Shown: piece after piece, positions 1-64,000 of the stretch
Numbering within the stretch: the stretch's first letter is position 1
How the letters are laid out: each line of letters opens with the position of its first letter
Assembly (NCBI RefSeq): GCF_030269665.1
Contig: NZ_BSTS01000011.1
Coordinates: 1-64,000 of the forward strand
Source: Actinomycetospora sp. NBRC 106375
GTDB lineage: Bacteria > Actinomycetota > Actinomycetes > Mycobacteriales > Pseudonocardiaceae
Direction of reading: 5' to 3'
DNA: 64,000 nucleotides
Notes under the pieces: model-generated
The model's database searches: none
What the model was told of the DNA's origin: nothing
Seen by the model: the letters and a program-made list of their open reading frames with translations, nothing else
Made by a program: the position numbers and the translations under genes

Positions 1-274
1 GAACATATTGAATCAGATCTTCGCGAAAGATTCTTTCGACGCGCCGCGAGGCAGAGAGACTATTAAACGACCAGACACTATTCCGCTGCAGTCGCCTCCC
101 GCGGCGGACCCTAAGTCAGCGGCATTGGGATCGACCCCGACCGACAACCCCGGCCCGGTGGACGGGCACGGGTCGCGGCATAGACCGGGGATCACTTCGG
201 CTTCCGGAGCACCTCCGCGACCCGGCCTTGCCCGGGAGCTGTCGGCGTGCCGACACTCCGGTGTGCCGGACAGC
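1..274. other. AT-richer left edge without a supported gene
   Basis: The first 90 or so bases are clearly AT-richer than the rest of the window and contain a small hairpin (CGAAAG at 24-29, CTTTCG at 33-38). Bases 240-254 form a second hairpin (TGTCGGC/GCCGACA) and 256-270 a third (CCGG arms), ending just before the first gene. I see no convincing coding sequence here. An open frame continues upstream of 275, but its translation has no family character. Confidence 0.4.
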
Positions 275-616
275 ATGAGGTCGGTGACGCCGCGGATGGT
301 CGTGAGCGACCCCGCGGGTGCGGTGGAATTCCTACGCGAGGTCTTCGACGCCGAGGGCGAGGTGGCCGCGGGCCGCCCGACCGAGGTCGTGATCGGCGAC
401 TCCGTGATCATGATCAGCGGGATCGGCGAGCGCGAGGCGTTCCCGGCGTTCCTCTACGTCCTGGTCCCCGATGCCGACGCGGCGTTCGCCCGAGCGCTCG
501 CCGCGGGCGCGACCGCGGTGGAGAGCCCGCTCGACACGCCCTACGGCGACCGTCGGGCGATGGTGCGCGACCCGTTCGGCAACGTCTTCCAGATCGCCCA
601 CCGTCTCGGCGCCTGA
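275..616 (+). CDS. VOC (glyoxalase/bleomycin-resistance) family protein
   Basis: A protein of 113 residues with the single beta-alpha-beta-beta-beta module typical of the vicinal oxygen chelate superfamily. It opens with TPRMVVSDPAGAVEFLREVF and ends with a DPFGNVFQIAH segment, the usual C-terminal signature carrying the last metal-side residue. The ATG at 275 is chosen because the VOC fold begins within a few residues of it, although the frame stays open further upstream. No Shine-Dalgarno is visible and a hairpin ends just before the start. The substrate cannot be told from sequence; PhnB-like or antibiotic-binding relatives are possible. The TfoX-like gene follows 19 bp downstream. Confidence 0.75.
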   Translation: MRSVTPRMVVSDPAGAVEFLREVFDAEGEVAAGRPTEVVIGDSVIMISGIGEREAFPAFLYVLVPDADAAFARALAAGATAVESPLDTPYGDRRAMVRDPFGNVFQIAHRLGA

Positions 617-635
617 GCAGGCCATACTCCGAGCC

Positions 636-965
636 GTGGCCTACGACGAGGATCTGGCCGAGCGACTCCGCGAGCGCCTGGACGGGCGGCAGGACGTCGC
701 CGAGAAGCGGATGTTCGGCGGGCTCGCGTTCCTGCTCGGCGGGCACATGGCCGTGTGCGCGAGCAGCCGCGGCGGGCTCATGGTCCGGGTGGACCCGGCG
801 CGGGCCGAGACGCTGATCGACCCGCCGGGCGTCGACAACATGATCATGCGGGGGCGGCCGATGGCCGGGTGGCTCCACGTCGACCGCGACCGGCTGGGCG
901 GGGCGGCGCTGGACGGCTGGGTCGACGAGGGCGTCGCGTTCGTGCGGACGCTGCCCCCGAAGTAG
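636..965 (+). CDS. TfoX/Sxy N-terminal domain protein
   Basis: A 109-residue protein matching the TfoX N-terminal domain: an N-terminal helix (residues 1-20), then the conserved KRMFGGLAFLLGGHM core near residues 21-35 and a PxxxDNMIMRGRPM-like turn. Stand-alone domains of this kind are common in Actinomycetota and their role is not established; the E. coli full-length protein regulates competence. The GTG at 636 is preferred because CATACT (623-628) lies exactly 7 bases before it, the leaderless pattern seen repeatedly in this window. The gene ends 44 bp before the convergent monooxygenase gene, with no clear terminator between them. Confidence 0.75.
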   Translation: MAYDEDLAERLRERLDGRQDVAEKRMFGGLAFLLGGHMAVCASSRGGLMVRVDPARAETLIDPPGVDNMIMRGRPMAGWLHVDRDRLGGAALDGWVDEGVAFVRTLPPK

Positions 966-1009
966 GGACGGCGACACCGGACGAGCGCGCCGCCGGAGGA
1001 GCGACACCG

Positions 1010-2242
1010 CTACACCGGACGGAACGCCGCCGCCGCGTCGCGTCCCGCCGCGGGCGCGTCGTAGCCGTAGACCCAGGACAGGTCGTCGTTCTCGCCGCCG
1101 GAGGTGGGGTGACGGGCGCCGGCGAAGCGTTCGCCGTTGCGTCGCGACTGGCCCTGGACGCGGTCGGTCCGTGGTCGGCGCGTGGCCTCGTAGGCGGCGA
1201 GGCGGTCGGCGACGTCGGCCGGACCGCCGGCCTCGTCGAGCAGGGCCGCGAGGACGGCGCCGTCCTCGATGGCCTGGTTGGCCCCCTGTCCCATGTGCGG
1301 CAGCATCGGGTGTGCGGCGTCGCCGAGCAGGACGACGCCGGCCCGCGCCCAGGGGGCGAACGGATCCCGGTCGGCCAGGTCGTAGCGGTACACCTCGCGC
1401 GCCTGGGCGAGGATCGCGGCGGTGTCGGGGTCCCACCCCGCGAACGCCCCGCGCACGACCTCCGGGTCGACGCGGAACGACCACTCGTCGGCGCTCCCGG
1501 CCGGCCGGGGCACGAACGCCGCGAAGTTCACCGTCCCGTGCTGGTCGACGGGGTAGGAGAGCAGGTGGCGGTCGGCGCCGAGCCACGCGTTCTGGTCGGC
1601 GGCGAGGTGCCCGGGCAGCCCGCGGCCGTCGATGAAGCCGCGCAGCGCCGACATCCCGGACGGGCGCAGCGGCGGCCGGGTGGCGACGGCGGCCGCGACC
1701 CGGGAGCGCAGGCCGTCCGCCACGACGACGACATCGGCCTCCGTCGACGACCCGTCGGCGAAGCGGACGACCGGCCGCGTGGTGCCGGTGCCGGTGTCGG
1801 TGCCGGCGCCGGTGCCGGCGCCGGTGTCGGTGCCGGTGTCGGTGCCGGTGTCGGAGCCGGTGTCGGAGCCGACGTCGACCGCGACGCACTCGCGACCGTG
1901 GTGCACGACGCCCGTCCCGAGACCGTCGAGGACGATGCGCACCAGGTCCGCCCGGCGCATCCCCAGCAGCCGCCCGGTGTCGTAGCGCGCGATCTCCGTG
2001 CCGTCGGGGCCGAGCAGCAGCATCGCGGAGATCGGGGCGCCCGTGGCGTCGAGCGCGGGCCCGAGGCCGAGATCGGCGAGCACCCGGTACCCGTTGCCGG
2101 CGAGCCCGAGGCCGGAGCCGACGGGCGGCACGGTGTCCCGCCGCTCGTACACCGCCACGTCGACGCCGTGGCGCCGGAGCGCGAGGGCGGCGGTGGCGCC
2201 CCCGATCCCGCCGCCGACGACGGCCACACGCAGCCCGGTCAC
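1010..2242 (-). CDS. FAD-dependent aromatic-type monooxygenase
   Basis: A flavoprotein monooxygenase of the UbiH/PHBH group, 410 residues from the GTG at 2242. The N-terminus holds the FAD-binding GGGIGGATAALAL loop (about residues 8-22), and a GDAAHPMLPHMGQGANQAIE stretch in the C-terminal third is the second FAD motif. Such enzymes hydroxylate aromatic acids such as salicylate or 3-hydroxybenzoate using NAD(P)H and O2; the actual substrate is unknown. The GTG was chosen because the FAD fold begins immediately after it. An unusual Gly/Thr/Asp/Ala-rich repeat interrupts the protein in the loop before VVRFADGSS. It lies 122 bp downstream of menE on the same strand. Confidence 0.8.
   Translation of the reverse strand: MTGLRVAVVGGGIGGATAALALRRHGVDVAVYERRDTVPPVGSGLGLAGNGYRVLADLGLGPALDATGAPISAMLLLGPDGTEIARYDTGRLLGMRRADLVRIVLDGLGTGVVHHGRECVAVDVGSDTGSDTGTDTGTDTGAGTGAGTDTGTGTTRPVVRFADGSSTEADVVVVADGLRSRVAAAVATRPPLRPSGMSALRGFIDGRGLPGHLAADQNAWLGADRHLLSYPVDQHGTVNFAAFVPRPAGSADEWSFRVDPEVVRGAFAGWDPDTAAILAQAREVYRYDLADRDPFAPWARAGVVLLGDAAHPMLPHMGQGANQAIEDGAVLAALLDEAGGPADVADRLAAYEATRRPRTDRVQGQSRRNGERFAGARHPTSGGENDDLSWVYGYDAPAAGRDAAAAFRPV
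1781..1870. repeat. Low-complexity tandem repeat inside the monooxygenase gene
   Basis: About 90 bases of imperfect 6- and 12-bp units (GGTGCC, GGTGTC, GGCGCC). On the coding strand it reads as alternating GSDTG, GTDTG and GAGTG peptides, a flexible insertion between two strands of the monooxygenase fold. The unit length keeps the frame, so copy-number change would lengthen or shorten the loop without breaking the gene. Confidence 0.8.
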
Positions 2243-2364
2243 CCCGACATCGTCGGGTCCCGCCGGGGCGCGGCGGAAGGGTCTCCCCGTCAGCCCGGCC
2301 GTCGGCACGGCGTGCCGATCCGGGGCGGGTGCTCGACCCGGCCGCGGCGGAAGCGGTCCGCCCG

Positions 2365-3504
2365 TCAGCCGCCCGCGAGCAGGGCGCGGACCGCGGCGCG
2401 GTCCGGCTTGCCGATCCCGCGCAGGGGCAGCGCGTCGAGCACGGTGACCGCCCGCGGCGCGGCGCGGCCGAGCCCCGGGGCGACGGCCGCGCGCAGCGCC
2501 TCCGGGTCGAGGTCGTCGCCCACCACCGCGGCGACGACGCGGGCGCCCCACTCGGGGTCGGGCAGACCGACGACGCAGGCCTCGCGGACGCCGACCTGGG
2601 CCAGCAGCGCGCGCTCCACAGCGGCCGGGGCGACGTTCTCGCCACCGGTGACGATCACGTCGTCGGCGCGCCCGAGGACCTCGAGGCGGCCGTCAGGGGT
2701 CCAGGCGCCGAGATCGTTGGTGCGGAACACGCCGCCGTCGAAGGCGGTGGCATCGGCCGGGGAGACCGCTCCGCGGTAGCCCGCCGCGAGCGTCGCCCCG
2801 CCGAGATGGATGCGGCCGCCGGTGTCGGAGGAGCCGTCCGCGAGCGTCACCGTCACGCCGTCGAGCGGCCGGCCGTCGTAGACGCACCCGCCGCAGGTCT
2901 CGCTCATGCCGTAGGTCGTCACGACCGGGACCCCGGCCGCTCGGGCGCGGTCGAGCAGCGCGGGGTCCGCCGCGGCGCCGCCGAGCAGCACCGCGGTGAA
3001 CGACCGCAGCGCGTCGAGCGCCCTGCCCCCGGCGTCGAGCAGGCGCACGAGCTGGGTCGGCACCAGCGAGGTGTAGGCCGCCGACCCCGCGAGCGCGGCG
3101 AAGGCGTCGGGACGGAACCCGTCACGCAGGTCCATCACCGCGGCCGGGACTCCCGCCCGCGCCGAGCGCAGCAGCACCTGCAGGCCGGCGACGTGGTGGG
3201 CGGGCAGTGCGAGCAGCCACCGGCCGGGCGGTCCGATGCGGGCGGTGGTGGCGTCCGCGGAGGCGATCAGCGCGGCGGCGGGCAGGAGGACGGCCTTCGG
3301 CGCGCCAGTCGAGCCGGTGGTCGTGACGACGGCGGCGACGGTGTCGTCGACGGGCGCGAGCAGATCCGGGGGCGGGGGCGGGTCGTCCGGGCCGGTGGGC
3401 AGCACTGCCGGGCCGCGCCCCGCGAGGGCGTCCGCGGCCGCGTGGCCGAGCCGGGTCGCGGCCTCCGTGCTCCCGTCGGTCGGGACGGTCTCCACGGCGC
3501 GCAT
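2365..3504 (-). CDS. menE: o-succinylbenzoate-CoA ligase
   Basis: A 379-residue acyl-adenylate-forming enzyme expected to activate o-succinylbenzoate to its CoA thioester in menaquinone synthesis. Visible motifs are the P-loop-like TTTGSTGAPKAVLL (about residues 61-74), the A5 motif TTYGMSETCGG, the A7/A8 region TNDLGAWTPDGRLEVLGRAD followed by DDVIVTGGENV, and a C-terminal GIGKPDR carrying the catalytic lysine. The length fits actinobacterial MenE, which is shorter than the E. coli enzyme. The ATG at 3504 is chosen because the divergent menC starts 20 bp away and each has a -10 hexamer 7 bases upstream. The pairing with menC supports the assignment. Confidence 0.88.
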   Translation of the reverse strand: MRAVETVPTDGSTEAATRLGHAAADALAGRGPAVLPTGPDDPPPPPDLLAPVDDTVAAVVTTTGSTGAPKAVLLPAAALIASADATTARIGPPGRWLLALPAHHVAGLQVLLRSARAGVPAAVMDLRDGFRPDAFAALAGSAAYTSLVPTQLVRLLDAGGRALDALRSFTAVLLGGAAADPALLDRARAAGVPVVTTYGMSETCGGCVYDGRPLDGVTVTLADGSSDTGGRIHLGGATLAAGYRGAVSPADATAFDGGVFRTNDLGAWTPDGRLEVLGRADDVIVTGGENVAPAAVERALLAQVGVREACVVGLPDPEWGARVVAAVVGDDLDPEALRAAVAPGLGRAAPRAVTVLDALPLRGIGKPDRAAVRALLAGG

Positions 3505-3523
3505 CCGTCCTAGGGTAGGACCG
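3505..3523. promoter_or_regulatory. Overlapping divergent leaderless promoter of menE and menC
   Basis: Only 19 bases separate the two ATG codons. TAGGGT at 3511-3516 lies 7 bases before the menC ATG. Read on the other strand, TACCCT (3517 down to 3512) lies 7 bases before the menE ATG. The two hexamers overlap by five base pairs, so one symmetrical element can serve both directions and both transcripts would begin at or next to the start codon. Confidence 0.65.
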
Positions 3524-4558
3524 ATGATCGACCCCGGTGCTGTGTCGAGCGCGGACGTGTCGGCCGCGGACGTGGCGGTCGCCGCGCTGCCGCTGCGGAC
3601 CCGGTTCCGCGGCATCACGGTGCGCGAGCTCGCGCTGGTCCGCGGCCCGGCCGGCTGGGGGGAGTTCTGCCCGTTCGTCGAGTACGACGACGCCGAGGCG
3701 GCCGCGTGGTGGCGCTGCGCGCGCGAGGCCGCGGAGGTGGGCTGGCCGGCGCCGGTACGCGACCGGGTCGAGGTCAACGTCACCGTTCCGGCCGTCGACC
3801 CGGAGCACGCCCACCGGATCGTGACCGAGGCCCGCTCGCGCACCGCGAAGGTCAAGGTCGCGGAGAAGGGCCCGGACGCGGCGCAGACGATGAGGGACGA
3901 CCTGGCGCGGGTGGAGGCCGTCCGGGACGCCCTCGGGCCCGGCGGCCGCGTGCGGGTGGACGCCAACGGCGGGTGGGACGTCGACGGCGCCGTCGCCGCG
4001 GTGACGGCGCTCGCGCGGGCCGCGGGCGGGCTGGAGTACGTCGAGCAGCCCTGCGCGACCGTGGAGGAGCTCGCCGCCGTGCGCCGGCGCGTCGACGTCC
4101 GCGTCGCCGCCGACGAGTCGATCCGTCGCGCCGAGGATCCGCTGCGCGTCGCGCGGGCGGAGGCCGCCGACGTCGCGGTGCTCAAGGTCGCGCCCCTGGG
4201 CGGCGTGCGGGCCGCGCTGCGGATGGCCGAGGTGATCGGGCTGCCCTGCGTGGTGTCGTCGGCCGTCGAGAGCTCGGTCGGGCTGGCCGCGGGGCTGGCG
4301 CTCGCCGGGGCGCTGCCCGAGCTGCCGTTCGCCTGCGGGCTCGGGACCGCCGACCTGCTCGCCGCCGACGTCGTCGCCACCCCGTTCCACCCCGTCGACG
4401 GGGTGCTGGCCGTACCGCCGAGCCCGCCCGCGCCCGACCCGTCCCTGCTCGCGCGGTACGCCGCCGAGCCCGCGACCCGCGACTGGTGGACCGCGCGGCT
4501 GCGCCGGGTACAAGCTCTCGCACGCGAGGACAGCGCCGTCCCGGACCGCCCGACGTGA
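3524..4558 (+). CDS. menC: o-succinylbenzoate synthase
   Basis: A 344-residue enolase-superfamily enzyme that dehydrates SHCHC to o-succinylbenzoate in the menaquinone pathway. The catalytic-lysine segment AKVKVAEKG, the metal-ligand segment RVRVDANGGWD, EYVEQPC, and the VAADES and VLKVAPLGG strands follow the order of MenC barrel ligands. It has the actinobacterial short-N-terminus form. The ATG at 3524 is fixed by the overlapping divergent promoter described with menE. cynS begins 13 bp after its stop and may be read on the same transcript, although cynS has its own ribosome site. Confidence 0.88.
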   Translation: MIDPGAVSSADVSAADVAVAALPLRTRFRGITVRELALVRGPAGWGEFCPFVEYDDAEAAAWWRCAREAAEVGWPAPVRDRVEVNVTVPAVDPEHAHRIVTEARSRTAKVKVAEKGPDAAQTMRDDLARVEAVRDALGPGGRVRVDANGGWDVDGAVAAVTALARAAGGLEYVEQPCATVEELAAVRRRVDVRVAADESIRRAEDPLRVARAEAADVAVLKVAPLGGVRAALRMAEVIGLPCVVSSAVESSVGLAAGLALAGALPELPFACGLGTADLLAADVVATPFHPVDGVLAVPPSPPAPDPSLLARYAAEPATRDWWTARLRRVQALAREDSAVPDRPT

Positions 4559-4571
4559 GGAGACCGCGGAC

Positions 4572-5024
4572 ATGAGCGACAAGGACGACCGTCTCGAGGC
4601 CGGCCGTGACATCGTGCGCGCCAAGGAGGCCAAGGGCGTGAGCTGGGGCGACCTGGCCAAGGCCCTCGACCGCTCGCTGGTGTGGACCACGTCGGCGCTG
4701 CTGGGCCAGCAGCCGCTCGACGCCGACCAGGCCGCGGCGGTCGGCGACCTGCTCGACCTCGACGAGGACGTCGTCGAGGCCCTCACGCTGCCGCCGGTGC
4801 GCGGCGACGCCGCGATGGACCCGACCGAACCGGTGACCTACCGCCTGCAGGAGGCGCTGCAGGTCTATGGCACGAGCCTCCACGAGCTCATCCGCGAGGA
4901 GTTCGGCGACGGCATCATGAGCGCCATCGACTTCACGCTCGACTTCGAGCGCGTCGAGGACCCGAAGGGCGACCGGGTCAAGCTGACGTTCAACGGCAAG
5001 TTCCTGCCCTACAAGGTCTGGTGA
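4572..5024 (+). CDS. cynS: Cyanase (cyanate hydratase)
   Basis: A 150-residue cyanase, the normal length, which converts cyanate plus bicarbonate to ammonia and CO2. The N-terminal helical DNA-binding-like half is followed by the catalytic half. The active-site residues line up as Arg91, Glu94 (YRLQEAL) and Ser117 (GIMSAIDF), equivalent to Arg96, Glu99 and Ser122 of the E. coli enzyme. An AGGAG ribosome site lies just upstream of the ATG. It sits 13 bp after menC, whose pathway is unrelated, but close to the nitrate/nitrite operon and the Nit1C cluster, so a role in obtaining nitrogen from cyanate is likely. No cynR or cynT homologue is adjacent. Confidence 0.95.
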   Translation: MSDKDDRLEAGRDIVRAKEAKGVSWGDLAKALDRSLVWTTSALLGQQPLDADQAAAVGDLLDLDEDVVEALTLPPVRGDAAMDPTEPVTYRLQEALQVYGTSLHELIREEFGDGIMSAIDFTLDFERVEDPKGDRVKLTFNGKFLPYKVW

Positions 5025-5073
5025 AACCCAGACACGCCGATCCGCGCTGAGGGGGTCGCTCCGCGCGCGCGAG

Positions 5074-5079
5074 TAGCGT
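5074..5079 (+). promoter_or_regulatory. Leaderless -10 element TAGCGT
   Basis: TAGCGT lies 7 bases before the GTG at 5087, the spacing expected if transcription starts at the start codon. It is one of the best examples of the recurrent pattern in this window. Confidence 0.55.
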
Positions 5080-5086
5080 GCGGAGC

Positions 5087-6010
5087 GTGACCGCCGCGCC
5101 TCCGCACAGCACGGCGTCCTCGGCCGGACAGCCGGGCGAGGACGTCGACCGAGGCAGTGCGGCCGGGTCGGCGGCCGGGTCCGATCCGCGGTTGGCGTAC
5201 GGCCCGCCCGAGCACGTGCGGACGGCGTTCGGGGTGCGCGAGTCGGTGCCGCGCCCGCGGCCGGACCTCCCCGGTCCGGCGTGGTGGTGCGACGGCCTCG
5301 TCCTCCGGCCCGTGGCGGACACCGTGCTCGCCGCGTGGTCGGCCGGCGCGGTCGAGGAGCTCGCCGGGGTCGGCGTCGACGGGCTGCGCCTCGCGCGCCC
5401 CGTCCGTGCCAGTGACGGCCGCCGCGTGGTGGCCGGCTGGGCCGCGAGCCACGACGTCGCCGGACGCGTCGAGCCCCGTCACGACGACGTCATCGCCGCG
5501 TCGCTGCGGCTGCACCGGGCGACCGCCCGGCTCGAGCGCCCGCGTCTCGTCGACGACCGGGACGACCTGCTGGCCCGCGCCGACCGCGCCGCCTTCGGCG
5601 AGCGCGAGGTCGCCCTCGACGAGGAGACCGGCGGCACGCTGTTCGCCGAGCTGGCGCGTCGCCGCCGCCCGATGGAGCGGCCGTCGCAGCTGGTGCACGG
5701 CGACCTGTTCGGCACCGTGCTGTTCGATCCGGCCGACCCCGGCGCCGCGCCGGCCGTGCTCGACCTCGTGCCGTTCTGGCGCCCCGTCGAGTGGGCCGCC
5801 GCCGTCGTCGTCATCGACGCGCTGGCCTGGGGTGGCGCGGACCCGGGCATCATCACGCGCTGGTCGCACCTCGCGTCGTGGCCGCAGGCCCTGCTGCACG
5901 CCCTGCTCTTCCGGCTCGCGGTGCACGCCCAGCACCCGTCGTGCACCCGCGAGTCGCTCCAGGGCCTCGAGCACGCCGCGCGTCTCGTCGGCAGCCTGCT
6001 GCCCGCCTGA
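5087..6010 (+). CDS. TIGR02569-type kinase-fold protein of unknown function
   Basis: A 307-residue protein resembling the actinobacterial TIGR02569 family, distant relatives of aminoglycoside phosphotransferases. The best conserved parts are QLVHGDLFGTVLF (about residues 204-216, an HGD motif in the position of the kinase catalytic loop) and the following VLDLVPFWRPVEWA. The usual HxDxxxxN pattern is not complete, so phosphotransfer activity is doubtful. The first 35 or so residues are Ser/Gly/Ala-rich and look disordered. The GTG at 5087 is chosen because TAGCGT stands 7 bases before it. It is followed by the nitrate promoter region; no function is assigned. Confidence 0.7.
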   Translation: MTAAPPHSTASSAGQPGEDVDRGSAAGSAAGSDPRLAYGPPEHVRTAFGVRESVPRPRPDLPGPAWWCDGLVLRPVADTVLAAWSAGAVEELAGVGVDGLRLARPVRASDGRRVVAGWAASHDVAGRVEPRHDDVIAASLRLHRATARLERPRLVDDRDDLLARADRAAFGEREVALDEETGGTLFAELARRRRPMERPSQLVHGDLFGTVLFDPADPGAAPAVLDLVPFWRPVEWAAAVVVIDALAWGGADPGIITRWSHLASWPQALLHALLFRLAVHAQHPSCTRESLQGLEHAARLVGSLLPA

Positions 6011-6064
6011 CCGTCGCTCACCCCGCAGGGTGACGAGCCCCGCACGGTCCGTTCGCGCCGCTGC

Positions 6065-6104
6065 AACACGCGGTCATCAGCACGTAACACGCGGTTCCTA
6101 ACGT
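6065..6104 (+). promoter_or_regulatory. narK operon promoter with paired direct repeats
   Basis: The decamer AACACGCGGT occurs at 6065-6074 and again at 6086-6095, exactly 21 bp apart (two helical turns). A -10-like TAACGT follows at 6099-6104 and no good -35 is present, which suggests an activator-dependent promoter. Within it, GTCAT-N6-GTAAC (6073-6088) partly resembles the GlnR site gTnAC-N6-GaAAC known for nitrogen genes of Actinomycetota. Whether GlnR or another regulator binds the repeats is inference. Confidence 0.45.
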
Positions 6105-6136
6105 CCGCCGCACAGGCGAGGGGTCGACCGACCGGC

Positions 6137-6206
6137 CCCCGTCGCGCGCGGACGGGGTCTTTCTCTCCTCGCCGTCGCTCCCCACCACGAAGGCCCCGGC
6201 GAGGAG
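6137..6206 (+). promoter_or_regulatory. Structured narK leader: terminator-like hairpin plus SD-sequestering stem
   Basis: CCCCGTC (6137-6143) pairs with GACGGGG (6151-6157) and is followed by the T-rich tail TCTTTCTCT (6158-6166), like an intrinsic terminator inside the leader. CTCCTCGCC (6165-6173) is perfectly complementary over 9 bp to GGCGAGGAG (6198-6206), which contains the narK ribosome site GAGGAG. The leader can therefore form a stem that hides translation initiation, directly after a possible transcription stop. No known riboswitch class is recognised. Confidence 0.45.
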
Positions 6207-6215
6207 GCGAGACCC

Positions 6216-7598
6216 ATGACCGCAGCGCAGCCGACAGGCAGCCTGCTGCGTGGTCGCTGGATCGACGACTGGCGTCCCGAGGACGAGTCGTTCTGGCAGA
6301 GCACCGGAAAGAAGATCGCCAACAAGAACCTGTGGTTCTCGGTGTTCTCCGAGCACATCGGGTTCTCGATCTGGACCCTCTTCTCGGTCCTCGTGCTGTT
6401 CATGGGGCCCGCGTACAACATCGACGCCGCGGGCAAGTTCCTGCTGGTCTCGATGGCGACGCTCGTCGGCTCCCTGCTGCGCCTGCCCTACAGCCTCGCG
6501 GTGGCGGTGTTCGGCGGCCGGAACTGGACGCTGATCAGCGCGTCCCTGCTGCTGATCCCGTCGATCCTCGCGGCGATCTACATGGAGCCGGGGACCTCGT
6601 TCACCACCTTCATGGTCATCTCGGCGCTGGTCGGGCTCGGCGGCGGCAACTTCGCGTCGTCGATGACCAACATCAACGCCTTCTTCCCCGAGAAGAGCAA
6701 GGGCGCCGCGCTGGGCATCAACGCGGGCGGCGGCAACCTCGGTGTCGCGGTCATCCAGCTCGTCGCGCTGCTGATCATCGGGACGGCGGGTACGAGCGCG
6801 CCGCGCCTGGTGCTGGCGGTCTACATCCCGCTGATCGTGCTCTCGATCGCCGGCGCCGCGTTCTTCATGGACAACATCTCCTCGGTGCGCAACGACACCG
6901 GCGCGCTCAAGGAGGCCGCCGGCGACGCCCAGACGTGGGTGATGTCGTTCCTCTACATCGGGACGTTCGGGTCGTTCATCGGCTACAGCTTCGCCTTCGG
7001 GCTCGTGCTGCAGAACCAGTTCGGGCGCACGCCGCTGCAGGCCGCCGCGGTCACGTTCATCGGTCCGCTGCTCGGCTCGCTCATCCGCCCCGTCGGCGGC
7101 TGGCTCTCCGACCGCATCGGCGGCACGAAGGTGACCTTCTGGAACTTCGCCGCGATGGCCGTCGCGACGCTGATCTGCATCTGGGCCTCGGGCATCGACT
7201 CGCTCGGACTGTTCACCGCGGGCTTCGTGCTGCTGTTCATCACCTCGGGCATCGGCAACGGCTCGACCTACAAGATGATCCCGTCGATCTTCCGGACGAA
7301 GGCGCTCGCCGCCACCGAGGAGCGCGGCTGGGACCAGGCCGAGGCCCTGCTCTGGGCTCGCCGCATCTCCGGGGCGGCGATCGGGATCACCGCGGCGATC
7401 GGGGCGTTCGGCGGCCTGCTGATCAACCTCGCGTTCCGCTCGTCCTTCCAGGCGACGCAGTCGGGGGCGCCGGCGTTCTGGGCGTTCCTGGCCTTCTACG
7501 CCGTGTGCATGGTCGTGACGTTCGTCGTCTACCTGCGCAACGCGAAGTCCGCGACCGACCCGAAGACCGGCACGCGGGTCTCGTACGCGGAGGTCTGA
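6216..7598 (+). CDS. narK: NarK-type nitrate/nitrite transporter
   Basis: A 460-residue major facilitator with 12 predicted membrane segments. It carries both nitrate signatures of the NNP family: GLGGGNFASSMTNINAFFP (about residues 141-159) and GIGNGSTYKMIPSIF in the second half, each with the glycine-rich helix that lines the anion path. It should import nitrate and/or exchange it for nitrite at the cytoplasmic membrane. The ATG at 6216 has GAGGAG 9 bases upstream, inside a stem described in the leader entry. nirB begins 2 bp after its stop, so the two are cotranscribed and the transporter most likely serves assimilation. No assimilatory nitrate reductase (NasC type) is visible in this window. 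Confidence 0.93.
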   Translation: MTAAQPTGSLLRGRWIDDWRPEDESFWQSTGKKIANKNLWFSVFSEHIGFSIWTLFSVLVLFMGPAYNIDAAGKFLLVSMATLVGSLLRLPYSLAVAVFGGRNWTLISASLLLIPSILAAIYMEPGTSFTTFMVISALVGLGGGNFASSMTNINAFFPEKSKGAALGINAGGGNLGVAVIQLVALLIIGTAGTSAPRLVLAVYIPLIVLSIAGAAFFMDNISSVRNDTGALKEAAGDAQTWVMSFLYIGTFGSFIGYSFAFGLVLQNQFGRTPLQAAAVTFIGPLLGSLIRPVGGWLSDRIGGTKVTFWNFAAMAVATLICIWASGIDSLGLFTAGFVLLFITSGIGNGSTYKMIPSIFRTKALAATEERGWDQAEALLWARRISGAAIGITAAIGAFGGLLINLAFRSSFQATQSGAPAFWAFLAFYAVCMVVTFVVYLRNAKSATDPKTGTRVSYAEV

Positions 7599-7600
7599 CG

Positions 7601-10264
7601 GTGACGGCAGAGCCCCGGACGCGGAGCGCAGCGGAGCCGGACCGATCAGCCCGCACCGTCGTCGTCGTGGGCCACGGGATGGTCGGGCACCGCTTCGTCG
7701 AGAGCCTGCGCCGCCGTGACACCGACGGGGCGTACCGGGTCGTGCTGCTGGCCGAGGAGTCCCGGCCCGCGTACGACCGCGTCGCGCTCTCCTCGTACCT
7801 GGGCAAGGCCTCCGAGGAGGAGCTGGCGCTCGCCGACGAGGACTTCCTCGCCGACGACCTCGTCGACCTGCACCTCGACGACCGCGCCGTCGACGTCGAC
7901 CGCTCCGCCCGGGTGGTGACGACCGCGGGCGGGCGCCGCGTGCCCTACGACGAGCTGGTGCTCGCCACGGGCTCGGTGCCGTTCGTGCCGCCGGTTCCCG
8001 GGCGTGAGCTCGACGACGTCTTCGTCTACCGCACGCTCGACGACCTCGACGCGCTGCGCTCCGCCACCGAGGCCGCGACCGCCCGCGCGGGGGCCGGGCG
8101 GCATGCCGGCGTCGTCGTGGGCGGCGGGCTGCTCGGGCTGGAGGCCGCCGACGCGCTGCGCACCCTCGGGCTCGTCCCGCACGTCGTCGAGATGGCGCCG
8201 CGGCTGATGCCGGTGCAGGTGGACGAGGGCGGCGGGGCGCTGCTGCGCCGGCTCGTCGGCGACCTCGGACTGCGGGTGCACACCGGCGTATCGACCTCGG
8301 AGATCCGGCGCGACCACCGGGGCGGTCTCACCGTCTTCCTCTCCGACGGCACCGAGCTCGACGCGTCGGTCGTCGTGTTCTCCGCGGGCATCCGCCCAGC
8401 CGACGCGCTCGCGCGCGACATCGGGCTGCCGGTGGCCGAGCGCGGGGGCGTGCTGGTCGACGGCCGGTGCCGCACGCAGGACGAGCACGTGTGGGCGATC
8501 GGCGAGGTCGCGGCTGTCGACGGGAAGACCTACGGGCTGGTCGCTCCGGGGTACGCGATGGCCGAGGTCGTCGCCGACCGGCTCACGGGCGGCGGGTCCC
8601 GGTTCACCGAGGCCGACATGTCGACCAAGCTCAAGCTGCTCGGGGTCGACGTGGCCTCGTTCGGTGACGCGCACGCGACCGCCGGCGGGGCGCTGGAGGT
8701 ACGTCTCGACGACCCCGTCGCCGGGACGTACTCCAAGCTCGTGGTGACGGACGACGGCCGGACGCTGCTCGGCGGCGTCCTCGTCGGCGACGCGTCGAAC
8801 TACGAGACGCTGCGCGGGTTCCTCGGCGAGGCGCTGCCCGGCGACCCGATGGCGCTCATCGCGCCGGCGGGCGAGGGCGCCGTGGGCGTCGGGATCGACG
8901 CGCTGCCCGACGGCGCGCAGATCTGCTCGTGCAACGCGGTGACCAAGGGCGCGCTCGTCGAGGCGATCGCCTCGGGCGAGGCGTCGACGGTGCCCGAGCT
9001 GAAGGCCTGCACGCGGGCCGGGACGACGTGCGGCTCGTGCGTCCCGACGCTGGGCAAGGTGCTCGCGTCGTGCGGGGTCGAGGTCTCGACGGCCCTGTGC
9101 GAGCACTTCACCCAGAGCCGCGCGGAGCTCTACGAGATCGTCATGGCGACGGGGCTCACGACGTTCTCGCAGATCGTCGGGGAGTACGGCACCGGGCGTG
9201 GGTGCGACGTCTGCAAGCCCGCGGTCGCGTCGATGCTCGCGACACTCGCCGGTGGGCACGTCCTCGACGGCGAGCAGGCCGTCCTGCAGGACACCAACGA
9301 CCACTTCCTCGCGAACATGCAGCGCAACGGCACGTACTCGATCGTGCCGCGGCTGCCCGGCGGGGAGGTCAGCGGCGAGGGCCTCATCGTCATCGGGGAG
9401 ATCGCCCGCGACTTCGGGCTCTACACGAAGATCACCGGTGGCCAGCGGATCGACATGTTCGGCGCCCGCGTCGAGCAGCTGCCCGCGATCTGGCGGCGGC
9501 TCGTCGACGCCGGGTTCGAGTCCGGGCACGCGTACGGCAAGGCGCTGCGCACCGTGAAGTCGTGCGTCGGCACGGACTGGTGCCGCTACGGCGTGCAGGA
9601 CTCGGTGTCGCTCGCCGTCGCGCTCGAGCTGCGCTACCGAGGGCTGCGGTCCCCGCACAAGCTGAAGTCCGGGGTCAGCGGGTGCGCCCGCGAGTGTGCC
9701 GAGGCGCGGTCGAAGGACTTCGGGGTGATCGCCACCGAGCACGGCTGGAACCTCTACGTCGGCGGCAACGGCGGCTTCACCCCGCGGCACGCCGAGCTGA
9801 TCGCATCCGACCTCGACACCACGACGCTCGTGCGCACGATCGATCGGTTCCTCATGTTCTACGTGCGCACCGCCGACCGGCTGCAGCGCACGGCGCCGTG
9901 GATCGAGGGGCTGGAGGGCGGCCTCGACCACCTGCGCGAGGTGATCATGGAGGACTCGCTGGGCATCTGCCCGTCGCTCGACGAGCAGATGGCGCGGCAC
10001 GTGTCGTCGTACGCCGACGAGTGGGCGGCGGTCCTCGACGACCCGGAGAAGCTCGCGCGGTTCACCTCGTTCGTCAACGCGCCGGGCACACCGGACCCCA
10101 GCGTCGAGTTCGTCGACCACCGCGGGCACCGCGTGCCCGCCGGGATGCGGGACGGCCAGCCGACGGAGGTGCCGGAGCTGGGGTTCGGGCCCCGGGTGAT
10201 CGCCGGCCCGCGTCTCCCGGTGCACGACTCCGCGTCCCGATCCCCGGAGGAGGTGGGCGTGTGA
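7601..10264 (+). CDS. nirB: Assimilatory nitrite reductase, large subunit
   Basis: An 887-residue NAD(P)H nitrite reductase large subunit that reduces nitrite to ammonium in the cytoplasm. It has an N-terminal FAD/NAD disulfide-reductase-type module (GHGMVGHRF near residue 25; a second nucleotide loop VVGGGLLGLEAAD near residue 172), a BFD-type [2Fe-2S] region beginning at Cys442 (ICSCNAVTKG, then CTRAGTTCGSC), and the NIR/SIR halves with the siroheme-[4Fe-4S] ligands Cys655, Cys661, Cys695 and Cys699. The GTG at 7601 follows GGAGG by about 7 bases. Codons 6-14 are built from a dispersed repeat shared with nirD and adnB. The last 4 bases overlap nirD, indicating coupling. Confidence 0.95.
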   Translation: MTAEPRTRSAAEPDRSARTVVVVGHGMVGHRFVESLRRRDTDGAYRVVLLAEESRPAYDRVALSSYLGKASEEELALADEDFLADDLVDLHLDDRAVDVDRSARVVTTAGGRRVPYDELVLATGSVPFVPPVPGRELDDVFVYRTLDDLDALRSATEAATARAGAGRHAGVVVGGGLLGLEAADALRTLGLVPHVVEMAPRLMPVQVDEGGGALLRRLVGDLGLRVHTGVSTSEIRRDHRGGLTVFLSDGTELDASVVVFSAGIRPADALARDIGLPVAERGGVLVDGRCRTQDEHVWAIGEVAAVDGKTYGLVAPGYAMAEVVADRLTGGGSRFTEADMSTKLKLLGVDVASFGDAHATAGGALEVRLDDPVAGTYSKLVVTDDGRTLLGGVLVGDASNYETLRGFLGEALPGDPMALIAPAGEGAVGVGIDALPDGAQICSCNAVTKGALVEAIASGEASTVPELKACTRAGTTCGSCVPTLGKVLASCGVEVSTALCEHFTQSRAELYEIVMATGLTTFSQIVGEYGTGRGCDVCKPAVASMLATLAGGHVLDGEQAVLQDTNDHFLANMQRNGTYSIVPRLPGGEVSGEGLIVIGEIARDFGLYTKITGGQRIDMFGARVEQLPAIWRRLVDAGFESGHAYGKALRTVKSCVGTDWCRYGVQDSVSLAVALELRYRGLRSPHKLKSGVSGCARECAEARSKDFGVIATEHGWNLYVGGNGGFTPRHAELIASDLDTTTLVRTIDRFLMFYVRTADRLQRTAPWIEGLEGGLDHLREVIMEDSLGICPSLDEQMARHVSSYADEWAAVLDDPEKLARFTSFVNAPGTPDPSVEFVDHRGHRVPAGMRDGQPTEVPELGFGPRVIAGPRLPVHDSASRSPEEVGV
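7617..7643 (+). repeat. Dispersed short repeat in nirB
   Basis: The core GGAGCGCAGCGGAGC at 7623-7637 also occurs in nirD (inverted, 10286-10300) and in adnB (25713-25727). Here it encodes part of the variable N-terminal tail of NirB, ahead of the FAD domain. Confidence 0.7.
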
Positions 10265-10722
10265 CCGAGCCGAGTCGATGGTCGAGCTCCGCTGCGCTCC
10301 GTCTGCGGGAGCACCCGACCGGCACCACGGCCGGCGCCGAGGCGAAGGACCCGTCGCCGGCCCCGGTGGCCGTGGCGACGGGTCCGGTGACGACGCCGTC
10401 CGGGTGGACCGAGGTGTGTCCGCTCGAACGCGTCCAGCCCGAGCGGGCGGTCGCGGCGCTGGTGGCGGGGGAGCCCGTCGCCGTCGTCCGCACCCACGAC
10501 GACCGGATCTTCGCGCTGCACAATCTCGACCCGTTCTCGGGCGCGTCGGTGCTCTCCCGCGGCATCGTGGGCGACGTCGGCGGCACGCCGGTGATCGCGT
10601 CGCCGATCTTCAAGCAGCACTTCGCGCTGGCGGACGGTCGCTGTCTCGAGGACGCCGACGTCGCGGTGGCGACCTATCCTGTCCGGGTGGTGGAAGGCGT
10701 CGTCCAGGTCGGTCACGCGTGA
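10261..10722 (+). CDS. nirD: Assimilatory nitrite reductase, small subunit
   Basis: A 153-residue Rieske-like NirD, the small subunit of NADH nitrite reductase. The domain runs from WTEVCPLERVQPERA (about residue 46) to the end; as is usual for NirD, the Rieske cysteine and histidine ligands are absent. It is about 45 residues longer than typical NirD because of an N-terminal extension rich in Ser/Ala/Pro, part of which is encoded by an inverted copy of the dispersed repeat also found in nirB. The GTG at 10261 overlaps the nirB stop as GTGA. An internal GTG just before the Rieske fold (about 10390) is an alternative start. It overlaps the next gene by 4 bp. Confidence 0.9.
   Translation: MTEPSRWSSSAALRLREHPTGTTAGAEAKDPSPAPVAVATGPVTTPSGWTEVCPLERVQPERAVAALVAGEPVAVVRTHDDRIFALHNLDPFSGASVLSRGIVGDVGGTPVIASPIFKQHFALADGRCLEDADVAVATYPVRVVEGVVQVGHA
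10281..10310 (-). repeat. Dispersed short repeat in nirD (inverted)
   Basis: Read on the minus strand, bases 10304 to 10281 are identical over 24 bases to 25710-25733 in adnB. The repeat encodes residues near 7-16 of the NirD extension, outside the folded domain. Confidence 0.75.
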
Positions 10723-11627
10723 CGGGCCGCCCGCTCGAGGGGTGGCGGGTCGGCGTGACGGCCGACCGACGCGCCGACGACCAGCTCGACCTCCTGCGTC
10801 GCAAGGGCGCGGAGGTGGTGCACGGCCCGACGATGCGGATCGTGCCGCTCGAGGACGACGCGGAGCTCGCGGAGACCACGCGGGCGCTCGTCGCCGCGCC
10901 GCCGGCGGTCGTCGTGGCCACCACCGGGCAGGGGTTCCGGGGGTGGCTGGAGGTCGCGTCGTCGTGGGGGCTCGCGTCCGAGCTGCACGAGGTGCTCGGG
11001 TCGGCGACGGTGCTGGCTCGCGGACCGAAGGCGCGTGGGGCGATCCGGGGCGCCGGGCTGCGTGAGGCGTGGTCGGCCGACGAGACCGAGTCGTCGCCCG
11101 AGGTGCTGTCCCATCTGCTCGCCCGGGGCGTCGACGGCGTCCGCGTCGCGGTCCAGCTGCACGGCGACCCGATGACCGATTTCCTCGCCGCGCTGCGCGC
11201 CGCCGGCGCCGACGTCGTCACCGTGGCGGTGTACCGGTGGGAGCCGCCGCCCGATCTCGCGGCGGTCGACGCGCTGCTCGACGCGATCGTCGCGCGCGAG
11301 GTCGACACGGTGACGTTCACCAGCGCGCCGGCGGTCGAGGGCCTCGTACACCGTGCGACGGCGCAGGGGATGCGGGACGAGGTGCTGTCGGCGCTGGCGT
11401 CGGGCGAGGTGCTCGCGACCTGCGTGGGGCCCGTGACCGCGGCGCCGCTGGAACGTCTCGGCGTCGTCGGCATCGCACCGGAGCGCTTCCGGCTCGGGGC
11501 GATGGTGAAGCGGCTGGAGGAGCACGCGGCGGCGGTGGCCGGTGGTGCTTCGGGGTCATCGGGGTCGTCGGGGTCGTCGGGGTCGTCGGGGTCGTCGGGG
11601 GCTGTCTCGGAGGCGCTCGGTTCGTGA
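10719..11627 (+). CDS. Uroporphyrinogen-III synthase-like protein
   Basis: A 302-residue HemD-fold protein. It begins with GWRVGVTADRRADDQLDLLRR, has ATTGQGFRGW around residue 68 and TFTSAPAVEGLV around residue 200, in the places expected for the two-domain HemD fold. HemD closes hydroxymethylbilane to uroporphyrinogen III, the siroheme precursor, which NirB needs. Homologues in actinobacterial nir operons often carry a C-terminal response-regulator DNA-binding domain; here that part is replaced by a short Gly/Ser repeat tail. Because the sequence is divergent, a regulatory or housekeeping role cannot be separated. The GTG overlaps nirD by 4 bp and the stop overlaps the chelatase gene by 4 bp. 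Confidence 0.78.
   Translation: MTGRPLEGWRVGVTADRRADDQLDLLRRKGAEVVHGPTMRIVPLEDDAELAETTRALVAAPPAVVVATTGQGFRGWLEVASSWGLASELHEVLGSATVLARGPKARGAIRGAGLREAWSADETESSPEVLSHLLARGVDGVRVAVQLHGDPMTDFLAALRAAGADVVTVAVYRWEPPPDLAAVDALLDAIVAREVDTVTFTSAPAVEGLVHRATAQGMRDEVLSALASGEVLATCVGPVTAAPLERLGVVGIAPERFRLGAMVKRLEEHAAAVAGGASGSSGSSGSSGSSGSSGAVSEALGS
11552..11596 (+). repeat. Five 9-bp tandem units at the 3' end of the HemD-like gene
   Basis: One GGGGTCATC unit is followed by four GGGGTCGTC units. They encode GSSGSSGSSGSSGSSG near the C-terminus. Being a multiple of 3, copy-number change keeps the frame and alters only tail length. Confidence 0.9.
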
Positions 11628-12316
11628 CCTCACCTGCTCTGCTCCTGCTCGCCCACGGCACCGAGGACCCCGCCGGGCGCGCGACCTGGGACCGGCTCGC
11701 GGTGTCCGTGCAGCAGGCGCTGCCCGAGGTCGCGGTGCGCCTGGCCTACGCCGGGGTCGCGAGCCCGTCGATGGCGTCGGTGCTCGCGGAGATCGCCGGC
11801 CCCGTCGTCGTGGTGCCCGCGTTCCTGGCGTCCGGGTTCCACGTGCGCGTCGACGTCCCGGAGCAGCTCGCCGCGATCGGGCGCGACGACGTCGTCGTGG
11901 CCGATCCCCTCGGACCCGACCCGGCGCTGGTGGGCGCGGTGCTCGACCGGCTCGCCGAGGCCGGCGGGCAGCCCGGCGACACCGTCGTGCTCGCCGCCGC
12001 CGGCTCCACCGACGCCGTGGCGCAGGACGACCTGCGCACCGCCGCCGCGCTGCTGACCGCGCGGGTGGGCCACGAGGTGCCCGTCGGCTACATCGCCGGC
12101 GGCGAGCCCCGGGTGGCGGACGTCGTCGCGTCGGCGTTCCCGCGCGGGCCGCGGGTCGTGCTCGCGACCTGGCTGCTCGCGCCCGGCGCGTTCTTCCGCT
12201 GGCTCGGCGACGCCGGCGCCGGGGTCGTCGCCGCCCCGCTGGGCGAGCACCCGGCGGTCGTCGGGGTCGTCGTCGAGCGGTACCGGGCCGCCGCCCCCGC
12301 GGGAGTGCGCCCGTGA
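11624..12316 (+). CDS. Sirohydrochlorin ferrochelatase (CbiX/SirB-like)
   Basis: A 230-residue CbiX-type chelatase with two similar halves. LLLLAHGTEDP (His11) near the start and SGFHVRVDVPEQL around residue 67 carry the two metal-binding histidines of the family. It is expected to insert Fe2+ into sirohydrochlorin to complete siroheme for NirB; a cobalt function is less likely from this context. The GTG at 11624 overlaps the HemD-like gene by 4 bp (GTGA), and its own stop overlaps the next gene the same way, so five genes from nirB onward are translationally chained. Confidence 0.88.
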   Translation: MTSPALLLLAHGTEDPAGRATWDRLAVSVQQALPEVAVRLAYAGVASPSMASVLAEIAGPVVVVPAFLASGFHVRVDVPEQLAAIGRDDVVVADPLGPDPALVGAVLDRLAEAGGQPGDTVVLAAAGSTDAVAQDDLRTAAALLTARVGHEVPVGYIAGGEPRVADVVASAFPRGPRVVLATWLLAPGAFFRWLGDAGAGVVAAPLGEHPAVVGVVVERYRAAAPAGVRP

Positions 12317-12699
12317 GCCCCGGGCTGCCGCGGACGCCCCGCGCTGACCCCGGCATGGCCGTGCACCTCTACGCGTCCGACGGGCGCTGGATCGCGTGGT
12401 ACCGGCCGGGCCTGCCGTACGTGTGGAGCACCCGCGACCGCTGGATCGGGTGGTTCCCGTGGTCCCACGAGGCGTCGCCCGAGCCGCGCGACGACGTCCT
12501 CGACCCCGACGACACGTACCTCGGCACGATCGTCGGCGACCGCCTCTTCGCACGGACCGCGCGCCGTCCACGTCCGATCCCGCGCCGGGTCGCCGAACCC
12601 CAGCGACCCGTGGGACCACCCGACGTAGACCGTGCGCAGGCCGTTCCTCCCCCGATCGGCTTCACCGACGTCGAGCTTCATCGACTTTTCGGCGACTGA
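12313..12699 (+). CDS. Unknown protein closing the nitrite operon
   Basis: A 128-residue protein whose start overlaps the chelatase stop by 4 bp, so it belongs to the nitrite operon. I do not recognise a named family with certainty. It contains aromatic repeats of the form GRWIAWYRPG, DRWIGWFPW and YLGTIVGDRLF, which resemble the short strands of four-fold beta-flower proteins (a Pfam-type domain of unknown role). The second half is Pro/Arg-rich and probably disordered. No signal peptide or membrane segment is visible. A role in nitrite reduction or siroheme handling is suggested only by position. Confidence 0.7.
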   Translation: MSPGLPRTPRADPGMAVHLYASDGRWIAWYRPGLPYVWSTRDRWIGWFPWSHEASPEPRDDVLDPDDTYLGTIVGDRLFARTARRPRPIPRRVAEPQRPVGPPDVDRAQAVPPPIGFTDVELHRLFGD

Positions 12700-12748
12700 G
12701 TGCCACCCCGATGTTTACCCCGCGTCACGATGGGGCGATGCTGTCCGC

Positions 12749-13003
12749 ATGGCCCGCGTGATCGGCACGATCGTGATATTGCTGGTGCTGTACGCGATCA
12801 TCTCCAACCCGCAGCAGGCGGCGTCGACGACACGCAGCGGCGCGTCCACGCTCGCCGACGCCGGGTCCTCGATCACGGTGTTCCTGTCGAACGTCGTCAA
12901 CGACGTCGCCGTCTCCACGGGCTCGTCGACGAGCAACGGCACCACGACCTATCCCCACGGCGGCATCGAGACGGGCGACGGCTCCACCCCCATCGACCGC
13001 TGA
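12749..13003 (+). CDS. Small single-pass membrane protein
   Basis: An 84-residue protein with one hydrophobic segment near the N-terminus (VIGTIVILLVLYAII, about residues 4-18), followed by a Ser/Thr/Gly-rich polar tail. It looks like a small anchored protein of the kind found next to many actinobacterial genes; I do not recognise a family. The ATG at 12749 is chosen because the membrane segment begins directly after it. It stands 49 bp after the nitrite operon and ends before a strong hairpin at 13038. Confidence 0.55.
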   Translation: MARVIGTIVILLVLYAIISNPQQAASTTRSGASTLADAGSSITVFLSNVVNDVAVSTGSSTSNGTTTYPHGGIETGDGSTPIDR

Positions 13004-13037
13004 CCGTCTTTCCGGGCGTCTGACCCGCGCCGGCGAT

Positions 13038-13058
13038 TCGAACAGCTGCGCTGTTCGA
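13038..13058 (+). terminator. Hairpin downstream of the small membrane gene
   Basis: TCGAACAGC (13038-13046) and GCTGTTCGA (13050-13058) form a perfect 9-bp stem with a 3-base loop. It abuts the outer end of the first 67-bp repeat and has no U-tract. It could end transcripts from both sides between the convergent genes at 13003 and 13137. Confidence 0.5.
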
Positions 13059-13122
13059 GCAATGCGGCTTTCCTGGCGTCTGACACCAGGATCGCCACAT
13101 TCTCGCCGGCACGACACGCCGG
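13056..13122 (+). repeat. 67-bp hairpin repeat, copy 1
   Basis: First of four copies of the same element (others at 14292, 20741 and 21250). It starts CGAGCAATGCGG, has TCCTGGCG facing ACCAGGA arms around 13071-13091, and ends CGACACGCCGG. It faces copy 2 as an inverted pair enclosing the AbiEi-like gene, with the CGAGCAATGCGG end outermost. Confidence 0.85.
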
Positions 13123-13136
13123 TGAGCGAAGCGGGC

Positions 13137-14117
13137 TCACGCCCCCCGCTGCCAGTCGTCCCGTTCCACGACCCGGATCTCCGGGGGAGGCAAGAGGGCG
13201 GCGACCGTGAGTCCGTCGTCGATGTCCTTCTCGACGCCGTCGGGATCGTCGCGCACCTGCGTGGGACGAGAGCCAACGATGGTCACGCCGGCGTCGCGCA
13301 GGGCGCGGCGACGTCGAGCGGTCGACTCGACCTGGTCCGCCGTCGCGAAGTGCGCGTCCACCGAATCGATCTCCCAGGCGAACCCGGTCTCTTCGACGTA
13401 GGCATCGACGACGCCGAGGAGGCGGCCGTTCCGATCGACGAGCCGGACGTTGAACTGCGCCGGCGGGAGGGCCCGGGACAGCCACCATTCCCGGGCGTCG
13501 AACTCGGCGGCCGAGTGCACACCGGCACGAACGGCGCGCAGGACCGCTCGCGGCGCCGCTGTCCCTCGTCGGCACCCGGCCTCGAGCTCCTCTTCCAGCT
13601 GCTCGATCTGGAGCATCCGCCGCTGCACGGGCTCGGCCACGAGGGCGGAGATACTGGTCGGATCGCGCCGGCGCCGCGCTTCGTCGAGGACAGCGCGCAC
13701 CAACGGCGCCACCGCGAGCCCGTCGCGCTCCACCGGGCGGGGTGGCCGGGTGGTGCGCTCCACCACGACGAACCCGACGCTGCGCACCTGGCGGTGCGCC
13801 GGGACGAGCACGTGAACGGTCTCGTCGTCCGGGAGGCGTCGGAGGCCGTGGTGGCGTGCCGCCGCCACTCCGGTCAGCATCGCGTCGGGGCCGCAGTACA
13901 CGAGAGCGGCGATCTCACGCTCGCGTCGGGTCGGCGTGCCGTTGTGCAGCAGCACGGTCCCCGGCAGGAGGCGTTGCCACGGACCGTCCTGACGACAGCG
14001 TCGGTAAGCCGTCGTCTCGTCGACGCCCAGTTCGACGAGGGTGCGGACAGCGATCACACCTTCGGTGCTCGCCTCCCGCAGCACACCGGGACTGACCGTC
14101 CACTCACCAGGTCGCAC
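13137..14117 (-). CDS. AbiEi antitoxin-like domain protein with nuclease-like C-terminus
   Basis: A 326-residue protein of a type common in Actinomycetota. The N-terminal 100 residues resemble the AbiEi winged-helix region of type IV toxin-antitoxin systems (REIAALVYCGPDAMLTGVAAARHHGL). The C-terminal part (NGRLLGVVDAYVEETGFAWEIDS, then RRRALRDAGVTIV) resembles DUF559/very-short-patch-type nuclease folds: D-x(n)-ExD is present. No AbiEii nucleotidyltransferase toxin is next to it. The GTG at 14117 has GACCCT 6 bases upstream (14129 to 14124), the leaderless pattern. The gene is enclosed by inverted copies of the 67-bp repeat, which may mark it as an acquired cassette. A defence role is possible but not shown. 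Confidence 0.72.
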   Translation of the reverse strand: MRPGEWTVSPGVLREASTEGVIAVRTLVELGVDETTAYRRCRQDGPWQRLLPGTVLLHNGTPTRREREIAALVYCGPDAMLTGVAAARHHGLRRLPDDETVHVLVPAHRQVRSVGFVVVERTTRPPRPVERDGLAVAPLVRAVLDEARRRRDPTSISALVAEPVQRRMLQIEQLEEELEAGCRRGTAAPRAVLRAVRAGVHSAAEFDAREWWLSRALPPAQFNVRLVDRNGRLLGVVDAYVEETGFAWEIDSVDAHFATADQVESTARRRRALRDAGVTIVGSRPTQVRDDPDGVEKDIDDGLTVAALLPPPEIRVVERDDWQRGA

Positions 14118-14291
14118 GCGGGAAGGGTCACCCGCCGTGCCCGGCCGTGCGAAGCGCGGCGGCCGCGCCTGTGGACGGTTTCGCGGACTGGGGACGCACG
14201 CGGGCCTTGGTGCGCCGTCCGCTCTTCTGTTCGGAGCAGCCCCGTCGTTCTGGGGGCGTTCCGTGGTCGAGGGAAGCGTGCCCCCTCTGTC

Positions 14292-14359
14292 CCGGCGTGT
14301 CGCGGAGCCGAGGATGTGGCGATTCTGGCGTCACGCGCCAGGAAAGCCGCATTGCTCGA
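14292..14359 (-). repeat. 67-bp hairpin repeat, copy 2 (inverted)
   Basis: Inverted relative to copy 1, reading CGAGCAATGCGG from 14358 leftward and ending CGACACGCCGG at 14292. It contains CTGGCGT facing ACGCGCCAG arms with a one-unit difference from the other copies. It lies upstream of the AbiEi-like gene, with its CGACACGCCGG end facing that gene. Confidence 0.85.
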
Positions 14360-14593
14360 ACCTCCCGAGTCACGGCGCTGAAACACATCGCGGAGGACGA
14401 CTCGGCCTCGTAGTCACGAGGAAACACTTCGGAAATCGCCGGTTGGTGTGCTGAGTCGCAGCGAGGAACCGGATCGCACGGTCCCGCATCCGGGGTCGGC
14501 GAGGACCCCGCCGTCCCCGAACTCTCCTTCCCCAGGGGCTGCCCGTCGCATCGCGGGCACCGCCGCACACCAGCATCCCGCGAGGAGCACAGC
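14360..14593 (+). other. Leader region of the Nit1C-like cluster
   Basis: No gene is supported. GGGGTC (14492-14497) and GACCCC (14504-14509) form a stem with a 6-base loop, and TGCCCG/CGGGCA arms around 14547-14566 form another. GAGGAG precedes the ATG at 14594. No T-tract follows the hairpins, so a terminator is unlikely. I cannot assign a riboswitch class or a clear operator. Confidence 0.4.
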
Positions 14594-15112
14594 ATGACGA
14601 GCACCGAGCTCTCCGACGTCGAGAAGAAGAGCCTCGAGGAGATCCCGCACCCCTCGCTGCCCGAGGGCTCGAGCATCTACGGCGGGACGAAGGTCTTCCC
14701 CGACCTGCAGGCCGAGGGCGGCGAGACCTACTTCACGCTGGTCCACGGCATCGCGCACGAGTCGTCGGTCAGCTTCGTCGCGGTCCTCCAGGCCACGCGC
14801 GCGCTGCGCAAGGGCTTCGAGTCCGCGATGTACTTCTACGGCCCCGGCTCGCTGAACTGCCTGGCCACGCGCGGGTTCCCCACCACCGGCACCTCGGCGT
14901 TCCCCGGTGAGCACAACATCAACGACCAGCTCAAGACGTTCATGAGCGAGGGCGGCAAGGTCTACTGCTGCCGCTTCGGCCTGTCGCTGCACGGCGCCCG
15001 CGAGGAGGACCTCATCGAGGGCGTCATCCCGACGCACCCGCTCGACGTCCAGGACGCGCTCATCTACTACGCGCGCAAGGGCGCGATCATCAACTCGACC
15101 TACCAGCTCTGA
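14594..15112 (+). CDS. MSMEG_0572/Sll0783-family nitrogen starvation protein (NitB-like)
   Basis: A 172-residue cytoplasmic protein matching the MSMEG_0572/Sll0783 family, the marker protein of Nit1C clusters. Recognisable parts are SSIYGGTKVFPDLQAEGGET (about residues 28-47), FESAMYFYGPGSLNC and EGVIPTHPLDVQDALIYYAR. The biochemical role is unknown; in cyanobacteria the family member is induced by nitrogen starvation. An AGGAG site lies upstream of the ATG. It heads a run of six same-strand genes; the radical SAM gene starts 73 bp later with its own strong ribosome site. In Pseudomonas a Nit1C cluster has been linked to growth on cyanide as nitrogen source. Confidence 0.9.
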   Translation: MTSTELSDVEKKSLEEIPHPSLPEGSSIYGGTKVFPDLQAEGGETYFTLVHGIAHESSVSFVAVLQATRALRKGFESAMYFYGPGSLNCLATRGFPTTGTSAFPGEHNINDQLKTFMSEGGKVYCCRFGLSLHGAREEDLIEGVIPTHPLDVQDALIYYARKGAIINSTYQL

Positions 15113-15185
15113 CGTGACGCGGCCGGCGCGGGGACACCCGCGCCGGCCGTGACCACCCCCGATCCAGAGCACAGGAGGTCAGCCG

Positions 15186-16322
15186 ATGTCCCCGCAGCCC
15201 GACCTCGGGTTGTCCGCCCGCTCCGAAGTGGCCGTCCGCGGCGTCGCGCTCGACCTCCCGTCCGACACTCCGGGCACCACGACAGACCTCGGTGCCTCCA
15301 TCCCCCTGCGCCGCCCCGGTGGCGCCGGCCCGTCCGCCGACGGCCACGTGCTCGTCGACGGCCTCAAGACGGCGATCCCGATCAACCCGGCGAGCCCCTA
15401 CCGGCTGCGCGACGGCCGGCTCGTGCGCACCGGCCCCGACGGGGGGATCACCGACCTGGGCGTCGAGGTCGACACCGTCGCCCGCCCCGCCTTCTACGAC
15501 CTCACCACCGCCGACGGCGTCCCCTACGAGAAGCTCGCCCGCCTCCACGGCAACGACGTCCTCGCCACGACCGCCGTCCAGACCTGCGTGCGCTACGGCG
15601 AGCAGGATCGCTGCCGCTTCTGCGCCATCGAGCAGTCGCTGCGCAGTGGCGCCACCACCGCCGTGAAGACCCCCGACCAGCTCGCCGAGGTCGCCGAGGC
15701 CGCGGTCCGCCTCGACGGCGTCAAGCAGATGGTGCTGACCACCGGCACGTCCAACGGCCGCGACCGCGGCGCCCGCCACCTCGCCCGCTGCGTGCGCGCG
15801 ATCAAGGCGGCGGTGCCCGACCTGCCGATCCAGGTGCAGTGCGAGCCGCCCGCCCCCGAGGACCTGGCCGCGCTGCAGGAGCTGAAGGACGCCGGCGCGG
15901 ACGCCGTCGGCATCCACGTCGAGTCGCTCGACGACGCCGTGCGCGCCCGCTGGATGCCCGGCAAGGCGACCGTCCCGCTGTCCCAGTACCGGCTCGCGTG
16001 GGACGAGAGCGTGCGGCTCTTCGGCGCGAACGCCGTGTCGACCTACCTCATCGTCGGCCTGGGCGAGGACCCCGACGAGCTCGTCGCCGGCGCGGCCGAC
16101 CTCGTCGACCGCGGCGTCTACCCCTTCGTCGTGCCGTACCGCCCGATCCCGGGCACGCTCGCCTTCGCCGACGGCGACCCCGCGCCGGACCCGGAGCTGC
16201 TCGCCGAGGTCACCGCCCGCGTCGCGAAGATCCTCCAGGCCGCCGGCATGCGCGGCGCCGACCAGGCCGCGGGCTGCGCGGCGTGCGGCGCCTGCTCCGC
16301 CCTGTCCGCGGCGGGGGGCTGA
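15186..16322 (+). CDS. Radical SAM protein, MSMEG_0568 family (NitD-like)
   Basis: A 378-residue radical SAM protein. The cluster cysteines are Cys134, Cys143 and Cys146, giving CX8CX2C instead of the usual CX3CX2C. Downstream barrel motifs include MVLTTGTSNGRDRG and the GIHVESLDD strand. A second cysteine group GCAACGAC (Cys364, 367, 370) at the very C-terminus could bind another Fe-S cluster or assist. The substrate is not known for any member of the family. The ATG at 15186 has AGGAGG 7 bases upstream. The GNAT-AIR fusion begins 4 bp after the stop, so the two are coupled. Confidence 0.9.
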   Translation: MSPQPDLGLSARSEVAVRGVALDLPSDTPGTTTDLGASIPLRRPGGAGPSADGHVLVDGLKTAIPINPASPYRLRDGRLVRTGPDGGITDLGVEVDTVARPAFYDLTTADGVPYEKLARLHGNDVLATTAVQTCVRYGEQDRCRFCAIEQSLRSGATTAVKTPDQLAEVAEAAVRLDGVKQMVLTTGTSNGRDRGARHLARCVRAIKAAVPDLPIQVQCEPPAPEDLAALQELKDAGADAVGIHVESLDDAVRARWMPGKATVPLSQYRLAWDESVRLFGANAVSTYLIVGLGEDPDELVAGAADLVDRGVYPFVVPYRPIPGTLAFADGDPAPDPELLAEVTARVAKILQAAGMRGADQAAGCAACGACSALSAAGG

Positions 16323-16326
16323 GCCG

Positions 16327-17850
16327 GTGTCGCTGCTCGACGACCACTCACTCGGCGAGATGGGCGCCGCCGACGAGATCCTCGGCGGCCGCACCCGCCG
16401 GCAGGCCCGCGACGTCACCATCGCCGAGGCCCCGGCCATCGACGCGCGCCACCCCGACGTCGTCGCCTACCGGGCGCTGCGGCGCGCGGTGTTCGTCGAC
16501 GAGCAGGGGCTCTTCCGCGACGACGGTGTCGGCGACCTCGACGAGCACGACCACGACCCGCGCGCGATCGTCCTGGTCGCCCGCGACGCGACCGGCGAGG
16601 TCCTGGGCGGCGTCCGCCTCGCGCCCGTCGACGCCGACACCGCCCGGCCCGACCTGGGGTGGTGGACGGGCAGCCGTCTCGTCGTCGCGCCGCTGGCCCG
16701 CCGGCGGGCGAGCGTCCGGGTCGGCGCGGCCCTGGTGCGCGCGGCCTGTGCCCGCGCCGAGGCCGCCGGCGCGCTGCGGTTCGAGGCCGACGTCCAGGCC
16801 GCGAACGAGACGCTCTTCCGCCGCCTGGGCTGGCAGCGCGTCCGCGACACGACGGTCGCCGGCCGCCCCCACGTGCACGTGCGCTGGCCCGTGGGGCGCT
16901 TCGCGGCGCTGATCGCCGCGACCAAGGCCCCGCTGGGCGAGCTCGTCGCGGGCATGGCCGGGACCGGGTTGCACGTCGGCGACGACGGCGCCCCCGTTCC
17001 CGGGACCGACATCGTCGCGGCCTGTGACGCGATCCTGCCGGCGATGGTGGAGCGCGACCCGGAGTGGGCCGGCTGGTGCGGGGTGCTGGTCAACGTCAAC
17101 GACCTCGCCGCCATGGGCGCCGCGCCCACCGCCCTGCTCGACGCCGTCGGTGCCCGCGACGCCTCGTTCGCCCACCGCGTCCTCACCGGCCTGCGCGCCG
17201 CGGCCGACGCCTACGGCGTGCCGGTCGTCGGCGGGCACACGCAGCTCGAGGTCCCCGCGTCCCTCGCCGTCACCGCCCTCGGGCGGACACCGGCGCCCGT
17301 CCCCGCCGCCGGCGGCCGACCGGGCATGGCCGTGCGGCTGACCGCCGACCTCGGCGGCACGTGGCGCCCCGGCTACACCGGGCGGCAGTGGGACTCGACG
17401 TCGACGCGCACGCCCGCCGAGCTGCGGGCGATGGTCGCCGCGATCGGACCGGACGAGCCGCATCGGCCGGCCGCGGCCAAGGACGTGTCGATGGCCGGGG
17501 TCGTCGGCACCCTCGGCATGCTCGCCGAGGCCTCGGGCACGGGCGCGGTGCTCGACGTCGCCGCCGTGCCGCGCCCGGCCGGCGCGACCGTCGCCGACTG
17601 GCTGACCTGTTTCCCCGGCTTCGCGCTGCTCACCGCCGACGCGCCGGACGCCCCGGCCCCGGCGGCCGGCCCCGCGACGAGCGCGGTGTGCGGGGAGCTG
17701 ACCGCGAGCACCGGCGTCGCGCTGCGCTGGCCCGACGGCGAGATCACCGAGGCCGTCGCCAGTGGTGTCACGGGCCTGGGCGCGGCGCCGCGCCGCGGAG
17801 CCGGCGCGGGCGACGTGAGGGCGGCAACGACTGGAGGGATCCACCCATGA
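16327..17850 (+). CDS. GNAT acetyltransferase-AIR synthase-like fusion (MSMEG_0567 family)
   Basis: A 507-residue two-domain protein. Residues about 28-190 are a GNAT domain (RAVFVDEQGLF, then the acetyl-CoA region GSRLVVAPLARRRASVRVG). Residues about 200-480 resemble PurM/AIR synthase ATP-binding domains: WAGWCGVLVNVNDLAAMGA, VVGGHTQLEVPASLAVTALG and AAAKDVSMAGVVGTLGML correspond to the conserved PurM blocks. This arrangement is that of MSMEG_0567; in other Nit1C clusters the two halves are separate genes (nitE and nitF). It would combine acyl transfer and ATP-dependent activation in one chain, on an unknown substrate. GTG start 4 bp after the radical SAM stop; the 3' end overlaps the nitrilase start. 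Confidence 0.88.
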   Translation: MSLLDDHSLGEMGAADEILGGRTRRQARDVTIAEAPAIDARHPDVVAYRALRRAVFVDEQGLFRDDGVGDLDEHDHDPRAIVLVARDATGEVLGGVRLAPVDADTARPDLGWWTGSRLVVAPLARRRASVRVGAALVRAACARAEAAGALRFEADVQAANETLFRRLGWQRVRDTTVAGRPHVHVRWPVGRFAALIAATKAPLGELVAGMAGTGLHVGDDGAPVPGTDIVAACDAILPAMVERDPEWAGWCGVLVNVNDLAAMGAAPTALLDAVGARDASFAHRVLTGLRAAADAYGVPVVGGHTQLEVPASLAVTALGRTPAPVPAAGGRPGMAVRLTADLGGTWRPGYTGRQWDSTSTRTPAELRAMVAAIGPDEPHRPAAAKDVSMAGVVGTLGMLAEASGTGAVLDVAAVPRPAGATVADWLTCFPGFALLTADAPDAPAPAAGPATSAVCGELTASTGVALRWPDGEITEAVASGVTGLGAAPRRGAGAGDVRAATTGGIHP

Positions 17851-18728
17851 CCGTCAGGACGTTCGCGGCCGCGGCCGCGGGCTTCGGCCGCGACCTCGAC
17901 GAGGACTTCGCCACGATCGAGGCCCTGCTCGGGCGGGCCCGGGCGGCGGGGGCGGACCTGCTCGCGCTGCCCGAGGCCGCGCTCGGGGGCTACCTGTCGT
18001 CGCTGCACGACGATGCGGCCACGATGGATTCGGCTGACGTCCCGCCGCAGCTCGAGATCGACGGCCCCGAGGTGCGCCGGCTCGTCGCGCTCGCCGGCGA
18101 CACGGTCGTCACGGCCGGCTTCTGCGAGCGGGGCGACACGGCGTCGGGGGGCCTGCCCTACAACAGCTGCGTGGCCGTGACCGGCGACGGCGTGCTCGGC
18201 CACCACCGCAAGGTCCACCAGCCGCTGAACGAGAACAACTCCTACGCGGCGGGCGACCGCTTCGCCGCGTTCGACACGCCGATCGGCCGGCTCGGCATGA
18301 TGATCTGCTACGATAAGGCGTTCCCCGAGGCCGCGCGCGCCCTGGCGGTCGACGGGGCGCGGATCGTGGTGTGCATGTCGGCCTGGCCTGCGTCGCGCAC
18401 CAACCAGGCGCCGGTCCTCGCCGACGACCGCTGGACCCGGCGCTTCGACCTGTTCGACCGGGCCCGCGCGCTGGAGAACCAGATTGTCTGGGTGTCGGCG
18501 AACCAGGCCGGGACGTTCGGCGACATGCGTCTCGTCGCCAGCGCCAAGATCGTCGACCCGGGCGGGGAGGTCCTCGACACCACCGGCACGGACGCTGGAC
18601 TCGCCGTCGCCTCCGTCGACGTCGACGACGCCGTCGAGGCGGCCCGGCGGTTCATGGGGCACCTGCGCGACCGGCGCCCGGCGTCCTACGACCTCGCCCC
18701 CGTGCCCGTCGCGGCGCGGGCCGGCTAG
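17847..18728 (+). CDS. Nitrilase-superfamily hydrolase of the Nit1C cluster (NitC-like)
   Basis: A 293-residue carbon-nitrogen hydrolase with an intact Glu-Lys-Cys triad: Glu43 (LALPEAALGGY), Lys122 (GHHRKVHQP) and Cys154 (GMMICYDKAF). Superfamily members hydrolyse nitriles, cyanide or amides. In the Nit1C cluster of Pseudomonas the equivalent enzyme has been tied to cyanide breakdown to ammonia; transferring that to this protein is inference, and an aliphatic amidase is the main alternative. The ATG overlaps the fusion gene stop by 4 bp and follows GGAGGG. Its TAG stop forms the first half of a TAGGGT hexamer that may be the promoter of the next gene, a catalytically altered paralogue. Confidence 0.88.
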   Translation: MTVRTFAAAAAGFGRDLDEDFATIEALLGRARAAGADLLALPEAALGGYLSSLHDDAATMDSADVPPQLEIDGPEVRRLVALAGDTVVTAGFCERGDTASGGLPYNSCVAVTGDGVLGHHRKVHQPLNENNSYAAGDRFAAFDTPIGRLGMMICYDKAFPEAARALAVDGARIVVCMSAWPASRTNQAPVLADDRWTRRFDLFDRARALENQIVWVSANQAGTFGDMRLVASAKIVDPGGEVLDTTGTDAGLAVASVDVDDAVEAARRFMGHLRDRRPASYDLAPVPVAARAG

Positions 18729-18731
18729 GGT
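18726..18731 (+). promoter_or_regulatory. Leaderless -10 element TAGGGT overlapping the nitrilase stop codon
   Basis: TAGGGT begins with the TAG stop of the first nitrilase and lies 6 bases before the GTG of the second. The second gene may therefore be transcribed separately from the rest of the cluster. Confidence 0.45.
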
Positions 18732-18737
18732 CCGCCG

Positions 18738-19586
18738 GTGGTCCGCCTCGCCGCCGCCGCGGCCCACTTCACGCGCGACATCGGGTTCGACCTCGACCGC
18801 ATCAAGATGATCATCGCGCACGCCCGGGACGCCGGGGTCGAGATGCTCGCGCTGCCCGACGGCGCGCTCGGGGGCTACCTCACCGACCTGCGCCACCCCG
18901 ACATCGAGTGCCTGCCCCCGCTGCTGGAGCCCAACGGCGACGAGGTCCGGTCGGTGATCGACATCGCCGGCGACATGGTCGTCTGCCTCGGGTACTGCGA
19001 GCTGGGGCCCGAGGACGACACCGACGAGGGCGCCGGGCCCGCGCGCTACGACGCCGCCGTGTGCCTGTCCGGCGACGGGATCCTCGGCCGGCACCGCAAG
19101 GTGCACCTGCCGGCCGGGATCGCCCCGCTGTTCCGGGCCGGTGACGGGTTCGCGGCGTTCGACACGCCGGTGGGCCGGATGGGGCTGCTCATCGACCACG
19201 ACAAGACCTTCCCGGAGGCGTCGCGGGCGCTCGCGGTGGACGGCGCGGAGATCATCGCGTGCCTGTCGGCCTGGCCCACGTCCCTGACGAACCGGGCGCC
19301 GCGGATGGCGCAGGACCGCCAGGCGCGGCTGTTCGACCTCTACGACCAGGCGCGGGCGGCCGAGAACCAGGTGGTGTGGCTGTCGTCGAACCAGAGCGGA
19401 CGCAACGGCGCGCTGCACTTCCTCGGCCGCGCGAAGGTGGTCGGACCGGGCGGGGAGATCCTGGCGCGGACCTGGTCGAAAGGTGGCCTGGCCGTCGCCG
19501 AGGTCGACCTGCCCGGCGCCGTCGGCGCGGCGCGCGCCGTCCTGCACCACCTGACCGAGCGGCGACCCGAGACCTACGGGCCGTGA
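18738..19586 (+). CDS. Nitrilase-fold paralogue lacking the catalytic cysteine
   Basis: A 282-residue paralogue of the gene before it, alignable over its whole length, yet the triad is altered. The catalytic Glu is Asp41 (LALPDGALGGY), Lys121 is kept (GRHRKVHLP), and the nucleophile Cys is Asp153 (LLIDHDKTFPE, codon GAC at 19194-19196). The loop after Lys also differs, PAGIAPLFRAGD replacing the Glu-containing segment of the first enzyme. A cysteine-thioester mechanism is impossible, so it is either a binding or regulatory partner of the active nitrilase or an enzyme with a new mechanism. The reading frame is intact and the fold is well conserved, which argues against decay. GTG start supported by the TAGGGT hexamer. 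Confidence 0.85.
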   Translation: MVRLAAAAAHFTRDIGFDLDRIKMIIAHARDAGVEMLALPDGALGGYLTDLRHPDIECLPPLLEPNGDEVRSVIDIAGDMVVCLGYCELGPEDDTDEGAGPARYDAAVCLSGDGILGRHRKVHLPAGIAPLFRAGDGFAAFDTPVGRMGLLIDHDKTFPEASRALAVDGAEIIACLSAWPTSLTNRAPRMAQDRQARLFDLYDQARAAENQVVWLSSNQSGRNGALHFLGRAKVVGPGGEILARTWSKGGLAVAEVDLPGAVGAARAVLHHLTERRPETYGP

Positions 19587-19590
19587 CCCC

Positions 19591-20703
19591 GTGAAGATCG
19601 CCCTGCTGACCTACTCGACCAAGCCGCGCGGCGGCGTCGTCCACACCCTCGCGCTGGCCGAGGCCTTCGCCAGGGCGCGCCACGACGTCACCGTGTGGGC
19701 GCTGGCCCGCGGCGGGGACACGGGGTTCTTCCGGCCGGTGCGCGACGCGGTGACCGTGCGGCTCGTGCCGGTGCCCGAGATCGAGGGGGAGTCGGTCGGG
19801 GACCGGATCCTGCGCTCGATCGCGCTGCTGGCCGAGGCCCTCGGTGCGTTCGAGGGCTCGTTCGACGTGGTGCACGCGCAGGACTGCCTGACGGCGAACG
19901 CGGTCGGGCGGGCGCGCGGCTACGACGGTCTCTGGCGCACCGTGCACCACCTCGACCGGTTCACCACACCCGAGCTCGCGGCCTGTCACGAGCGCGCGAT
20001 CGTCGAGCCGGCGGCGCTGGTGTGCGTGTCGGAGGCCGTGGCCGGCGAGGTGCGGTCCGGGTGGGACCGGTCGCCGGCGGTGATCGGCAACGGGGTCGAC
20101 GCGGCGCGGTTCGCGGCGGCGGCGTCCTCGGGAGCGGGGGAGCCGTGGCGCGCGGAGTACGGGCGCTACGTGCTCGCGGTCGGCGGGATCGAGCCGCGCA
20201 AGGGGACCCTCGAGCTCGTCGAGGCGATGGCGCTCCTCCCGGACGTCCCATTGCTGATCGCGGGCGGGGACACGCTGTTCGACTACCGCCCGTACCGCGC
20301 CGAGGTCTTCGCCCGTTCCGACGAGCTGGGCGTCGCGCCGGTGGTGCTCGGGCCGGTCGACGACGGGGAGCTGCCCGGTCTGGTGGCGGGCGCCTCGGTC
20401 TTCGCGTTCCCGTCGACGAAGGAGGGGTTCGGGCTCGCGGCGATGGAGGCCCTCGCGGCCGGGGTCCCGCTGGTGACCCGCGACCTGCCCGTGCTGCGCG
20501 AGGTGTTCGCCGGCGCGGCGCGCTTCGCCGACGGGCCCGAGGGGTTCGCGCGGGAGATCGGCCGCGTGCTCGAGGGAGCCGATCCGGACCTCGACCCCGC
20601 CCACGCGACCGTCGGCCGCGCCCTCGCCGCCGCGCACACCTGGGACGCGGCGGCCGCCGCGCACCTCGACCTCTACCGGCGAGGCCTCGCGTCAGGCGGC
20701 TGA
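19591..20703 (+). CDS. MSMEG_0565-family glycosyltransferase
   Basis: A 370-residue GT-B fold glycosyltransferase (family 4 type) matching the MSMEG_0565 family found at the end of mycobacterial Nit1C clusters. Visible parts are the N-terminal KIALLTYSTKPRGGVVHTLA loop, VLAVGGIEPRKGTLELVEAM (start of the C-terminal domain, about residue 193) and the donor-site FPSTKEGFGLAAMEALAAG with its E-x7-E pattern. It would transfer a sugar from a nucleotide donor to an unknown acceptor. GTG start 4 bp after the preceding stop. Its presence suggests the cluster makes or modifies a small molecule besides freeing ammonia. Confidence 0.88.
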   Translation: MKIALLTYSTKPRGGVVHTLALAEAFARARHDVTVWALARGGDTGFFRPVRDAVTVRLVPVPEIEGESVGDRILRSIALLAEALGAFEGSFDVVHAQDCLTANAVGRARGYDGLWRTVHHLDRFTTPELAACHERAIVEPAALVCVSEAVAGEVRSGWDRSPAVIGNGVDAARFAAAASSGAGEPWRAEYGRYVLAVGGIEPRKGTLELVEAMALLPDVPLLIAGGDTLFDYRPYRAEVFARSDELGVAPVVLGPVDDGELPGLVAGASVFAFPSTKEGFGLAAMEALAAGVPLVTRDLPVLREVFAGAARFADGPEGFAREIGRVLEGADPDLDPAHATVGRALAAAHTWDAAAAAHLDLYRRGLASGG

Positions 20704-20740
20704 GACCCGGGGTGGTGTCGGCGTCGGGGCAGCGTGTGTA

Positions 20741-20807
20741 CGAGCAATGCGGCTTTCCTGGCGCCTGACGCCAGGATCGCCACATCCTCGCGAGCGCGAC
20801 ACGCCGA
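20741..20807 (+). repeat. 67-bp hairpin repeat, copy 3
   Basis: Matches copy 1 over nearly its full length. It contains TCCTGGCGCC facing GACGCCAGGA at 20756-20776. It lies between the glycosyltransferase and the convergent alkyltransferase-like gene and faces copy 4 in inverted orientation. Confidence 0.88.
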
Positions 20808-20904
20808 GAACCGCTGAGGCGCGGTCGGTGTCAGCGTGGCGTCCACCGGCGGCACGCAGCGAAGCGGAGCTGCCGCGACGGAGGCCGAGTACTGACGTTC
20901 AGCA

Positions 20905-21204
20905 TCAGGAAATCCACCCGCTCGCCACGCGGTGGTTCGCGAGCACGACACGCCCGTCGCGGATCTCGACGCCCTCGGCGCGCAGGCGGGCGTGCTGCTC
21001 GTCGAGGATCTGGGGGGCGCTGGAGCCGTCCGCGCGCAGCACGCGGTGCCACGGCAGGTCGGCCCCGTCCTCGCTCATCACCCGCCCGACGAGGCGTGCC
21101 GAGGCCTCGCCGACCTCCCGGGCCACATCGCCGTAGGTCGCGACGGAGCCTTCGGGGATCGCGGCCACCGCCGCCCGGATCCGCTCGTGCCGCGCCTCGT
21201 CCAC
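20905..21204 (-). CDS. Alkyltransferase-like protein (ATL, MGMT family)
   Basis: A 99-residue MGMT-family protein with the DNA-binding part only. The active-site PCHR of O6-methylguanine methyltransferases is replaced by PWHR (DLPWHRVLRADG), so it cannot accept the alkyl group. ATL proteins bind O6-alkylguanine and hand the lesion to nucleotide excision repair. The ASARLVGRVM and PEGSVATYGDVAREVG helices are well conserved. The frame is open up to 21318, but that upstream part would be translated from the 67-bp repeat, so the GTG at 21204 is chosen; it gives the usual ATL length. The gene is enclosed by inverted repeat copies 3 and 4. Confidence 0.85.
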   Translation of the reverse strand: MDEARHERIRAAVAAIPEGSVATYGDVAREVGEASARLVGRVMSEDGADLPWHRVLRADGSSAPQILDEQHARLRAEGVEIRDGRVVLANHRVASGWIS

Positions 21205-21249
21205 ACCGACGAGTCCAACACGGGAGTTCCGGGCCCGGAGCGCCGGTCC

Positions 21250-21315
21250 CGGCGTGTCGCGCGCGCGAGGATGTGGCGATCCTGGCGTCTGACGCCAGGA
21301 AAGCCGCATTGCTCG
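21250..21315 (-). repeat. 67-bp hairpin repeat, copy 4 (inverted)
   Basis: The cleanest copy. Its central TCCTGGCGTC/GACGCCAGGA arms (21280-21300) are perfectly complementary around one base. Immediately outside lies a perfect hairpin CGCACAC-CCC-GTGTGCG (21314-21330). It is inverted relative to copy 3 across the alkyltransferase-like gene. Confidence 0.88.
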
Positions 21316-21391
21316 CACACCCCGTGTGCGTGGGCGTCAGTCGCGACCCAGGTCCACGGCGGTGTCGGGGGGACGTGGTGAAGTGGTCGCC

Positions 21392-24300
21392 GTGAGTTCC
21401 CCGACGCGTGCCGACCGGGCGCCGGAGCTGCGGCGCGCCGCGGCGTGGGTGCCGGGCGAGCTGGTGCTCGACGAGGCCGCACGCCGGGTCGTCGAGCACG
21501 ACGCCGGGTTCCTCCGGGTGCTGGGTGGTCCGGGCACGGGCAAGACGACGCTGCTCGCCGAGCGGGTGGCGCGCCTGCTGCACGCCGAGCCGGACGCCCG
21601 CCCGCTCGTGCTCGTCGGCGACCGCCGGGCCGCGGCGGGCCTGCGGGAACGGATCGGGGCGCGCCGCCGCGCGCTCGCCGGCGGCACGGAGAGCGCCCGG
21701 GCGGCCGCCGAACCCCTGGTGCGCAGCGTGCACTCCTACGCCTTCGCCGTGCTCCGCCGCCACGCCGCGCGCCGCGGCGAGGCCCCGCCGCGGCTGCTGC
21801 CCGGCGCCCAGCAGGACGCGATGGTCCGCGAGCTGCTCGCGGGCGAGGTCGCCGGGGCCGGGGTGCCCTCGGGCTGGCCGCTGCGCATGCGCCCGGCCCT
21901 CGAGGCGCCCGCCTTCGCCGGCGAGGTGCGCGATCTGCTGCTGCGGGCCGCCGAGCGGGGGCTGGGGCCGAAGGAGCTCACCGATCTCGGCAAGCGCTTC
22001 GGCGTGCCGGCGTGGCTCGCCGCCGGCCGCTTCTACCGCACGTATGAGGAGGTCACGCTCCTGCGCGCGGCGGCCGGGTCGGCCAACCCCCTCGCGAGCG
22101 CGCCGCCGCTCGACGCCGCCGAGCTCGTCGCCGCGGTGCTCGACGCCTTCGTCGCGGACCCCGAGCTGCTCGAGGCCGAGCGCGCGACGGTCCGCCACCT
22201 CGTCGTCGACGACGTGCAGGACATGGATCCCCAGCAGGTCGAGCTGGCCCGCGCGCTCGGCGAGGCCGCCGACGACTGGGTGCTCGCCGGCGACCCCGAC
22301 TCCTCGGTGCTCGGGTTCCGCGGCGCCGACCCGGCGCTGCTGCGCGACGCCGACCCGGGCGGGCTCGCGACCGTCGTCCTGCGCACCGACCACCGCAGCC
22401 GCCCGGTCCTGCGCGACGCCGTCGCCCGCGTCGTCGCGGCCCTGCCCGGCGCCGGTCCGGGGCGGACCCGAGCGGCGCCGCAGGACGATCAGGACGATCA
22501 GGACGACCCCGGCCGGCTGACCGTCGACGTCTACGCCACGCCGGGACGCCAGGCCGCCGCGGTCGCCGACCGGCTGCGCCGCGCCCACCTCACGGACGGC
22601 GTCCCGTGGTCGCGGATGGCGGTGCTCGTGCGCTCGGTGTCCGGCTCGCTCCCGCCGCTGCGCCGGGCGCTGCTCGCGGCCGGGGTCCCGCTGGCCGTGC
22701 CCGCGGACGACACCCCGCTCGCGGCCCTGCCCGCGGTCGCCCCGCTGCTGACGGTGCTGCGCTGCGCCGCCGACCCGCCGCGCCTCGACGCCGACACGGC
22801 CCTCGCGCTGCTCGCCTCCCCGCTCGGCGGGGCGGACCCCTTGGCGGTGCGCCGGCTGCGCCGCGGGCTGCTCCGGCGCCACGAGGCCGGCGGCGGCGCG
22901 GCGGACACGCCGAGCGACGCCCTCATCGTCGACGCCCTGCTCGACCACGTCGAGGAGGCGAAGAACCCCCTGGCGCTGCTGAGCACCTCGGAGGCCGCCC
23001 CGCTGGCCCGTGTCGGCGAGCTGCTCGCCGCGGCCGCGCACGCCATCCGCGACGGCGCCTCGGTCCCCGACGTGCTCTGGGCGGTGTGGGACCGCAGCGG
23101 TCTGCAACGGCGCTGGGTCGCCGCGAGCGAGCGCGGCGGCGTCACCGGGGCCCAGGCCGACCGCGACCTCGACGCCGTCGTCGCCCTGGTCGAGCGGGCC
23201 GCCCGCTACGTCGAGGACCTGCCCGGCGGCACGGTCGCGGGCTTCGTCGCCCAGGCCGACGACCAGCGCATCCGCGCCGACACCCTCGCCCCCCGCGCGC
23301 CCGACGGCGAGGCGGTCGCCCTGCTCACCGCCCACGCCTCGCGCGGCCGCGAGTGGGACGTCGTGATCATCCCCGACGTCCAGGAGGGCGCCTGGCCCGA
23401 CCTGCGGCGGCGCGGCACCCTGCTCGGGGTCGAGCGACTGGTCGACGTGCTGGCCGGCGTGCCGGACGACCCGGCGGTCTCCGGGCAGGCGCCCCTGCTC
23501 GCCGAGGAGCGCCGGCTTTTCGCGGTCGCGCTGTCGCGGGCCCGGCGCGCCGCGCACGTCAGCGCCGTCGAGGCGGAGGACGTCACGCCGTCGCGGTTCC
23601 TCGACGACGTCGACGGCGGCCCCGTCACCGACGACCCCGCGGAGGCACACCGCCCGCGCAGCCGCCCCGGCCGCGCGCTGGTGCTCGCCGAGCTGGTCGG
23701 GGAGCTGCGCCGGGCCGTCACCGACCCCGACACCACGCCCGAGCGTCGGGAACGCGCCGCCGAGGGGCTCGCCCGCCTCGCCGACGCCGGCGTGCCGGGG
23801 GCCGACCCCGACGACTGGTACGGCCTTCTCGGCCCGTCCACCGACGCCCCGCTGCGGCCGGCCGGCTCGCCGGTCGCGGTCAGCCCGAGCGCGGTCGAGA
23901 CGATCCTGACCTGCCCGCTGCGCTGGGCGCTGCAGACCCATGGCGGCGACGACACCGATTCGCTCGCGTCGGTCACCGGGTCGCTGGTCCACGCGCTCGT
24001 GCAGCGCGCCGCGGAGGGCGCGGGGGAGCGCGAGCTGCAGGAGGCCCTCGACGTCGCGTGGGCCTCGGTCGACGCGGGCGCGCCGTGGTTCTCGCGCCGG
24101 GAGCTCGCCAACACCCGGCGGATGCTGGGGTCGTTCCTCGCCTGGCGCGAGCAGACGCGGGCGCACCTCACCGAGGCGGCGGTGGAGCGCGAGCTCGAGG
24201 TCGCCGTGGCCGAGGGGGTGCGCGTGCGGGGCCGCGTCGACCGCCTCGAGATCGACCCGCACGGACGCCCGGTGATCATCGACGTGAAGACGGGCAAGAC

Positions 24301-24649
24301 GCCGATCTCGAAGGCCGACGCGCAGCTTCACCCCCAGCTCGCCGTCTACCAGCTCGCGACGGCGCTCGGCGCGTTCTCCGAGGTCCTCGCCGGGCCGGAC
24401 CGCACCGACGCGCGCAGCGCCCCCGGCGGGGCGCGCCTGGTCTACCTCTCCCGCGCCGGGGGAGCGGCCAAGGAGCGGGCCCAGGAGCCCCTCGACGACG
24501 AGGGCCTGGCGCTGTGGCGCGACGCCGTGGCGACGGCCGCCCGCGCCACCGAGGGCCCGGGGTTCCTCGGCCGCGAGAACGACACCTGCGACCGCTGCCC
24601 CGTCCGCACGGCCTGCCCGGTGCACACCTCGGGGAGGCAGGTGCCGTGA
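21392..24649 (+). CDS. adnA: AdnA-like helicase-nuclease subunit
   Basis: About 1085 residues. It has a UvrD-like helicase module (Walker A VLGGPGTGKTTLLAER; degenerate motif II VVDDVQDMD; FRGADPALL; TAHASRGREWDVVIIPDVQE; LFAVALSRARRA) and a C-terminal RecB-like nuclease (IDVKTGKTPISKADAQLHPQ). A cysteine before the nuclease (LTCPLRWAL) and three at the end (CDRCPVRTACP) form the expected [4Fe-4S] site. With AdnB it should make the double-strand-break resecting machine of mycobacteria. The GTG at 21392 has a weak hexamer 7 bases upstream; GTG 21383 is an alternative. A 9-bp tandem repeat (QDDQDDQDD) sits mid-gene. adnB overlaps by 4 bp. Confidence 0.87.
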   Translation: MSSPTRADRAPELRRAAAWVPGELVLDEAARRVVEHDAGFLRVLGGPGTGKTTLLAERVARLLHAEPDARPLVLVGDRRAAAGLRERIGARRRALAGGTESARAAAEPLVRSVHSYAFAVLRRHAARRGEAPPRLLPGAQQDAMVRELLAGEVAGAGVPSGWPLRMRPALEAPAFAGEVRDLLLRAAERGLGPKELTDLGKRFGVPAWLAAGRFYRTYEEVTLLRAAAGSANPLASAPPLDAAELVAAVLDAFVADPELLEAERATVRHLVVDDVQDMDPQQVELARALGEAADDWVLAGDPDSSVLGFRGADPALLRDADPGGLATVVLRTDHRSRPVLRDAVARVVAALPGAGPGRTRAAPQDDQDDQDDPGRLTVDVYATPGRQAAAVADRLRRAHLTDGVPWSRMAVLVRSVSGSLPPLRRALLAAGVPLAVPADDTPLAALPAVAPLLTVLRCAADPPRLDADTALALLASPLGGADPLAVRRLRRGLLRRHEAGGGAADTPSDALIVDALLDHVEEAKNPLALLSTSEAAPLARVGELLAAAAHAIRDGASVPDVLWAVWDRSGLQRRWVAASERGGVTGAQADRDLDAVVALVERAARYVEDLPGGTVAGFVAQADDQRIRADTLAPRAPDGEAVALLTAHASRGREWDVVIIPDVQEGAWPDLRRRGTLLGVERLVDVLAGVPDDPAVSGQAPLLAEERRLFAVALSRARRAAHVSAVEAEDVTPSRFLDDVDGGPVTDDPAEAHRPRSRPGRALVLAELVGELRRAVTDPDTTPERRERAAEGLARLADAGVPGADPDDWYGLLGPSTDAPLRPAGSPVAVSPSAVETILTCPLRWALQTHGGDDTDSLASVTGSLVHALVQRAAEGAGERELQEALDVAWASVDAGAPWFSRRELANTRRMLGSFLAWREQTRAHLTEAAVERELEVAVAEGVRVRGRVDRLEIDPHGRPVIIDVKTGKTPISKADAQLHPQLAVYQLATALGAFSEVLAGPDRTDARSAPGGARLVYLSRAGGAAKERAQEPLDDEGLALWRDAVATAARATEGPGFLGRENDTCDRCPVRTACPVHTSGRQVP
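22481..22507 (+). repeat. Three 9-bp tandem units in adnA
   Basis: CAGGACGAT, CAGGACGAT and CAGGACGAC encode QDDQDDQDD in a linker between helicase motifs. Copy-number change would keep the frame. Confidence 0.85.
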
Positions 24650-27600
24650 CCGCGATCGCCGTGCCGGCCACCGAGCTGATCGACCCCGTCGAGCTCGCCG
24701 AGCGCCTCGGCCTGCGCCGCCCCACCGACGAGCAGGCCGCGGTCATCGGCGCGCCGTCGGAGCCCGCGCTGGTCACCGCCGGGGCGGGCTCGGGCAAGAC
24801 CGAGACCATGGCCGCGCGCGTCGTGTGGCTGGTCGCCAACGGTCTCGTGCGGCCCGAACAGGTGCTCGGCCTGACGTTCACGCGCAAGGCCGCCGGTCAG
24901 CTCGCCGACCGCGTGCGCCGCCGCCTGCGGGTGCTCGGCGCGTCGACGCTGCTCGACGAGCTCGACCCGAGCGGCGACCGGCGCCTGGCCGCGCGCGCCG
25001 GCGAGCCGACGATCTCGACCTACCACGCCTACGCCGGACGGCTGCTCACCGAGCACGGCCTGCGCCTGCCCGTCGACCCCGGTGCGCGGCTGCTCTCGCC
25101 GACGGCGTCGTGGCAGCTCGCGCACCGGATCGTCGCCACCTGGGCCGCCGACCTCGACACCGACCGTGTCCCGGCCACCGTCACCGCGCTGGTGCAGTCG
25201 CTGGCCGGCGAGCTGGGCGAGCACCTGGCCGACGCCGGCTCGCTGCGCGACCACGCCGAGCGCTTCGCCCGCGCCGTGGAGAGCGCCCCGCCGGGCAAGG
25301 GCCAGCGGGCCGCGCTCCCGCAGGCGCTCGCCACCAAGGTCGCCGCGCAGCGGTTCCGCGCGGACCTGCTGCCGCTGGTCGAGGAGCTGGCCGAGCGCAA
25401 GCGCGCCGAGCGCTGCCTCGACTTCGCCGACCAGATGGCCGCCGCCGCGCGCCTCGCCGAGACCCACGACGAGGTCGGGGAGGCCGAGCGGCTGGCCTAC
25501 CGCGCGGTGCTGCTCGACGAGTACCAGGACACCGGCCACGCCCAGCGGATCATGCTGCGCTCGCTCTTCGCCGGGGATGGCGACACCTCGGTCACGGCGG
25601 TCGGCGACCCGTTCCAGTCGATCTACGGCTGGCGCGGGGCGAGCGCGGCCAACCTGCCACGGTTCGTCACCGACTTCCCCCGCGTCGACGCCGACGGCGA
25701 GACCGCGGGAGACGGAGCGCAGCGGAGCTCGACCCGGGAGTGGGTGGCGGCCGCCCGCCACGGGCTCCTGACGAGCTTCCGCAACCCGCCCGAGGTGCTC
25801 GCCCTCGCCAACGGCATCGCCGAGCCCCTGCGCCACGCCGGGGTGCCGGTCGACGAGCTCCGCCCGCGCCCCGGGGCCCCGGCCGGCGACGTGCGGGTGG
25901 CCCTGCACACCGACGTCGAGACCGAGCGGGCGTGGATCGCGGACGCGGTCGCCGACCGCTGGCGCGCGGCCGCCGACGCCGAGTCGGAGCCCCCGACCAC
26001 CGCGGTGCTCGTGCGCCGCCGCGCGGACATGAGCGGGCTGGCCGCCGCGCTGCGGGCCCGCGACCTGCCCGTCGAGGTCGTGGGCCTCGGCGGCCTGCTC
26101 GACGAGCCGGAGGTCCGCGACGTCGTCTCGGCGCTGCGGCTCGTGGTCGACCCGCTGGCCGGCGGCGCCGCGGTCCGGCTGCTCACGGGCGCGCGCTGGC
26201 GCATCGGGGGCGCCGACCTCGCCGCGCTGTGGCGCCGGGCCCGCGAGCTGGCCGCGCCGGCGAGCGACGAGGGGACCGGCCCCGTCAGCACCGCCGTCCC
26301 CGACCCCGTGGCCGCCGCGCTGCCCGGCGAGCACGCCGAACGCGCCGGGCTGGTCGACGCGCTGGACGACCCCGGCCCGGCCGCGCGCTACTCCGCGGCG
26401 GGCTTCGACCGGCTCAAGCACCTGGCGCACGAGCTCGCCATGCTGCGCCGGCGGGTCACCGCCCCGCTGGTCGACCTCGTCGCCGACGTCGAGCGGGTGC
26501 TGCTGCTCGACGTCGAGACCGCCGCGCGCCCCGGCCCCACCGGCCGCGCGCACCTCGACGCGTTCGCCGAGGTCGTCGCCGACTTCGCGGCCGGCGCCGC
26601 CTCGTCGGGAGGTACGGCGACGGTCACCGCGCTGCTCGCCTACCTCGACGCGGCCGAGGACGCCGAGGACGGCCTCACCCCCGGCGAGGTCGACGTCGCC
26701 GACCCCGCGACCGGCGGCACCCGCGTGCAGGTGCTCACGGTGCACGCCGCCAAGGGCCTCGAGTGGGAGCTGGTCGCGCTGCCGCACGTCGTCGACAAGG
26801 TGTTCCCCGCCTCGAAGCGCTCCGGATCGTGGCTCACCTCGGTCGCCTCGCTGCCGGTGCACCTGCGCGGCGATCGGCCCGACCTCCCCGATCTCGATCT
26901 CGACGGCGCGGCCGACCGCAAGGAGGTCCAGGAGCGCCTCGACGCCCACGAGCGCGCCTTCGACGACCGGCGCCTGATCGAGGAACGCCGCCTGTTCTAC
27001 GTCGCGCTGACCCGCGCCGAGCACGGCCTGCTCGTGTCCGGGCACTGGTGGGGCGACACCGGCGACACGCCACGTGGTCCGTCGGACCTGCTCGGCGAGG
27101 TCGGCGAGCTGGCCGCTGCCGGCCGGGGGCGCTGCGGGGTCGTCGACCACTGGGCGGAGCCGCCCGCGGAGGACGAGACCAACCCCATGGCCGCGGCCAT
27201 CCACCAAGCGGCGTGGCCGGTCGACCCGCTGGGCCACCGCCGGGCCGCGGTCGAGCAGGGCGCGGCGCTGGTCCGGGCGGCGCGGGATCGCCGGTCGAGC
27301 GAGCCCGCCGGGCCGGCCGAGCCGGCCGGACCCGGCGGGGCAGCCAGGACTGCCAAGGCCCCCGCCGACACGCCGGAGCTCGATCTCGGCCTCGACGAGC
27401 CGCCGGAGCGCGAGACCCCCGACCCCGAGGGCTGGGCGGCCGACATCGAGGTCCTGCTCGCAGAACGCGCCGCGGCGCGCGACCGCCACGCGCGGGTCCT
27501 GCTGCCGCCGCAGCTGTCGGTCAGCCAGCTCGTCGACCTCGCCGCCGACCCTGGCGCGCTGGCGCGGCGGCTACGCCGGCCGGTGCCGCGCCCGCCCGAT

Positions 27601-28233
27601 CCGCGGGCGCGGCGGGGCACCGAGTTCCACGCCTGGTTGGAGCGCTGGTTCTCGGCCACCGAGCTGCTGGAGTTCGACGAGCTGCCCGGCGCCGCCGACG
27701 AGGACGCGGACGCCGCCGCCGACCCCGCGGGCGCGGCCGACGCCGCCGAGCTGCGCGACCGCTTCACCGCGAGCCGGTGGGCGAACCGCACGCCGGTGGC
27801 GGTCGAGGTGCCGTTCGAGACCGAGGTCGCGGGCACGCTCGTGCGGGGCCGCATCGACGCGGTCTTCGCCGACACCGACGGCGGCGCGACCGTCGTCGAC
27901 TGGAAGACCGGCGCGCTGCCGCGCGACGAGGCGCTGCCGGCGCTCGCCGTCCAGCTCGCGGCCTACCGGCTGGCGTGGTCGTCGCTCTCGGGCGTCCCGG
28001 TCGAGCGGGTGCGCGCGGCGCTGCACTACGTGCGCCACGACCACACGGTCGCGCCCGCCGACCTGCTCGACGCCGACGGCCTGCGCGCGCTCGTCGCCGC
28101 CGTCCCCGAGGAGCAGCGGGCGCCCGAGGGCGACCCGGAGCCGCCGCCCGCCGGTACCGGGGGCCCCGGCACCGACGACGACCCCGATCGCGACGACGGG
28201 CCGCCACCCGACGTGGACATCGACCCCCGCTGA
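24646..28233 (+). CDS. adnB: AdnB-like helicase-nuclease subunit
   Basis: A 1195-residue partner of AdnA with a complete helicase: VTAGAGSGKTETMAARV (Walker A, about residues 43-59), the LLDEYQDTGHAQ motif [30 protein letters not shown] and LFYVALTRAEHGLL. The C-terminus is a RecB-like nuclease (VVDWKTGALPRDEALPALA). AdnB is the lead motor in the mycobacterial heterodimer. The GTG at 24646 overlaps the adnA stop. A dispersed short repeat adds the peptide ETAGDGAQRSSTRE between FPRVDADG and the conserved LLTSFRNPPEVL. The last 40 residues are acidic and Pro-rich, probably disordered. Confidence 0.9.
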   Translation: MTAIAVPATELIDPVELAERLGLRRPTDEQAAVIGAPSEPALVTAGAGSGKTETMAARVVWLVANGLVRPEQVLGLTFTRKAAGQLADRVRRRLRVLGASTLLDELDPSGDRRLAARAGEPTISTYHAYAGRLLTEHGLRLPVDPGARLLSPTASWQLAHRIVATWAADLDTDRVPATVTALVQSLAGELGEHLADAGSLRDHAERFARAVESAPPGKGQRAALPQALATKVAAQRFRADLLPLVEELAERKRAERCLDFADQMAAAARLAETHDEVGEAERLAYRAVLLDEYQDTGHAQRIMLRSLFAGDGDTSVTAVGDPFQSIYGWRGASAANLPRFVTDFPRVDADGETAGDGAQRSSTREWVAAARHGLLTSFRNPPEVLALANGIAEPLRHAGVPVDELRPRPGAPAGDVRVALHTDVETERAWIADAVADRWRAAADAESEPPTTAVLVRRRADMSGLAAALRARDLPVEVVGLGGLLDEPEVRDVVSALRLVVDPLAGGAAVRLLTGARWRIGGADLAALWRRARELAAPASDEGTGPVSTAVPDPVAAALPGEHAERAGLVDALDDPGPAARYSAAGFDRLKHLAHELAMLRRRVTAPLVDLVADVERVLLLDVETAARPGPTGRAHLDAFAEVVADFAAGAASSGGTATVTALLAYLDAAEDAEDGLTPGEVDVADPATGGTRVQVLTVHAAKGLEWELVALPHVVDKVFPASKRSGSWLTSVASLPVHLRGDRPDLPDLDLDGAADRKEVQERLDAHERAFDDRRLIEERRLFYVALTRAEHGLLVSGHWWGDTGDTPRGPSDLLGEVGELAAAGRGRCGVVDHWAEPPAEDETNPMAAAIHQAAWPVDPLGHRRAAVEQGAALVRAARDRRSSEPAGPAEPAGPGGAARTAKAPADTPELDLGLDEPPERETPDPEGWAADIEVLLAERAAARDRHARVLLPPQLSVSQLVDLAADPGALARRLRRPVPRPPDPRARRGTEFHAWLERWFSATELLEFDELPGAADEDADAAADPAGAADAAELRDRFTASRWANRTPVAVEVPFETEVAGTLVRGRIDAVFADTDGGATVVDWKTGALPRDEALPALAVQLAAYRLAWSSLSGVPVERVRAALHYVRHDHTVAPADLLDADGLRALVAAVPEEQRAPEGDPEPPPAGTGGPGTDDDPDRDDGPPPDVDIDPR
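25704..25733 (+). repeat. Dispersed short repeat in adnB
   Basis: Bases 25710-25733 are identical over 24 bases to the minus strand of 10281-10304 in nirD. Here the repeat adds surface residues in the helicase just before motif IV. Confidence 0.8.
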
Positions 28234-28262
28234 CCCCGCCCCCCTGCTGACCCCGCCCCCCC
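28229..28262. repeat. Two 17-bp tandem units after adnB
   Basis: The unit starting GCTGACCCCGCCCCC occurs twice in a row, the first overlapping the adnB stop codon. No function is evident. Confidence 0.7.
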
Positions 28263-28313
28263 GCTGCCCCGTCGACCCCGACGCGTCCGGTCCGGCGCGG
28301 CACACTCGAGGAC

Positions 28314-29324
28314 GTGAGCAACACCGAGACCGCGCCCGCCGAGGTCGCGTGCGCCCCCGGAGGGAGCGCCGCGACCGTCGAGGTCCTGACGCCACGGGCG
28401 GTGCCGCTCGGCGGACCCCGGGCGATGACCGTGCGCCGGACGCTGCCGCAGCGGCAGCGCTCGCTGGTGGGGGCGTGGTGCTTCGTCGACCACTACGGCC
28501 CCGACGACACCGCCGCCACGGGCGGGATGGACGTCCCGCCGCACCCGCACACGGGTCTGCAGACGGTGAGCTGGCTGTTCACCGGCGAGGTCGAGCACCG
28601 CGACAGCCACGGCGTCCACGCCGTCGTGCGGCCCGGCGAGCTCAACCTCATGACCGGCGGGCACGGCATCGCGCACTCGGAGGTCAGCACGCCGGGCACG
28701 ACCGTCCTGCACGGGGTGCAGCTCTGGGTCGCGCTGCCCGAGCACGCCCGGGACGCCCCGCGCGACTTCGCCCACCACGCGCCCGCCCCCGTCGAGATCG
28801 ACGAGCACGCGACCGCCCGCGTCTTCCTCGGCACCCTCGCCGGCGTCACCTCCCCGGTGGCGACGGCGACCCCGCTGCTCGGCGCGGAGCTGCTCCTCGC
28901 GCCCGGCGCGCGGGTCACGCTCGCCGTCGACCCCGGCTTCGAGCACGGGCTGCTCGTCGACCGCGGCCGCGTCACGCTGCAGGGGCAGGCCCTGGAACCG
29001 GCGGAGCTCGGGGCCGTCCCCGCGGGCCCGGCACATCTCGAGATCACGGCCGACGGGCAGGCGGACGAGCCCGTCCGCCTCGTCCTGCTCGGCGGCCCGC
29101 CGTTCGGCGAGGAGATCGTCATGTGGTGGAACTTCGTGGGCCGCACCCACGACGAGATCGTCGCCTTCCGCGCCGACTGGGAAGCCGGTAGCGAGCGCTT
29201 CGGCGACGTCGCCGGCTACGTCGGCCGCGACGGGCGCACCGGAGACCCGGCGCGGCTCCCGGCGCCCGCCCTGCCCCACGCGACGATCCGCCCGCGCGGC
29301 AACCCGCGGGGCAACCCGCGCTGA
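28314..29324 (+). CDS. Pirin family protein
   Basis: A 336-residue bicupin of the pirin family. The metal-binding N-terminal cupin shows PPHPHTGLQTVSWL (two His ligands, about residues 77 and 79) and LMTGGHGIAHSEVS (third His and Glu). Bacterial pirins have been reported as quercetinases or as regulators of central metabolism; the function here is open. The family's C-terminal cupin RLVLLGGPPFGEEIVMWWNF is clear. The GTG at 28314 has CACACT 7 bases upstream, the leaderless pattern. The last residues (RGNPRGNPR) are a small repeat. It is not coupled to adnB, which ends 80 bp upstream. Confidence 0.88.
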   Translation: MSNTETAPAEVACAPGGSAATVEVLTPRAVPLGGPRAMTVRRTLPQRQRSLVGAWCFVDHYGPDDTAATGGMDVPPHPHTGLQTVSWLFTGEVEHRDSHGVHAVVRPGELNLMTGGHGIAHSEVSTPGTTVLHGVQLWVALPEHARDAPRDFAHHAPAPVEIDEHATARVFLGTLAGVTSPVATATPLLGAELLLAPGARVTLAVDPGFEHGLLVDRGRVTLQGQALEPAELGAVPAGPAHLEITADGQADEPVRLVLLGGPPFGEEIVMWWNFVGRTHDEIVAFRADWEAGSERFGDVAGYVGRDGRTGDPARLPAPALPHATIRPRGNPRGNPR

Positions 29325-29358
29325 CACGCGGGCGCGCGGCGGTCAGGCGGTCAAGCGG

Positions 29359-29763
29359 TCACGCCGCCTCGCGCCGCACCCGCAGCGCGTGGGCGATCAT
29401 CGGCGCCTGCAGCGGCAGGCGCCCGAACGCCACGGTGCGCCACGGCCAGGCGCGGCGCCGCCAGTCCCACGCCATCTGCACGTTCGCGGGGAACACCGCG
29501 ACGAACAGCGCGGCCGCGCCGAGCGCTCCGAGCCGGCGGGTGCGGGGCACGGCGACGGCGGCCCCGACGGCGACCTCGGCGACACCGCTCGCGTAGGTCC
29601 AGAACCGCGCCGACCCCGGCAGCCACGGCGGCACGATCGTGTCGAACGGCTGCGGCACCACCCCGTGCAGCACGCCCGCCGTGAGCAGCAGGCCGGCGAG
29701 CGCCGCCGGGGGAGCGGACGAGGCCGACGGAGCCCTCCGCGAGCGCGTGATCATGCTCGGCAC
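29359..29763 (-). CDS. DoxX-like membrane protein
   Basis: A 134-residue protein with about four hydrophobic segments. ALAGLLLTAGVLHGVVPQPFD, FWTYASGVAEVAVGAAVAV and LGALGAAALFVAVFPANVQMAWDW are typical of small DoxX-family membrane proteins. The function is unknown. The ATG at 29763 is used; an ATG three codons later is possible. The gamma-glutamyltransferase gene lies 48 bp upstream on the same strand, so the two may be cotranscribed. Confidence 0.75.
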   Translation of the reverse strand: MPSMITRSRRAPSASSAPPAALAGLLLTAGVLHGVVPQPFDTIVPPWLPGSARFWTYASGVAEVAVGAAVAVPRTRRLGALGAAALFVAVFPANVQMAWDWRRRAWPWRTVAFGRLPLQAPMIAHALRVRREAA

Positions 29764-29811
29764 CCTGGCAGAGCCGCGACGACCCCGCCGGGTCGCGACG
29801 CGCCGTCCGGC

Positions 29812-31623
29812 TCACCGCCCGACCGCGTACCCCTGCATCCCGCGCGGGTTCGCCGCGGCCCACCGCAGCCCGCGGGCCCGGTCGATGCCGACCGCCGAGA
29901 GCCGGCCCAGCGACCACGGCCCGCTGCGGGTGACGCGGTGCCCGCGCCGGGCGAGGCCGTCGATGACGGCGTCGCCGAGCCGGTCCTCCACGACGGCGCC
30001 GCCGGGGACCCGCCCCCGCGGCCAGAACGAGCCGGGTGACGACGTCGTGTGCAGCGCGGGCGCGTCGATGGCCTGCTGCGGGTCGTACCCGCCGACGAGC
30101 GTGCGCAACAGGTAGAGCAGCTGCCACTGGTCCTGCTGGTCGCCACCGGGGGTGCCGAGGGCGGCGACCGGTCCCTCGTCGTCGAGCACGAGCGTGGGGG
30201 ACAGGGTGGTCCGGGGACGCCGTCCCGGGGTGAGCGTCGAGGGCAGCCCCTCCTGCAGCCAGGTCATCTGCAGCCGCGTCCCCAGCGCGAACCCGAGCTC
30301 GGCGATCGCCGGCGACGACTGCAGCCAGCCGCCCGACGGGGTCGCCGAGACGATGTTGCCGGCGCGGTCGACGACGTCGACGTGGCAGGTGTCGCCCTTC
30401 GTCTCGCCGGCGAGCGTGACCGTGGGCTCGCCGATCGTGCCGTCGGCCGTCACCCCGACGTCGCCGGCGAGGGCGAGGTCGGCGAGCACCGGGTCGCGGC
30501 CGCCGAGCCGCCCGGGGCGGACCTCGCAGGAGGCCTCCGGCCCGATCAGCGCCCGGCGCGCGGCGACGTAGCCCGGATCGAGGAGGTCGGCGATGGAGAG
30601 GGGCCCCGCGGCGTCCCCGAACCACGCCTCCCGGTCGGCCTGGGCGAGCTTGGTGGTCTCGAGGACGAGGTGGGCGCCGTGCTCGGTGGACGGGTCGAGG
30701 TCGGCGTCGCCGAAACCGTCGAGCACCGCGAGCGCGGCGAGCAGCGTCGGTCCCTGCCCCCACGCGGGCGTCTTCGCGATCCGGTGGCCCCGGAACGGCC
30801 CGACCGCGGCGTCGTCGAACCGCGCCCGGTACCCGGCGGTGTCCGCGGCGGTGAGGACGCCCGTGTGGTGGGTGCCCGACGCGTGGCGGTGCGGGACGCG
30901 GCACGACGCGGCGATCGCCTCGGCGACGAAGCCCTCGGCCCACTCGGTGCGCACCGCGTCGACGCGCGTGGCCCGGTCCGTGCCCCGCGCGGCGTCCGCG
31001 AGCCGGCCGAGGGCGTCGGCCCAGGCGGGGTTGCGGACGACCTCGCCCGCCCGCGGCGGCCGCCCGCCGGGCAGCCACAGCGCGGCCGAGGTCGGCCAGT
31101 GCTCGCGGAAGAGGTCGGCGACGGCGGCGACGGTGCTCGCGAGCCGCGGCACCGCGGGCACGCCGTCGCGGGCGTAGCCGATCGCCGGGGCGAGGACGTC
31201 GCCGACCTCCCAGGTGCCGTGGTCGCGCAGCAGCAGCAACCACGCGTCGACCGCGCCGGGGATCGCCGCGGCCAGGGCCCCCGCGCCGGGGACGCGGTCG
31301 AGGCCCTCCGCGCGGTAGCGGGCCGCGGACGCGCCCGCCGGCGCCGGACCCTGCCCGTCGAGCACGCGGGGGGTGGGGTCGTCGGCGGTCGCGAACACCG
31401 CGGTCATGTCCCCGCCCGGCCCGTTGAGGTGGGGCTCGGTGACGTGCAGGACGAACGCGGCCGCGACCGCGGCGTCGAACGCGGTCCCGCCCCGCTCGAG
31501 CACACCCATCGCGGTGGCGGCCGCCGCCCAGTGCGTCGCCGCGGCCATCCCCACGGTGCCCTCGAGCACAGGTCGGGTCGTGAACTCCGGTGGGGCCGTC
31601 CATCCCGCGGGTGTCACCACCAC
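29812..31623 (-). CDS. Gamma-glutamyltransferase family protein
   Basis: A 603-residue Ntn-hydrolase precursor of the gamma-glutamyltranspeptidase family. FDAAVAAAFVLHVTEPHLNGPGGD is the family N-terminal block. KGDTCHVDVVDRAGNIVSATPSGGW contains the autocatalytic Thr that becomes the N-terminus of the small subunit. No signal peptide is visible, unlike periplasmic E. coli Ggt, so a cytosolic enzyme such as an oxamate-amidohydrolase-like or cephalosporin-acylase-like relative is possible. Three successive GTG codons open the frame (31623, 31620, 31617) and the exact start is uncertain. The divergent DoxX gene begins 122 bp away across an operator-like palindrome. Confidence 0.85.
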   Translation of the reverse strand: MVVTPAGWTAPPEFTTRPVLEGTVGMAAATHWAAAATAMGVLERGGTAFDAAVAAAFVLHVTEPHLNGPGGDMTAVFATADDPTPRVLDGQGPAPAGASAARYRAEGLDRVPGAGALAAAIPGAVDAWLLLLRDHGTWEVGDVLAPAIGYARDGVPAVPRLASTVAAVADLFREHWPTSAALWLPGGRPPRAGEVVRNPAWADALGRLADAARGTDRATRVDAVRTEWAEGFVAEAIAASCRVPHRHASGTHHTGVLTAADTAGYRARFDDAAVGPFRGHRIAKTPAWGQGPTLLAALAVLDGFGDADLDPSTEHGAHLVLETTKLAQADREAWFGDAAGPLSIADLLDPGYVAARRALIGPEASCEVRPGRLGGRDPVLADLALAGDVGVTADGTIGEPTVTLAGETKGDTCHVDVVDRAGNIVSATPSGGWLQSSPAIAELGFALGTRLQMTWLQEGLPSTLTPGRRPRTTLSPTLVLDDEGPVAALGTPGGDQQDQWQLLYLLRTLVGGYDPQQAIDAPALHTTSSPGSFWPRGRVPGGAVVEDRLGDAVIDGLARRGHRVTRSGPWSLGRLSAVGIDRARGLRWAAANPRGMQGYAVGR

Positions 31624-31680
31624 GGGAGCGTTGCCGACCGCTCACGGCCCATGCAAGTACGAAAGAACAACGAGAAGGTA

Positions 31681-31709
31681 TTGACGTAGGACTAGAAGTC
31701 CGACACGCT
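31681..31709 (+). promoter_or_regulatory. DoxX promoter with palindromic operator in the spacer
   Basis: TTGACG (31681-31686) and CACGCT (31704-31709) are 17 bp apart, a good -35/-10 pair. Centred in the spacer is the perfect inverted repeat GGACT-AGA-AGTCC (31689-31701). A repressor bound there would block polymerase. The regulator is not encoded next to it. Confidence 0.55.
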
Positions 31710-31745
31710 TCCCTCATCGCACCCCGCCCCTCCAGGAGGCCCTCG

Positions 31746-32168
31746 ATGACCACGGCGACCGCCACGACCGTCACCCCGGCGAGCACCCCCATCCGCACGC
31801 GTCCCGCGACGATCGGCCTCTGGACGCTGCAGGTGCTGCTCGGCGCGATGTTCGTCGTCGGCTCCGGGGCCCCGAAGCTGTTCGGGGAGGCCTACGCGGT
31901 GCAGATCTTCGAGGACCTGGGCACCGGGCAGTGGCTGCGCGTGGTGATCGGTCTGCTCGAGATCGCCGGCGGCATCGGCCTGCTCGTCCCGCGCCTCGCC
32001 GGCCTCGCCGCGGCGTGCCTGGTCGCGCTCATGGTCGGGGCGACGGGCGCGCAGCTGTTCTTCCTGTCCGAGGGCTTCTGGTACACGCCGGTGATCCTCG
32101 GGGTGCTGCTCGGCGTCGTCGCCGTCGCCCGCCGCCACGAGATCCCGCGGGTGCTGGCCCGCCGCTGA
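31746..32168 (+). CDS. DoxX family membrane protein
   Basis: A 140-residue DoxX-family protein with four membrane segments: WTLQVLLGAMFVVGSGAPKL (about residues 28-47), LRVVIGLLEIAGGIGLLVP, LAAACLVALMVGATGAQLF and the final TPVILGVLLGVVAVA. DoxX proteins form membrane complexes linked to thiol or oxidative stress in mycobacteria; function here is not shown. AGGAGG lies 6 bases before the ATG. It has its own promoter with an operator-like palindrome and is divergent from the gamma-glutamyltransferase. Confidence 0.82.
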   Translation: MTTATATTVTPASTPIRTRPATIGLWTLQVLLGAMFVVGSGAPKLFGEAYAVQIFEDLGTGQWLRVVIGLLEIAGGIGLLVPRLAGLAAACLVALMVGATGAQLFFLSEGFWYTPVILGVLLGVVAVARRHEIPRVLARR

Positions 32169-32233
32169 GAGAGCTCCCCGCCCGGTCACCGCGCGACGCG
32201 GTGGCCGGGCGGTGTCGTGCGTGGCGAACGGGT

Positions 32234-32264
32234 TTGCGTTCGAGCGCGCTCGAAGTCCTAGCGT
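32234..32264 (+). promoter_or_regulatory. Promoter of the dehydrogenase gene with a 16-bp perfect palindrome
   Basis: TTCGAGCGCGCTCGAA (32239-32254) is a perfect palindrome lying between a -35-like TTGCGT (32234-32239) and TAGCGT (32259-32264), which is 7 bases before the GTG. The shape fits a TetR-family operator. No TetR gene is adjacent. Confidence 0.6.
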
Positions 32265-32271
32265 CGGATGC

Positions 32272-33249
32272 GTGACCACCGCAGCACAGCACCCGATCGG
32301 CTCCGGCTTCGGAGCGCACACCACCGCCACCGAGGTCCTGGACGGCATCGACCTCGGCGGCCGTCTCGCCGTCGTCACCGGCGGCTACTCGGGTCTCGGG
32401 CTCGAGGCGACGCGCGCGCTCGCCGGCGCCGGCGCGCACGTGGTCGTCCCCGCCCGCCGCCCCGACGCCGCGAAGGAGGCCCTCGACGGCCTCGACGGCG
32501 TGGAGACGGACGCGCTCGACCTCGGCGACCAGGACAGCGTCGCCGCCTTCGCCGACCGTTTCCTCGCCTCGGACCGCGCGATCGACATGATGATCGACAA
32601 CGCCGGGATCATGGCGACACCCGAGACCCGGGTCGGCCCGGGCTGGGAGGCGCAGTTCGGCACCAACCACCTCGGTCACTTCGCACTGGTCAACCGGCTC
32701 TGGCCGGCGATCGCGCGCGGGCGGGACGCGCGGGTGGTCTCGGTGTCCTCGCGCGGCCACCACCGCTCGCCCGTGCGGTTCGACGACCTCGACTGGCGTG
32801 CCGAGCCCTACGACAAGTGGCGCGCCTACGGGCAGTCGAAGACCGCGAACATCCTGTTCGCCCTCCGGCTCGACACGCTCGGGGCGCCGCACGGCGTGCG
32901 GGCGTTCTCCCTGCATCCCGGCGGCATCATGACCCCGCTGCAGCGCCACCTCGAGCGCGAGGAGATGGTCGAGCTGGGGTGGATCGACGCCGACGGCAAC
33001 CCCACCCCGCAGGCAGCGGCGAGCTTCAAGACCCCCGAGCAGGGCGCGGCCACCGAGGTCTGGGCGGCCACCTCGCCGCAGCTCGCCGGGCGCGGGGGGC
33101 TCTATCTCGAGGACTGCGAGGTCGCCGAGGTGGTCGACGGGGACGCCTCGGGGCGCGACGGCGTCCGCGACTACGCCGTCGACCCCGAGGCGGCCGCGCG
33201 GCTGTGGGCGGTCTCGGCCGAGCGGACCGGGGTGGACGCGTTCCGCTGA
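32272..33249 (+). CDS. Short-chain dehydrogenase/reductase
   Basis: A 325-residue classical-type SDR resembling retinol-dehydrogenase/WWOX-like members. VVTGGYSGLGLEATRALA is the NAD(P) loop (about residues 35-52), DNAGIMATPE follows, VVSVSSRGHH has the catalytic Ser, and YGQSKTANILF gives the catalytic Tyr and Lys. The substrate is unknown. The GTG at 32272 stands 7 bases after TAGCGT and the transcript is predicted to be leaderless. A perfect palindrome in the promoter indicates repression, probably induced by the substrate or a related compound. No other gene is coupled to it. Confidence 0.87.
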   Translation: MTTAAQHPIGSGFGAHTTATEVLDGIDLGGRLAVVTGGYSGLGLEATRALAGAGAHVVVPARRPDAAKEALDGLDGVETDALDLGDQDSVAAFADRFLASDRAIDMMIDNAGIMATPETRVGPGWEAQFGTNHLGHFALVNRLWPAIARGRDARVVSVSSRGHHRSPVRFDDLDWRAEPYDKWRAYGQSKTANILFALRLDTLGAPHGVRAFSLHPGGIMTPLQRHLEREEMVELGWIDADGNPTPQAAASFKTPEQGAATEVWAATSPQLAGRGGLYLEDCEVAEVVDGDASGRDGVRDYAVDPEAAARLWAVSAERTGVDAFR

Positions 33250-33495
33250 GCCCGGCGCGGACCCGGACAGAACCTCATCCGGACGTGTGACGGGTGCGGC
33301 GGCGTGCCGGGTGGAGCGCCGCCGCGTCCGGGCTCGTCACCCACGCGCCCGAACGAGACGACGCATCGTCGCCGGGCGGGGCATCACGGCCCGGCGGGGC
33401 GCCGGGATCGGCCCATCGAACGCCCCCGCACGGCCGTAGCAGACGCCTGATCGTGAGCGCGAAGGATGCCTCGATCGTGGGACCGTCGCGGGTGT

Positions 33496-33501
33496 TTGAA
33501 T
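33496..33501 (+). promoter_or_regulatory. Leaderless -10-like element TTGAAT
   Basis: TTGAAT lies 7 bases before the GTG at 33509. It lacks the A at the second position of the strict pattern, so it is a weaker example. Confidence 0.35.
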
Positions 33502-33508
33502 CCCGCCC

Positions 33509-34348
33509 GTGTCACTCACGGGGGCTGCGACGGGAACCACGGCGGACTCGGCTCTGGATCGTTCCCACCTGGTGCGGGGCGGGAGCCGATCGCGGCCCGC
33601 GCCGCGCCACGGCCGGGTCTTCGGCGTCCTGCTCGCGGTCGCCGTCGGGGCGGGCCTCGCCCTGTGGCTGATCCTCGCGGCGTTCCCCGTCGGGGCGCGG
33701 GGCGAGGGCCGTGACGGCGGCACCGCGCCGGCCACCGTCGAGACCGTCGGGCCGGCCACGGTCGTGGCCACCAGCTCCTGCGTCGGCGAGGACCCCCGCG
33801 ACACGGTGGCCGTCGACGGCCCCGCGGGCCGGCGGTTGATGCCGCTCGACGCCTGCGGCACCCCGGGCGGCAGCCGGATCACGGTGCGTATGGCCTTCGT
33901 CGGCGCCGAGCCCGCCGACACCCCGGCCCGCGTGCTCGGCACCGGGTCGTCGGCCGCGCTCGCCGCCACCGAGCCCGCCGAGTCCCCGCTGACGGGCCGC
34001 CTGGAGATCCTGCTCACCGGCGTCGCCGGGCTCGGGATGGCCGGCCTGCTCGTCGCGATCGCCCGCGAGCGCTCCCGCCGCACGGCGTCCGCTCCGCGCC
34101 GCCCCGCGGGGCCCGTCACGACCACCACGCGGCGGGGCCCCGAGTCGCGGGGGCGCGCCGGGACGGCCCACCGCCCGACCGCGCGCCCCGGCCGGACCGC
34201 CCGGGCCGGACGGCCCGCCGCGCTCGACGCGGGCCGCCGGCTGCCGGGGTCGCGCGAGAACGCGGGCGGGCGCGGTACCGCGCGGTCGCGCGGCCGTGGT
34301 CACGGCGCCGGGCCACGTCGCCCGGCCGCCGGTCCGCACCGCGGTTAG
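33509..34348 (+). CDS. Two-segment membrane protein with basic C-terminal tail
   Basis: A 279-residue protein I do not recognise. It has a membrane segment at about residues 37-59 (GVLLAVAVGAGLALWLILAAF), an external stretch of some 100 residues with two cysteines (TSSCVGEDP and LDACGTPGG) that could form a disulfide, a second segment (ILLTGVAGLGMAGLLVAIA, about residues 170-188), and a long Arg/Gly/Pro-rich cytoplasmic tail that is probably disordered and could bind nucleic acid or lipid. It precedes the M16 peptidase pair by 10 bp, but the peptidase has its own -10 element. Coding is supported by the membrane topology rather than homology. Confidence 0.6.
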   Translation: MSLTGAATGTTADSALDRSHLVRGGSRSRPAPRHGRVFGVLLAVAVGAGLALWLILAAFPVGARGEGRDGGTAPATVETVGPATVVATSSCVGEDPRDTVAVDGPAGRRLMPLDACGTPGGSRITVRMAFVGAEPADTPARVLGTGSSAALAATEPAESPLTGRLEILLTGVAGLGMAGLLVAIARERSRRTASAPRRPAGPVTTTTRRGPESRGRAGTAHRPTARPGRTARAGRPAALDAGRRLPGSRENAGGRGTARSRGRGHGAGPRRPAAGPHRG

Positions 34349-34351
34349 GTT
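34346..34351 (+). promoter_or_regulatory. Leaderless -10 element TAGGTT
   Basis: TAGGTT lies 7 bases before the GTG at 34359 and overlaps the TAG stop of the previous gene. It predicts a leaderless mRNA for the M16 peptidase pair. Confidence 0.5.
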
Positions 34352-34358
34352 GGGCCGT

Positions 34359-35678
34359 GTGACCTCCAGCGTGACCGCCCCTGGCAGCACCGACAGCACC
34401 GCCCAGGGGCTGCACCGCCGCGTGCTCGACAACGGGCTGCGCGTCCTCCTCGTGCCCGACACCGCCGCCCCCGTCGTGGGCGTCGCCGTCCACGTCGACG
34501 TCGGCTTCCGCTCCGAGCCGGAGGGCCGCACCGGGTTCGCGCACCTCTTCGAGCACCTGATGTTCCAGGGCTCGGAGAGCCTGGAGAAGCTCGCCCACTT
34601 CCGGCACGTGCAGTCGTCCGGCGGCGTGTTCAACGGGTCGACCCACCAGGACTACACGAACTACTTCGAGGTCCTGCCCTCCGCGGCGCTCGAGCGCGCG
34701 CTGTTCCTCGAGGCCGACCGCCTGCGCGCGCCGCGGCTGACGGCCGAGAACCTGCGCAACCAGGTGGACGTCGTCAAGGAGGAGATCCGGCTCAACGTCC
34801 TCAACCGGCCGTACGGCGGCTTCCCGTGGATCCTGCTGCCGCCGGTGCTCTACGACACCTACCCCAACGCCCACAACGGCTACGGGGACTTCACCGACCT
34901 CGAGCAAGCCGACCTCGACGACGCCGCGGGGTTCTTCGACGCCTACTACGCGCCGGGCAACGCCGTGCTCACCGTCGTCGGCGACCTCGACCCGGACGAC
35001 GCGGCCGCGCTGGTGGAGAAGCACTTCGGTGACATCCCCGCCCGGGCCGTGCCAGAACGGCCGAGCTTCGGCGAGCCACCACCCGACCGGGAACGTCGGG
35101 ACACCGTCACGGACGCGAACGCCCCGATGCCCGCGCTCGCGGTCGGGTACCGGCTGCCGGACCCCGCGACCGACCTGCCGGGCTACCTCGCCCACGCCGT
35201 GCTGGCGAGCCTGCTCACCGACGGCGAGGCCGCGCGCCTGACCCAGCGCCTGGTCTACGGCGACGAGCTGGTCACCGACGTCTCGGCGTCCTGCGGGCTG
35301 ATGGGCGCGCCCCTGGACGCCCGCGACCCGGACACGTTCACGCTCACCGCGGTGCACCCAGCGTCGGTCGAGCCCGACCGCATCCTCGGCGCCGTGGACG
35401 AGGAGCTCGCGACCCTCGCGGCGCAGGGCCCCGACCCCGAGGAGCTGCGCCGGGTCACCGCGCGCTGGGCGTCCTCGCTGCACCGCGAGCACGACCGGCT
35501 GATGAGCCGCATGCTCGCCCTCGGCTCCGCGGAGCTGGTGCAGGGCCGGGCCGAGCTCGCCGACGAGCTGCCCGGCATGCTCGCCGCCGTCGAGCCCGCC
35601 GCCGTCGCCGCCGCGGCCGGATCCCTGCGTCCCGACTCGCGCGCCGTCCTCACCGTCACCCCCGGAGGAGCCGCGTGA
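34359..35678 (+). CDS. M16 family zinc peptidase, catalytic subunit
   Basis: A 439-residue M16B-type peptidase with the inverted zinc motif HxxEH at His62, Glu65 and His66 (AHLFEHLMFQG) and the downstream Glu in VVKEEIRLNV. Such enzymes cut peptides inside a clam-shell chamber and act as dimers; bacterial heterodimers pair a catalytic with a non-catalytic subunit. Here the next gene overlaps by 4 bp and encodes the second subunit, so a heterodimer is expected. The GTG at 34359 is fixed by TAGGTT 7 bases upstream. No signal peptide is visible. Confidence 0.88.
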   Translation: MTSSVTAPGSTDSTAQGLHRRVLDNGLRVLLVPDTAAPVVGVAVHVDVGFRSEPEGRTGFAHLFEHLMFQGSESLEKLAHFRHVQSSGGVFNGSTHQDYTNYFEVLPSAALERALFLEADRLRAPRLTAENLRNQVDVVKEEIRLNVLNRPYGGFPWILLPPVLYDTYPNAHNGYGDFTDLEQADLDDAAGFFDAYYAPGNAVLTVVGDLDPDDAAALVEKHFGDIPARAVPERPSFGEPPPDRERRDTVTDANAPMPALAVGYRLPDPATDLPGYLAHAVLASLLTDGEAARLTQRLVYGDELVTDVSASCGLMGAPLDARDPDTFTLTAVHPASVEPDRILGAVDEELATLAAQGPDPEELRRVTARWASSLHREHDRLMSRMLALGSAELVQGRAELADELPGMLAAVEPAAVAAAAGSLRPDSRAVLTVTPGGAA

Positions 35679-37057
35679 GCGCGCCCACCCGCCGCAGCGC
35701 CGAGGAGATCGGCAGCACCCCCACCGGCCCGCGCCCGCTGCCGGATCTCGGTCCCCAGCGCGCCGTGCCCGCCCCCGACGAGGTCGACACCGTCCTCGGC
35801 TCGGGGCTGCGCGTCATCGCGGTGCGCCGCGCCGAGGTGCCGATGGTCGAGCTGCGCCTGCGCGTGCCGTTCGCCGATCCCGCCGGCACCGGCACCTCCG
35901 ACCACGCCGCGGTCGCCGAGGTCCTCTCCACCACGATCCTCTCGGGCACCCGCACGCGGTCCCGGGTCGGGATCGACGACGACCTCGCCGGGGTCGGCGG
36001 CGAGATCGGGTTCTCGGTCGACCCGGAGCGCCTCGCGGTGTCCGGGCACGCGCTGGCCGAGGGCCTCGACACGCTGCTCGACGTGCTCGCCGACCTCGTG
36101 CTGGCCGCGACCCACCCCGACGACGAGCTCGCCCGCGAGCGCGACCGTCTCGTCGAGCGGATCGAGCTCGCCTCCGCGCAGCCGTCGGTCATCGCCCGGC
36201 GGGCGCTGCAAGAGCGCCGCTACGGCGACCACCCGGTGACCCGCGAGATGCCGCGGGCCGAGGAGGTCACCGCGGTGACCGCCGACGCGGTCCGCGCGCT
36301 GCAGGACGCGGCGCTACGTCCGGGCGGCTCGGTGCTCGTGGTCGTCGGCGACGTCGACCCGGGCGACGCGGTCGCGCGGGTCGAGAAGGCGCTGGCCGGC
36401 TGGACCGGCGGGCGGGCCGAGTCCCTGCCGGCGCTGCCGGCGCTGACGGCCCGCGACCTGCTGCTCGTCGACCGCCCGGGTGCGGTCCAGTCGCAGCTGC
36501 GGCTCTCCGCGCCGGCGGTGGGGCGGACCGACCCGCGCTATCCCGCGCTGCAGCTGGCGAACCTGTCGCTCGGCGGCTACTTCTCCTCGCGGCTGGTGGA
36601 GAACCTGCGCGAGGACAAGGGCTACACCTACCACGCGTCCTCGAGCCTCGAGCTCGACGCGCACGGCGCCGCGCTGCTGGTCGAGACCGACGTCGCCTCG
36701 GAGGTGACCGCGCCGGCGCTGCTGGAGACCCGCTACGAGCTGGGGCGGCTCGCGGTCGTGCCGCCGACGGCCGCCGAGGTGGAGTCGGCGCGGCGCTACC
36801 TCGTCGGCTCCCTGCTGATCTCGATGACCACGCAGGCGGGCTACGCCTCGACGGTCGCCTCGCTCGCCGCGCACGGCCTGTCGTCGGCGTGGATCCGCGA
36901 GCACCCGGCGCGCGTCGAGGCCGTCACCGTCGACGAGGTCGCCGCGGCGGCGGCCGAGTTCTTCGCGCCGACCCGGTTCACCGGGGTCGTCGTCGCGGAC
37001 GCCGCCGCGAGCGCCGACGGGCTGCGGGCCCTCGGCGGCGTGGAGATCCCGTCGTGA
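35675..37057 (+). CDS. M16 family peptidase-like, non-catalytic subunit
   Basis: A 460-residue M16 homologue whose zinc motif is lost: the equivalent segment reads TSDHAAVAEVLSTT without HxxEH. It keeps the C-terminal substrate-binding Arg/Tyr pair (ENLREDKGYTYHASS, about residues 311-325) and the GGYFSSRLVENLRE block. It therefore matches the binding subunit of M16B heterodimers. The GTG start overlaps the stop of the catalytic gene, and its own stop overlaps nudC by 4 bp, so three genes form one chain. Confidence 0.85.
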   Translation: MSAPTRRSAEEIGSTPTGPRPLPDLGPQRAVPAPDEVDTVLGSGLRVIAVRRAEVPMVELRLRVPFADPAGTGTSDHAAVAEVLSTTILSGTRTRSRVGIDDDLAGVGGEIGFSVDPERLAVSGHALAEGLDTLLDVLADLVLAATHPDDELARERDRLVERIELASAQPSVIARRALQERRYGDHPVTREMPRAEEVTAVTADAVRALQDAALRPGGSVLVVVGDVDPGDAVARVEKALAGWTGGRAESLPALPALTARDLLLVDRPGAVQSQLRLSAPAVGRTDPRYPALQLANLSLGGYFSSRLVENLREDKGYTYHASSSLELDAHGAALLVETDVASEVTAPALLETRYELGRLAVVPPTAAEVESARRYLVGSLLISMTTQAGYASTVASLAAHGLSSAWIREHPARVEAVTVDEVAAAAAEFFAPTRFTGVVVADAAASADGLRALGGVEIPS

Positions 37058-38133
37058 GCTCGGGGACAGCGGGTCCGGACCTGCGCGCCGCGTTCCACCT
37101 CGACGCCGATCCGTCGCTCTCGCGCTCGACGGTCGACCGCCGCGAGCAGCTGCGCGTCGACCCGGACCACGCCCGGGCGCTGTGGCCGGACGCCCGGGTG
37201 GTGCTCGTCGACCCGCACGGCCGGACGCCGGTCGCCCGCGGCGCCGACGGCACGCTGACGCTGGCGTTCGCCCCGACGTCGGTGCTGGGGACCGACATCC
37301 CCGACGGCGCGGTCCTGCTCGGCGAGGAGAGCGGCACCGCGTTCTGGGCGGTGCGCGTGCCCGACCCGTCCTCGGCGGACGGCAACGACGCCGGCTCCGG
37401 GTTCATGACCGCGGAGCAGTGGGAGCGTGCCGGGGGCGGCCCGGACCACGAGAACTGGACCGACCTGCGCAGCTCGGGCGCCGACCTCGACGCCCGCGGC
37501 GCGGGCCTGCTGACCACCGCGGTCGCGCTGCTGAACTGGCACGACCGTGCCCGGTTCTGCGCCCGTGACGGCTCGGAGATGCGCGCGATCAAGGCGGGCT
37601 GGGCGCAGCTGTGCCGCGCGCACGAGCACGAGGAGTACCCGCGCACCGACCCGTCGATGATCTGCCTGGTGCACGACGGTGCCGATCAGGTGCTGCTCGC
37701 ACGCCAGCCCATCTGGCCGGCCGGGCGCTACTCGGTGCTCGCCGGGTTCGTCGAGGCCGGCGAGTCGCTGGAGGCGTGCGTCGCGCGGGAGTGCGCCGAG
37801 GAGGTCGGCGTCGACGTCCACACGGTCTCGTACCTCGGCTCGCAGCCGTGGCCGTTCCCGCGCTCGCTGATGATCGGGTTCACCGCGGTCGCCGACCCGG
37901 CGCAGCCGCTGAAGCTCCAGGAGGGCGAGATCGAGGGCGCCCGGTGGGTCACCCGCGCCCAGCTGCAGGAGGCGCTGGACGCGGGCGCGTGGTCGCACCG
38001 GGACGGGGCACCCAGGGGTGCCGCCGGCGTCGGCGGCACGAACTTCGAAGCGGGCGCCGGCCGCGACCTCATCCTGCCCGGCGGGGTCTCGATCGCCCGG
38101 GCGATGCTCGAGGCGTGGGCGGCGGCCGGCTAG
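37054..38133 (+). CDS. nudC: NADH/NAD+ pyrophosphatase (NudC type)
   Basis: A 359-residue NudC-like Nudix hydrolase that would cleave NAD(H), and in some bacteria NAD-capped RNA. The Nudix box spans about residues 231-253 (GFVEAGESLEACVARECAEE), followed by the NADH-specific SQPWPFPRS at 263-271. The zinc site is altered: the usual four cysteines appear as Cys169-x2-Asp and Cys187-x2-His190. Some mycobacterial NudC proteins also vary here. GTG start overlaps the M16 stop. It ends 4 bp before the convergent mycoredoxin gene, leaving no room for a separate terminator. Its position next to mycoredoxin matches Rv3199c. Confidence 0.9.
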   Translation: MSSGTAGPDLRAAFHLDADPSLSRSTVDRREQLRVDPDHARALWPDARVVLVDPHGRTPVARGADGTLTLAFAPTSVLGTDIPDGAVLLGEESGTAFWAVRVPDPSSADGNDAGSGFMTAEQWERAGGGPDHENWTDLRSSGADLDARGAGLLTTAVALLNWHDRARFCARDGSEMRAIKAGWAQLCRAHEHEEYPRTDPSMICLVHDGADQVLLARQPIWPAGRYSVLAGFVEAGESLEACVARECAEEVGVDVHTVSYLGSQPWPFPRSLMIGFTAVADPAQPLKLQEGEIEGARWVTRAQLQEALDAGAWSHRDGAPRGAAGVGGTNFEAGAGRDLILPGGVSIARAMLEAWAAAG

Positions 38134-38137
38134 GAGA

Positions 38138-38392
38138 TCAGGACGCGGCTTCGACGCGCGCGAGCGTGTCCTTGACCTCGGCGAAGCTCGGGTTCGTGGC
38201 GGCGCTGCCGTCGGGGTAGACGACGGTCGGCACGGTGCGGTTGCCGCCGTTGACCTTCATCACGATCTCGGCGGCGTCGGGCTCGCGCTCGATGTCCACC
38301 TCGTCGTAGCCGATGCCCTCGCGGTCCAGCTGCATCTTCAGCCGCCGGCAGAAGCCGCACCAGGCGGTCGTGTACATCGTCATCTGTGCCAC
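38138..38392 (-). CDS. Mycoredoxin (glutaredoxin-like)
   Basis: An 84-residue glutaredoxin-fold protein with the redox motif WCGFC (Cys12, Cys15), the TVP cis-proline (NRTVPTVVYPDG) and a C-terminal helix, all matching mycoredoxin-1, which reduces mycothiol-mixed disulfides in actinobacteria. The GTG at 38392 and the ATG at 38383 are both possible starts; the fold begins at the second. It is not clearly coupled to putA upstream, whose stop is 25 bp away. The neighbour relationship with nudC and, further on, uvrD2 is that of Rv3198A. Confidence 0.9.
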   Translation of the reverse strand: MAQMTMYTTAWCGFCRRLKMQLDREGIGYDEVDIEREPDAAEIVMKVNGGNRTVPTVVYPDGSAATNPSFAEVKDTLARVEAAS

Positions 38393-38417
38393 GTGGGGTG
38401 CAACGCACCGATGACCT

Positions 38418-41400
38418 TCAGGCTTCCACGTGCCCGAACCGGTGACGGGTCACACTGATCGCCTGCTCCCGCAGCACGGTGAGCATCTCCCGGCGCCCGT
38501 CGGCCACCACGGGGGCCTCGACCAGCGACGCGCCGGCCGTCGCGGCCGCTCGCCGCAGCCATTCCGGGGGCGTCCCGACGACGCGCAGCCGCTCGGCCGG
38601 GCCCGGGGCGACATCGTCGGGCGCCGCCACCGTCACCGGGACGCCGGCGCACGCCGCGGCGAGCCGGACCCGCAGGACGTCGCGGTCGGCCGCGTCGGGT
38701 GCGACGACGAGACGCAGGGAGGGCAGCGGGCGGTAGCGGAACACGTTGGCCTCGACCCGCAGCCCCGTCGGGTCGTGCTCGACGGCGAACTCGTCGCGCC
38801 ACGCCGCCGCGTCCGAGCCGGCCGCGGCGCGCAGCCACGCGAGGTCGTCGGCGCCGGTCGCCGGGGCGGCCGCGGCCAGCAGGTCGGCGACGGCGGGGGC
38901 GAGCGGCGCCGACGGCAGCGCGTCGACCGGCCCGTCGTGCCACGTCCCGAACTGGGCGACGTAGTTCGGCCCGCCCGGCTTCGCGCCCGGCCCCACGACG
39001 GAGCCCTTCCAGCCGCCGAAGGACTGGCGTTGGACGATCGCGCCGGTGATGTGCCGGTTGACGTAGGCGTTGCCGACCTCGACGGCGTCGCTCCACCGCG
39101 CGATCTCGTCGGGGTCGAGCGCGTGCAGGCCGCCGGTGAGCCCGTAGCCGGTGGCGTTCTGCAGCGCGATCGCCTCGTCGAGGTCCGCGGCGTGCATGAG
39201 CCCGAGGACCGGCCCGAAGCACTCGGTGCGGTGGAACCACGAGCCCGCCGCGACCGGTTCCTTCACCCCGGGCGACCAGCGTGTCCCGCCGAGGTGGCGC
39301 GGCTCGACGAGCCAGCGCTCGCCGCGGTCGAGGCGCGTGAGGGCCCGCGCGAGCTCGTCGCCCGGCGGACCGATCAGCGGCCCCATCGTCGTCGACGGGT
39401 CGCTGCCCGGGCCGACGCGCAGCGTCCGGACGGCGTCGGTGAGCTGGCGGTGGAACCGGGCGCCCGCCGCCGTTCGGGAGGAGCGCACCGAGCCGACCAG
39501 GATCGCCAGCGACGCCGCCGAGCACTTCTGCCCGGCGTGCCCGAAGGCCGAGCGGACCAGGTCGGCGACGGCGAGGTCCGGGTCCGCGCTCGGCGTGATC
39601 ACCAGCGCGTTCTTGCCGCTCGTCTCGGCGACCAGACGCAGGTCGGGGCGCCACGACCGGAAGAGCGCCGCGGTCGACGACGCCCCGGTGAGCACGACGT
39701 GGTCGACCGACGGGTGGGTCACCAGCTGCCGCCCTGCGTCCCCCTCGTCGGTGTGCACGAGAGCCACGGCGTCGGCGGGGATCCCGCCGCGGTGCAGCGC
39801 CGCGACGCCGACCTCGGCGCAGGCGCGCACCTGCGGCGCCGGCTTGATCACCACCGACGCACCGGCCGCGAGCGCGGCGAGGCAGCCGCCGAGGGGGATG
39901 GCGATCGGGAAGTTCCACGGCGGGGTGACGACCACGACGCGGTCGGCGGTGAAGGGCGCGCCGTGGAGCTCGTCGGCCCGGTCCGCGTAGTAGGCCGCGA
40001 AGTCGATCGCCTCGGAGATCTCGGGGTCGGCCTCGGCGATGGTCTTGCCGGCCTCGCCGACCATCACCGTGAGCAGCTCACCGCGGGCGGCGGCGAGCGC
40101 CCGGGCCGCGTCGCGGAGCACGGCGGCGCGCTCGCCGGCCGGGCGGGCGCCCCAGGACGACGCCGCCGCGCGCTCGACCACGGCGTCGACGGCGCGGGGA
40201 TCGGCGATCTCGGGGGTGCGCACGGGCGGGGCGGGCGTGCTGATCGCCGCCAGCGCCCACGCGCGGTGCTCGGGCAGCGAGGGGTCGGTGTCGGGCTCGT
40301 TGCGGAACGACCCGCCGATCGCCACCCGCTCCCGGGACCGGCGCGGCGCGGCGGGCACGGCGTCGCGGTCGCGCACCGAGGCCCGGAACCGGTCGACGTA
40401 GCTGCCCGGGCCCGCGTCGGAGAACAGCGCGTACAGGTAGTTCTCCGGCGACGCGTTCTCCTCGAGGCGCCGCACGAGGTAGGAGACGGCGGCGTCGAAG
40501 TCCTCGGCGTGGACCACCGGCGTGTAGAGCACGAGCTGCTCCCGCACGTCGCCCGACACGACCTTCGCCTGCGCCGGGGCCATGCCCTGCAGCATCTCGA
40601 CGTCGATCTGGCGCTCGGCGCCACGGGCGGCGGCCAGCTCGACGGCCAGCGCGACGTGGTGGAGGTGGTGGCTCGCGACGCCGATCCGCAGCGCGTCGAC
40701 GAGGTCGCCGCCGATCGCGTGGTCGAGCAACCGCACGTAGTTCGCGTCGACCTCGGCCTTCGTCGGGTACGGGGCCTGCGGCCAGTCGTGCAGCTCCGCG
40801 TCGACCTGCTCCATCGCGAGGTTCGCGCCCTTGACCAGCCGCACCTTGATCGGCGCCCCGCCCGCGGCGACGCGCGCCCGGGCGAACGCGGCCAGCTCGG
40901 TCAGCGCGCCCAGCGCGTCGGGCAGGTAGGCCTGGAGCACGATGCCCGCCGACATCCCGGTGAGCTCGGGGCGCGCCAGCAGCGTGGTGAACAGCGCGAC
41001 GGTGAGGTCGAGGTCCTTGTACTCCTCCATGTCGAGGTTCACGAAGGTCCCGGTGTCGCGCGCGAGCGTGAACAGCGGCAGGAGCTTCTCGACAAGCCGG
41101 TCGCGGCTGCCCTCCAGGTCCCACGGCACGAGCTGGCTCGCCACCGACGACGCCTTCACCGAGACGTAGTCGACGTCGTCGCGGCGCATCAGGTCCGTGA
41201 TCCGCCGCAGGCGCCGGTCGGCCTCGTCCTCGCCGAGCACGGCCTCGCCGAGCAGGTTGAGGTTGAGCCGGAAGCCCTCGTCGCGGGCCTGCTGCAGGCG
41301 CCGGGCGAGGTCGGGGCCGTCGGCGTCCACGATGAGGTGTCCCACCAGCGCCTTCATCCGCCGCCGCGCGAGGGGCACGACGGCCCGGGGCAGGCGCGGG

Positions 41401-41729
41401 GCGAGCACCCCGCCGGCGCGCAGCAGCAGGCGGTCGAGGCCGCGGACGAAGGCGGGGAGCTCCCCGCCGCGGCCCGCGAGCCGGGCGAGCTCCCGGGCCG
41501 CGACACTCTGGTCGGCGGGCCGGGCGACGCGGTCGACGAAGCGCAGCGTGAAGTCGACGCCCGCCGGGTCGTGCATCAGCGCGGCGAGCTGGGCCGACGG
41601 GCCGCTCTCGGTGCCCGCCGCGCCCGCGCGCGCCCAGCGATCGGCGCGGGCGACGGCACGCTCGACGAGGTCGTCGGGGATCCCGCCGGTCCCGCCGGGC
41701 GACGTGCCGGGCGCGAGCTGCTCGGTCAT
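38418..41729 (-). CDS. putA: Bifunctional proline dehydrogenase/P5C dehydrogenase
   Basis: A 1103-residue PutA that oxidises proline to glutamate. The N-terminal half is the FAD-dependent proline dehydrogenase barrel (DYVSVKASSVASQ, RLVKGANLAMEQVDAE, GVASHHLHHVALAVE, VEMLQGMA). The middle is the aldehyde dehydrogenase module with the catalytic Glu in ETSGKNALV (near residue 702) and the Cys in GQKCSAAS (near residue 735). About 150 residues follow, resembling the C-terminal domain of larger PutA proteins. There is no N-terminal ribbon-helix-helix domain, so it does not regulate its own gene. The ATG at 41729 has CACGAT 6 bases upstream. Confidence 0.93.
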   Translation of the reverse strand: MTEQLAPGTSPGGTGGIPDDLVERAVARADRWARAGAAGTESGPSAQLAALMHDPAGVDFTLRFVDRVARPADQSVAARELARLAGRGGELPAFVRGLDRLLLRAGGVLAPRLPRAVVPLARRRMKALVGHLIVDADGPDLARRLQQARDEGFRLNLNLLGEAVLGEDEADRRLRRITDLMRRDDVDYVSVKASSVASQLVPWDLEGSRDRLVEKLLPLFTLARDTGTFVNLDMEEYKDLDLTVALFTTLLARPELTGMSAGIVLQAYLPDALGALTELAAFARARVAAGGAPIKVRLVKGANLAMEQVDAELHDWPQAPYPTKAEVDANYVRLLDHAIGGDLVDALRIGVASHHLHHVALAVELAAARGAERQIDVEMLQGMAPAQAKVVSGDVREQLVLYTPVVHAEDFDAAVSYLVRRLEENASPENYLYALFSDAGPGSYVDRFRASVRDRDAVPAAPRRSRERVAIGGSFRNEPDTDPSLPEHRAWALAAISTPAPPVRTPEIADPRAVDAVVERAAASSWGARPAGERAAVLRDAARALAAARGELLTVMVGEAGKTIAEADPEISEAIDFAAYYADRADELHGAPFTADRVVVVTPPWNFPIAIPLGGCLAALAAGASVVIKPAPQVRACAEVGVAALHRGGIPADAVALVHTDEGDAGRQLVTHPSVDHVVLTGASSTAALFRSWRPDLRLVAETSGKNALVITPSADPDLAVADLVRSAFGHAGQKCSAASLAILVGSVRSSRTAAGARFHRQLTDAVRTLRVGPGSDPSTTMGPLIGPPGDELARALTRLDRGERWLVEPRHLGGTRWSPGVKEPVAAGSWFHRTECFGPVLGLMHAADLDEAIALQNATGYGLTGGLHALDPDEIARWSDAVEVGNAYVNRHITGAIVQRQSFGGWKGSVVGPGAKPGGPNYVAQFGTWHDGPVDALPSAPLAPAVADLLAAAAPATGADDLAWLRAAAGSDAAAWRDEFAVEHDPTGLRVEANVFRYRPLPSLRLVVAPDAADRDVLRVRLAAACAGVPVTVAAPDDVAPGPAERLRVVGTPPEWLRRAAATAGASLVEAPVVADGRREMLTVLREQAISVTRHRFGHVEA

Positions 41730-41810
41730 GCCCCCATCGTGCTCCGGCCCGGCGCCGGCGTCCCGTCCGTCCCGTTCCGGGCCTCCGTTCGCCGACCCAG
41801 GACCCGCGCC

Positions 41811-42647
41811 TCAGACCCGCGTGCGCAGCGCCCAGACCGCGAGGGGCCCGAACACCGCCGCGAACGCGGCACCCCACAGCAGCGTCGCGATCGCGTTGGC
41901 CGCCACCGGCCCGCCGACGAGCAGGCCGCGCAGGGCGTCGGCCATGCGCGACACGGGGTTGATCGACACCCAGGCCTGCAGCCAGCCGGGCATCGTCTGG
42001 GTCGGCGCGAAGGCGTTGCTCGCGAACGTCAGCGGGAAGAGCACGGTGAACCCGTAGATCTGCACCTTCTCCGGGTCGCGCGCGAGCACCCCGAGCAGCA
42101 CCGACGTCCACGAGAACGCCAGCGTGAACGCCACGAGCAGCCCGAAGGCCCCGAGCACCGCGAGCGGGCTCGTCGTGATGCGGAAGCCGAGCACCACCCC
42201 GACCACGAGCAGCACGACCAGCGACCACAACTGGCGCAGGACGTCGCCGAGGATGCGCCCGGACAGCGGCGCGGACCGGGCGATCGGCAGGCTGCGGAAC
42301 CGGTCGAACGTGCCCTTCTGCAGGTCGGTCGCCAGCCCCGTCGCCGTGTAGATCGTGAGGAACAGCGCGTTCTGCGCGATGAGCCCGCCCAGCGAGAACT
42401 GCAGGTAGGCGTCGGTGGAGCCGCCGATCGCGCCGCCGAACACGAACGTGAACAGCAGCACGAACATGATCGGCTGGATCGACAGGTCGAGCAGCTCGGA
42501 GGGGTTGTGCTTGATCTGGACGATGCTCCGCCAGGCCATGGTGACCGACTGGCTCGCCCACTGGGCGGGCGTCGCGCGCCGGGACGCCGGCGGGGACGGA
42601 GCGGGGGCGGTGGCCGGATCGCGGGGCACCGTGCGGTCGAGGGTCAC
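41811..42647 (-). CDS. ABC-2 type transporter permease
   Basis: A 278-residue membrane subunit with about six segments, of the DrrB/ABC-2 group that exports drugs, lipids or polyketides. LDLSIQPIMFVLLFTFVFGG is the first helix; FRSLPIARSAPLSGR is the conserved cytoplasmic loop that contacts the ATPase; NAFAPTQTMPGWLQAWVSIN is the family signature before the last segments. The GTG at 42647 overlaps the stop of the ATPase gene (GTGA), so the two subunits are translated together. The substrate is unknown. Confidence 0.9.
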   Translation of the reverse strand: MTLDRTVPRDPATAPAPSPPASRRATPAQWASQSVTMAWRSIVQIKHNPSELLDLSIQPIMFVLLFTFVFGGAIGGSTDAYLQFSLGGLIAQNALFLTIYTATGLATDLQKGTFDRFRSLPIARSAPLSGRILGDVLRQLWSLVVLLVVGVVLGFRITTSPLAVLGAFGLLVAFTLAFSWTSVLLGVLARDPEKVQIYGFTVLFPLTFASNAFAPTQTMPGWLQAWVSINPVSRMADALRGLLVGGPVAANAIATLLWGAAFAAVFGPLAVWALRTRV

Positions 42648-43654
42648 GCGGTCTCCCGGACGTCGGTCTGGTCGGCGGTCGCCACGTCCACGGCGCGATG
42701 GCCGGTCAGAGCGAGGAACACCTCGTCGAGCGTGGCGCGGCGCAGCGTGAGCTCGGCGAGCCGCACGCCGACGTAGTCGAGGCGGCGCACGACCGCGGGC
42801 ATGAGCGCCTCGTCGGCGGCCGGGACGGCGACCGTGCCGTGCTCGACCGTCGGCGTCGCGCCGGCCAGCTCGCCCGCCACGCGCCGCACCACCTCCAGCT
42901 GCTCGCCGTGCGCGGGACGCATCTGCAGGACCGCGGCTCCCGCGCGGGCCTTGAGCTCGTCGGGCGTGCCCGTCGCGACCACCGTGCCGCGGTCGATGAC
43001 GACGATGTCGTCGGCGAGCTGGTCGGCCTCGTCGAGGTACTGCGTGGTCAGCAGCACCGTCACCCCGCCGCCGACCAGCGAGCGCACCATGTCCCACAGC
43101 TCGTTGCGGCTCGCCGGGTCGAGCCCCGTGGTCGGCTCGTCGAGGAACAGGATGCGCGGGCGGCCCACCAGCGACGCCGCGAGGTCGAGACGCCGGCGCA
43201 TGCCCCCCGAGTAGGTGCGCGCCGCACGCCCGGCCGCGTCGGTGAGCCCGAACTGCTCGAGCAGCTCGGCGGCCCGGGCGCGCGCGGCGGGCCGGGGCTG
43301 CCCGAGCAGGCGGGCGATGAGCACGAGGTTCTCGGTGCCCGTGAGCGCCTCGTCGACCCCCGCGTACTGACCGGTGAGCCCGATGAGCGAGCGCACGCGG
43401 TGCGGCTCGGTGACGACGTCGTAGCCGCCCACCGTCGCCCGGCCCTCGTCGGGCGCGAGCAGCGTGGCGAGCACCCGCGTCGCCGTGGTCTTGCCGGCGC
43501 CGTTGGGCCCCAGCACGCCGAGGACCGTGCCCTCGGCGGCCGCGAGGCTCGCCCCCGCGAGGGCGGTGGTGGCGCCGAAGCGCTTGACGAGACCGTCGGC
43601 CTCGATGGCTGGTGGCACGTCCTCCACCGTTCCACGGGGGTCCGACAGCGTCAT
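42644..43654 (-). CDS. ABC transporter ATP-binding protein (DrrA-like)
   Basis: A 336-residue ATPase of the daunorubicin-resistance DrrA type. Walker A is GPNGAGKTT (about residues 49-57), then the signature YSGGMRRRLDLAASL, Walker B ILFLDEPTTGLDP and the switch His replaced by Gln in LTTQYLDEADQLAD, as usual for DrrA. The C-terminal 80 residues form the DrrA-specific domain. The ATG at 43654 lacks a good ribosome site, so a GTG about ten codons in remains possible. It is divergent from uvrD2, 66 bp away. Confidence 0.9.
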   Translation of the reverse strand: MTLSDPRGTVEDVPPAIEADGLVKRFGATTALAGASLAAAEGTVLGVLGPNGAGKTTATRVLATLLAPDEGRATVGGYDVVTEPHRVRSLIGLTGQYAGVDEALTGTENLVLIARLLGQPRPAARARAAELLEQFGLTDAAGRAARTYSGGMRRRLDLAASLVGRPRILFLDEPTTGLDPASRNELWDMVRSLVGGGVTVLLTTQYLDEADQLADDIVVIDRGTVVATGTPDELKARAGAAVLQMRPAHGEQLEVVRRVAGELAGATPTVEHGTVAVPAADEALMPAVVRRLDYVGVRLAELTLRRATLDEVFLALTGHRAVDVATADQTDVRETA

Positions 43655-43720
43655 GGAGATTTCGGACCTTCCGGCCCCGTCCGCGCCACGGCCGTCGGGC
43701 CGGGTTGAGACGATGGGGGC

Positions 43721-45823
43721 GTGGGTGGTGACGCGACGACCGGGCTCGACCCCGAGCAGACCCAGGCCGTCCTCGCGCCGCGCGGCCCGGTCTGCGTGCT
43801 CGCGGGCGCGGGCACAGGCAAGACCCGCACGATCACCCGCCGCATCGCCCACCTCGTCTCGGCCGGGCACGTCTCGTCGGGGCAGGTCCTGGCCGTGACG
43901 TTCACCGCGCGGGCGGCGGGGGAGATGCGCACGCGGCTGCGGGATCTCGGCGTGGGCGGCCCGGGGCAGCCGCCGGTCCAGGCGCGCACCTTCCACGCGG
44001 CCGCCCTGCGCCAGCTGCGGTACTTCTGGCCGCGCGTGGTGGGCGGGGCGCCGTGGGAGGTGCTCGAGGGCAAGCTGCGCATCGTCGGGCAGGCGGCCCA
44101 GCGGGCGGGCGCCCCGACCACGCGCGAGTCCCTGCGCGACCTCGCCGGCGAGATCGAGTGGGCCAAGGCCTCGCTGGTGCCGCCGGACGACTACCCGGCC
44201 GCGGCCGGGCGGGCGGCGCGCGACGTGCCGGCCCCGGTCGAGCAGGTCGCCGCGGTCTACGAGACCTACGAGACGCTGAAGAACCGCGCCGAGCTGCTCG
44301 ACTTCGACGACCTCCTGCTCCACACCGCGGCCGCGCTCGAGGAGCACCCGGAGGTCGCGCACGAGTTCCACGAGCGGTACCGCTGCTTCGTCGTCGACGA
44401 GTTCCAGGACGTCACCCCGGCCCAGCACCGGCTGCTCGCGGCGTGGCTCGGCGGGCGCGACGACCTCACCGTCGTCGGCGACGCCAACCAGACCATCTAC
44501 TCGTTCGCCGGGGCGAGCCCGTCGTACCTGCTCGAGTTCCCCCGGGTGTTCGCCGAGGCCACCGTCGTGCGACTGGTGCGCGACTACCGCTCCACCCCGC
44601 AGGTGGTCGCGGCCGCCAACACCGTCATCGGGGCGGCGCGGGGCCGCGCGGCCGGGTCGCGGCTGCGCCTCGAGGGCCAGCGCCCGCCCGGCCCGGCGCC
44701 CGACTTCGCCGAGCACGACGACGAGCCCGCCGAGGCCACCGCCGTCGCGGCGGCGATCCGCGAGCTGGTCGACGACGGGGTGCCGCCGGCCGAGATCGCG
44801 GTGCTCTACCGGGTCAACGCGCAGTCCGAGGTCTACGAGCAGGCGCTCGGCGACGCCGGCATCGCCTACCAGGTGCGCGGGGGCGAGCGGTTCTTCCAGC
44901 GCACCGAGGTCCGCACCGCCGTCGCCGCCCTGCGCACCGCGGCGACGCGCGCGCCGGAGGACGCGCGGGGCGAGGGCATGGTCTCGCTCGTGCGCGCGGT
45001 ACTCGGCGAGCAGGGGCTGACCGACGCCCCGCCCGCCGGTGCGGCCGGGCAGGGCGCGGCCCGCCAGCGCTGGGAGTCGCTGCGCGCGCTCGCCGAGCTC
45101 GCCGAGGAGCTCGTCGCGTCGGTGCCCGACGCGGGCCTCGAGGTCTTCCTCGCCGAGCTCACCGCCCGCGCCCAGGCCCAGCACCCGCCGACAGTGCAGG
45201 GCGTCACGCTCGCGTCGCTGCACGCCGCGAAGGGCCTCGAGTGGGACGCCGTGTTCCTCGTCGGGCTGACCGACGGGACGCTGCCGATCCAGCACGCCGA
45301 GGGCGACGACGACGCGATCGAGGAGGAGCGGCGCCTGTTCTACGTCGGCGTCACCCGCGCGCGCGTGCACCTGCGGATGTCGTGGGCCCTGTCGCGCAAC
45401 GCGGGCGGGCGACGCTCGCGGCGGCGCAGCCGCTTCCTCTACGGCCTCGTCCCCGACGAGCACCCGGCCGCGCGCGTGCCCACCGGCGGCCAACAGAACG
45501 GCGGCGCGAAGGGCAAGGCGGTGTGCCGGCTGTGCGGCAAGCCGCTGCCCGACGCCGCGTCCGCCAAGCTCGGCCGCTGCAGCAGCCACCCCGTCGACGT
45601 CGACGAGTCCCTGCTCGACGCGCTGAAGGCCTGGCGCTCCGCGGAGGCGAAGTCGCGCTCGGTGCCCGCCTACGTCGTGTTCACCGACGCCACCCTCATC
45701 GCCCTCGCCGAGCAGCGCCCGCACGACCCCTCGGGCCTCGTCGCCATCCCCGGCATCGGGTCGTCGAAGCTCGAGCGCTACGGCACCGAGGTCCTCACGC
45801 TGCTGCGGGAGCACGCCTCGTAG
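43721..45823 (+). CDS. uvrD2: UvrD2-like DNA helicase
   Basis: A 700-residue superfamily 1A helicase of the actinobacterial UvrD2 group. [16 protein letters not shown] is Walker [13 protein letters not shown] motif [17 protein letters not shown] motif [23 protein letters not shown] motif [16 protein letters not shown] motif VI. It has the group-specific C-terminal cysteine motif [19 protein letters not shown] and a final HRDC domain ([20 protein letters not shown]). Mycobacterial UvrD2 is essential for growth. The GTG at 43721 has GACGAT 6 bases upstream, nearly the same context as putA. Confidence 0.93.
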
Positions 45824-46070
45824 GTCACGGGGGTGCGCCCTCCTTCCCCGAGATCAGGGGTGCGCTGTGCACCGCGCGGTGCGCCCGCAGGTGGATGAGG
45901 TGCTCGTGATCTCCTGGTGCCGCCGCGGCACCGGGTCCCGCCGCCGCGAGCCGCATCGCCCGCAGCCCGACGCCGCTGTCGATCACGCGCGACGTGCCGC
46001 TCGCGGCTCGGGTGGCCGACGCACCGCGGTCGTCCGTGTCCGGTGCGAAGATCTTGAAGAAAACTTCCGG
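45824..46070. other. Intergenic region after uvrD2
   Basis: I see no gene here. GCACCGCGCGGTGC (45869-45882) is a perfect palindrome that could form a hairpin after the uvrD2 stop, without a T-tract. The right part, from about 46050, becomes AT-rich and belongs to the whiB7 promoter. Confidence 0.45.
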
Positions 46071-46108
46071 AAAATACGTTGCCCTGCTCATCGGGACGGT
46101 CCTACGGT
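46071..46108 (+). promoter_or_regulatory. whiB7 promoter with AT-rich WhiB7 contact site
   Basis: AAAAT (46071-46075) lies 3 bases before a -35 TTGCCC (46079-46084), followed after 18 bases by TACGGT (46103-46108). In mycobacteria WhiB7 binds sigma-A and places its AT-hook on an AT-rich stretch just upstream of the -35 to activate its own gene. This promoter has that arrangement. Confidence 0.7.
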
Positions 46109-46180
46109 CGATCACACACCGGCGCACGAGGCTGCCGGTCGGGCGGTTCGCCGCCACGTGGTGACGCAGGAAGGGGGCTC

Positions 46181-46396
46181 GTGACGATGGACATCGTGAC
46201 TCTCGCGGGCACCGGTCGCCACGTCGGAAGCTGGCGCTCGTACGTCGCCGTGACGCCGTTGGTCGGCGTCGCCACGTGCGAGCCGCAGGGGCAGCAGGTC
46301 GAGATGCCGCGCCCCCGCATCCGCCGGCGCGATCAGCGCGATCTCCCGACCTTCCGTCCGCAGCGACCGTCCGCGCCCTCGCGGTGGGGGACCTGA
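46181..46396 (+). CDS. Upstream ORF in the whiB7 leader
   Basis: A short reading frame of 71 codons from the GTG at 46181 (69 from the ATG at 46187), preceded by a purine-rich ribosome site (AGGAAGGGGG). The N-terminal half reads MDIVTLAGTGRHVGSWRSYV; the C-terminal half is Arg/Pro-rich and ends SRWGT. It lies between the whiB7 promoter and an attenuator-like hairpin. Mycobacterial whiB7 leaders contain a translated upstream frame whose stalling by ribosome-targeting drugs allows transcription into whiB7, so a regulatory role of translation, not of the peptide, is the likely one. The stop codon falls between GGTGGG (46383-46388) and CCCACC (46404-46409), which can pair. Confidence 0.55.
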   Translation: MTMDIVTLAGTGRHVGSWRSYVAVTPLVGVATCEPQGQQVEMPRPRIRRRDQRDLPTFRPQRPSAPSRWGT

Positions 46397-46421
46397 CACC
46401 AGGCCCACCACCAGCACCTCG

Positions 46422-46462
46422 AGGCCGCGGACCCGCACCAGGGACCGCGGCCTTCGTCGTTT
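46422..46462 (+). terminator. Attenuator in the whiB7 leader
   Basis: AGGCCGCGG (46422-46430) and CCGCGGCCT (46445-46453) form a perfect 9-bp stem with a 14-base loop, followed by TCGTCGTTT. It lies after the upstream frame and 67 bases before the whiB7 ribosome-site region, where the mycobacterial whiB7 attenuator is found. Confidence 0.65.
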
Positions 46463-46528
46463 CCGAGCACTGTCCGGACACGACTCCGCGGCTCCCGGCC
46501 CCCGCCGAACCGTCACCGGAGGTAGACC

Positions 46529-46900
46529 GTGTCCCCCGCCGGACTCGCCGCCGCACCGACCATCCCCGAGACCGGACCCGAGACCCCCGACATCGACCTG
46601 TTCGACGCGCTCACCGTCGTGGACGACCTGCCGTGCCGGCGGGCGGAGGAGGACCTCTGGTTCTCCGACCTGCCCGCCGACCTCGAGCGGGCCAAGGCCC
46701 TCTGCGGTGACTGCCCGGTCCGGCGCGCCTGCCTGTCCGGCGCGCTGGAGCGCCGCGAGTACTGCGGCGTGTGGGGCGGGGAGATCCTCGACCGGGGCGC
46801 GGTGATCGCCCGCAAGCGGCCCCGGGGCCGGCCCTCGAAGGCCGACCTCGCCCGCGACGCCGAGATCGCCGCGGCCCGGGCGGCCGCCGGGGTCGCCTGA
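46529..46900 (+). CDS. whiB7: WhiB7 redox-responsive transcription factor
   Basis: A 123-residue Wbl protein. Cys36, Cys59, Cys62 and Cys68 are the [4Fe-4S] ligands (LPC, CGDC, AC), GVWGGE at 80-85 is the sigma-contact turn, and RKRPRGRPSK (95-104) is the AT-hook that sets WhiB7 apart from other Wbl proteins. It activates intrinsic drug-resistance genes together with sigma-A. The GTG at 46529 has GGAGGT 6 bases upstream. The gene has the whole WhiB7 control arrangement upstream: AT-rich promoter, upstream frame, attenuator. It is followed by a palindromic repeat and a strong terminator shared with the convergent ABC1 gene. Confidence 0.93.
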   Translation: MSPAGLAAAPTIPETGPETPDIDLFDALTVVDDLPCRRAEEDLWFSDLPADLERAKALCGDCPVRRACLSGALERREYCGVWGGEILDRGAVIARKRPRGRPSKADLARDAEIAAARAAAGVA

Positions 46901-46929
46901 CGATCCCGCCCCGCCGGGCCCGGGTCGGT

Positions 46930-46982
46930 GGAGCGAGGGCGTCCTTCGCTGCGTGCCACGCAGCGAGGGCGTCCCTCGCTCC
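46930..46982. repeat. 53-bp near-palindromic repeat between convergent genes
   Basis: The sequence starts GGAGCGAGGG and ends CCTCGCTCC. It is composed of two similar halves (GAGCGAGGGCGTCC and CAGCGAGGGCGTCC) and is close to its own reverse complement, with CGCTGCGTGCCACGCAGCG in the centre. I recall similar elements being translated as false N- or C-terminal tails in annotated Pseudonocardiales proteins. It may help end transcription. Confidence 0.7.
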
Positions 46983-47027
46983 GTCACCCCGCGCCCGGCC
47001 CGAGACCCCCGTGCGAGGGGGAGAGGG

Positions 47028-47060
47028 GGGCCCGGTGCGCCTCGGGGGCGCACCGGGCCC
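47028..47060. terminator. Bidirectional terminator between whiB7 and the ABC1 gene
   Basis: A perfect 14-bp stem: GGGCCCGGTGCGCC (47028-47041) pairs with 47047-47060 across a 5-base loop. It stands between convergent genes and has no T-tract, like many GC-rich terminators. Confidence 0.75.
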
Positions 47061-47085
47061 CGCAGGAGAACGCAGGAGAACCGGG

Positions 47086-48399
47086 TCAGAGGGCGAAGCC
47101 CGGCTGCCACTCCTCGAAGACCGCGCGCATCGGGACCTCGGCGTCGAGCTGGCACAGCACCGCCACCGACGCCAGCGTCACCCGGTGCACGAGCAAGTAC
47201 TGCGGCGGCAGGTTGAGACCGCGCCCGGTGGTGAACTCGGGACGCCGCAGGTCGCCGAGCCGCTCGGCCTGCCCGCGCAGCCACGCGCGCGTGAAGTGGA
47301 ACTTCTCGGTGCGCAGCGGGTCGGTCAGCGGCCCCAGGTAGGCCATCGCCTCGTCGGGGCCCATGTCGACGCCGGGCAGCACGAAGTTGAGCTCGCGCAG
47401 CAGCTTCAGCAGGTCGTCGGCGCGGTCCTCGACCGCCAGCCGCAGCATGTGCCCGAGCTCCTCGGGGAGCCCGTCGGGCAGGCGCGCGACGGCACCGAAG
47501 TCGATCACGCACAGCCGCCCGTCGGGCAGGATCTGGAAGTTGCCGGGGTGCGGGTCGGCGTGCAGCAGCCCGACGCGTGCCGGCGAGGAGAAGTGGAACC
47601 TCGAGAGCAGCAGGCCCACGCGGTCGCGCTCCTCGGGCTCGCCGGCGCGGATGACCGCCGACAGCGGCGTGCCGGTGACCCACTCGGTGACCATCGCCCG
47701 CGGCGCGGACGCGACGACCCGGGGGACCACGACGTGCGGGTCGCCCTCGTACGCCGTCGCGAACGCCCGCTGCGCGTCGGCCTCGTCGCGGTAGTCCAGC
47801 TCCTCGGCCATGCGGTCGCGCAGCTCGGTGAGCAGCGGCTTGATCTCCATGCCCGGCACGAGCGGCTGCACCATGCGGCTGAACCGCTGGAGCTGGCGCA
47901 GGTCGGCCATGACGGCCTCGTCGGCCCCGGGGTACTGCACCTTGACCGCGACGTCCCGCCCGTCCTGCCAGACCGCACGGTGGACCTGACCGATGCTCGC
48001 CGAGGCCGCCGGGGTGTCGTCGAACTCGCGGAAGCGGTCGCGCCACCCGCGGCCGAACTGCTCGGCGAGCACGCGGTGGGTGCGCGCCGCGGGCATCGGG
48101 GGCGCAGCGGTCTGCAGCTTCGTCAGCGCCTCGCGGTAGGGCTCGGCCAGCTCGGGCGGCACCGCGGCCTCGAACACCGACAGCGCCTGGCCGAACTTCA
48201 TGGCCCCGCCCTTGAGCTCACCGAGCACCGCGAAGAGCTGCTCCGCGCCGCGGCGCGCGACGTCGGCCGAGATCTGACCCTGGTCGCCCCCGGCGAGCCG
48301 CCGGCCCCATCCCGCGGCGGTGCGGGAGGCGAAACCCAGTGGCAGCGAGGCCAGCCGCGCCGACCGTTGGACCGACCGGCGGGGGATGTCATCGGTCAC
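47086..48399 (-). CDS. ABC1/AarF (UbiB-like) kinase-fold protein
   Basis: A 437-residue ABC1-family atypical kinase. GAMKFGQALS is the KxGQ motif (about residues 65-74), ASASIGQVH the alanine-rich loop, VAVKVQYPG the nucleotide Lys, LHADPHPGNFQ the catalytic loop and CVIDFGAV the metal motif. Family members support quinone or lipid metabolism; this one corresponds by position to Rv3197. Reports link the Rv3197 family to drug resistance through ATP-binding proteins controlled by WhiB7, so the adjacency to whiB7 is meaningful. The GTG at 48399 has GAGAAT 6 bases upstream and a purine-rich stretch; either mode of initiation is possible. Confidence 0.9.
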   Translation of the reverse strand: MTDDIPRRSVQRSARLASLPLGFASRTAAGWGRRLAGGDQGQISADVARRGAEQLFAVLGELKGGAMKFGQALSVFEAAVPPELAEPYREALTKLQTAAPPMPAARTHRVLAEQFGRGWRDRFREFDDTPAASASIGQVHRAVWQDGRDVAVKVQYPGADEAVMADLRQLQRFSRMVQPLVPGMEIKPLLTELRDRMAEELDYRDEADAQRAFATAYEGDPHVVVPRVVASAPRAMVTEWVTGTPLSAVIRAGEPEERDRVGLLLSRFHFSSPARVGLLHADPHPGNFQILPDGRLCVIDFGAVARLPDGLPEELGHMLRLAVEDRADDLLKLLRELNFVLPGVDMGPDEAMAYLGPLTDPLRTEKFHFTRAWLRGQAERLGDLRRPEFTTGRGLNLPPQYLLVHRVTLASVAVLCQLDAEVPMRAVFEEWQPGFAL

Positions 48400-48436
48400 G
48401 CGGCCATTCTCCCCTCTCGACGCGGCAAGGGCGCGA

Positions 48437-48751
48437 TCAGGGGCGGCCGGACGGGGCCGCCGGCACCGCCGCGGGAGCGTCCGCGGGGACCTCCCCGGTG
48501 AGGTCCGCGGTGAGCTCCAGCCACCGGCGGCGGTCGAGCAGGAGGTCGATCTCCGAGCGGAACAGCGCGACGAGCGCGGGGAAGCGGGGGGAGGCGAGCT
48601 CCAGCCGGCGGCACAGGTTCGCGAGGTGCGCGTCGACCGCCGCGAGGTCGGGGCAGCGGTAGGTGGCGCTCTCCGCCCCGAAGACGGTCGTCAGCGGGTC
48701 GTGGCCGCTGGTGTCGATCGGGTGGGCGGAGGGGAAGGTGGTCGTGCTCAT
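48437..48751 (-). CDS. Conserved small protein of unknown function
   Basis: A 104-residue protein without membrane segments. The middle (DAHLANLCRRLELASPRFPALVALFRSEIDLLLDRRRWLEL) is predicted to be two or three helices rich in Leu and Arg; the ends are Pro/Ala-rich. I do not recognise a family. An AAGGAGA ribosome site precedes the ATG at 48751, supporting translation. It lies 37 bp upstream of the ABC1 gene on the same strand and may share its transcript. Confidence 0.65.
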   Translation of the reverse strand: MSTTTFPSAHPIDTSGHDPLTTVFGAESATYRCPDLAAVDAHLANLCRRLELASPRFPALVALFRSEIDLLLDRRRWLELTADLTGEVPADAPAAVPAAPSGRP

Positions 48752-48871
48752 CGCGGTCTCCTTCGAGCGTGTGCCCCTGGCCGAGGAGTACCCCCCGCCC
48801 CACCGCGGCGCTGCCGGGTGTGACGCGCGTCCACCCGCGCGGTGCCGGGCGGTGCCGCCCGCGCGACGGGG

Positions 48872-49942
48872 TCACGCCGCTCCGACCGTCGGCGTGACCT
48901 GCGACCCCGCGGGCGACGGCAGGAGTCGCGCGGGGGCGGATCGCCCGGACGGCCCGAGGCGCACGTCACAGCCGCAGTCCGGATGGCGGCGCGCCGGCGT
49001 CCGGCCGCGCGTGCCGTCGGCGGCCAGGGTGAGCGTCGCGCCCCACGCCGCGGCGACGCCGGCGGGATCGAGCACCGCGAGGACCTCGGCGACGGCGAGC
49101 GCCGCGGTCGCCGCGGCGAGCGCCACGGGCTGCGCCGGCGACCGCCGCCCGGCGAGCTCGGCGGCGAGGCGCGGCCACGCCGGGTCCTCCGCGGTGCGCA
49201 CCAGGTCCTGGCAGTGCAGGCAGGGTGTCCGCCCGGGCACGACCAGCGGTCCCACCGTGCCGACGCCGGCGGCGAGCGCCACCGGGAGGTGGGCGCGGCC
49301 GGCGAGCACGAGGCGCGTCGCGGCCACGGGATCGGGCCGGTCGGCGTCGGCGAGGACGACGAGGTCCGCACGGGCGGTCAGCCAGCGGCGCGCCGAGGGC
49401 GCGCGGGGTGCCCGCGATCCCGGCGCGACACGGGCCACGGCGTCGGGGATCGCGAGACCGGCGGGCCTGCCGACGTCGTCCGCGACGAGACCGGTACCGA
49501 GGTCGGCGCCGCGCACCGTGCCCTCGGCCTCGACGAGCACCCGCCCGACGCCGGCCGTCGCGAGCAGGCACGCCACCGCGACCGCCACCCGCCCCGCACC
49601 CCGCACCACCACCCGGCGCCCGGCGAGGGCGTCGGGCTCGTCGCCGGCCGCCAGCAGCCCGGCGGCCCGGAGACGGTCGAGCACGCCGCGCGCGACGCCC
49701 GGCGACGCGCCGGCCGCGGCCGCGTCGGCCACGACCCGCGCCACCGGACGGGAGCCGTCGAGCGCCTCGACCATCCGGGCGAGCGGGGGCGTCAGGCCGT
49801 CGACGACGAGGGCGTGGGCGGGGTCGGCGCCGAACTGGAGCGTGCCGGGGGCGCGGTGCAGCGGCGGGAGGCGCAGCCGCGGGAGGTCGGGCAGCGGCGC
49901 GGCGACGGGGGACGGGGGAGCGGTGGCGGGAGCTGGGAGCAC
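48872..49942 (-). CDS. ThiF/E1-like adenylyltransferase-fold protein
   Basis: A 356-residue protein with a Rossmann-type segment GRRVVVRGAGRVAVAVACLL (about residues 108-127), two zinc-type cysteine pairs (CLHCQDL and HPDCGC) and the overall order of ThiF/MoeB-like proteins. The arginine finger and the conserved Asp pair of active E1 enzymes are not obvious, so it may be a binding-only relative, such as those that recognise leader peptides. By position it corresponds to Rv3196. The GTG at 49942 has a poor ribosome site. It is divergent from the metallopeptidase gene, 53 bp away. Confidence 0.75.
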   Translation of the reverse strand: MLPAPATAPPSPVAAPLPDLPRLRLPPLHRAPGTLQFGADPAHALVVDGLTPPLARMVEALDGSRPVARVVADAAAAGASPGVARGVLDRLRAAGLLAAGDEPDALAGRRVVVRGAGRVAVAVACLLATAGVGRVLVEAEGTVRGADLGTGLVADDVGRPAGLAIPDAVARVAPGSRAPRAPSARRWLTARADLVVLADADRPDPVAATRLVLAGRAHLPVALAAGVGTVGPLVVPGRTPCLHCQDLVRTAEDPAWPRLAAELAGRRSPAQPVALAAATAALAVAEVLAVLDPAGVAAAWGATLTLAADGTRGRTPARRHPDCGCDVRLGPSGRSAPARLLPSPAGSQVTPTVGAA

Positions 49943-49983
49943 ACCTGGTTCGACGCAGCGGAGCGGCCGCAGGATCCGCCTCC

Positions 49984-49989
49984 TAGGCT
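49984..49989 (+). promoter_or_regulatory. Leaderless -10 element TAGGCT
   Basis: TAGGCT lies 6 bases before the GTG at 49996, in the 53-bp gap between divergent genes. Confidence 0.5.
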
Positions 49990-49995
49990 TCGGAT

Positions 49996-50592
49996 GTGCC
50001 CGAGTCCCGTCCGGAGGTCGAGGTCCGTCGCAGCGCGCGGCGCAAGCGCACCGTCGACGCGCATCGCGAGGGCGCGACGGTCGTGGTGAACATCCCGGCG
50101 TCGATGTCCCGGGCGCAGGAGCGGCACTGGGTCGAGGAGATGCTGCGCCGCCTCGAACGCGCCGACGCCCGCCGGCGTCCGGGCCGCCAGGCCGGCGACG
50201 CCGACCTCGTCGAGCGCGCCGGGCAGCTCGCGGCCGCCCACCTCGACCCGATCGCCCCCGACGGCGCGTGGCCGCGGCCGGCGTCGGTGCGCTGGACGCG
50301 GCCGATGCGCACGCGCTGGGCGTCGTGCACCCCCGCCGACGGGACCATCCGGGTCAGCGAGCGGCTGCGCGACGTGCCCGGCTGGGTGCTCGACCACGTG
50401 CTCGTGCACGAGCTGGTGCACCTGCGCGAGCCGTCCCACGGGCCGGCCTTCCGCGCCGCGGAGGCCAGCTACCCGCGCAGCGAGCGGGCGATCGGCTACC
50501 TGGAGGGGCTCTCCGCCGGCGCCGGGCTGGCGATCGGCGGGACGGACGAGGGCGCCGACGACGGCACCGGGGACGACGAGACGTCAGGCTGA
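49996..50592 (+). CDS. YgjP/DUF45-type zinc metallopeptidase
   Basis: A 198-residue M48-like protein of the YgjP/WLM group. HELVH at 138-142 with a third ligand at His148 (LREPSHGPAF) is the zinc site; RTRWASCTPADGTIRVSERL upstream is the family-specific block. Its cellular role is not known. The last 25 residues are acidic. GTG start fixed by TAGGCT 6 bases upstream. Its 3' end overlaps that of the convergent DUF2342-type gene by 9 bp. Confidence 0.85.
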   Translation: MPESRPEVEVRRSARRKRTVDAHREGATVVVNIPASMSRAQERHWVEEMLRRLERADARRRPGRQAGDADLVERAGQLAAAHLDPIAPDGAWPRPASVRWTRPMRTRWASCTPADGTIRVSERLRDVPGWVLDHVLVHELVHLREPSHGPAFRAAEASYPRSERAIGYLEGLSAGAGLAIGGTDEGADDGTGDDETSG

Positions 50593-52050
50593 GGGGCCCG
50601 TGCTCCCGTCGCCGTCCTCGGGGGACTCGGAGGTCTCCGGCTTCTCCGACCTCGCCTCCTGCTCGGCCTTCATCTCGGCCTCGAGGCGGGCCAGCGGGTC
50701 GTCGAGGTCGGTGAAGCTCTCGCCCTGACCCTGCTCGCCGTCGCCGCCCTCGACCGAGCGCCGGCGCCCGATGAAGGCCGACGGGTCGTCGAGGTCGTCG
50801 GCGGTCGGGATGAGATCCGGGTGCGCCCAGACGGCGTCGCGGTCGGAGATGCCGCGCTCGGTGGTGAGCCGGCGCCACAGGTCGCCGGCCTCGCGCAGGC
50901 GTCGCGGCCGCAGCTCGAGCCCGACGAGCGTGGCGAAGGTCTGCTCCGCGGGCCCGCCGGACGCGCGGCGTCGGCGCAGCGTCTCGCCGAGGGCCTGCGC
51001 GCCGGGCAGGCGGTCGCCCACCGCGTCGGTGACGACGACGTCGACCCAGCCCTCGACGAGCGCGAGCAGGGTCTCGAGCCGGCGGAGCGCGGCCTTCTGC
51101 GAGTCGGTGGTCTGCGGCTCGAACATCCCGGAGCTCATGAGCTCCTGCAGGGACGCCGGGTTGGTCGGGTCGACCTCGCGGGCGAGCTCCTCCATCCGGG
51201 AGGTGTCGACCTGGATGCCGTGGGCGAACTCCTCGACGGTGGCGAGCAGGCGCTGCCGCAGCCAGGGGACGTGCCCGAACAGCCGCTGGTAGGCGGCCTC
51301 GCGGGCGGCGAGGAAGACGAGCACCTCGCCGGCCGGGCGGTCGAGGCCCTCGGTGAACGTGGCGATGGCGCCCGGCAGGAGCGCCGCGGTGCCCTCGGGG
51401 CCGAGCGGGAGCCCGACGTCGGAGGACGTGAGGACCTCCTGCGCCAGCTGCGACAGGCCCTGCCCGAGCTGCGAGCCGAACGCCATGCCGCCGACCTGGG
51501 AGATCATGCCGAGCATGGGCCCGGCCATCTGGCGGGCCTCGTCGGGCAGGCCCTCGACCCAGGCGCCGGCGACCCGCTGGGCCACGGGGTCGCACAGGCG
51601 CTGCCAGGTCGGCATCGTCGTGTCGATCCACTGCGCGGGCGACCACACGGCGACCTGCGAGGCCCCCGAGGGCAGCGTCGTGGCGTCCTCGAGCCACAGC
51701 TCGGCGAGGCGCACCGACTCCTCGGCCGCCCGCTGCTGCTCGCTCGTCGGCGCCGTGCGTCCGGTCGCCGGGAGCTGCTGGTGCGCCATCTGCGAGGCCA
51801 GCTTGTAGTTCACCGGGCCCTCGGCGCCGGGCCCGGACGACTGCGACAGCATCTGCCCGAGCTGCGTGAGCATCTGCCCGAGCTGGCCCATGTCGAAGCC
51901 GCCCGCGCCCCCGGCGCCGCCCGGCATGCCCCCCATGCCGGGCAGGCCGAAGCCGAAGTTGCCGCCCTGGCCGCCGGTGCCGCCGGACCCGGAGCGGCCG
52001 GACTCGTCGTCGGGGTCGGACGGCCCGAAGCCGAAGGGCAGGTCACTCAT
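50584..52050 (-). CDS. DUF2342/zinc-dependent metalloprotease-like protein
   Basis: A 488-residue protein of the actinobacterial DUF2342 (TIGR03624-type) family, in the position of Rv3195. The N-terminus has Gly/Met-rich repeats (GGFDMGQLGQMLTQLGQMLS); the core has VAVWSPAQWID, REAAYQRLFGHVPWLR and SSGMFEPQ. The family is named for a putative zinc site in the REAAH-type helix; here the His of that helix is Tyr, so activity is uncertain. The ATG at 52050 has TACCGT 7 bases upstream (52063 to 52058) and is probably leaderless. The C-terminus is acidic and disordered. Confidence 0.85.
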   Translation of the reverse strand: MSDLPFGFGPSDPDDESGRSGSGGTGGQGGNFGFGLPGMGGMPGGAGGAGGFDMGQLGQMLTQLGQMLSQSSGPGAEGPVNYKLASQMAHQQLPATGRTAPTSEQQRAAEESVRLAELWLEDATTLPSGASQVAVWSPAQWIDTTMPTWQRLCDPVAQRVAGAWVEGLPDEARQMAGPMLGMISQVGGMAFGSQLGQGLSQLAQEVLTSSDVGLPLGPEGTAALLPGAIATFTEGLDRPAGEVLVFLAAREAAYQRLFGHVPWLRQRLLATVEEFAHGIQVDTSRMEELAREVDPTNPASLQELMSSGMFEPQTTDSQKAALRRLETLLALVEGWVDVVVTDAVGDRLPGAQALGETLRRRRASGGPAEQTFATLVGLELRPRRLREAGDLWRRLTTERGISDRDAVWAHPDLIPTADDLDDPSAFIGRRRSVEGGDGEQGQGESFTDLDDPLARLEAEMKAEQEARSEKPETSESPEDGDGSTGPSA

Positions 52051-52057
52051 GGTCCCG

Positions 52058-52063
52058 ACGGTA
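52058..52063 (-). promoter_or_regulatory. Leaderless -10 element TACCGT (minus strand)
   Basis: On the minus strand TACCGT is 7 bases before the ATG at 52050, matching the recurrent pattern exactly. Confidence 0.55.
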
Positions 52064-52175
52064 CGCGGCCGCTGCGCTGATCGGGGCCGCCGAGCGCCGC
52101 GGGCGGCATGCTCACGGCGAACACCCGGACTCCTCCCAGGAACCCGCCCCGCACGGCGGGCACACGGGCGATCAC

Positions 52176-52181
52176 TACCCT
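52176..52181 (+). promoter_or_regulatory. Leaderless -10 element TACCCT
   Basis: TACCCT lies 8 bases before the GTG at 52190, one base more than the usual spacing in this window. Confidence 0.45.
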
Positions 52182-52189
52182 GTCCGGCC

Positions 52190-53233
52190 GTGACCCGGTT
52201 GCGCGCGACGCTGGCGCTCGGACTCGTGCTCGCCGGCGTCCTCGGTCTCCTGGGCGCCACGGTGCGGGTGCCGTTCGTGGCGCTCGGCGACGGCCCGACG
52301 TTCGACGTGCTCGGCACCGGCCAGGACGGGCGCACCGTCGTGGACATCAGCGGACCCGCGCCCGTGTTCCCGACGACGGGCCAGCTGCGGATGACCACGG
52401 TGGCGGTGACCACCCAGGTGACGCTGTTCGGCGCGATGGCGATGTGGGCGTCGGGGAACCAGCAGGTGCTCCCGCGCGAGTCCGTCTACCCGCCGGGGCG
52501 CTCGAGCGAGCAGGTCGACCAGGAGAACACCCGGCAGTTCGCCCAGTCGGAGACCGACGCGGAGGCCGCGGCGCTGCGCTACCTCGGCTACCCGACCGCC
52601 GTGCAGGTCGGCTCGGTGCTCGACGACTCGCCGTCGGCGGGGCGCCTCGCCCCGGGCGACCGGATCGTCGCGGTCAACGGCCGCCCGGTCACCACGCCGC
52701 AGGAGGTCGTCGACGCGCTCGCGCCCACCCGGCCCGGGCAGACCGTGACGGTGACCGTCGAGCGCGGCCCGCTCGGCGCCCCGGGCCCGCCGACCGACGT
52801 CACGATCGTCGCCGCGCCGCGGCCCGACGGCGATCCGCGCGGGTTCCTCGGCGTCACGCCGACCAACATCGTCGACTCGCCGGTGGACGTGCGGATCAGC
52901 CTCGGCGACATCGGCGGCCCGTCCGCGGGCCTGGTCTTCGCGTCGGCGATCGTCGACAAGCTGACGCCCGGCGACCTCACCGGCGGGCACGTCGTCGCGG
53001 GCACCGGCACCATCGACGCCACCGGCCGTGTGGGGGACATCGGCGGCATCCGCTTCAAGATGGACGCCGCGCGTCACGACGGAGCGCAGGTGTTCCTCGT
53101 GCCCGCCGGCAACTGCGCCGAGGCCAAGGGCGACGCGCCGGACGGCCTCCAGCTCGCCCGTGTCGGCACCCTCGCCGAGGGCATCGCCGCACTGCAGGCG
53201 GTCCACGACGGGCGCACGCCCACGCCCTGCTGA
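52190..53233 (+). CDS. PDZ domain and Lon-type (S16) protease
   Basis: A 347-residue membrane-anchored protease in the position of Rv3194c. The N-terminal segment (LALGLVLAGVLGLLGATV, residues 8-25) is an anchor or uncleaved signal. A PDZ domain covers about residues 135-210 (SVLDDSPSAGRLAPGDRIVA). The C-terminal Lon-like domain has the Ser-Lys dyad Ser245 (GGPSAG) and Lys290 (GGIRFKMDAA). It has no ATPase module, so it should cut peptides outside the membrane without ATP. The GTG at 52190 is favoured because the anchor starts directly after it and TACCCT stands upstream. Confidence 0.9.
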   Translation: MTRLRATLALGLVLAGVLGLLGATVRVPFVALGDGPTFDVLGTGQDGRTVVDISGPAPVFPTTGQLRMTTVAVTTQVTLFGAMAMWASGNQQVLPRESVYPPGRSSEQVDQENTRQFAQSETDAEAAALRYLGYPTAVQVGSVLDDSPSAGRLAPGDRIVAVNGRPVTTPQEVVDALAPTRPGQTVTVTVERGPLGAPGPPTDVTIVAAPRPDGDPRGFLGVTPTNIVDSPVDVRISLGDIGGPSAGLVFASAIVDKLTPGDLTGGHVVAGTGTIDATGRVGDIGGIRFKMDAARHDGAQVFLVPAGNCAEAKGDAPDGLQLARVGTLAEGIAALQAVHDGRTPTPC

Positions 53234-53331
53234 CCGCCGTGCCGACGCACCCGCCGCGCCGTGACCCCCTGCCGGAGCAGGGCGTCAGCGGATCCGGACA
53301 TGCGGACCACGGCGACCCCACACCGTGTTCG

Positions 53332-53337
53332 TAGAGT
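53332..53337 (+). promoter_or_regulatory. -10 element TAGAGT upstream of the UPF0182 gene
   Basis: TAGAGT is 69 bases before the GTG of the UPF0182 gene, so this transcript would carry a normal leader; a GGAG site lies about 10 bases before the start. No good -35 is seen. Confidence 0.4.
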
Positions 53338-53406
53338 GGCGGTCGCACGCGTGCCCCGGGCACCCGTGTCCGGCCCCCGATCTGGCAAGTCCTGGAGTGT
53401 GACCCC

Positions 53407-56400
53407 GTGGCCAACCGGCCCCCGACGGCGACCCCCCAGCTGTCGCGACGGACGAAGACGCTGCTGATCGTCGGCGCGGTGGCGCTCGTGGTGCTGCTCG
53501 GCGGGGCGCGGCTGGTCGACGTCTACGTCGACTGGGCCTGGTTCGGCGAGGTCGGCTTCCGGGGCGTCTTCACGACGATCCTGTGGACCCGGGTGCTGCA
53601 GTTCGTCGTCGCCGCGGTGCTCATGGGCGGGCTGCTCGCGCTCAACCTCGTCATCGCCTACCGGGTGCGCCCGGTGTTCGTGCCCGTGGCCGGCACGACG
53701 GCCGAGGACCCCGTCGCCCGCTACCGCACGGTCGTGCTCGCGCGGCCACGCTGGTTCGCGATCGGCATCCCGGCGGTGGTCGCGCTCATCGCCGGGCTCT
53801 CCGCGCAGGCCGACTGGCAGACCGTCCAGACGTTCCTGCACTCGGTGCCCTTCGGCGTGCAGGACCCCGTCTTCGGCCACGACATCTCGTTCTACGTGTT
53901 CCAGCTGCCCTTCTACCGGTGGCTGCTGAGCTGGCTGTTCGTCGCGACCGCGGTGAGCTTCGTGGCCGCGCTCGTCGCCCACTACCTCTTCGGTGGCATC
54001 CGGCTGGCAGGGCGCAGCGGCGCCGTCGCGCCCGCGGCGCGCGCCCATCTCGCCGTGCTGGCCGGGACGTTCGTGCTGTTCAAGGCCGTCGCCTACTTCT
54101 TCGACCGCTACGAACTGCTCTTCTCCGACCGCAAGGCCGCCGAGGGCGGCGCCAACTTCTTCGGCGCCACCTACACCGACCTCAACGCGGCGATGCCGGC
54201 CAAGCTCATCCTGCTGATCATCGCGGTGATCTGCGCCGCGGCGTTCTTCTCGGCCGTGGTGCTGCGCAACCTGCAGATCCCGGCGATCGCGCTCGCCCTG
54301 CTCGTGCTCTCCAGCGTGCTGGTCGGGGCGGCGTGGCCCGCGGTGCTCGAGCAGTTCTCGGTGCGGCCGAACGCGATCGACCGCGAGGCCGAGTCGATCT
54401 CGCGCAACATCGACGCGACCCGGCAGGCGTTCAACCTCGGCAACGTCACGACGGTGCCCTACGCCCCGCAGGTCGCCACGGCGGCGGGCAACGCCGCGGT
54501 GCCGCCTCAGGACGTGGCCAACAGCCAGGCGACGCTGAACAACATCCGCATCCAGGACCCGTCGCGGCTCAACCGCACCTTCGCCGTCCAGCAGCAGCTG
54601 ACGAACTTCTACTCGTTCTCGCCGCTGCTCGACATCGACCGCTACACGGTCAACAACCAGCGCCAGGACTTCGTGCTCGCGGCCCGCGAGATCAACCCGG
54701 ACGCTCTGATCGGCAACCAGCAGGACTGGATCAACCGCCACCTCGTCTACACCCACGGCCAGGGCCTCGTGTCGGCCCCGGCCGACCGCGTCAACGTGCC
54801 CAGCAACGCCGAGGCCAGCCAGGGGGGTCTGCCGGCGTTCGAGGTCAGCGACTCGAGCAACCCCGGTCCGTTCAACCTGAGCCCCGACGGCGCGCGCATC
54901 TACTACGGCGAGTTCCTCGGCGGGGCCGACGACTACGCGATCGTCGGCGGCAACCCGGGCTCGACCCCGGGCGAGTACGACGGGCCCGGGCGCCCGGCGT
55001 CGGCCTACAACGGCCCCGGCGGCGTGTCGCTGGGCAACTGGGCGTCCCGTCTGGTCTTCGCCGCTGCCTACGGCGAGCGGAACATCCTGTTCAACGGCTC
55101 GATCGGCTCCGACTCGCGGATCATGTACAACCGCACGCCGGTCGACCGCGTCGAGAAGGTCGCGCCCTGGCTGCGCACCGACGTCGACCCGTACCCCGCG
55201 GTCGTCGACGGCCGCCTGCAGTGGATCGTCGACGGCTACACGACCCTGCCGCGCTACCCCTACGCGCAGCAGGTCGACCTCGGGCAGGCCACCGACGACT
55301 CGCTGCGGCCCGCCTCCGCGGCCGGCTCGGTGGGCTACATGCGCAACTCGGTCAAGGCGACCGTCGACGCCTACAGCGGCGAGGTGAAGCTGTACGCGGT
55401 CGACGAGCAGGACCCCGTGCTGAAGACCTGGATGGGCGTCTTCCCGGGCGTCGTGCAGCCGTCGGCGGACATCCCGCCGAGCCTGCGGTCGCACTTCCGC
55501 TACCCGGAGGACATCTTCAAGGTCCAGCGCGACCTGCTGACGCGCTACCACGTCGAGAACCCGCGGGACTTCTTCTCCACCCAGAACTTCTGGACCGTCC
55601 CGGAGGACCCGACCCGCGAGGCCAACGCGGCGATCCCGCCGTACTACCTGCTCGCCGGGGACCCGCGTCCGGGCGCGCCGCCGGACACGCAGTTCCAGAT
55701 GACGAGCACGCTGCTGGCGCTGTCGCGGCCGAACCTCTCGGCGTACCTGTCGGTGAGCTCGGAGCCGGAGAACTACGGCCAGATGACCGTGCTCGAGCTC
55801 CCGGCACAGCTCACCGGCGACCAACGCGGGCCGCAGGGTCCGCAGCAGGTCCAGGCCGAGCTGCTGACCAGCCAGTCGGTCAACGGCGGGCTGTTCACGC
55901 TGCGGCAGTCCGGCACGCCGGTCCAGGTGCAGTACGGCAACCTGCTCACGCTGCCCGTGGCGGGCGGTCTGCTCTACGTGGAGCCGATCTACGTCGAGCG
56001 GAACGCGCAGACCTCGTTCCCGCAGCTGTTCGGCGTGATCGCCCGCTTCAACAACGGCGACATCGGCTACGCGCCCACGCTGCAGGGCGCGCTGCAGGCC
56101 GCGTTCCAGGGCGTCCCGCTGCCGCCGGGGCTCACCGTGCCGGGGCTGGGCACGGCCCAGCAGTCGCCGACGCCCCAGCCGGGGGCGAACACCGGCGGCG
56201 GTCCGCTGCCGGCCGGGACGCCGGGGCAGACGCTGAGCCCGCAGCTCACCGAGGCCATCACGGCGATGAACGACGCGCTCGACCGGCTCGGGACGGCGCA
56301 GGCGGCCCGGGACTTCCGGGGGATCGGGGACGCCGAGGCCGCGCTCGACGCCGCCATCGCGCAGTTCCGCTCGGCGACGGGCGCCGCGCCGTCGACGCCG

Positions 56401-56439
56401 ACGACGCCCGCGGGGGCGGCGGCCGGGACGGGCAACTGA
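53407..56439 (+). CDS. UPF0182 family membrane protein
   Basis: A 1010-residue protein in the position of Rv3193c. The first 300 residues hold about seven membrane segments (TLLIVGAVALVVLLGGARLV; VLQFVVAAVLMGGLLALNLV; WFAIGIPAVVALIAGL and others). The rest, from about NAIDREAESISRNIDATRQA, is a large extracytoplasmic domain with many Tyr/Pro/Asn-rich blocks (TPWYWTV-like segments such as ENPRDFFSTQNFWTVPEDP). The C-terminus has a Pro/Gly/Thr-rich linker and a helical end. The biochemical function of this actinobacterial family is unknown. The GTG at 53407 is preceded by GGAG. A strong terminator follows at 56485. Confidence 0.92.
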   Translation: MANRPPTATPQLSRRTKTLLIVGAVALVVLLGGARLVDVYVDWAWFGEVGFRGVFTTILWTRVLQFVVAAVLMGGLLALNLVIAYRVRPVFVPVAGTTAEDPVARYRTVVLARPRWFAIGIPAVVALIAGLSAQADWQTVQTFLHSVPFGVQDPVFGHDISFYVFQLPFYRWLLSWLFVATAVSFVAALVAHYLFGGIRLAGRSGAVAPAARAHLAVLAGTFVLFKAVAYFFDRYELLFSDRKAAEGGANFFGATYTDLNAAMPAKLILLIIAVICAAAFFSAVVLRNLQIPAIALALLVLSSVLVGAAWPAVLEQFSVRPNAIDREAESISRNIDATRQAFNLGNVTTVPYAPQVATAAGNAAVPPQDVANSQATLNNIRIQDPSRLNRTFAVQQQLTNFYSFSPLLDIDRYTVNNQRQDFVLAAREINPDALIGNQQDWINRHLVYTHGQGLVSAPADRVNVPSNAEASQGGLPAFEVSDSSNPGPFNLSPDGARIYYGEFLGGADDYAIVGGNPGSTPGEYDGPGRPASAYNGPGGVSLGNWASRLVFAAAYGERNILFNGSIGSDSRIMYNRTPVDRVEKVAPWLRTDVDPYPAVVDGRLQWIVDGYTTLPRYPYAQQVDLGQATDDSLRPASAAGSVGYMRNSVKATVDAYSGEVKLYAVDEQDPVLKTWMGVFPGVVQPSADIPPSLRSHFRYPEDIFKVQRDLLTRYHVENPRDFFSTQNFWTVPEDPTREANAAIPPYYLLAGDPRPGAPPDTQFQMTSTLLALSRPNLSAYLSVSSEPENYGQMTVLELPAQLTGDQRGPQGPQQVQAELLTSQSVNGGLFTLRQSGTPVQVQYGNLLTLPVAGGLLYVEPIYVERNAQTSFPQLFGVIARFNNGDIGYAPTLQGALQAAFQGVPLPPGLTVPGLGTAQQSPTPQPGANTGGGPLPAGTPGQTLSPQLTEAITAMNDALDRLGTAQAARDFRGIGDAEAALDAAIAQFRSATGAAPSTPTTPAGAAAGTGN

Positions 56440-56448
56440 CCGGCAGGG

Positions 56449-56474
56449 AGACGAAGCGGAGCCGGAGCTCGACC
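56449..56474 (+). repeat. Diverged copy of the dispersed short repeat
   Basis: AGACGAAGCGGAGCCGGAGC and the following TCGAC resemble the nirD/adnB repeat. This copy is intergenic, directly after the UPF0182 stop and before its terminator. Confidence 0.5.
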
Positions 56475-56484
56475 ATCGGGCTCG

Positions 56485-56520
56485 ACGGGGGGTGGCGAGC
56501 CACCGCGACCCACCCCCCGT
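56485..56520 (+). terminator. Terminator after the UPF0182 gene
   Basis: ACGGGGGGTGG (56485-56495) pairs perfectly with CCACCCCCCGT (56510-56520). A smaller alternative hairpin (GGTGGC/GCCACC type) lies inside. No T-tract follows. Confidence 0.7.
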
Positions 56521-56544
56521 CCCGGACCCCCGCGGGCCGAGTTG

Positions 56545-56550
56545 TAGAGT
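56545..56550 (+). promoter_or_regulatory. -10 element of the initiator tRNA genes
   Basis: TAGAGT ends 16 bases before the first tRNA gene, a fitting distance for a short precursor. The -35 region is not consensus. Confidence 0.45.
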
Positions 56551-56566
56551 TACGGACACAACGCAG

Positions 56567-56640
56567 CGCGGGGTGGAGCAGCTCGGTAGCTCGCTGGGCT
56601 CATAACCCAGAGGTCACAGGTTCGAATCCTGTCCCCGCTA
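56567..56640 (+). tRNA. Initiator tRNA-fMet (CAT), copy 1
   Basis: A complete cloverleaf of 74 bases with anticodon CAT. Initiator features are the unpaired C1 against U72 and the three G-C pairs in the anticodon stem (GGG CTCATAA CCC). D arms GAGC/GCTC and the T-loop TTCGAAT are intact. CCA is not encoded. The sequence is typical of actinobacterial initiator tRNA. Confidence 0.97.
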
Positions 56641-56704
56641 CGACACCGGCGCCGGAGTGATCCGGCCGTCGGGATCCCCCGGCCCAGGGCGACGGGCCAC
56701 CCGA

Positions 56705-56778
56705 CGCGGGGTGGAGCAGCTCGGTAGCTCGCTGGGCTCATAACCCAGAGGTCACAGGTTCGAATCCTGTCCCCGCTA
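56705..56778 (+). tRNA. Initiator tRNA-fMet (CAT), copy 2
   Basis: Identical over all 74 bases to the copy at 56567, 138 bp further on. The 64-bp spacer between the two is unrelated and has no clear promoter, so the two are probably cotranscribed and end at the terminator at 56787. Confidence 0.97.
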
Positions 56779-56786
56779 CGCGCGAG

Positions 56787-56818
56787 ACGGCCCCCGGGAC
56801 CACGGTCCCGGGGGCCGT
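56787..56818. terminator. Terminator after the tRNA genes
   Basis: ACGGCCCCCGGGAC (56787-56800) and GTCCCGGGGGCCGT (56805-56818) form a perfect 14-bp stem with a 4-base loop. It lies between the tRNA genes and the convergent DUF952 gene and can serve both. Confidence 0.85.
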
Positions 56819-56840
56819 CGTCGTGTGGGGGAGAGAACCG

Positions 56841-57212
56841 TCAGCCCGCGATCTCCGGCGGCGGTCGGAACGTCCCGTCCGGCTGCGGCACCAGCGGGTG
56901 CACGGCCACGACGGCGTCCAGGGGCAGCGGGCCGTAGACGTGGGGGAACCACGGCCCCCGCGGGTCCTCGCCGCCCTGCGGGCCGACACCGGGCTCCCAG
57001 CGCACCGCCACCCCGAGCGCGGCGAGGCGGTCGGTGTCGACGGCGAGCACGACGACGTCGGTGCGCCCGGGGAAGAGGTACCCCGCGGGCAGGTGCACCG
57101 TGCCCGGATCCGAGCAGTGCACGAACCCGACCTCGTCGAGCGACGGCGGCCGGCGCGCCCCGTCGGCGCGGGCGGCCTCCAGCTGGGCGGCCGTGCAGAG
57201 GTGCAGGATCAC
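56841..57212 (-). CDS. DUF952 domain protein
   Basis: A 123-residue DUF952 protein. ILHLCTAAQLEAARADG at the start, EVGFVHCSDPGTVHLPAGYLF and the final FPHVYGPLPLDAVVAVHPL are the three family blocks; the conserved His-Cys and His residues suggest a catalytic or binding site related to ADP-ribosyl-type folds. The function is unknown. The GTG at 57212 begins 4 bases after the stop of the upstream acetyltransferase gene, so it is coupled to it. Confidence 0.85.
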   Translation of the reverse strand: MILHLCTAAQLEAARADGARRPPSLDEVGFVHCSDPGTVHLPAGYLFPGRTDVVVLAVDTDRLAALGVAVRWEPGVGPQGGEDPRGPWFPHVYGPLPLDAVVAVHPLVPQPDGTFRPPPEIAG

Positions 57213-57216
57213 CTGC

Positions 57217-57732
57217 TCACCCCACCGGGACGGTCGGACGGCTCGGGCGATGGGCCTCCCAGCGCCACACCCGCCCCCGTTTCCCGGACTCGTCGCGTCG
57301 CCGCGACTGCACGCGCACGAGGCCCGTCGCCGTCAGCACGCTCGCTGCCGGGGCGCGTTCGGGCAGGGTGTGGGCCACCACGGTCTGCACGTCGGGGTCC
57401 GCGAACGCCTTCGCCACGAGCGCGCGGGTCATGGCCGTCGCCCAGCCGCGGCCCTCGAACGGCGGGAACGTCCAGAACGCGATCTCCACCCGGCCGGCGC
57501 GGACGGGCCCTTGGAACCCGCAGGTGCCGACGACCTGGTGGTCGCGCGGGTCGACCGCGAAGAACGTCCGGGGCTGCTTCGGGGTCGTCGCCGGCCCCGG
57601 GCAGGCCGGCGTCTCGGCCTCGGACCGCAGGACGGCGTCGACCAGCGGTTCGACACCCAGGGTGCGGACCGCGGCCAGCCCGGGGGAACCGGGGCCCGTC
57701 AGCCGTTCGTCGACGGGCACCAGGACGACCAC
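57217..57732 (-). CDS. GNAT family acetyltransferase
   Basis: A 171-residue GNAT protein of the RimJ/RimL type. FFAVDPRDHQVVGTCGFQGP and RVEIAFWTFPPFEGRGWATAM contain the acetyl-CoA beta-bulge and the pyrophosphate loop (EGRGWA). The C-terminus VVAHTLPERAPAASVLTATG is the usual last helix. The GTG at 57732 has a strong GGAGGAG ribosome site; the frame stays open upstream, but the fold starts here. It forms a two-gene unit with the DUF952 gene. The substrate is not known. Confidence 0.87.
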   Translation of the reverse strand: MVVLVPVDERLTGPGSPGLAAVRTLGVEPLVDAVLRSEAETPACPGPATTPKQPRTFFAVDPRDHQVVGTCGFQGPVRAGRVEIAFWTFPPFEGRGWATAMTRALVAKAFADPDVQTVVAHTLPERAPAASVLTATGLVRVQSRRRDESGKRGRVWRWEAHRPSRPTVPVG

Positions 57733-57916
57733 GTCTCCTCCTTCGGCGATTCCCGGCAGCGACCGCCGACCGTAGCCAATCCGGGGTCCGGGCGGGAGCC
57801 GACGCACCCACCGCGGCGCCGAGACCCGTGTGACGTGCCCGGACCGTCCCGCCGCGTCCCGTCCTGCCCGGTCCCTGCGTGCCGGTCCCGCCGGCGGATG
57901 AGGCACTCTGGAGCGC

Positions 57917-58225
57917 ATGGACGCGGTGTGGCTCGTGGTGTACTACGCGCTCTTCCTGTTGTGGCTCTTCGTGGTCGGCCGGCTCGTCGTGGAGATCGTG
58001 CGCAGCTTCGCCAGGGACTGGCGGCCCGCCGGGGCCACGGCCGCCGGGCTCGAGGTGCTGTTCATGGTCACCGACCCGCCGGTCAAGCTGCTGCGGCGGC
58101 TCATCCCGGCGGTCCGGATCGGCAACATCAGCCTCGACCTGTCGATCATGATCCTGCTGCTCGTGACGTTCATCCTCATGCGGGTCGTCGACGGCCTCAT
58201 CGAGTCGCCGTTCCGGGTCGGCTGA
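57917..58225 (+). CDS. YggT-like small membrane protein
   Basis: A 102-residue membrane protein with segments at about residues 4-24 (VWLVVYYALFLLWLFVVGRLV) and 75-92 (LSIMILLLVTFILMRVVDG). FMVTDPPVKLLRRLIPAVRIGN between them is the YggT-family block. Related proteins are found in division gene clusters and in osmotic responses. The ATG at 57917 has CACTCT 7 bases upstream. Confidence 0.83.
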   Translation: MDAVWLVVYYALFLLWLFVVGRLVVEIVRSFARDWRPAGATAAGLEVLFMVTDPPVKLLRRLIPAVRIGNISLDLSIMILLLVTFILMRVVDGLIESPFRVG

Positions 58226-58338
58226 GCCGCCCCGTTCCGCGTCGGCGCAGGCGCGCCGCCCCCGGGAGGGTGTGGCGCTCTGCGCACCCCGGGCTCCCGG
58301 GTGGGCGTCGGCCCCGTGGAGCTGCCACTGTGTCCATC

Positions 58339-58944
58339 GTGAGTCCCGTCCGCGACTTCATGACCTTCGTGACCTCGGCCGTGCGTGCCCCGGCCGTCAT
58401 CGGAGCGGTGGCCCCCAGCGGGAGGGCCCTGTCCGACCTCCTGGCCTCGGTGGCGCCCGCCGAGGGCCACCCGGTGGTCGTCGAGCTCGGCCCCGGCACC
58501 GGCGTGGTCAGCGCGGCCCTGCGCCGGCGCCTGCCCGAGGGCGCGCGGCACCTCGCCGTCGAGATCGACCCCGGCATGGTCGAGCACCTGCGGCGCACCC
58601 GCCCGTGGCTCGAGGTCCTCCAGGGTGACGCGGCTGACCTGCAGAAGCTGCTCGCGGACGTCGGGGTCGACCGCGTCGACGCCGCCATCAGCGGGCTGCC
58701 GTGGACGTTGTTCCCAGAGTCGGCGCAGCGCGGCATCATCGAGCAGGTCACCCGGGTGCTCGCCCCGGGTGCGCCGTTCACGACGTTCGCCTACAGCCAC
58801 GTCACGCGCTTCCCCACCCAGCGCCGCTTCCGCGCCGTGCTGGAGCAGGAGTTCGCCGAGGTGACCGTCACCCCGACGGTGTGGCGCAACCTGCCGCCGG
58901 CGCTGGCCTACCAGTGCCGGCACCCGCGCGCCGACAGGCCATAG
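58339..58944 (+). CDS. SAM-dependent methyltransferase (phospholipid methyltransferase-like)
   Basis: A 201-residue class I methyltransferase. VVELGPGTGVVSAALRRRLP is the SAM-binding motif I (about residues 47-66), then VEIDP (motif II) and AAISGLPWTLFP (motif IV). Overall it resembles PmtA-type phospholipid N-methyltransferases and the RsmA-like group. CACTGT stands 7 bases before the GTG at 58339, so that start is preferred to the GTG at 58330. It ends 32 bp before the convergent hydrolase gene, within a tandem repeat. Confidence 0.82.
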   Translation: MSPVRDFMTFVTSAVRAPAVIGAVAPSGRALSDLLASVAPAEGHPVVVELGPGTGVVSAALRRRLPEGARHLAVEIDPGMVEHLRRTRPWLEVLQGDAADLQKLLADVGVDRVDAAISGLPWTLFPESAQRGIIEQVTRVLAPGAPFTTFAYSHVTRFPTQRRFRAVLEQEFAEVTVTPTVWRNLPPALAYQCRHPRADRP

Positions 58945-58985
58945 CCCTCAGCCCCGAGCCCTCAGCGCCGAGCCCTCAGCCCCGT
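58944..58985. repeat. Three 14-bp tandem units between convergent genes
   Basis: Three units of the form GCCCTCAGCCCCGA (one with a C-to-G change). They start in the methyltransferase stop codon and run into the 3' end of the hydrolase gene on the other strand, so the last unit is coding there. Confidence 0.8.
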
Positions 58986-59911
58986 GACGCGACCCGGGGG
59001 CCGATGGACCCCACGTCCAGCTCGGCGGGCGCGGAGGTGTCGCAGAAGTCCGTGAGCAGCGCGGCGAACCGCTCCGGCTCGTCGCAGTGCGGGAAGTGCC
59101 CCGCGCCGCCGAAGAGCTCGAGACGGGCGTGGGGGACGAGCGTGGCGGCCCGGTGGGCGTGGCCCACGGGGATGACCGGGTCGCGCTCACCCCAGACGAT
59201 CATGGTCGGCAGGCCCTCGGTGAGGTAGAGCCGCTCGGTGCCGCTGACCCGCTGCCCGCGCGGGCCGATGACGGCGCGGACGGTGTCGACGAACGCGTCC
59301 AGGTGCGCCCGCTCGGTCAGCGACGCCGCGTGGCGCGCGGTCTCGCGCAGCGACACGGCCTCGTCGCCGAAGGACGGCAGGGCGGCGGCGAGGCGCAGCG
59401 CACCCGCTCCGAGGCCGAGCAGCCCGGCGGAGGCGAGCGCCGGGAGCACCCACTCCGCGCCCGGCAGCGACGCCGCCCGCAGCAGCGGGCTCACCCCGCG
59501 GCCGAGCCCGCCCGAGGAGACGAGCACGAGCCGGGTGCACATCTCGGGGAACTGGTACGCGAACTGCATCGCGACGCCGCCGCCGAGCGAGTGCCCGACC
59601 ACGGTGACCCGGCGGTGCCCCAGCACGGAGAGCAGGTCGCGCAGCCCGTTGGCGTAGGCGCCGAGCGAGAAGTCGCCGCCCATGCCGGCCGACTCGCCGT
59701 GCCCGAGCAGCTCGGGAGCCAGGAGCAACCGGTCGCAGCCGGTGCGCTCGTAGGACCGCAGCACGGGGTCCCAGGTCTCGGCGCTGCCCGCGATGCCGTG
59801 GACGAGGACGACGACCTCGGGATCGCCGTCCCCCGCCGTCGTGTCGGGGCACGCCTCGACGTAGGACATCCGGGCGCCGTGCAGCGTGCGGGTCTGGCGG
59901 GTGGCGGTCAT
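58976..59911 (-). CDS. Alpha/beta hydrolase
   Basis: A 311-residue alpha/beta hydrolase. VVVLVHGIAGSAETWDPV is the oxyanion region, VGHSLGGGVAMQFAYQFPE the nucleophile elbow (Ser108), WGERDPVIPVGHA gives the acid and GGAGHFPHCDEPE the His. It resembles lipases and meta-cleavage-product hydrolases; the substrate is open. The ATG at 59911 lies after a GAGG stretch. The last residues are encoded by part of the neighbouring tandem repeat. It is divergent from the GH3 lipoprotein gene, 39 bp away. Confidence 0.88.
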   Translation of the reverse strand: MTATRQTRTLHGARMSYVEACPDTTAGDGDPEVVVLVHGIAGSAETWDPVLRSYERTGCDRLLLAPELLGHGESAGMGGDFSLGAYANGLRDLLSVLGHRRVTVVGHSLGGGVAMQFAYQFPEMCTRLVLVSSGGLGRGVSPLLRAASLPGAEWVLPALASAGLLGLGAGALRLAAALPSFGDEAVSLRETARHAASLTERAHLDAFVDTVRAVIGPRGQRVSGTERLYLTEGLPTMIVWGERDPVIPVGHAHRAATLVPHARLELFGGAGHFPHCDEPERFAALLTDFCDTSAPAELDVGSIGPRVASRG

Positions 59912-59950
59912 CGCGGACCATCCTCGCCCCTCCGGCACAATCACGCCCCG

Positions 59951-61165
59951 ATGCCCGCCGCCCGCCGCGCTCTCCTCGCCGTCGCCGTCCTCGTCGCCGT
60001 CGCCGCCCTCGGTGCCTGCGGGCAGCAGCCGCCGCCGCCGGCGCCGGCCCCGACCACCGGCCCGGCCGACGCCGGGGGCCCGAGCGCCCGCTCCGCGACC
60101 CCGCCCGGGCAGCCGCCGGCCGACCCCGCCGCGGCGTGCGTGGACCGGGTGGTGGCCGGGTTCGACGCCCGGGGACGCGCCGCCCAGCTGATCATGGCCG
60201 GGGTGCCGGCGGACGGGCTCACCGCGGCCGGGCGGACGGCGCTGGCCGAGGGCGCGGGCGGGGTGATCCTCACCGACGCCGCCGGTGGCGAGGCCTCGGC
60301 GACCCAGGTGACCGCGACCGTGCGGGAGATCCAGCAGACCGCGCGCATCCCGGTCACCATCGCCGTCGACCAGGAGGGCGGCCGCGTCCAGGACCTCGCG
60401 GGCGAGGGCTTCAGCCGCATCCCGCCGGCCGTCACCCAGGGACGCGACGTCGGCGGGCTGCGCACCGACGCCCGCGACTGGGCCCGCGAGATGGCCTCGG
60501 CCGGCGTCACCCTCGATCTCGCGCCGGTCGCGGACGTCGTCGACCCGGACCTCGGCCAGGCCAACGAGCCGGTCGGGGCGCTCGGCCGGGGCTTCGGCAC
60601 CGACCCCGCGCGGGTCGGCGACGCGGTGTCGGCCTTCGTCGGCGGGATGGGCGAGGGCGGCGTCGGGACGACGCTCAAGCACTTCCCGGGCCTGGGCAAG
60701 GTCCGCGAGAACACCGACTTCGCCGGCGCCACCGACCGCGCCACGACCGTCGACGACCCCGCGCTGGCCTCGTTCCGCGCCGGGATCGCGGCGGGCGCGC
60801 CCGCGGTGATGATGTCCTCGGCGATCTACGCGCGGATCGACCCCGACAACCGGGCGCTGTTCTCCCGGGCGGTGATCACCGACCTCCTGCGGGGCCGCCT
60901 GGGCTTCCGGGGCGTCGTGACCACCGACGACGTCGGGGCGGCGGCCGCGGTGAGCGACGTGCCGGTCGGGCAGCGGGCGGTGCGGTTCGTCGAGGCCGGC
61001 GGTGACCAGGTGCTCACCATCAAGCCGTCCGACGTCGCGCCGATGGTCGACGCGCTGACCGCCGAGGCCGACCGCGACCCGGCCTTCGCCGGGCGGCTCG
61101 AGGAGAGCGCGCGGCGCATCCTGACGCTGAAGTCCGACCGGGGCCTCGTGCGCTGCCGGCCCTGA
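59951..61165 (+). CDS. Glycoside hydrolase family 3 lipoprotein (beta-N-acetylglucosaminidase-like)
   Basis: A 404-residue exported lipoprotein. Residues 1-23 are a lipoprotein signal ending LGAC (Cys23 lipidated), then a Pro-rich linker to about residue 60, then a NagZ-type GH3 barrel. AVDQEGGRVQDL, TTLKHFPGLGKVRENTD (the His-containing acid/base loop) and VTTDDVGAAAAV (nucleophile Asp) are visible. Actinobacterial relatives trim peptidoglycan sugars in the envelope, unlike cytoplasmic NagZ of Gram-negative bacteria. CACAAT lies 9 bases before the ATG. Confidence 0.9.
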   Translation: MPAARRALLAVAVLVAVAALGACGQQPPPPAPAPTTGPADAGGPSARSATPPGQPPADPAAACVDRVVAGFDARGRAAQLIMAGVPADGLTAAGRTALAEGAGGVILTDAAGGEASATQVTATVREIQQTARIPVTIAVDQEGGRVQDLAGEGFSRIPPAVTQGRDVGGLRTDARDWAREMASAGVTLDLAPVADVVDPDLGQANEPVGALGRGFGTDPARVGDAVSAFVGGMGEGGVGTTLKHFPGLGKVRENTDFAGATDRATTVDDPALASFRAGIAAGAPAVMMSSAIYARIDPDNRALFSRAVITDLLRGRLGFRGVVTTDDVGAAAAVSDVPVGQRAVRFVEAGGDQVLTIKPSDVAPMVDALTAEADRDPAFAGRLEESARRILTLKSDRGLVRCRP

Positions 61166-61228
61166 CGTGATTACCGACCGGTAGTCCGGCCCTGCGGAGT
61201 CGCGGGGGCTTCTGCCAGAGTGGCGCCC

Positions 61229-62401
61229 GTGGACCTGAGCTACACCGCCGAGGAGGAGCAGTTCCGCACCGAGCTGCGGACCTGGCTCGCGGCCAACATC
61301 CCGCAGGAGTGGACGCAGCCGGGCTTCTGGCGCTCCCTCGACGACGCCGAGTCGTTCCGGCTGCGCCGCGACTGGGAGGCGTCCAAGACGGCCGCGGGCT
61401 TCTCCGGCATCGAGTGGCCGACCGAGTACGGCGGCCGTGGCGGCACGCCGGGCATGAAGGCCATCTACGACGAGGAGATGGTCCGGGCCCGCGCCCCGCA
61501 GACGGTCAACGTGCTGGGGCTGACGTTCCTCGCCCCGACGATCATGGCGATCGGCACGCCCGAGCAGAAGGCCGAGATCATCGGGCCGATGCTGCGCAAC
61601 GAGGTGATCTGGTGCCAGGGCTTCTCCGAGCCCGGCGCCGGCTCCGACCTCGCGGCGGTGTCCACCCGCGGCGTGCGCGACGGCGACGACTACGTCGTCA
61701 ACGGCCAGAAGATCTGGACCACCAACGCCGTGCACGGCGACAAGATCTTCACGATCGTGCGCACCGAGCCGGGCTCCGAGCGGCACAAGGGCCTGTCGAT
61801 GATGCTGATCGACATGGACCAGCCGGGCGTCGAGGCCCGCCCGCTCAAACAGATGAGCGGGGCCAGCGAGTTCGGCGAGGTGTTCTTCACCGACGCCCGT
61901 GTCCCCGCGAAGGACTGTCTCGGCGAGATCGGGCAGGGCTGGCGCACCGCGATGCTGCTGCTCTCCTTCGAGCGCGGCGCGTCCGGCGTCGGCCAGTACA
62001 CCGAGTTCCGCCGCCAGTACGACGAGATCGTCGAGCAGGCCAAGCACTTCGGGCGCTCGGACGACCCGGTGGCCCGCCAGAAGCTGACCGCGTGCCTGGT
62101 CGAGCTGGAGTGCCTGCGCTACCACGCGATGCACATCCTCACCCAGGTCGAGCAGGGCCGTGACCTCGGCTCCGAGTCGTCGATGACGAAGCTGCAGTGG
62201 TCGGAGACCTTCCAGGACCTCTGGGAGGCGTTCGACGACGTCCTCGGCCCGGAGGCCTCGCTCGCCGCGCCCCGGCCCGACGTCGACCTCACGCCGTACC
62301 AGGCGCAGGCCATGTGGTCGCGGTCGGTGACCATCTGGGGCGGCTCGTCCCAGGTCCAGCGCAACATCGTCGCCGAGCGCGTGCTCGGCCTGCCGCGGTA
62401 G
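61229..62401 (+). CDS. Acyl-CoA dehydrogenase
   Basis: A 390-residue acyl-CoA dehydrogenase with the full three-part fold: N-terminal helices, FAD-contacting QGFSEPGAGSDLAAVSTRG and GQKIWTTNAV, and a C-terminal ITIWGGSSQVQRNIVAERVLG-type end. The next gene encodes a second, shorter homologue 23 bp later. In Actinomycetota such adjacent pairs often form heterotetramers acting on sterol side chains or other CoA esters, with only one subunit catalytic. CAGAGT stands 7 bases before the GTG at 61229, preferred over the GTG at 61220. Confidence 0.9.
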   Translation: MDLSYTAEEEQFRTELRTWLAANIPQEWTQPGFWRSLDDAESFRLRRDWEASKTAAGFSGIEWPTEYGGRGGTPGMKAIYDEEMVRARAPQTVNVLGLTFLAPTIMAIGTPEQKAEIIGPMLRNEVIWCQGFSEPGAGSDLAAVSTRGVRDGDDYVVNGQKIWTTNAVHGDKIFTIVRTEPGSERHKGLSMMLIDMDQPGVEARPLKQMSGASEFGEVFFTDARVPAKDCLGEIGQGWRTAMLLLSFERGASGVGQYTEFRRQYDEIVEQAKHFGRSDDPVARQKLTACLVELECLRYHAMHILTQVEQGRDLGSESSMTKLQWSETFQDLWEAFDDVLGPEASLAAPRPDVDLTPYQAQAMWSRSVTIWGGSSQVQRNIVAERVLGLPR

Positions 62402-62424
62402 ACACCGCAGAGGAGCCCCGAGAA

Positions 62425-63555
62425 GTGTTCTTCGCGCTGACCGACGAACAGCAGGCGTTCGCGGAGACGGTCCGCGACTTCGTCGCCGACCGCTTCGACC
62501 TCGACGCCGTGCGGGCGGTGGTCGAGGACCCCGACGGCGACGGGCACCCGGTGACGCTGTGGAAGGGCCTCGCCGACCAGGGCGCCCTCGCCGTCCTCGT
62601 GCCCGAGGAGCACGACGGGCTGGGCCTGGGGCTGCTCGACGCCCAGGTGATCGCCCGCGAGCTCGGGCGTGCCGTGGCGCCCGGCCCGTGGACCACGTCC
62701 GTGCTCGCCGCCGAGGCCCTGCGGCTGGCCGGCTCGCCGGAGCAGCAGGCCGCCTGGCTGCCCGGGCTGGCCGCCGGCGAGACCGTCGGCACCGTCGCGC
62801 TGCGCGGCGAGGCCGGGTCGTGGGACGGCCGGGGGATCACCGTCGACGCGTCCGGTGAGCGCCTCTCGGGCACGGCCTCGCCGGTCGACTACCCCGCGGT
62901 CGCCGGGCTGGTCGTCGTCGCGGCGACCGACGCCCAGGGTGTCCCCGGGCTCTACCTCGTCGAGGCCGGCGCCGAGGGCCTGGCGGTCCGCGACCAGCGC
63001 ACCTACGACGGCACGGCCCGGGTCGGTGCCGTCGAGCTCGCCGACACCCCGGCCGAAGCCCTCACCGGCGGCACGCTGTCCGGCGCGGCGGCCGTCGGCG
63101 CCCTGATGGCCCGCGGCGCGGTGCTCACCGCGGCCGACCTCGTGGGCGTCGCGCGCGAGGCGCTGACCCGCACCATCGACTACGACCGCGACCGCAAGCA
63201 GTTCGGCGTCCCCGTCGGGTCGTTCCAGGCGATCAAGCACACGATGGCCGACCTGCACGTCGGGGTGACGATGGCCGAGCACGCGGTGCTCTTCGCCGCG
63301 CACGCCCTGGACACGAGCGAGCCGGGCGACCCCGGCGCCGACGTCGCGGTGGCCGTGGCCAAGGCGAAGGCCGCGGGCGCCGCGTGGGACGCGACCGGCG
63401 CGATGATCCAGTTCTTCGGCGGCATCGGCTTCACCTGGGAGCACGAGGCGCACTTCTTCTACAAGCGTGCCCGCCGCCGGGCGCCGCTGTTCGGCTCGGC
63501 GGCCGAGCACCGCGAGCGACTCGCGGTGCTGACCATGGACCAGCCCTTGTCGTGA
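62425..63555 (+). CDS. Acyl-CoA dehydrogenase, second subunit
   Basis: A 376-residue acyl-CoA dehydrogenase homologue. LTDEQQAFAETVRDFVADRF opens it, and RKQFGVPVGSFQAIKHTMAD and GGIGFTWEHEAHFFYKRAR are the C-terminal FAD and catalytic-end blocks. The middle FAD-contact region (GTASPVDYPAVAGLVVV) is weak, as is usual in the non-classical partner of heteromeric enzymes. GAGGAG precedes the GTG at 62425. With the gene before it, it probably forms one enzyme; the CoA substrate cannot be told. A strong hairpin terminator follows. Confidence 0.88.
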   Translation: MFFALTDEQQAFAETVRDFVADRFDLDAVRAVVEDPDGDGHPVTLWKGLADQGALAVLVPEEHDGLGLGLLDAQVIARELGRAVAPGPWTTSVLAAEALRLAGSPEQQAAWLPGLAAGETVGTVALRGEAGSWDGRGITVDASGERLSGTASPVDYPAVAGLVVVAATDAQGVPGLYLVEAGAEGLAVRDQRTYDGTARVGAVELADTPAEALTGGTLSGAAAVGALMARGAVLTAADLVGVAREALTRTIDYDRDRKQFGVPVGSFQAIKHTMADLHVGVTMAEHAVLFAAHALDTSEPGDPGADVAVAVAKAKAAGAAWDATGAMIQFFGGIGFTWEHEAHFFYKRARRRAPLFGSAAEHRERLAVLTMDQPLS

Positions 63556-63578
63556 TCTCGGTCACTCCGGTGAACTGA

Positions 63579-63608
63579 CGGTGTCGGCGCGATGGCGCGC
63601 CGACACCG
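63579..63608 (+). terminator. Terminator after the acyl-CoA dehydrogenase pair
   Basis: CGGTGTCGGCGCG (63579-63591) and CGCGCCGACACCG (63596-63608) form a perfect 13-bp stem with loop ATGG. No T-tract follows. Confidence 0.8.
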
Positions 63609-63630
63609 AGCCGCAGCCGGGGTGGTCCAG

Positions 63631-64000
63631 ATGAGCGGAACGAAGGCGGGCGACGGCGCCCGGAGAGCACGCAACGGGCGATCGGGGGGTTCGGGGGGCG
63701 ATCCCGCGCCCGACGACCCGGCCGCCCTGCGCTCGGTCGCGATCGTCGGGCCGATGGCCTCGGGCAAGACGACGCTGATCGAGGAGCTGCTCGCGGCGAC
63801 GGGCACGATCCCGCGCGCGGGCTCGGTGACCGCGGGGACCACGGTCACCGACCACAACCCGGACGCCCGCCGCCAGCAGCGTTCGGTCGCCCCGTCGGTG
63901 GCGTCGTTGACCCACCGCGACATCAAGGTGAACCTCGTCGACACCCCGGGGTGCCCCGACTTCCTGGGCGAGGTCCGCGCGGGCCTGCGCGCCGCGGACG
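63631..64000 (+). CDS. Elongation factor G-like GTPase, 5' part
   Basis: The first 123 codons of a translational-GTPase-like protein; the gene runs off the right end. A Gly/Arg-rich start of about 35 residues is followed by the P-loop VGPMASGKTTLIEELL, the switch I region (TVTDHNPDARRQQRSVAPSV) and the G3 motif VDTPGCPDFLGEV. The order and the altered P-loop (MASGKTT where EF-G has HIDAGKTT-type loops) match the EF-G2-like family of Actinomycetota rather than the main fusA. The ATG at 63631 is chosen; an in-frame GTG at 63622 is also possible. Confidence 0.8.
   Translation, partial: MSGTKAGDGARRARNGRSGGSGGDPAPDDPAALRSVAIVGPMASGKTTLIEELLAATGTIPRAGSVTAGTTVTDHNPDARRQQRSVAPSVASLTHRDIKVNLVDTPGCPDFLGEVRAGLRAAD

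What the first reader, a model, noticed from the sequence alone, without database searches (positions are those of the whole stretch)
13056..21315. 67-bp structured repeat present as two inverted pairs, each enclosing one gene
Four copies (13056, 14292, 20741, 21250) share about 67 bases with a central hairpin (TCCTGGCGTC/GACGCCAGGA). They form two inverted pairs with the same end (CGACACGCCG) facing inward. One pair encloses an AbiEi-like gene, the other an alkyltransferase-like DNA repair gene. Interrupting the Nit1C-adnA neighbourhood with single genes of defence or repair type between identical inverted ends looks like a cassette system or a non-autonomous transposon family. As a simpler reading, they are bidirectional terminators that spread in the genome.
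Basis: partly seen in the sequence, partly recalled or inferred. Interest (0 to 1): 0.78.

Follow-up and report, generated by a model that had tools for sequence, protein, structure and literature searches.

The report
REP-like palindromes in mirrored gene-flanking pairs
A soil-type bacterium carries about ninety copies of a short hairpin-forming DNA repeat that mostly sits just behind genes, sometimes as mirror-image pairs around one gene; the two genes in question did not arrive with this repeat, and each species keeps its own copies alike, which makes it a useful natural case of repeats evolving together.

Summary
In detail: four ~70-bp copies, two inverted pairs, CGACACGCCG end inward. The genome holds 87 copies. 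The repeat was found in 10 of 297 genomes of the family, all of one genus, probably Actinomycetospora.

It is not a gene cassette in the simple sense. The AbiEi-like and alkyltransferase-like genes stand at the same place in 8 of 8 near-group genomes examined, with or without this repeat. 59 of 87 copies are single, and 65 of 77 intergenic copies follow a stop codon in sense orientation. No Y1 (REP-type) transposase was found in 18 genomes. These are REP-like palindromes, probably terminators or insulators (inferred).

Two things go beyond 'ordinary REP'. (1) Inverted pairs exceed what the stop-codon rule predicts (11 of 15 close neighbours; 31% predicted). A related second palindrome holds the same inverted arrangement in several genomes lacking this one. 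One enclosed Hsp20 gene is flipped in two of five genomes. (2) Copies at the same locus in different species are no more alike than copies at different loci (0.860 vs 0.859), against 0.921 within a genome; only edges remember orthology: concerted evolution.

The parts
13052..13121 (+). family-A palindrome, copy 1, 3' of an 84-aa gene and 15 bp from the AbiEi-like stop codon
14292..14361 (-). family-A palindrome, copy 2, in the divergent region between the AbiEi-like gene and the first Nit1C-type gene (not behind a stop codon)
20737..20806 (+). family-A palindrome, copy 3, between the convergent glycosyltransferase and alkyltransferase-like genes
21250..21319 (-). family-A palindrome, copy 4, in the divergent region between the alkyltransferase-like gene and adnA (not behind a stop codon)
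21315..21329 (.). small outer hairpin GCACACCCCGTGTGC at the outer end of copy 4; a perfect 5-6 bp stem at this position is present in 17 of 87 copies (shuffled expectation 0.4)
20828..20920 (+). family-B-like palindrome remnant right of copy 3 (GTGTCAGCGTGGCGTCCAC..., interrupted); identified by eye, not by the motif scan
13137..14117 (-). enclosed gene 1, AbiEi-like, 326 aa (my gene finder prefers a later start, 13955)
20905..21204 (-). enclosed gene 2, alkyltransferase-like, 99 aa
14594..15112 (+). right neighbour of pair 1, first gene of the Nit1C-type cluster (name from the finding and recall)
19591..20703 (+). left neighbour of pair 2, glycosyltransferase-like gene (name from recall, not searched)
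21383..24649 (+). right neighbour of pair 2, AdnA-like helicase-nuclease (name from the finding and recall, not searched)

Best explanation
The repeat (family A) is a clade-specific, REP/BIME-like imperfect palindrome of about 70-85 bp. It sits mostly just behind stop codons in sense orientation, often between convergent genes (shown). As RNA or single-stranded DNA it folds into one long hairpin with conserved internal loops (shown by folding, three of four window copies better than shuffles). It most likely ends or buffers transcription running out of the flanking genes (inferred; no T run follows, so not a textbook intrinsic terminator). It shares sites with a related palindrome, family B, which follows A in tandem in part of the copies. 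Around some single genes the units are mirrored, A+ B+ gene B- A-, so the same end faces inward. Several such pairs are shared by several species, and one enclosed gene has flipped between them, as recombination between inverted repeats would do. The copies within a genome are homogenised by gene conversion or a similar copying process (pattern shown, mechanism inferred). The two enclosed genes of this window were not carried in by family A.
For: 87 true copies of 89 pattern hits. Left end at a gene's 3' end in 65 of 77 intergenic copies, median distance 22 bp; 35 of the 75 with both neighbours lie between convergent genes, against 41 of 222 adjacent gene pairs in 12 control stretches. Hairpin z-scores of -4.3, -0.9, -3.6 and -4.6 for the four window copies. 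No Y1 transposase in 18 of 18. Genes kept where the repeat is not found. B core (<=2 of 13 mismatches) within 200 nt behind A on the same strand in 21 of 87, in front of it in 3 of 87, control windows 11 of 1188. Concerted evolution: 43 copies at pair loci in four species, orthologs 0.860 (50 comparisons), same species 0.921 (221), neither 0.859 (632); nearest match same species 35.2 of 43, ortholog 0.25 of 43. Repeated on single sites taken at regular steps: 0.856 / 0.919 / 0.857 (16 copies). Edges keep an orthology signal (flank 0.69 vs 0.61, 0 of 500 permutations; positions 40-41 0.80 vs 0.70, p 0.014), the left core does not (p 0.94). Variants are shuffled among G000 copies: 52 of 55 site pairs show all four combinations. 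Hsp20 gene with its upstream region is inverted in G008 and G016 relative to G000, G003 and G015.
Against: The gene-end rule does not account for the pair excess (11 of 15 vs 31% predicted, P 8e-4) nor for the clustering (15 close neighbours vs 2.9; largest of 300 simulations 9). Of the 12 intergenic copies not behind a stop codon, 8 are in close pairs, against 17 of 65 others (P 0.015): pair membership, not termination, seems to set their place and orientation; copies 2 and 4 of the window are among them. No terminator-like site with a T run in 12500-22000. Copy 2 of the window does not fold better than its shuffles (z -0.9). The spacer's orthology signal is not significant (p 0.12), nor is that of the right 18 core positions (p 0.07). 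Single sites are poorly shared (7 of 24 site-genome combinations), which also fits turnover by insertion and loss. No transcription data exist here.
Confidence: 0.66

Rival explanations
1. Single-gene cassettes bounded by terminal inverted repeats (a mobile-insertion-cassette-like or non-autonomous transposon family), moved by a transposase supplied elsewhere; solo copies are empty MITE-like derivatives.
For: Inverted facing pairs exceed the gene-end expectation, and no close pair faces away (0 of 15 in G000; 0 of 19 in three relatives). At S5 the flanking genes abut without P450 gene or palindrome in the 2 of 4 distant-group regions fetched that keep both flanking genes. At S1 no AbiEi-like gene is found in 4 of 4 distant-group regions (best tblastn E 0.31). 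At S6, genome G015 has neither enclosed gene nor palindrome, only about 20 bp between the flanking genes, while other genomes have both.
Against: The four enclosed genes compared keep their place with or without A among the 8 near-group genomes examined: AbiEi-like 8 of 8, alkyltransferase-like 8 of 8 (plus 4 of 4 distant), methyltransferase 8 of 8, P450 7 of 8. No clear target-site duplication. 59 of 87 copies are single. No Y1 transposase; other transposase classes were not searched.
Confidence: 0.12
2. Independent insertions: an unidentified transposase puts the species' current master copy into the same preferred spots (behind stop codons, next to family B) in each species, so orthologous sites look alike in place but not in sequence; no gene conversion needed.
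For: Strong site preference; B cores behind A; species dialects, with core motif ATCG in 35 of 43 G008 and 33 of 43 G016 copies against TTTC or TTTG in 36 of 39 G004 copies (hand counts of the rows) and T at its first position in 84 of 87 G000 copies; at single sites only 7 of 24 site-genome combinations are occupied.
Against: At the 14 G000 copies of seven pair loci, G008, G016 and G004 hold a copy in 29 of 42 combinations; these loci were chosen for G000 pairs, so this is not a random sample. Edges of copies keep an orthology signal, expected if the copy is old and only its core is overwritten. No Y1 transposase found; other transposase classes were not searched.
Confidence: 0.2
3. The element is a binding site or structured 3'-UTR RNA read by a trans-acting factor; selection by a species-specific factor, not DNA copying, keeps copies alike within a genome and drives a dialect shift.
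For: Invariant internal-loop and box positions next to highly variable spacer positions. One 5' stem pair reads A-T in most G000 and G004 copies and G-C in most G008 and G016 copies (by eye).
Against: No factor identified. A frequent variant breaks the central stem (position 12 is G in 20 of 87). 8 of 18 genus genomes show no copy.
Confidence: 0.15

Closest known systems
REP / BIME / REPIN elements with RAYT transposases (E. coli, Pseudomonas)
   Same: short extragenic palindromes, mostly downstream of and between convergent or same-direction genes, inverted pairs common; evolution by gene conversion raised as a question in 1988 (title of Higgins et al. seen in the reference list of PMC3733652)
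   Different: unit is ~70-85 bp, not 20-40; the paired units lie 0.3-2.7 kb apart, mostly with genes between; no Y1/RAYT transposase found; copies at shared loci have lost orthology in their core
CGTC-tagged REPs without a dedicated transposase (PMC3733652, passages read)
   Same: palindromes, head-to-head dimers predominant, intergenic, no transposase association
   Different: 8-9 bp stems with CCA tails, not this unit; term searches of that paper's main text found no 'actinobacteria', 'actinomyc', 'streptomyces' or 'mycobacterium'
Mobile insertion cassettes (IS231-MIC type; search listing only; definition recalled)
   Same: single passenger genes between inverted repeats without transposase
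   Different: there the gene moves with its repeats; here the genes persist without family A and most copies stand alone

Membership tests
REP-like extragenic palindromes | many dispersed intergenic copies of a short hairpin-forming palindrome | tested here: met
   87 copies, 77 of them intergenic; folding (one of four window copies not better than shuffles)
REP-like extragenic palindromes | location downstream of and between convergent or same-direction genes | tested here: met
   65 of 77 intergenic copies behind a stop codon
REP/REPIN with RAYT | a Y1 (RAYT/TnpA-REP) transposase in the genome | tested here: not met
   PF01797: 0 of 18 genus genomes; 5 of 14 control genomes ring
REP/REPIN with RAYT | 20-40 bp unit with GTAG tag, doublets with short spacer | tested here: not met
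   unit alignment; spacing of close neighbours 303-2746 bp
Inverted-repeat gene cassette (MIC-like) | gene present only together with its flanking repeats; unit-sized insertion | tested here: not met
   for family A: genes kept where A is not found; for family B around the S1, S5 and S6 genes this was not resolved
Inverted-repeat gene cassette (MIC-like) | target-site duplication | tested here: inconclusive
   no clear enrichment in a scan of flank offsets (best 4 of 82 against 0.8 expected among many offsets tried); copies are old and boundaries soft
Intrinsic terminator | hairpin followed by a T run | tested here: not met
   0 terminator-like sites in 12500-22000
Intrinsic terminator | transcript 3' ends at the element | not testable with these tools
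   needs RNA data

The most novel reading that the evidence does not exclude
Mirrored pairs of these palindromes (A+ B+ gene B- A-) are a maintained architecture in their own right. They form small fenced islands at gene junctions into which single accessory genes arrive, are exchanged or flip, with the fences kept recombination-competent by continual gene conversion among all copies in the genome: a transposase-free, recombination-driven single-gene docking system.
Probability: 0.13. Interest if true: 0.78.

Novelty: new variant of a known kind. Interest (0 to 1): 0.47.

Why it matters
Gene conversion among dispersed REP-like repeats was raised long ago. Here the orthology-loss test can be run cleanly: same loci, several species, core homogenised and edges not. 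The mirrored pairs around single genes, enriched beyond the gene-end rule and linked to one observed gene flip, make it testable whether short palindromes insulate genes or shape where new genes settle. My paper searches (an open-access library, listings only except the two papers opened) listed no description of this repeat; that is not proof of absence from print.

Tried and rejected
Rfam scan of 12500-22000: one weak match, to a microRNA family far below its gathering score and outside the repeats. RAYT/Y1 transposase: none in 18 genomes; other transposase classes were not searched. Target-site duplications: no clear signal. Promoter and terminator consensus scan of 12500-22000: none. That the facing-pair excess follows from the gene-end rule alone: I first believed this (note); the simulation spoke against it. 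Pair mates being more alike than other copies: in G000 close neighbours 0.936 vs 0.912 (P 0.004), but not in the four-species pair-locus set (0.923 vs 0.921), so I do not rely on it. Family-B counting by a loose motif (<=3 mismatches plus stem) gave 46 background hits in 240 kb of control, so only hits with 0-1 mismatch (1 of those 46) were trusted; some B assignments (2 mismatches, e.g. G007 at S1 right, G003 at S3) are weaker. A strict B pattern of 26 bases found 1 to 25 places in 9 of 18 genus genomes, all in the near group, and none in G004. A background test of whether enclosed genes are lineage-specific more often than other genes was prepared and not run. S3 in the distant group is not informative on its left side: the left gene there is not an ortholog. 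At S5, 2 of the 4 distant-group regions fetched have a different left neighbour and were not used. G012 and G014 of the near group were not examined at the pair loci.

Rows dropped: 2 of 89 pattern hits (C2:27612, C12:54898) because they lack the rest of the unit; 2 of the 87 kept have a rearranged right half. 12 of the 89 hits fall inside genes of my own gene finder (the 2 dropped ones and 10 copies; some probably gene-finder errors) and are outside the 77 intergenic rows. In one search copies with a left score under 40 were left out (weak or chimeric copies of G015, G001, G003; the chimeric G008 copy at S4 was not detected at all by the scan). Single site 7 of 9 was set aside as not comparable. 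In one search, 7 of the 18 facing pairs of relatives rest on copies that I added; many are orthologous to pairs in G000 and so not independent.
Full report
OBSERVATION. The four copies are real: 13052-13121 (+), 14292-14361 (-), 20737-20806 (+), 21250-21319 (-), as two inverted pairs with CGACACGCCG inward. The window belongs to genome G000, 6.79 Mb in 104 contigs. A 19-mer pattern finds 89 places there, against 1 for the reversed control; 87 carry the unit (two of these with a rearranged right half). The consensus is CACGGGGTGTKCGAG CRATGCGGCTTTSCTGGCG TSTGAC GCCAGGATCGCCACA NN CTCG N6 CGACACGCCG (its leftmost bases only loosely kept), with near-invariant blocks beside highly variable spacer positions.

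WHERE IT OCCURS. Among 18 genus genomes the right half of the unit is found in 10 (78, 51, 47, 38, 22, 11, 9, 5, 2 and 1 places) and in none of the other 8. By the DNA identities the ten look like the nearer group ('near') and the eight like a more distant one ('distant'); I built no tree. Among 297 genomes of the family, these 18 included, only the ten have it. An exact 18-base pattern over the named collection of 84,980 species gave 20 stretches: 4 in Actinomycetospora cinnamomea and the rest scattered over unrelated organisms, probably chance; that collection may leave out the window's own genome and very near ones. G004's contig lengths equal those of A. cinnamomea DSM 45771, so the genus is probably Actinomycetospora.

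RELATION TO GENES. With a home-made gene finder 77 of the 89 hits are intergenic, all of them true copies. In 65 of 77 the left end faces the 3' end of a gene in sense orientation (median distance 22 bp, 53 of 65 within 60 bp). Of the 75 with both neighbours, 35 lie between convergent genes, against 41 of 222 adjacent gene pairs in twelve 20-kb control stretches.

PAIRS. 15 adjacent copies lie within 3 kb: 11 face each other as in the finding, 4 are on the same strand, 0 face away. 59 of 87 copies have no neighbour within 3 kb. A placement simulation that respects the gene-end rule predicts 31% facing pairs and 2.9 close neighbours (largest of 300 runs: 9), so both the orientation (P 8e-4) and the clustering exceed it. 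The three richest relatives show the same bias (18 facing, 1 same-strand, 0 facing away; 7 of the 18 rest on copies that I added, and many are orthologous to G000's). Of the 12 intergenic copies not behind a stop codon, 8 belong to close pairs, against 17 of 65 of the rest (P 0.015); copies 2 and 4 of this window are of this kind.

GENES DO NOT TRAVEL WITH FAMILY A. I fetched seven loci of G000 pairs (S1 to S7; S1 and S2 are the window's) in relatives and mapped genes and repeats. Eight of the ten near genomes were examined, G000 included. S1, the AbiEi-like gene: orthologs in 8 of 8 (60-76% identity to G000), repeat A on both sides in 3 (G000, G008, G004) and not detected on either in 5. S2, the alkyltransferase-like gene: 8 of 8, and in 4 of 4 distant genomes within two genes of adnA. 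S4 methyltransferase 8 of 8 and S5 P450 7 of 8 likewise. So family A came and went around resident genes. In several genomes without A, a related palindrome, family B (GTGTCAGCSTGGCGTCCACGCTGACACTCAACGTCAGGAAAGCCGCCACGATCAC type), stands in the same inverted arrangement (hits with 0-1 mismatch on both sides at S1 in G016, G015, G001 and G003, and at S2, S5 and S6 in G001). Where both are present on both sides the order is mirrored, A outside and B inside (G000 at S4, G016 at S5). B cores follow A on the same strand in 21 of 87 copies and precede it in 3. Repeat-free sites exist too: for example G004 at S7, and at sampled single sites 2 and 5 all three relatives lack a copy.

WHAT IS LEFT OF THE CASSETTE IDEA. 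At S5 both flanking genes are kept and abut, with neither P450 gene nor palindrome, in 2 of the 4 distant regions fetched; the other two have another left neighbour. No AbiEi-like gene is found in 4 of 4 distant S1 regions (best tblastn E 0.31). At S6 the enclosed genes vary between near genomes, and G015 has neither enclosed gene nor palindrome, only about 20 bp between the flanking genes. This would fit genes arriving with an older (B) pair, or genes arriving between two existing gene-end palindromes, or simple deletion; I cannot separate these. Against a cassette stands the alkyltransferase-like gene, which is older than the repeat. At S3 the Hsp20 gene with its upstream region is inverted in G008 and G016 relative to G000, G003 and G015, between palindromes: the expected product of recombination between inverted repeats.

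CONCERTED EVOLUTION. For 43 copies at the pair loci in G000, G008, G016 and G004, the 50-nt core is 0.860 identical between orthologs (50 comparisons), 0.859 between different loci of different species (632) and 0.921 within a species (221). The nearest match is in the same species for 35.2 of 43 and is the ortholog for 0.25 of 43 (ties shared). A separate sample of single sites (37 candidates, every fourth taken, 9 sites, one not comparable) gives 0.856, 0.857 and 0.919 from 16 copies, with 7 of 24 site-genome combinations occupied. The edges do keep orthology: flank positions -8 to -5 0.69 vs 0.61 (0 of 500 permutations as large), positions 40-41 0.80 vs 0.70 (p 0.014); spacer 0.57 vs 0.52 (p 0.12) and right core (p 0.07) are not significant; left core none (p 0.94). 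Variants are reshuffled among G000 copies (52 of 55 site pairs with all four combinations). Old copies whose cores are overwritten fit best; repeated insertion into the same spots is the main rival.

STRUCTURE AND FUNCTION. Three of four window copies fold far better than shuffles as RNA (z -4.3, -3.6, -4.6), one does not (-0.9). Between species one pair of the 5' stem changes from A-T to G-C on both sides (by eye). No T run follows. Termination or insulation is therefore an inference from place and shape.

COMPARISON. REPs lie downstream of genes, favour convergent and same-direction neighbours and form head-to-head dimers, and one REP superfamily has no known transposase (PMC3733652, passages read). 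REPINs are inverted REP doublets tied to RAYTs (PMC3116915, outline and abstract). Evolution of REPs by gene conversion was raised by Higgins and colleagues in 1988 (title seen in a reference list). The present family works like REPs but fails the RAYT, unit-length and short-spacer tests.

VERDICT. A new, clade-specific variant of REP-like palindromes with conserved mirrored pairs and clear concerted evolution; not a family-A gene cassette.

Noticed in passing
L091 4167-4700 (G000), L175 3077-3583 (G008), L172 3102-3605 (G016): An Hsp20-family gene with its upstream region is inverted in two of five related genomes, between palindromic repeats.
   Followed up: partly
L179 about 480-580 (G008); also seen in L178 (G015, reverse strand), L198 about 325-415 (G016) and L081 about 4085-4125 (G000): A third module (CAGCACGCCGATAGGG type) sits in the centre of some A and B palindromes, so the families look modular.
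   Followed up: no
L214 (G016), just behind the gene end near position 1730: A near-perfect palindromic variant of the unit (both arms read CGAG/ATGCGGCATCGCCGGCG) stands where G000 has a normal copy.
   Followed up: no
window 13137-14117: AbiEi-like protein whose predicted neighbours are not partner-like (no AbiEii search was made); its coding score is low (0.14 per aa), which suggests horizontal origin.
   Followed up: partly
L064 about 4000-4400 (G000 C1:553068 and C1:553392): Two same-strand copies 324 bp apart with similar flanks, a probable local tandem duplication.
   Followed up: no
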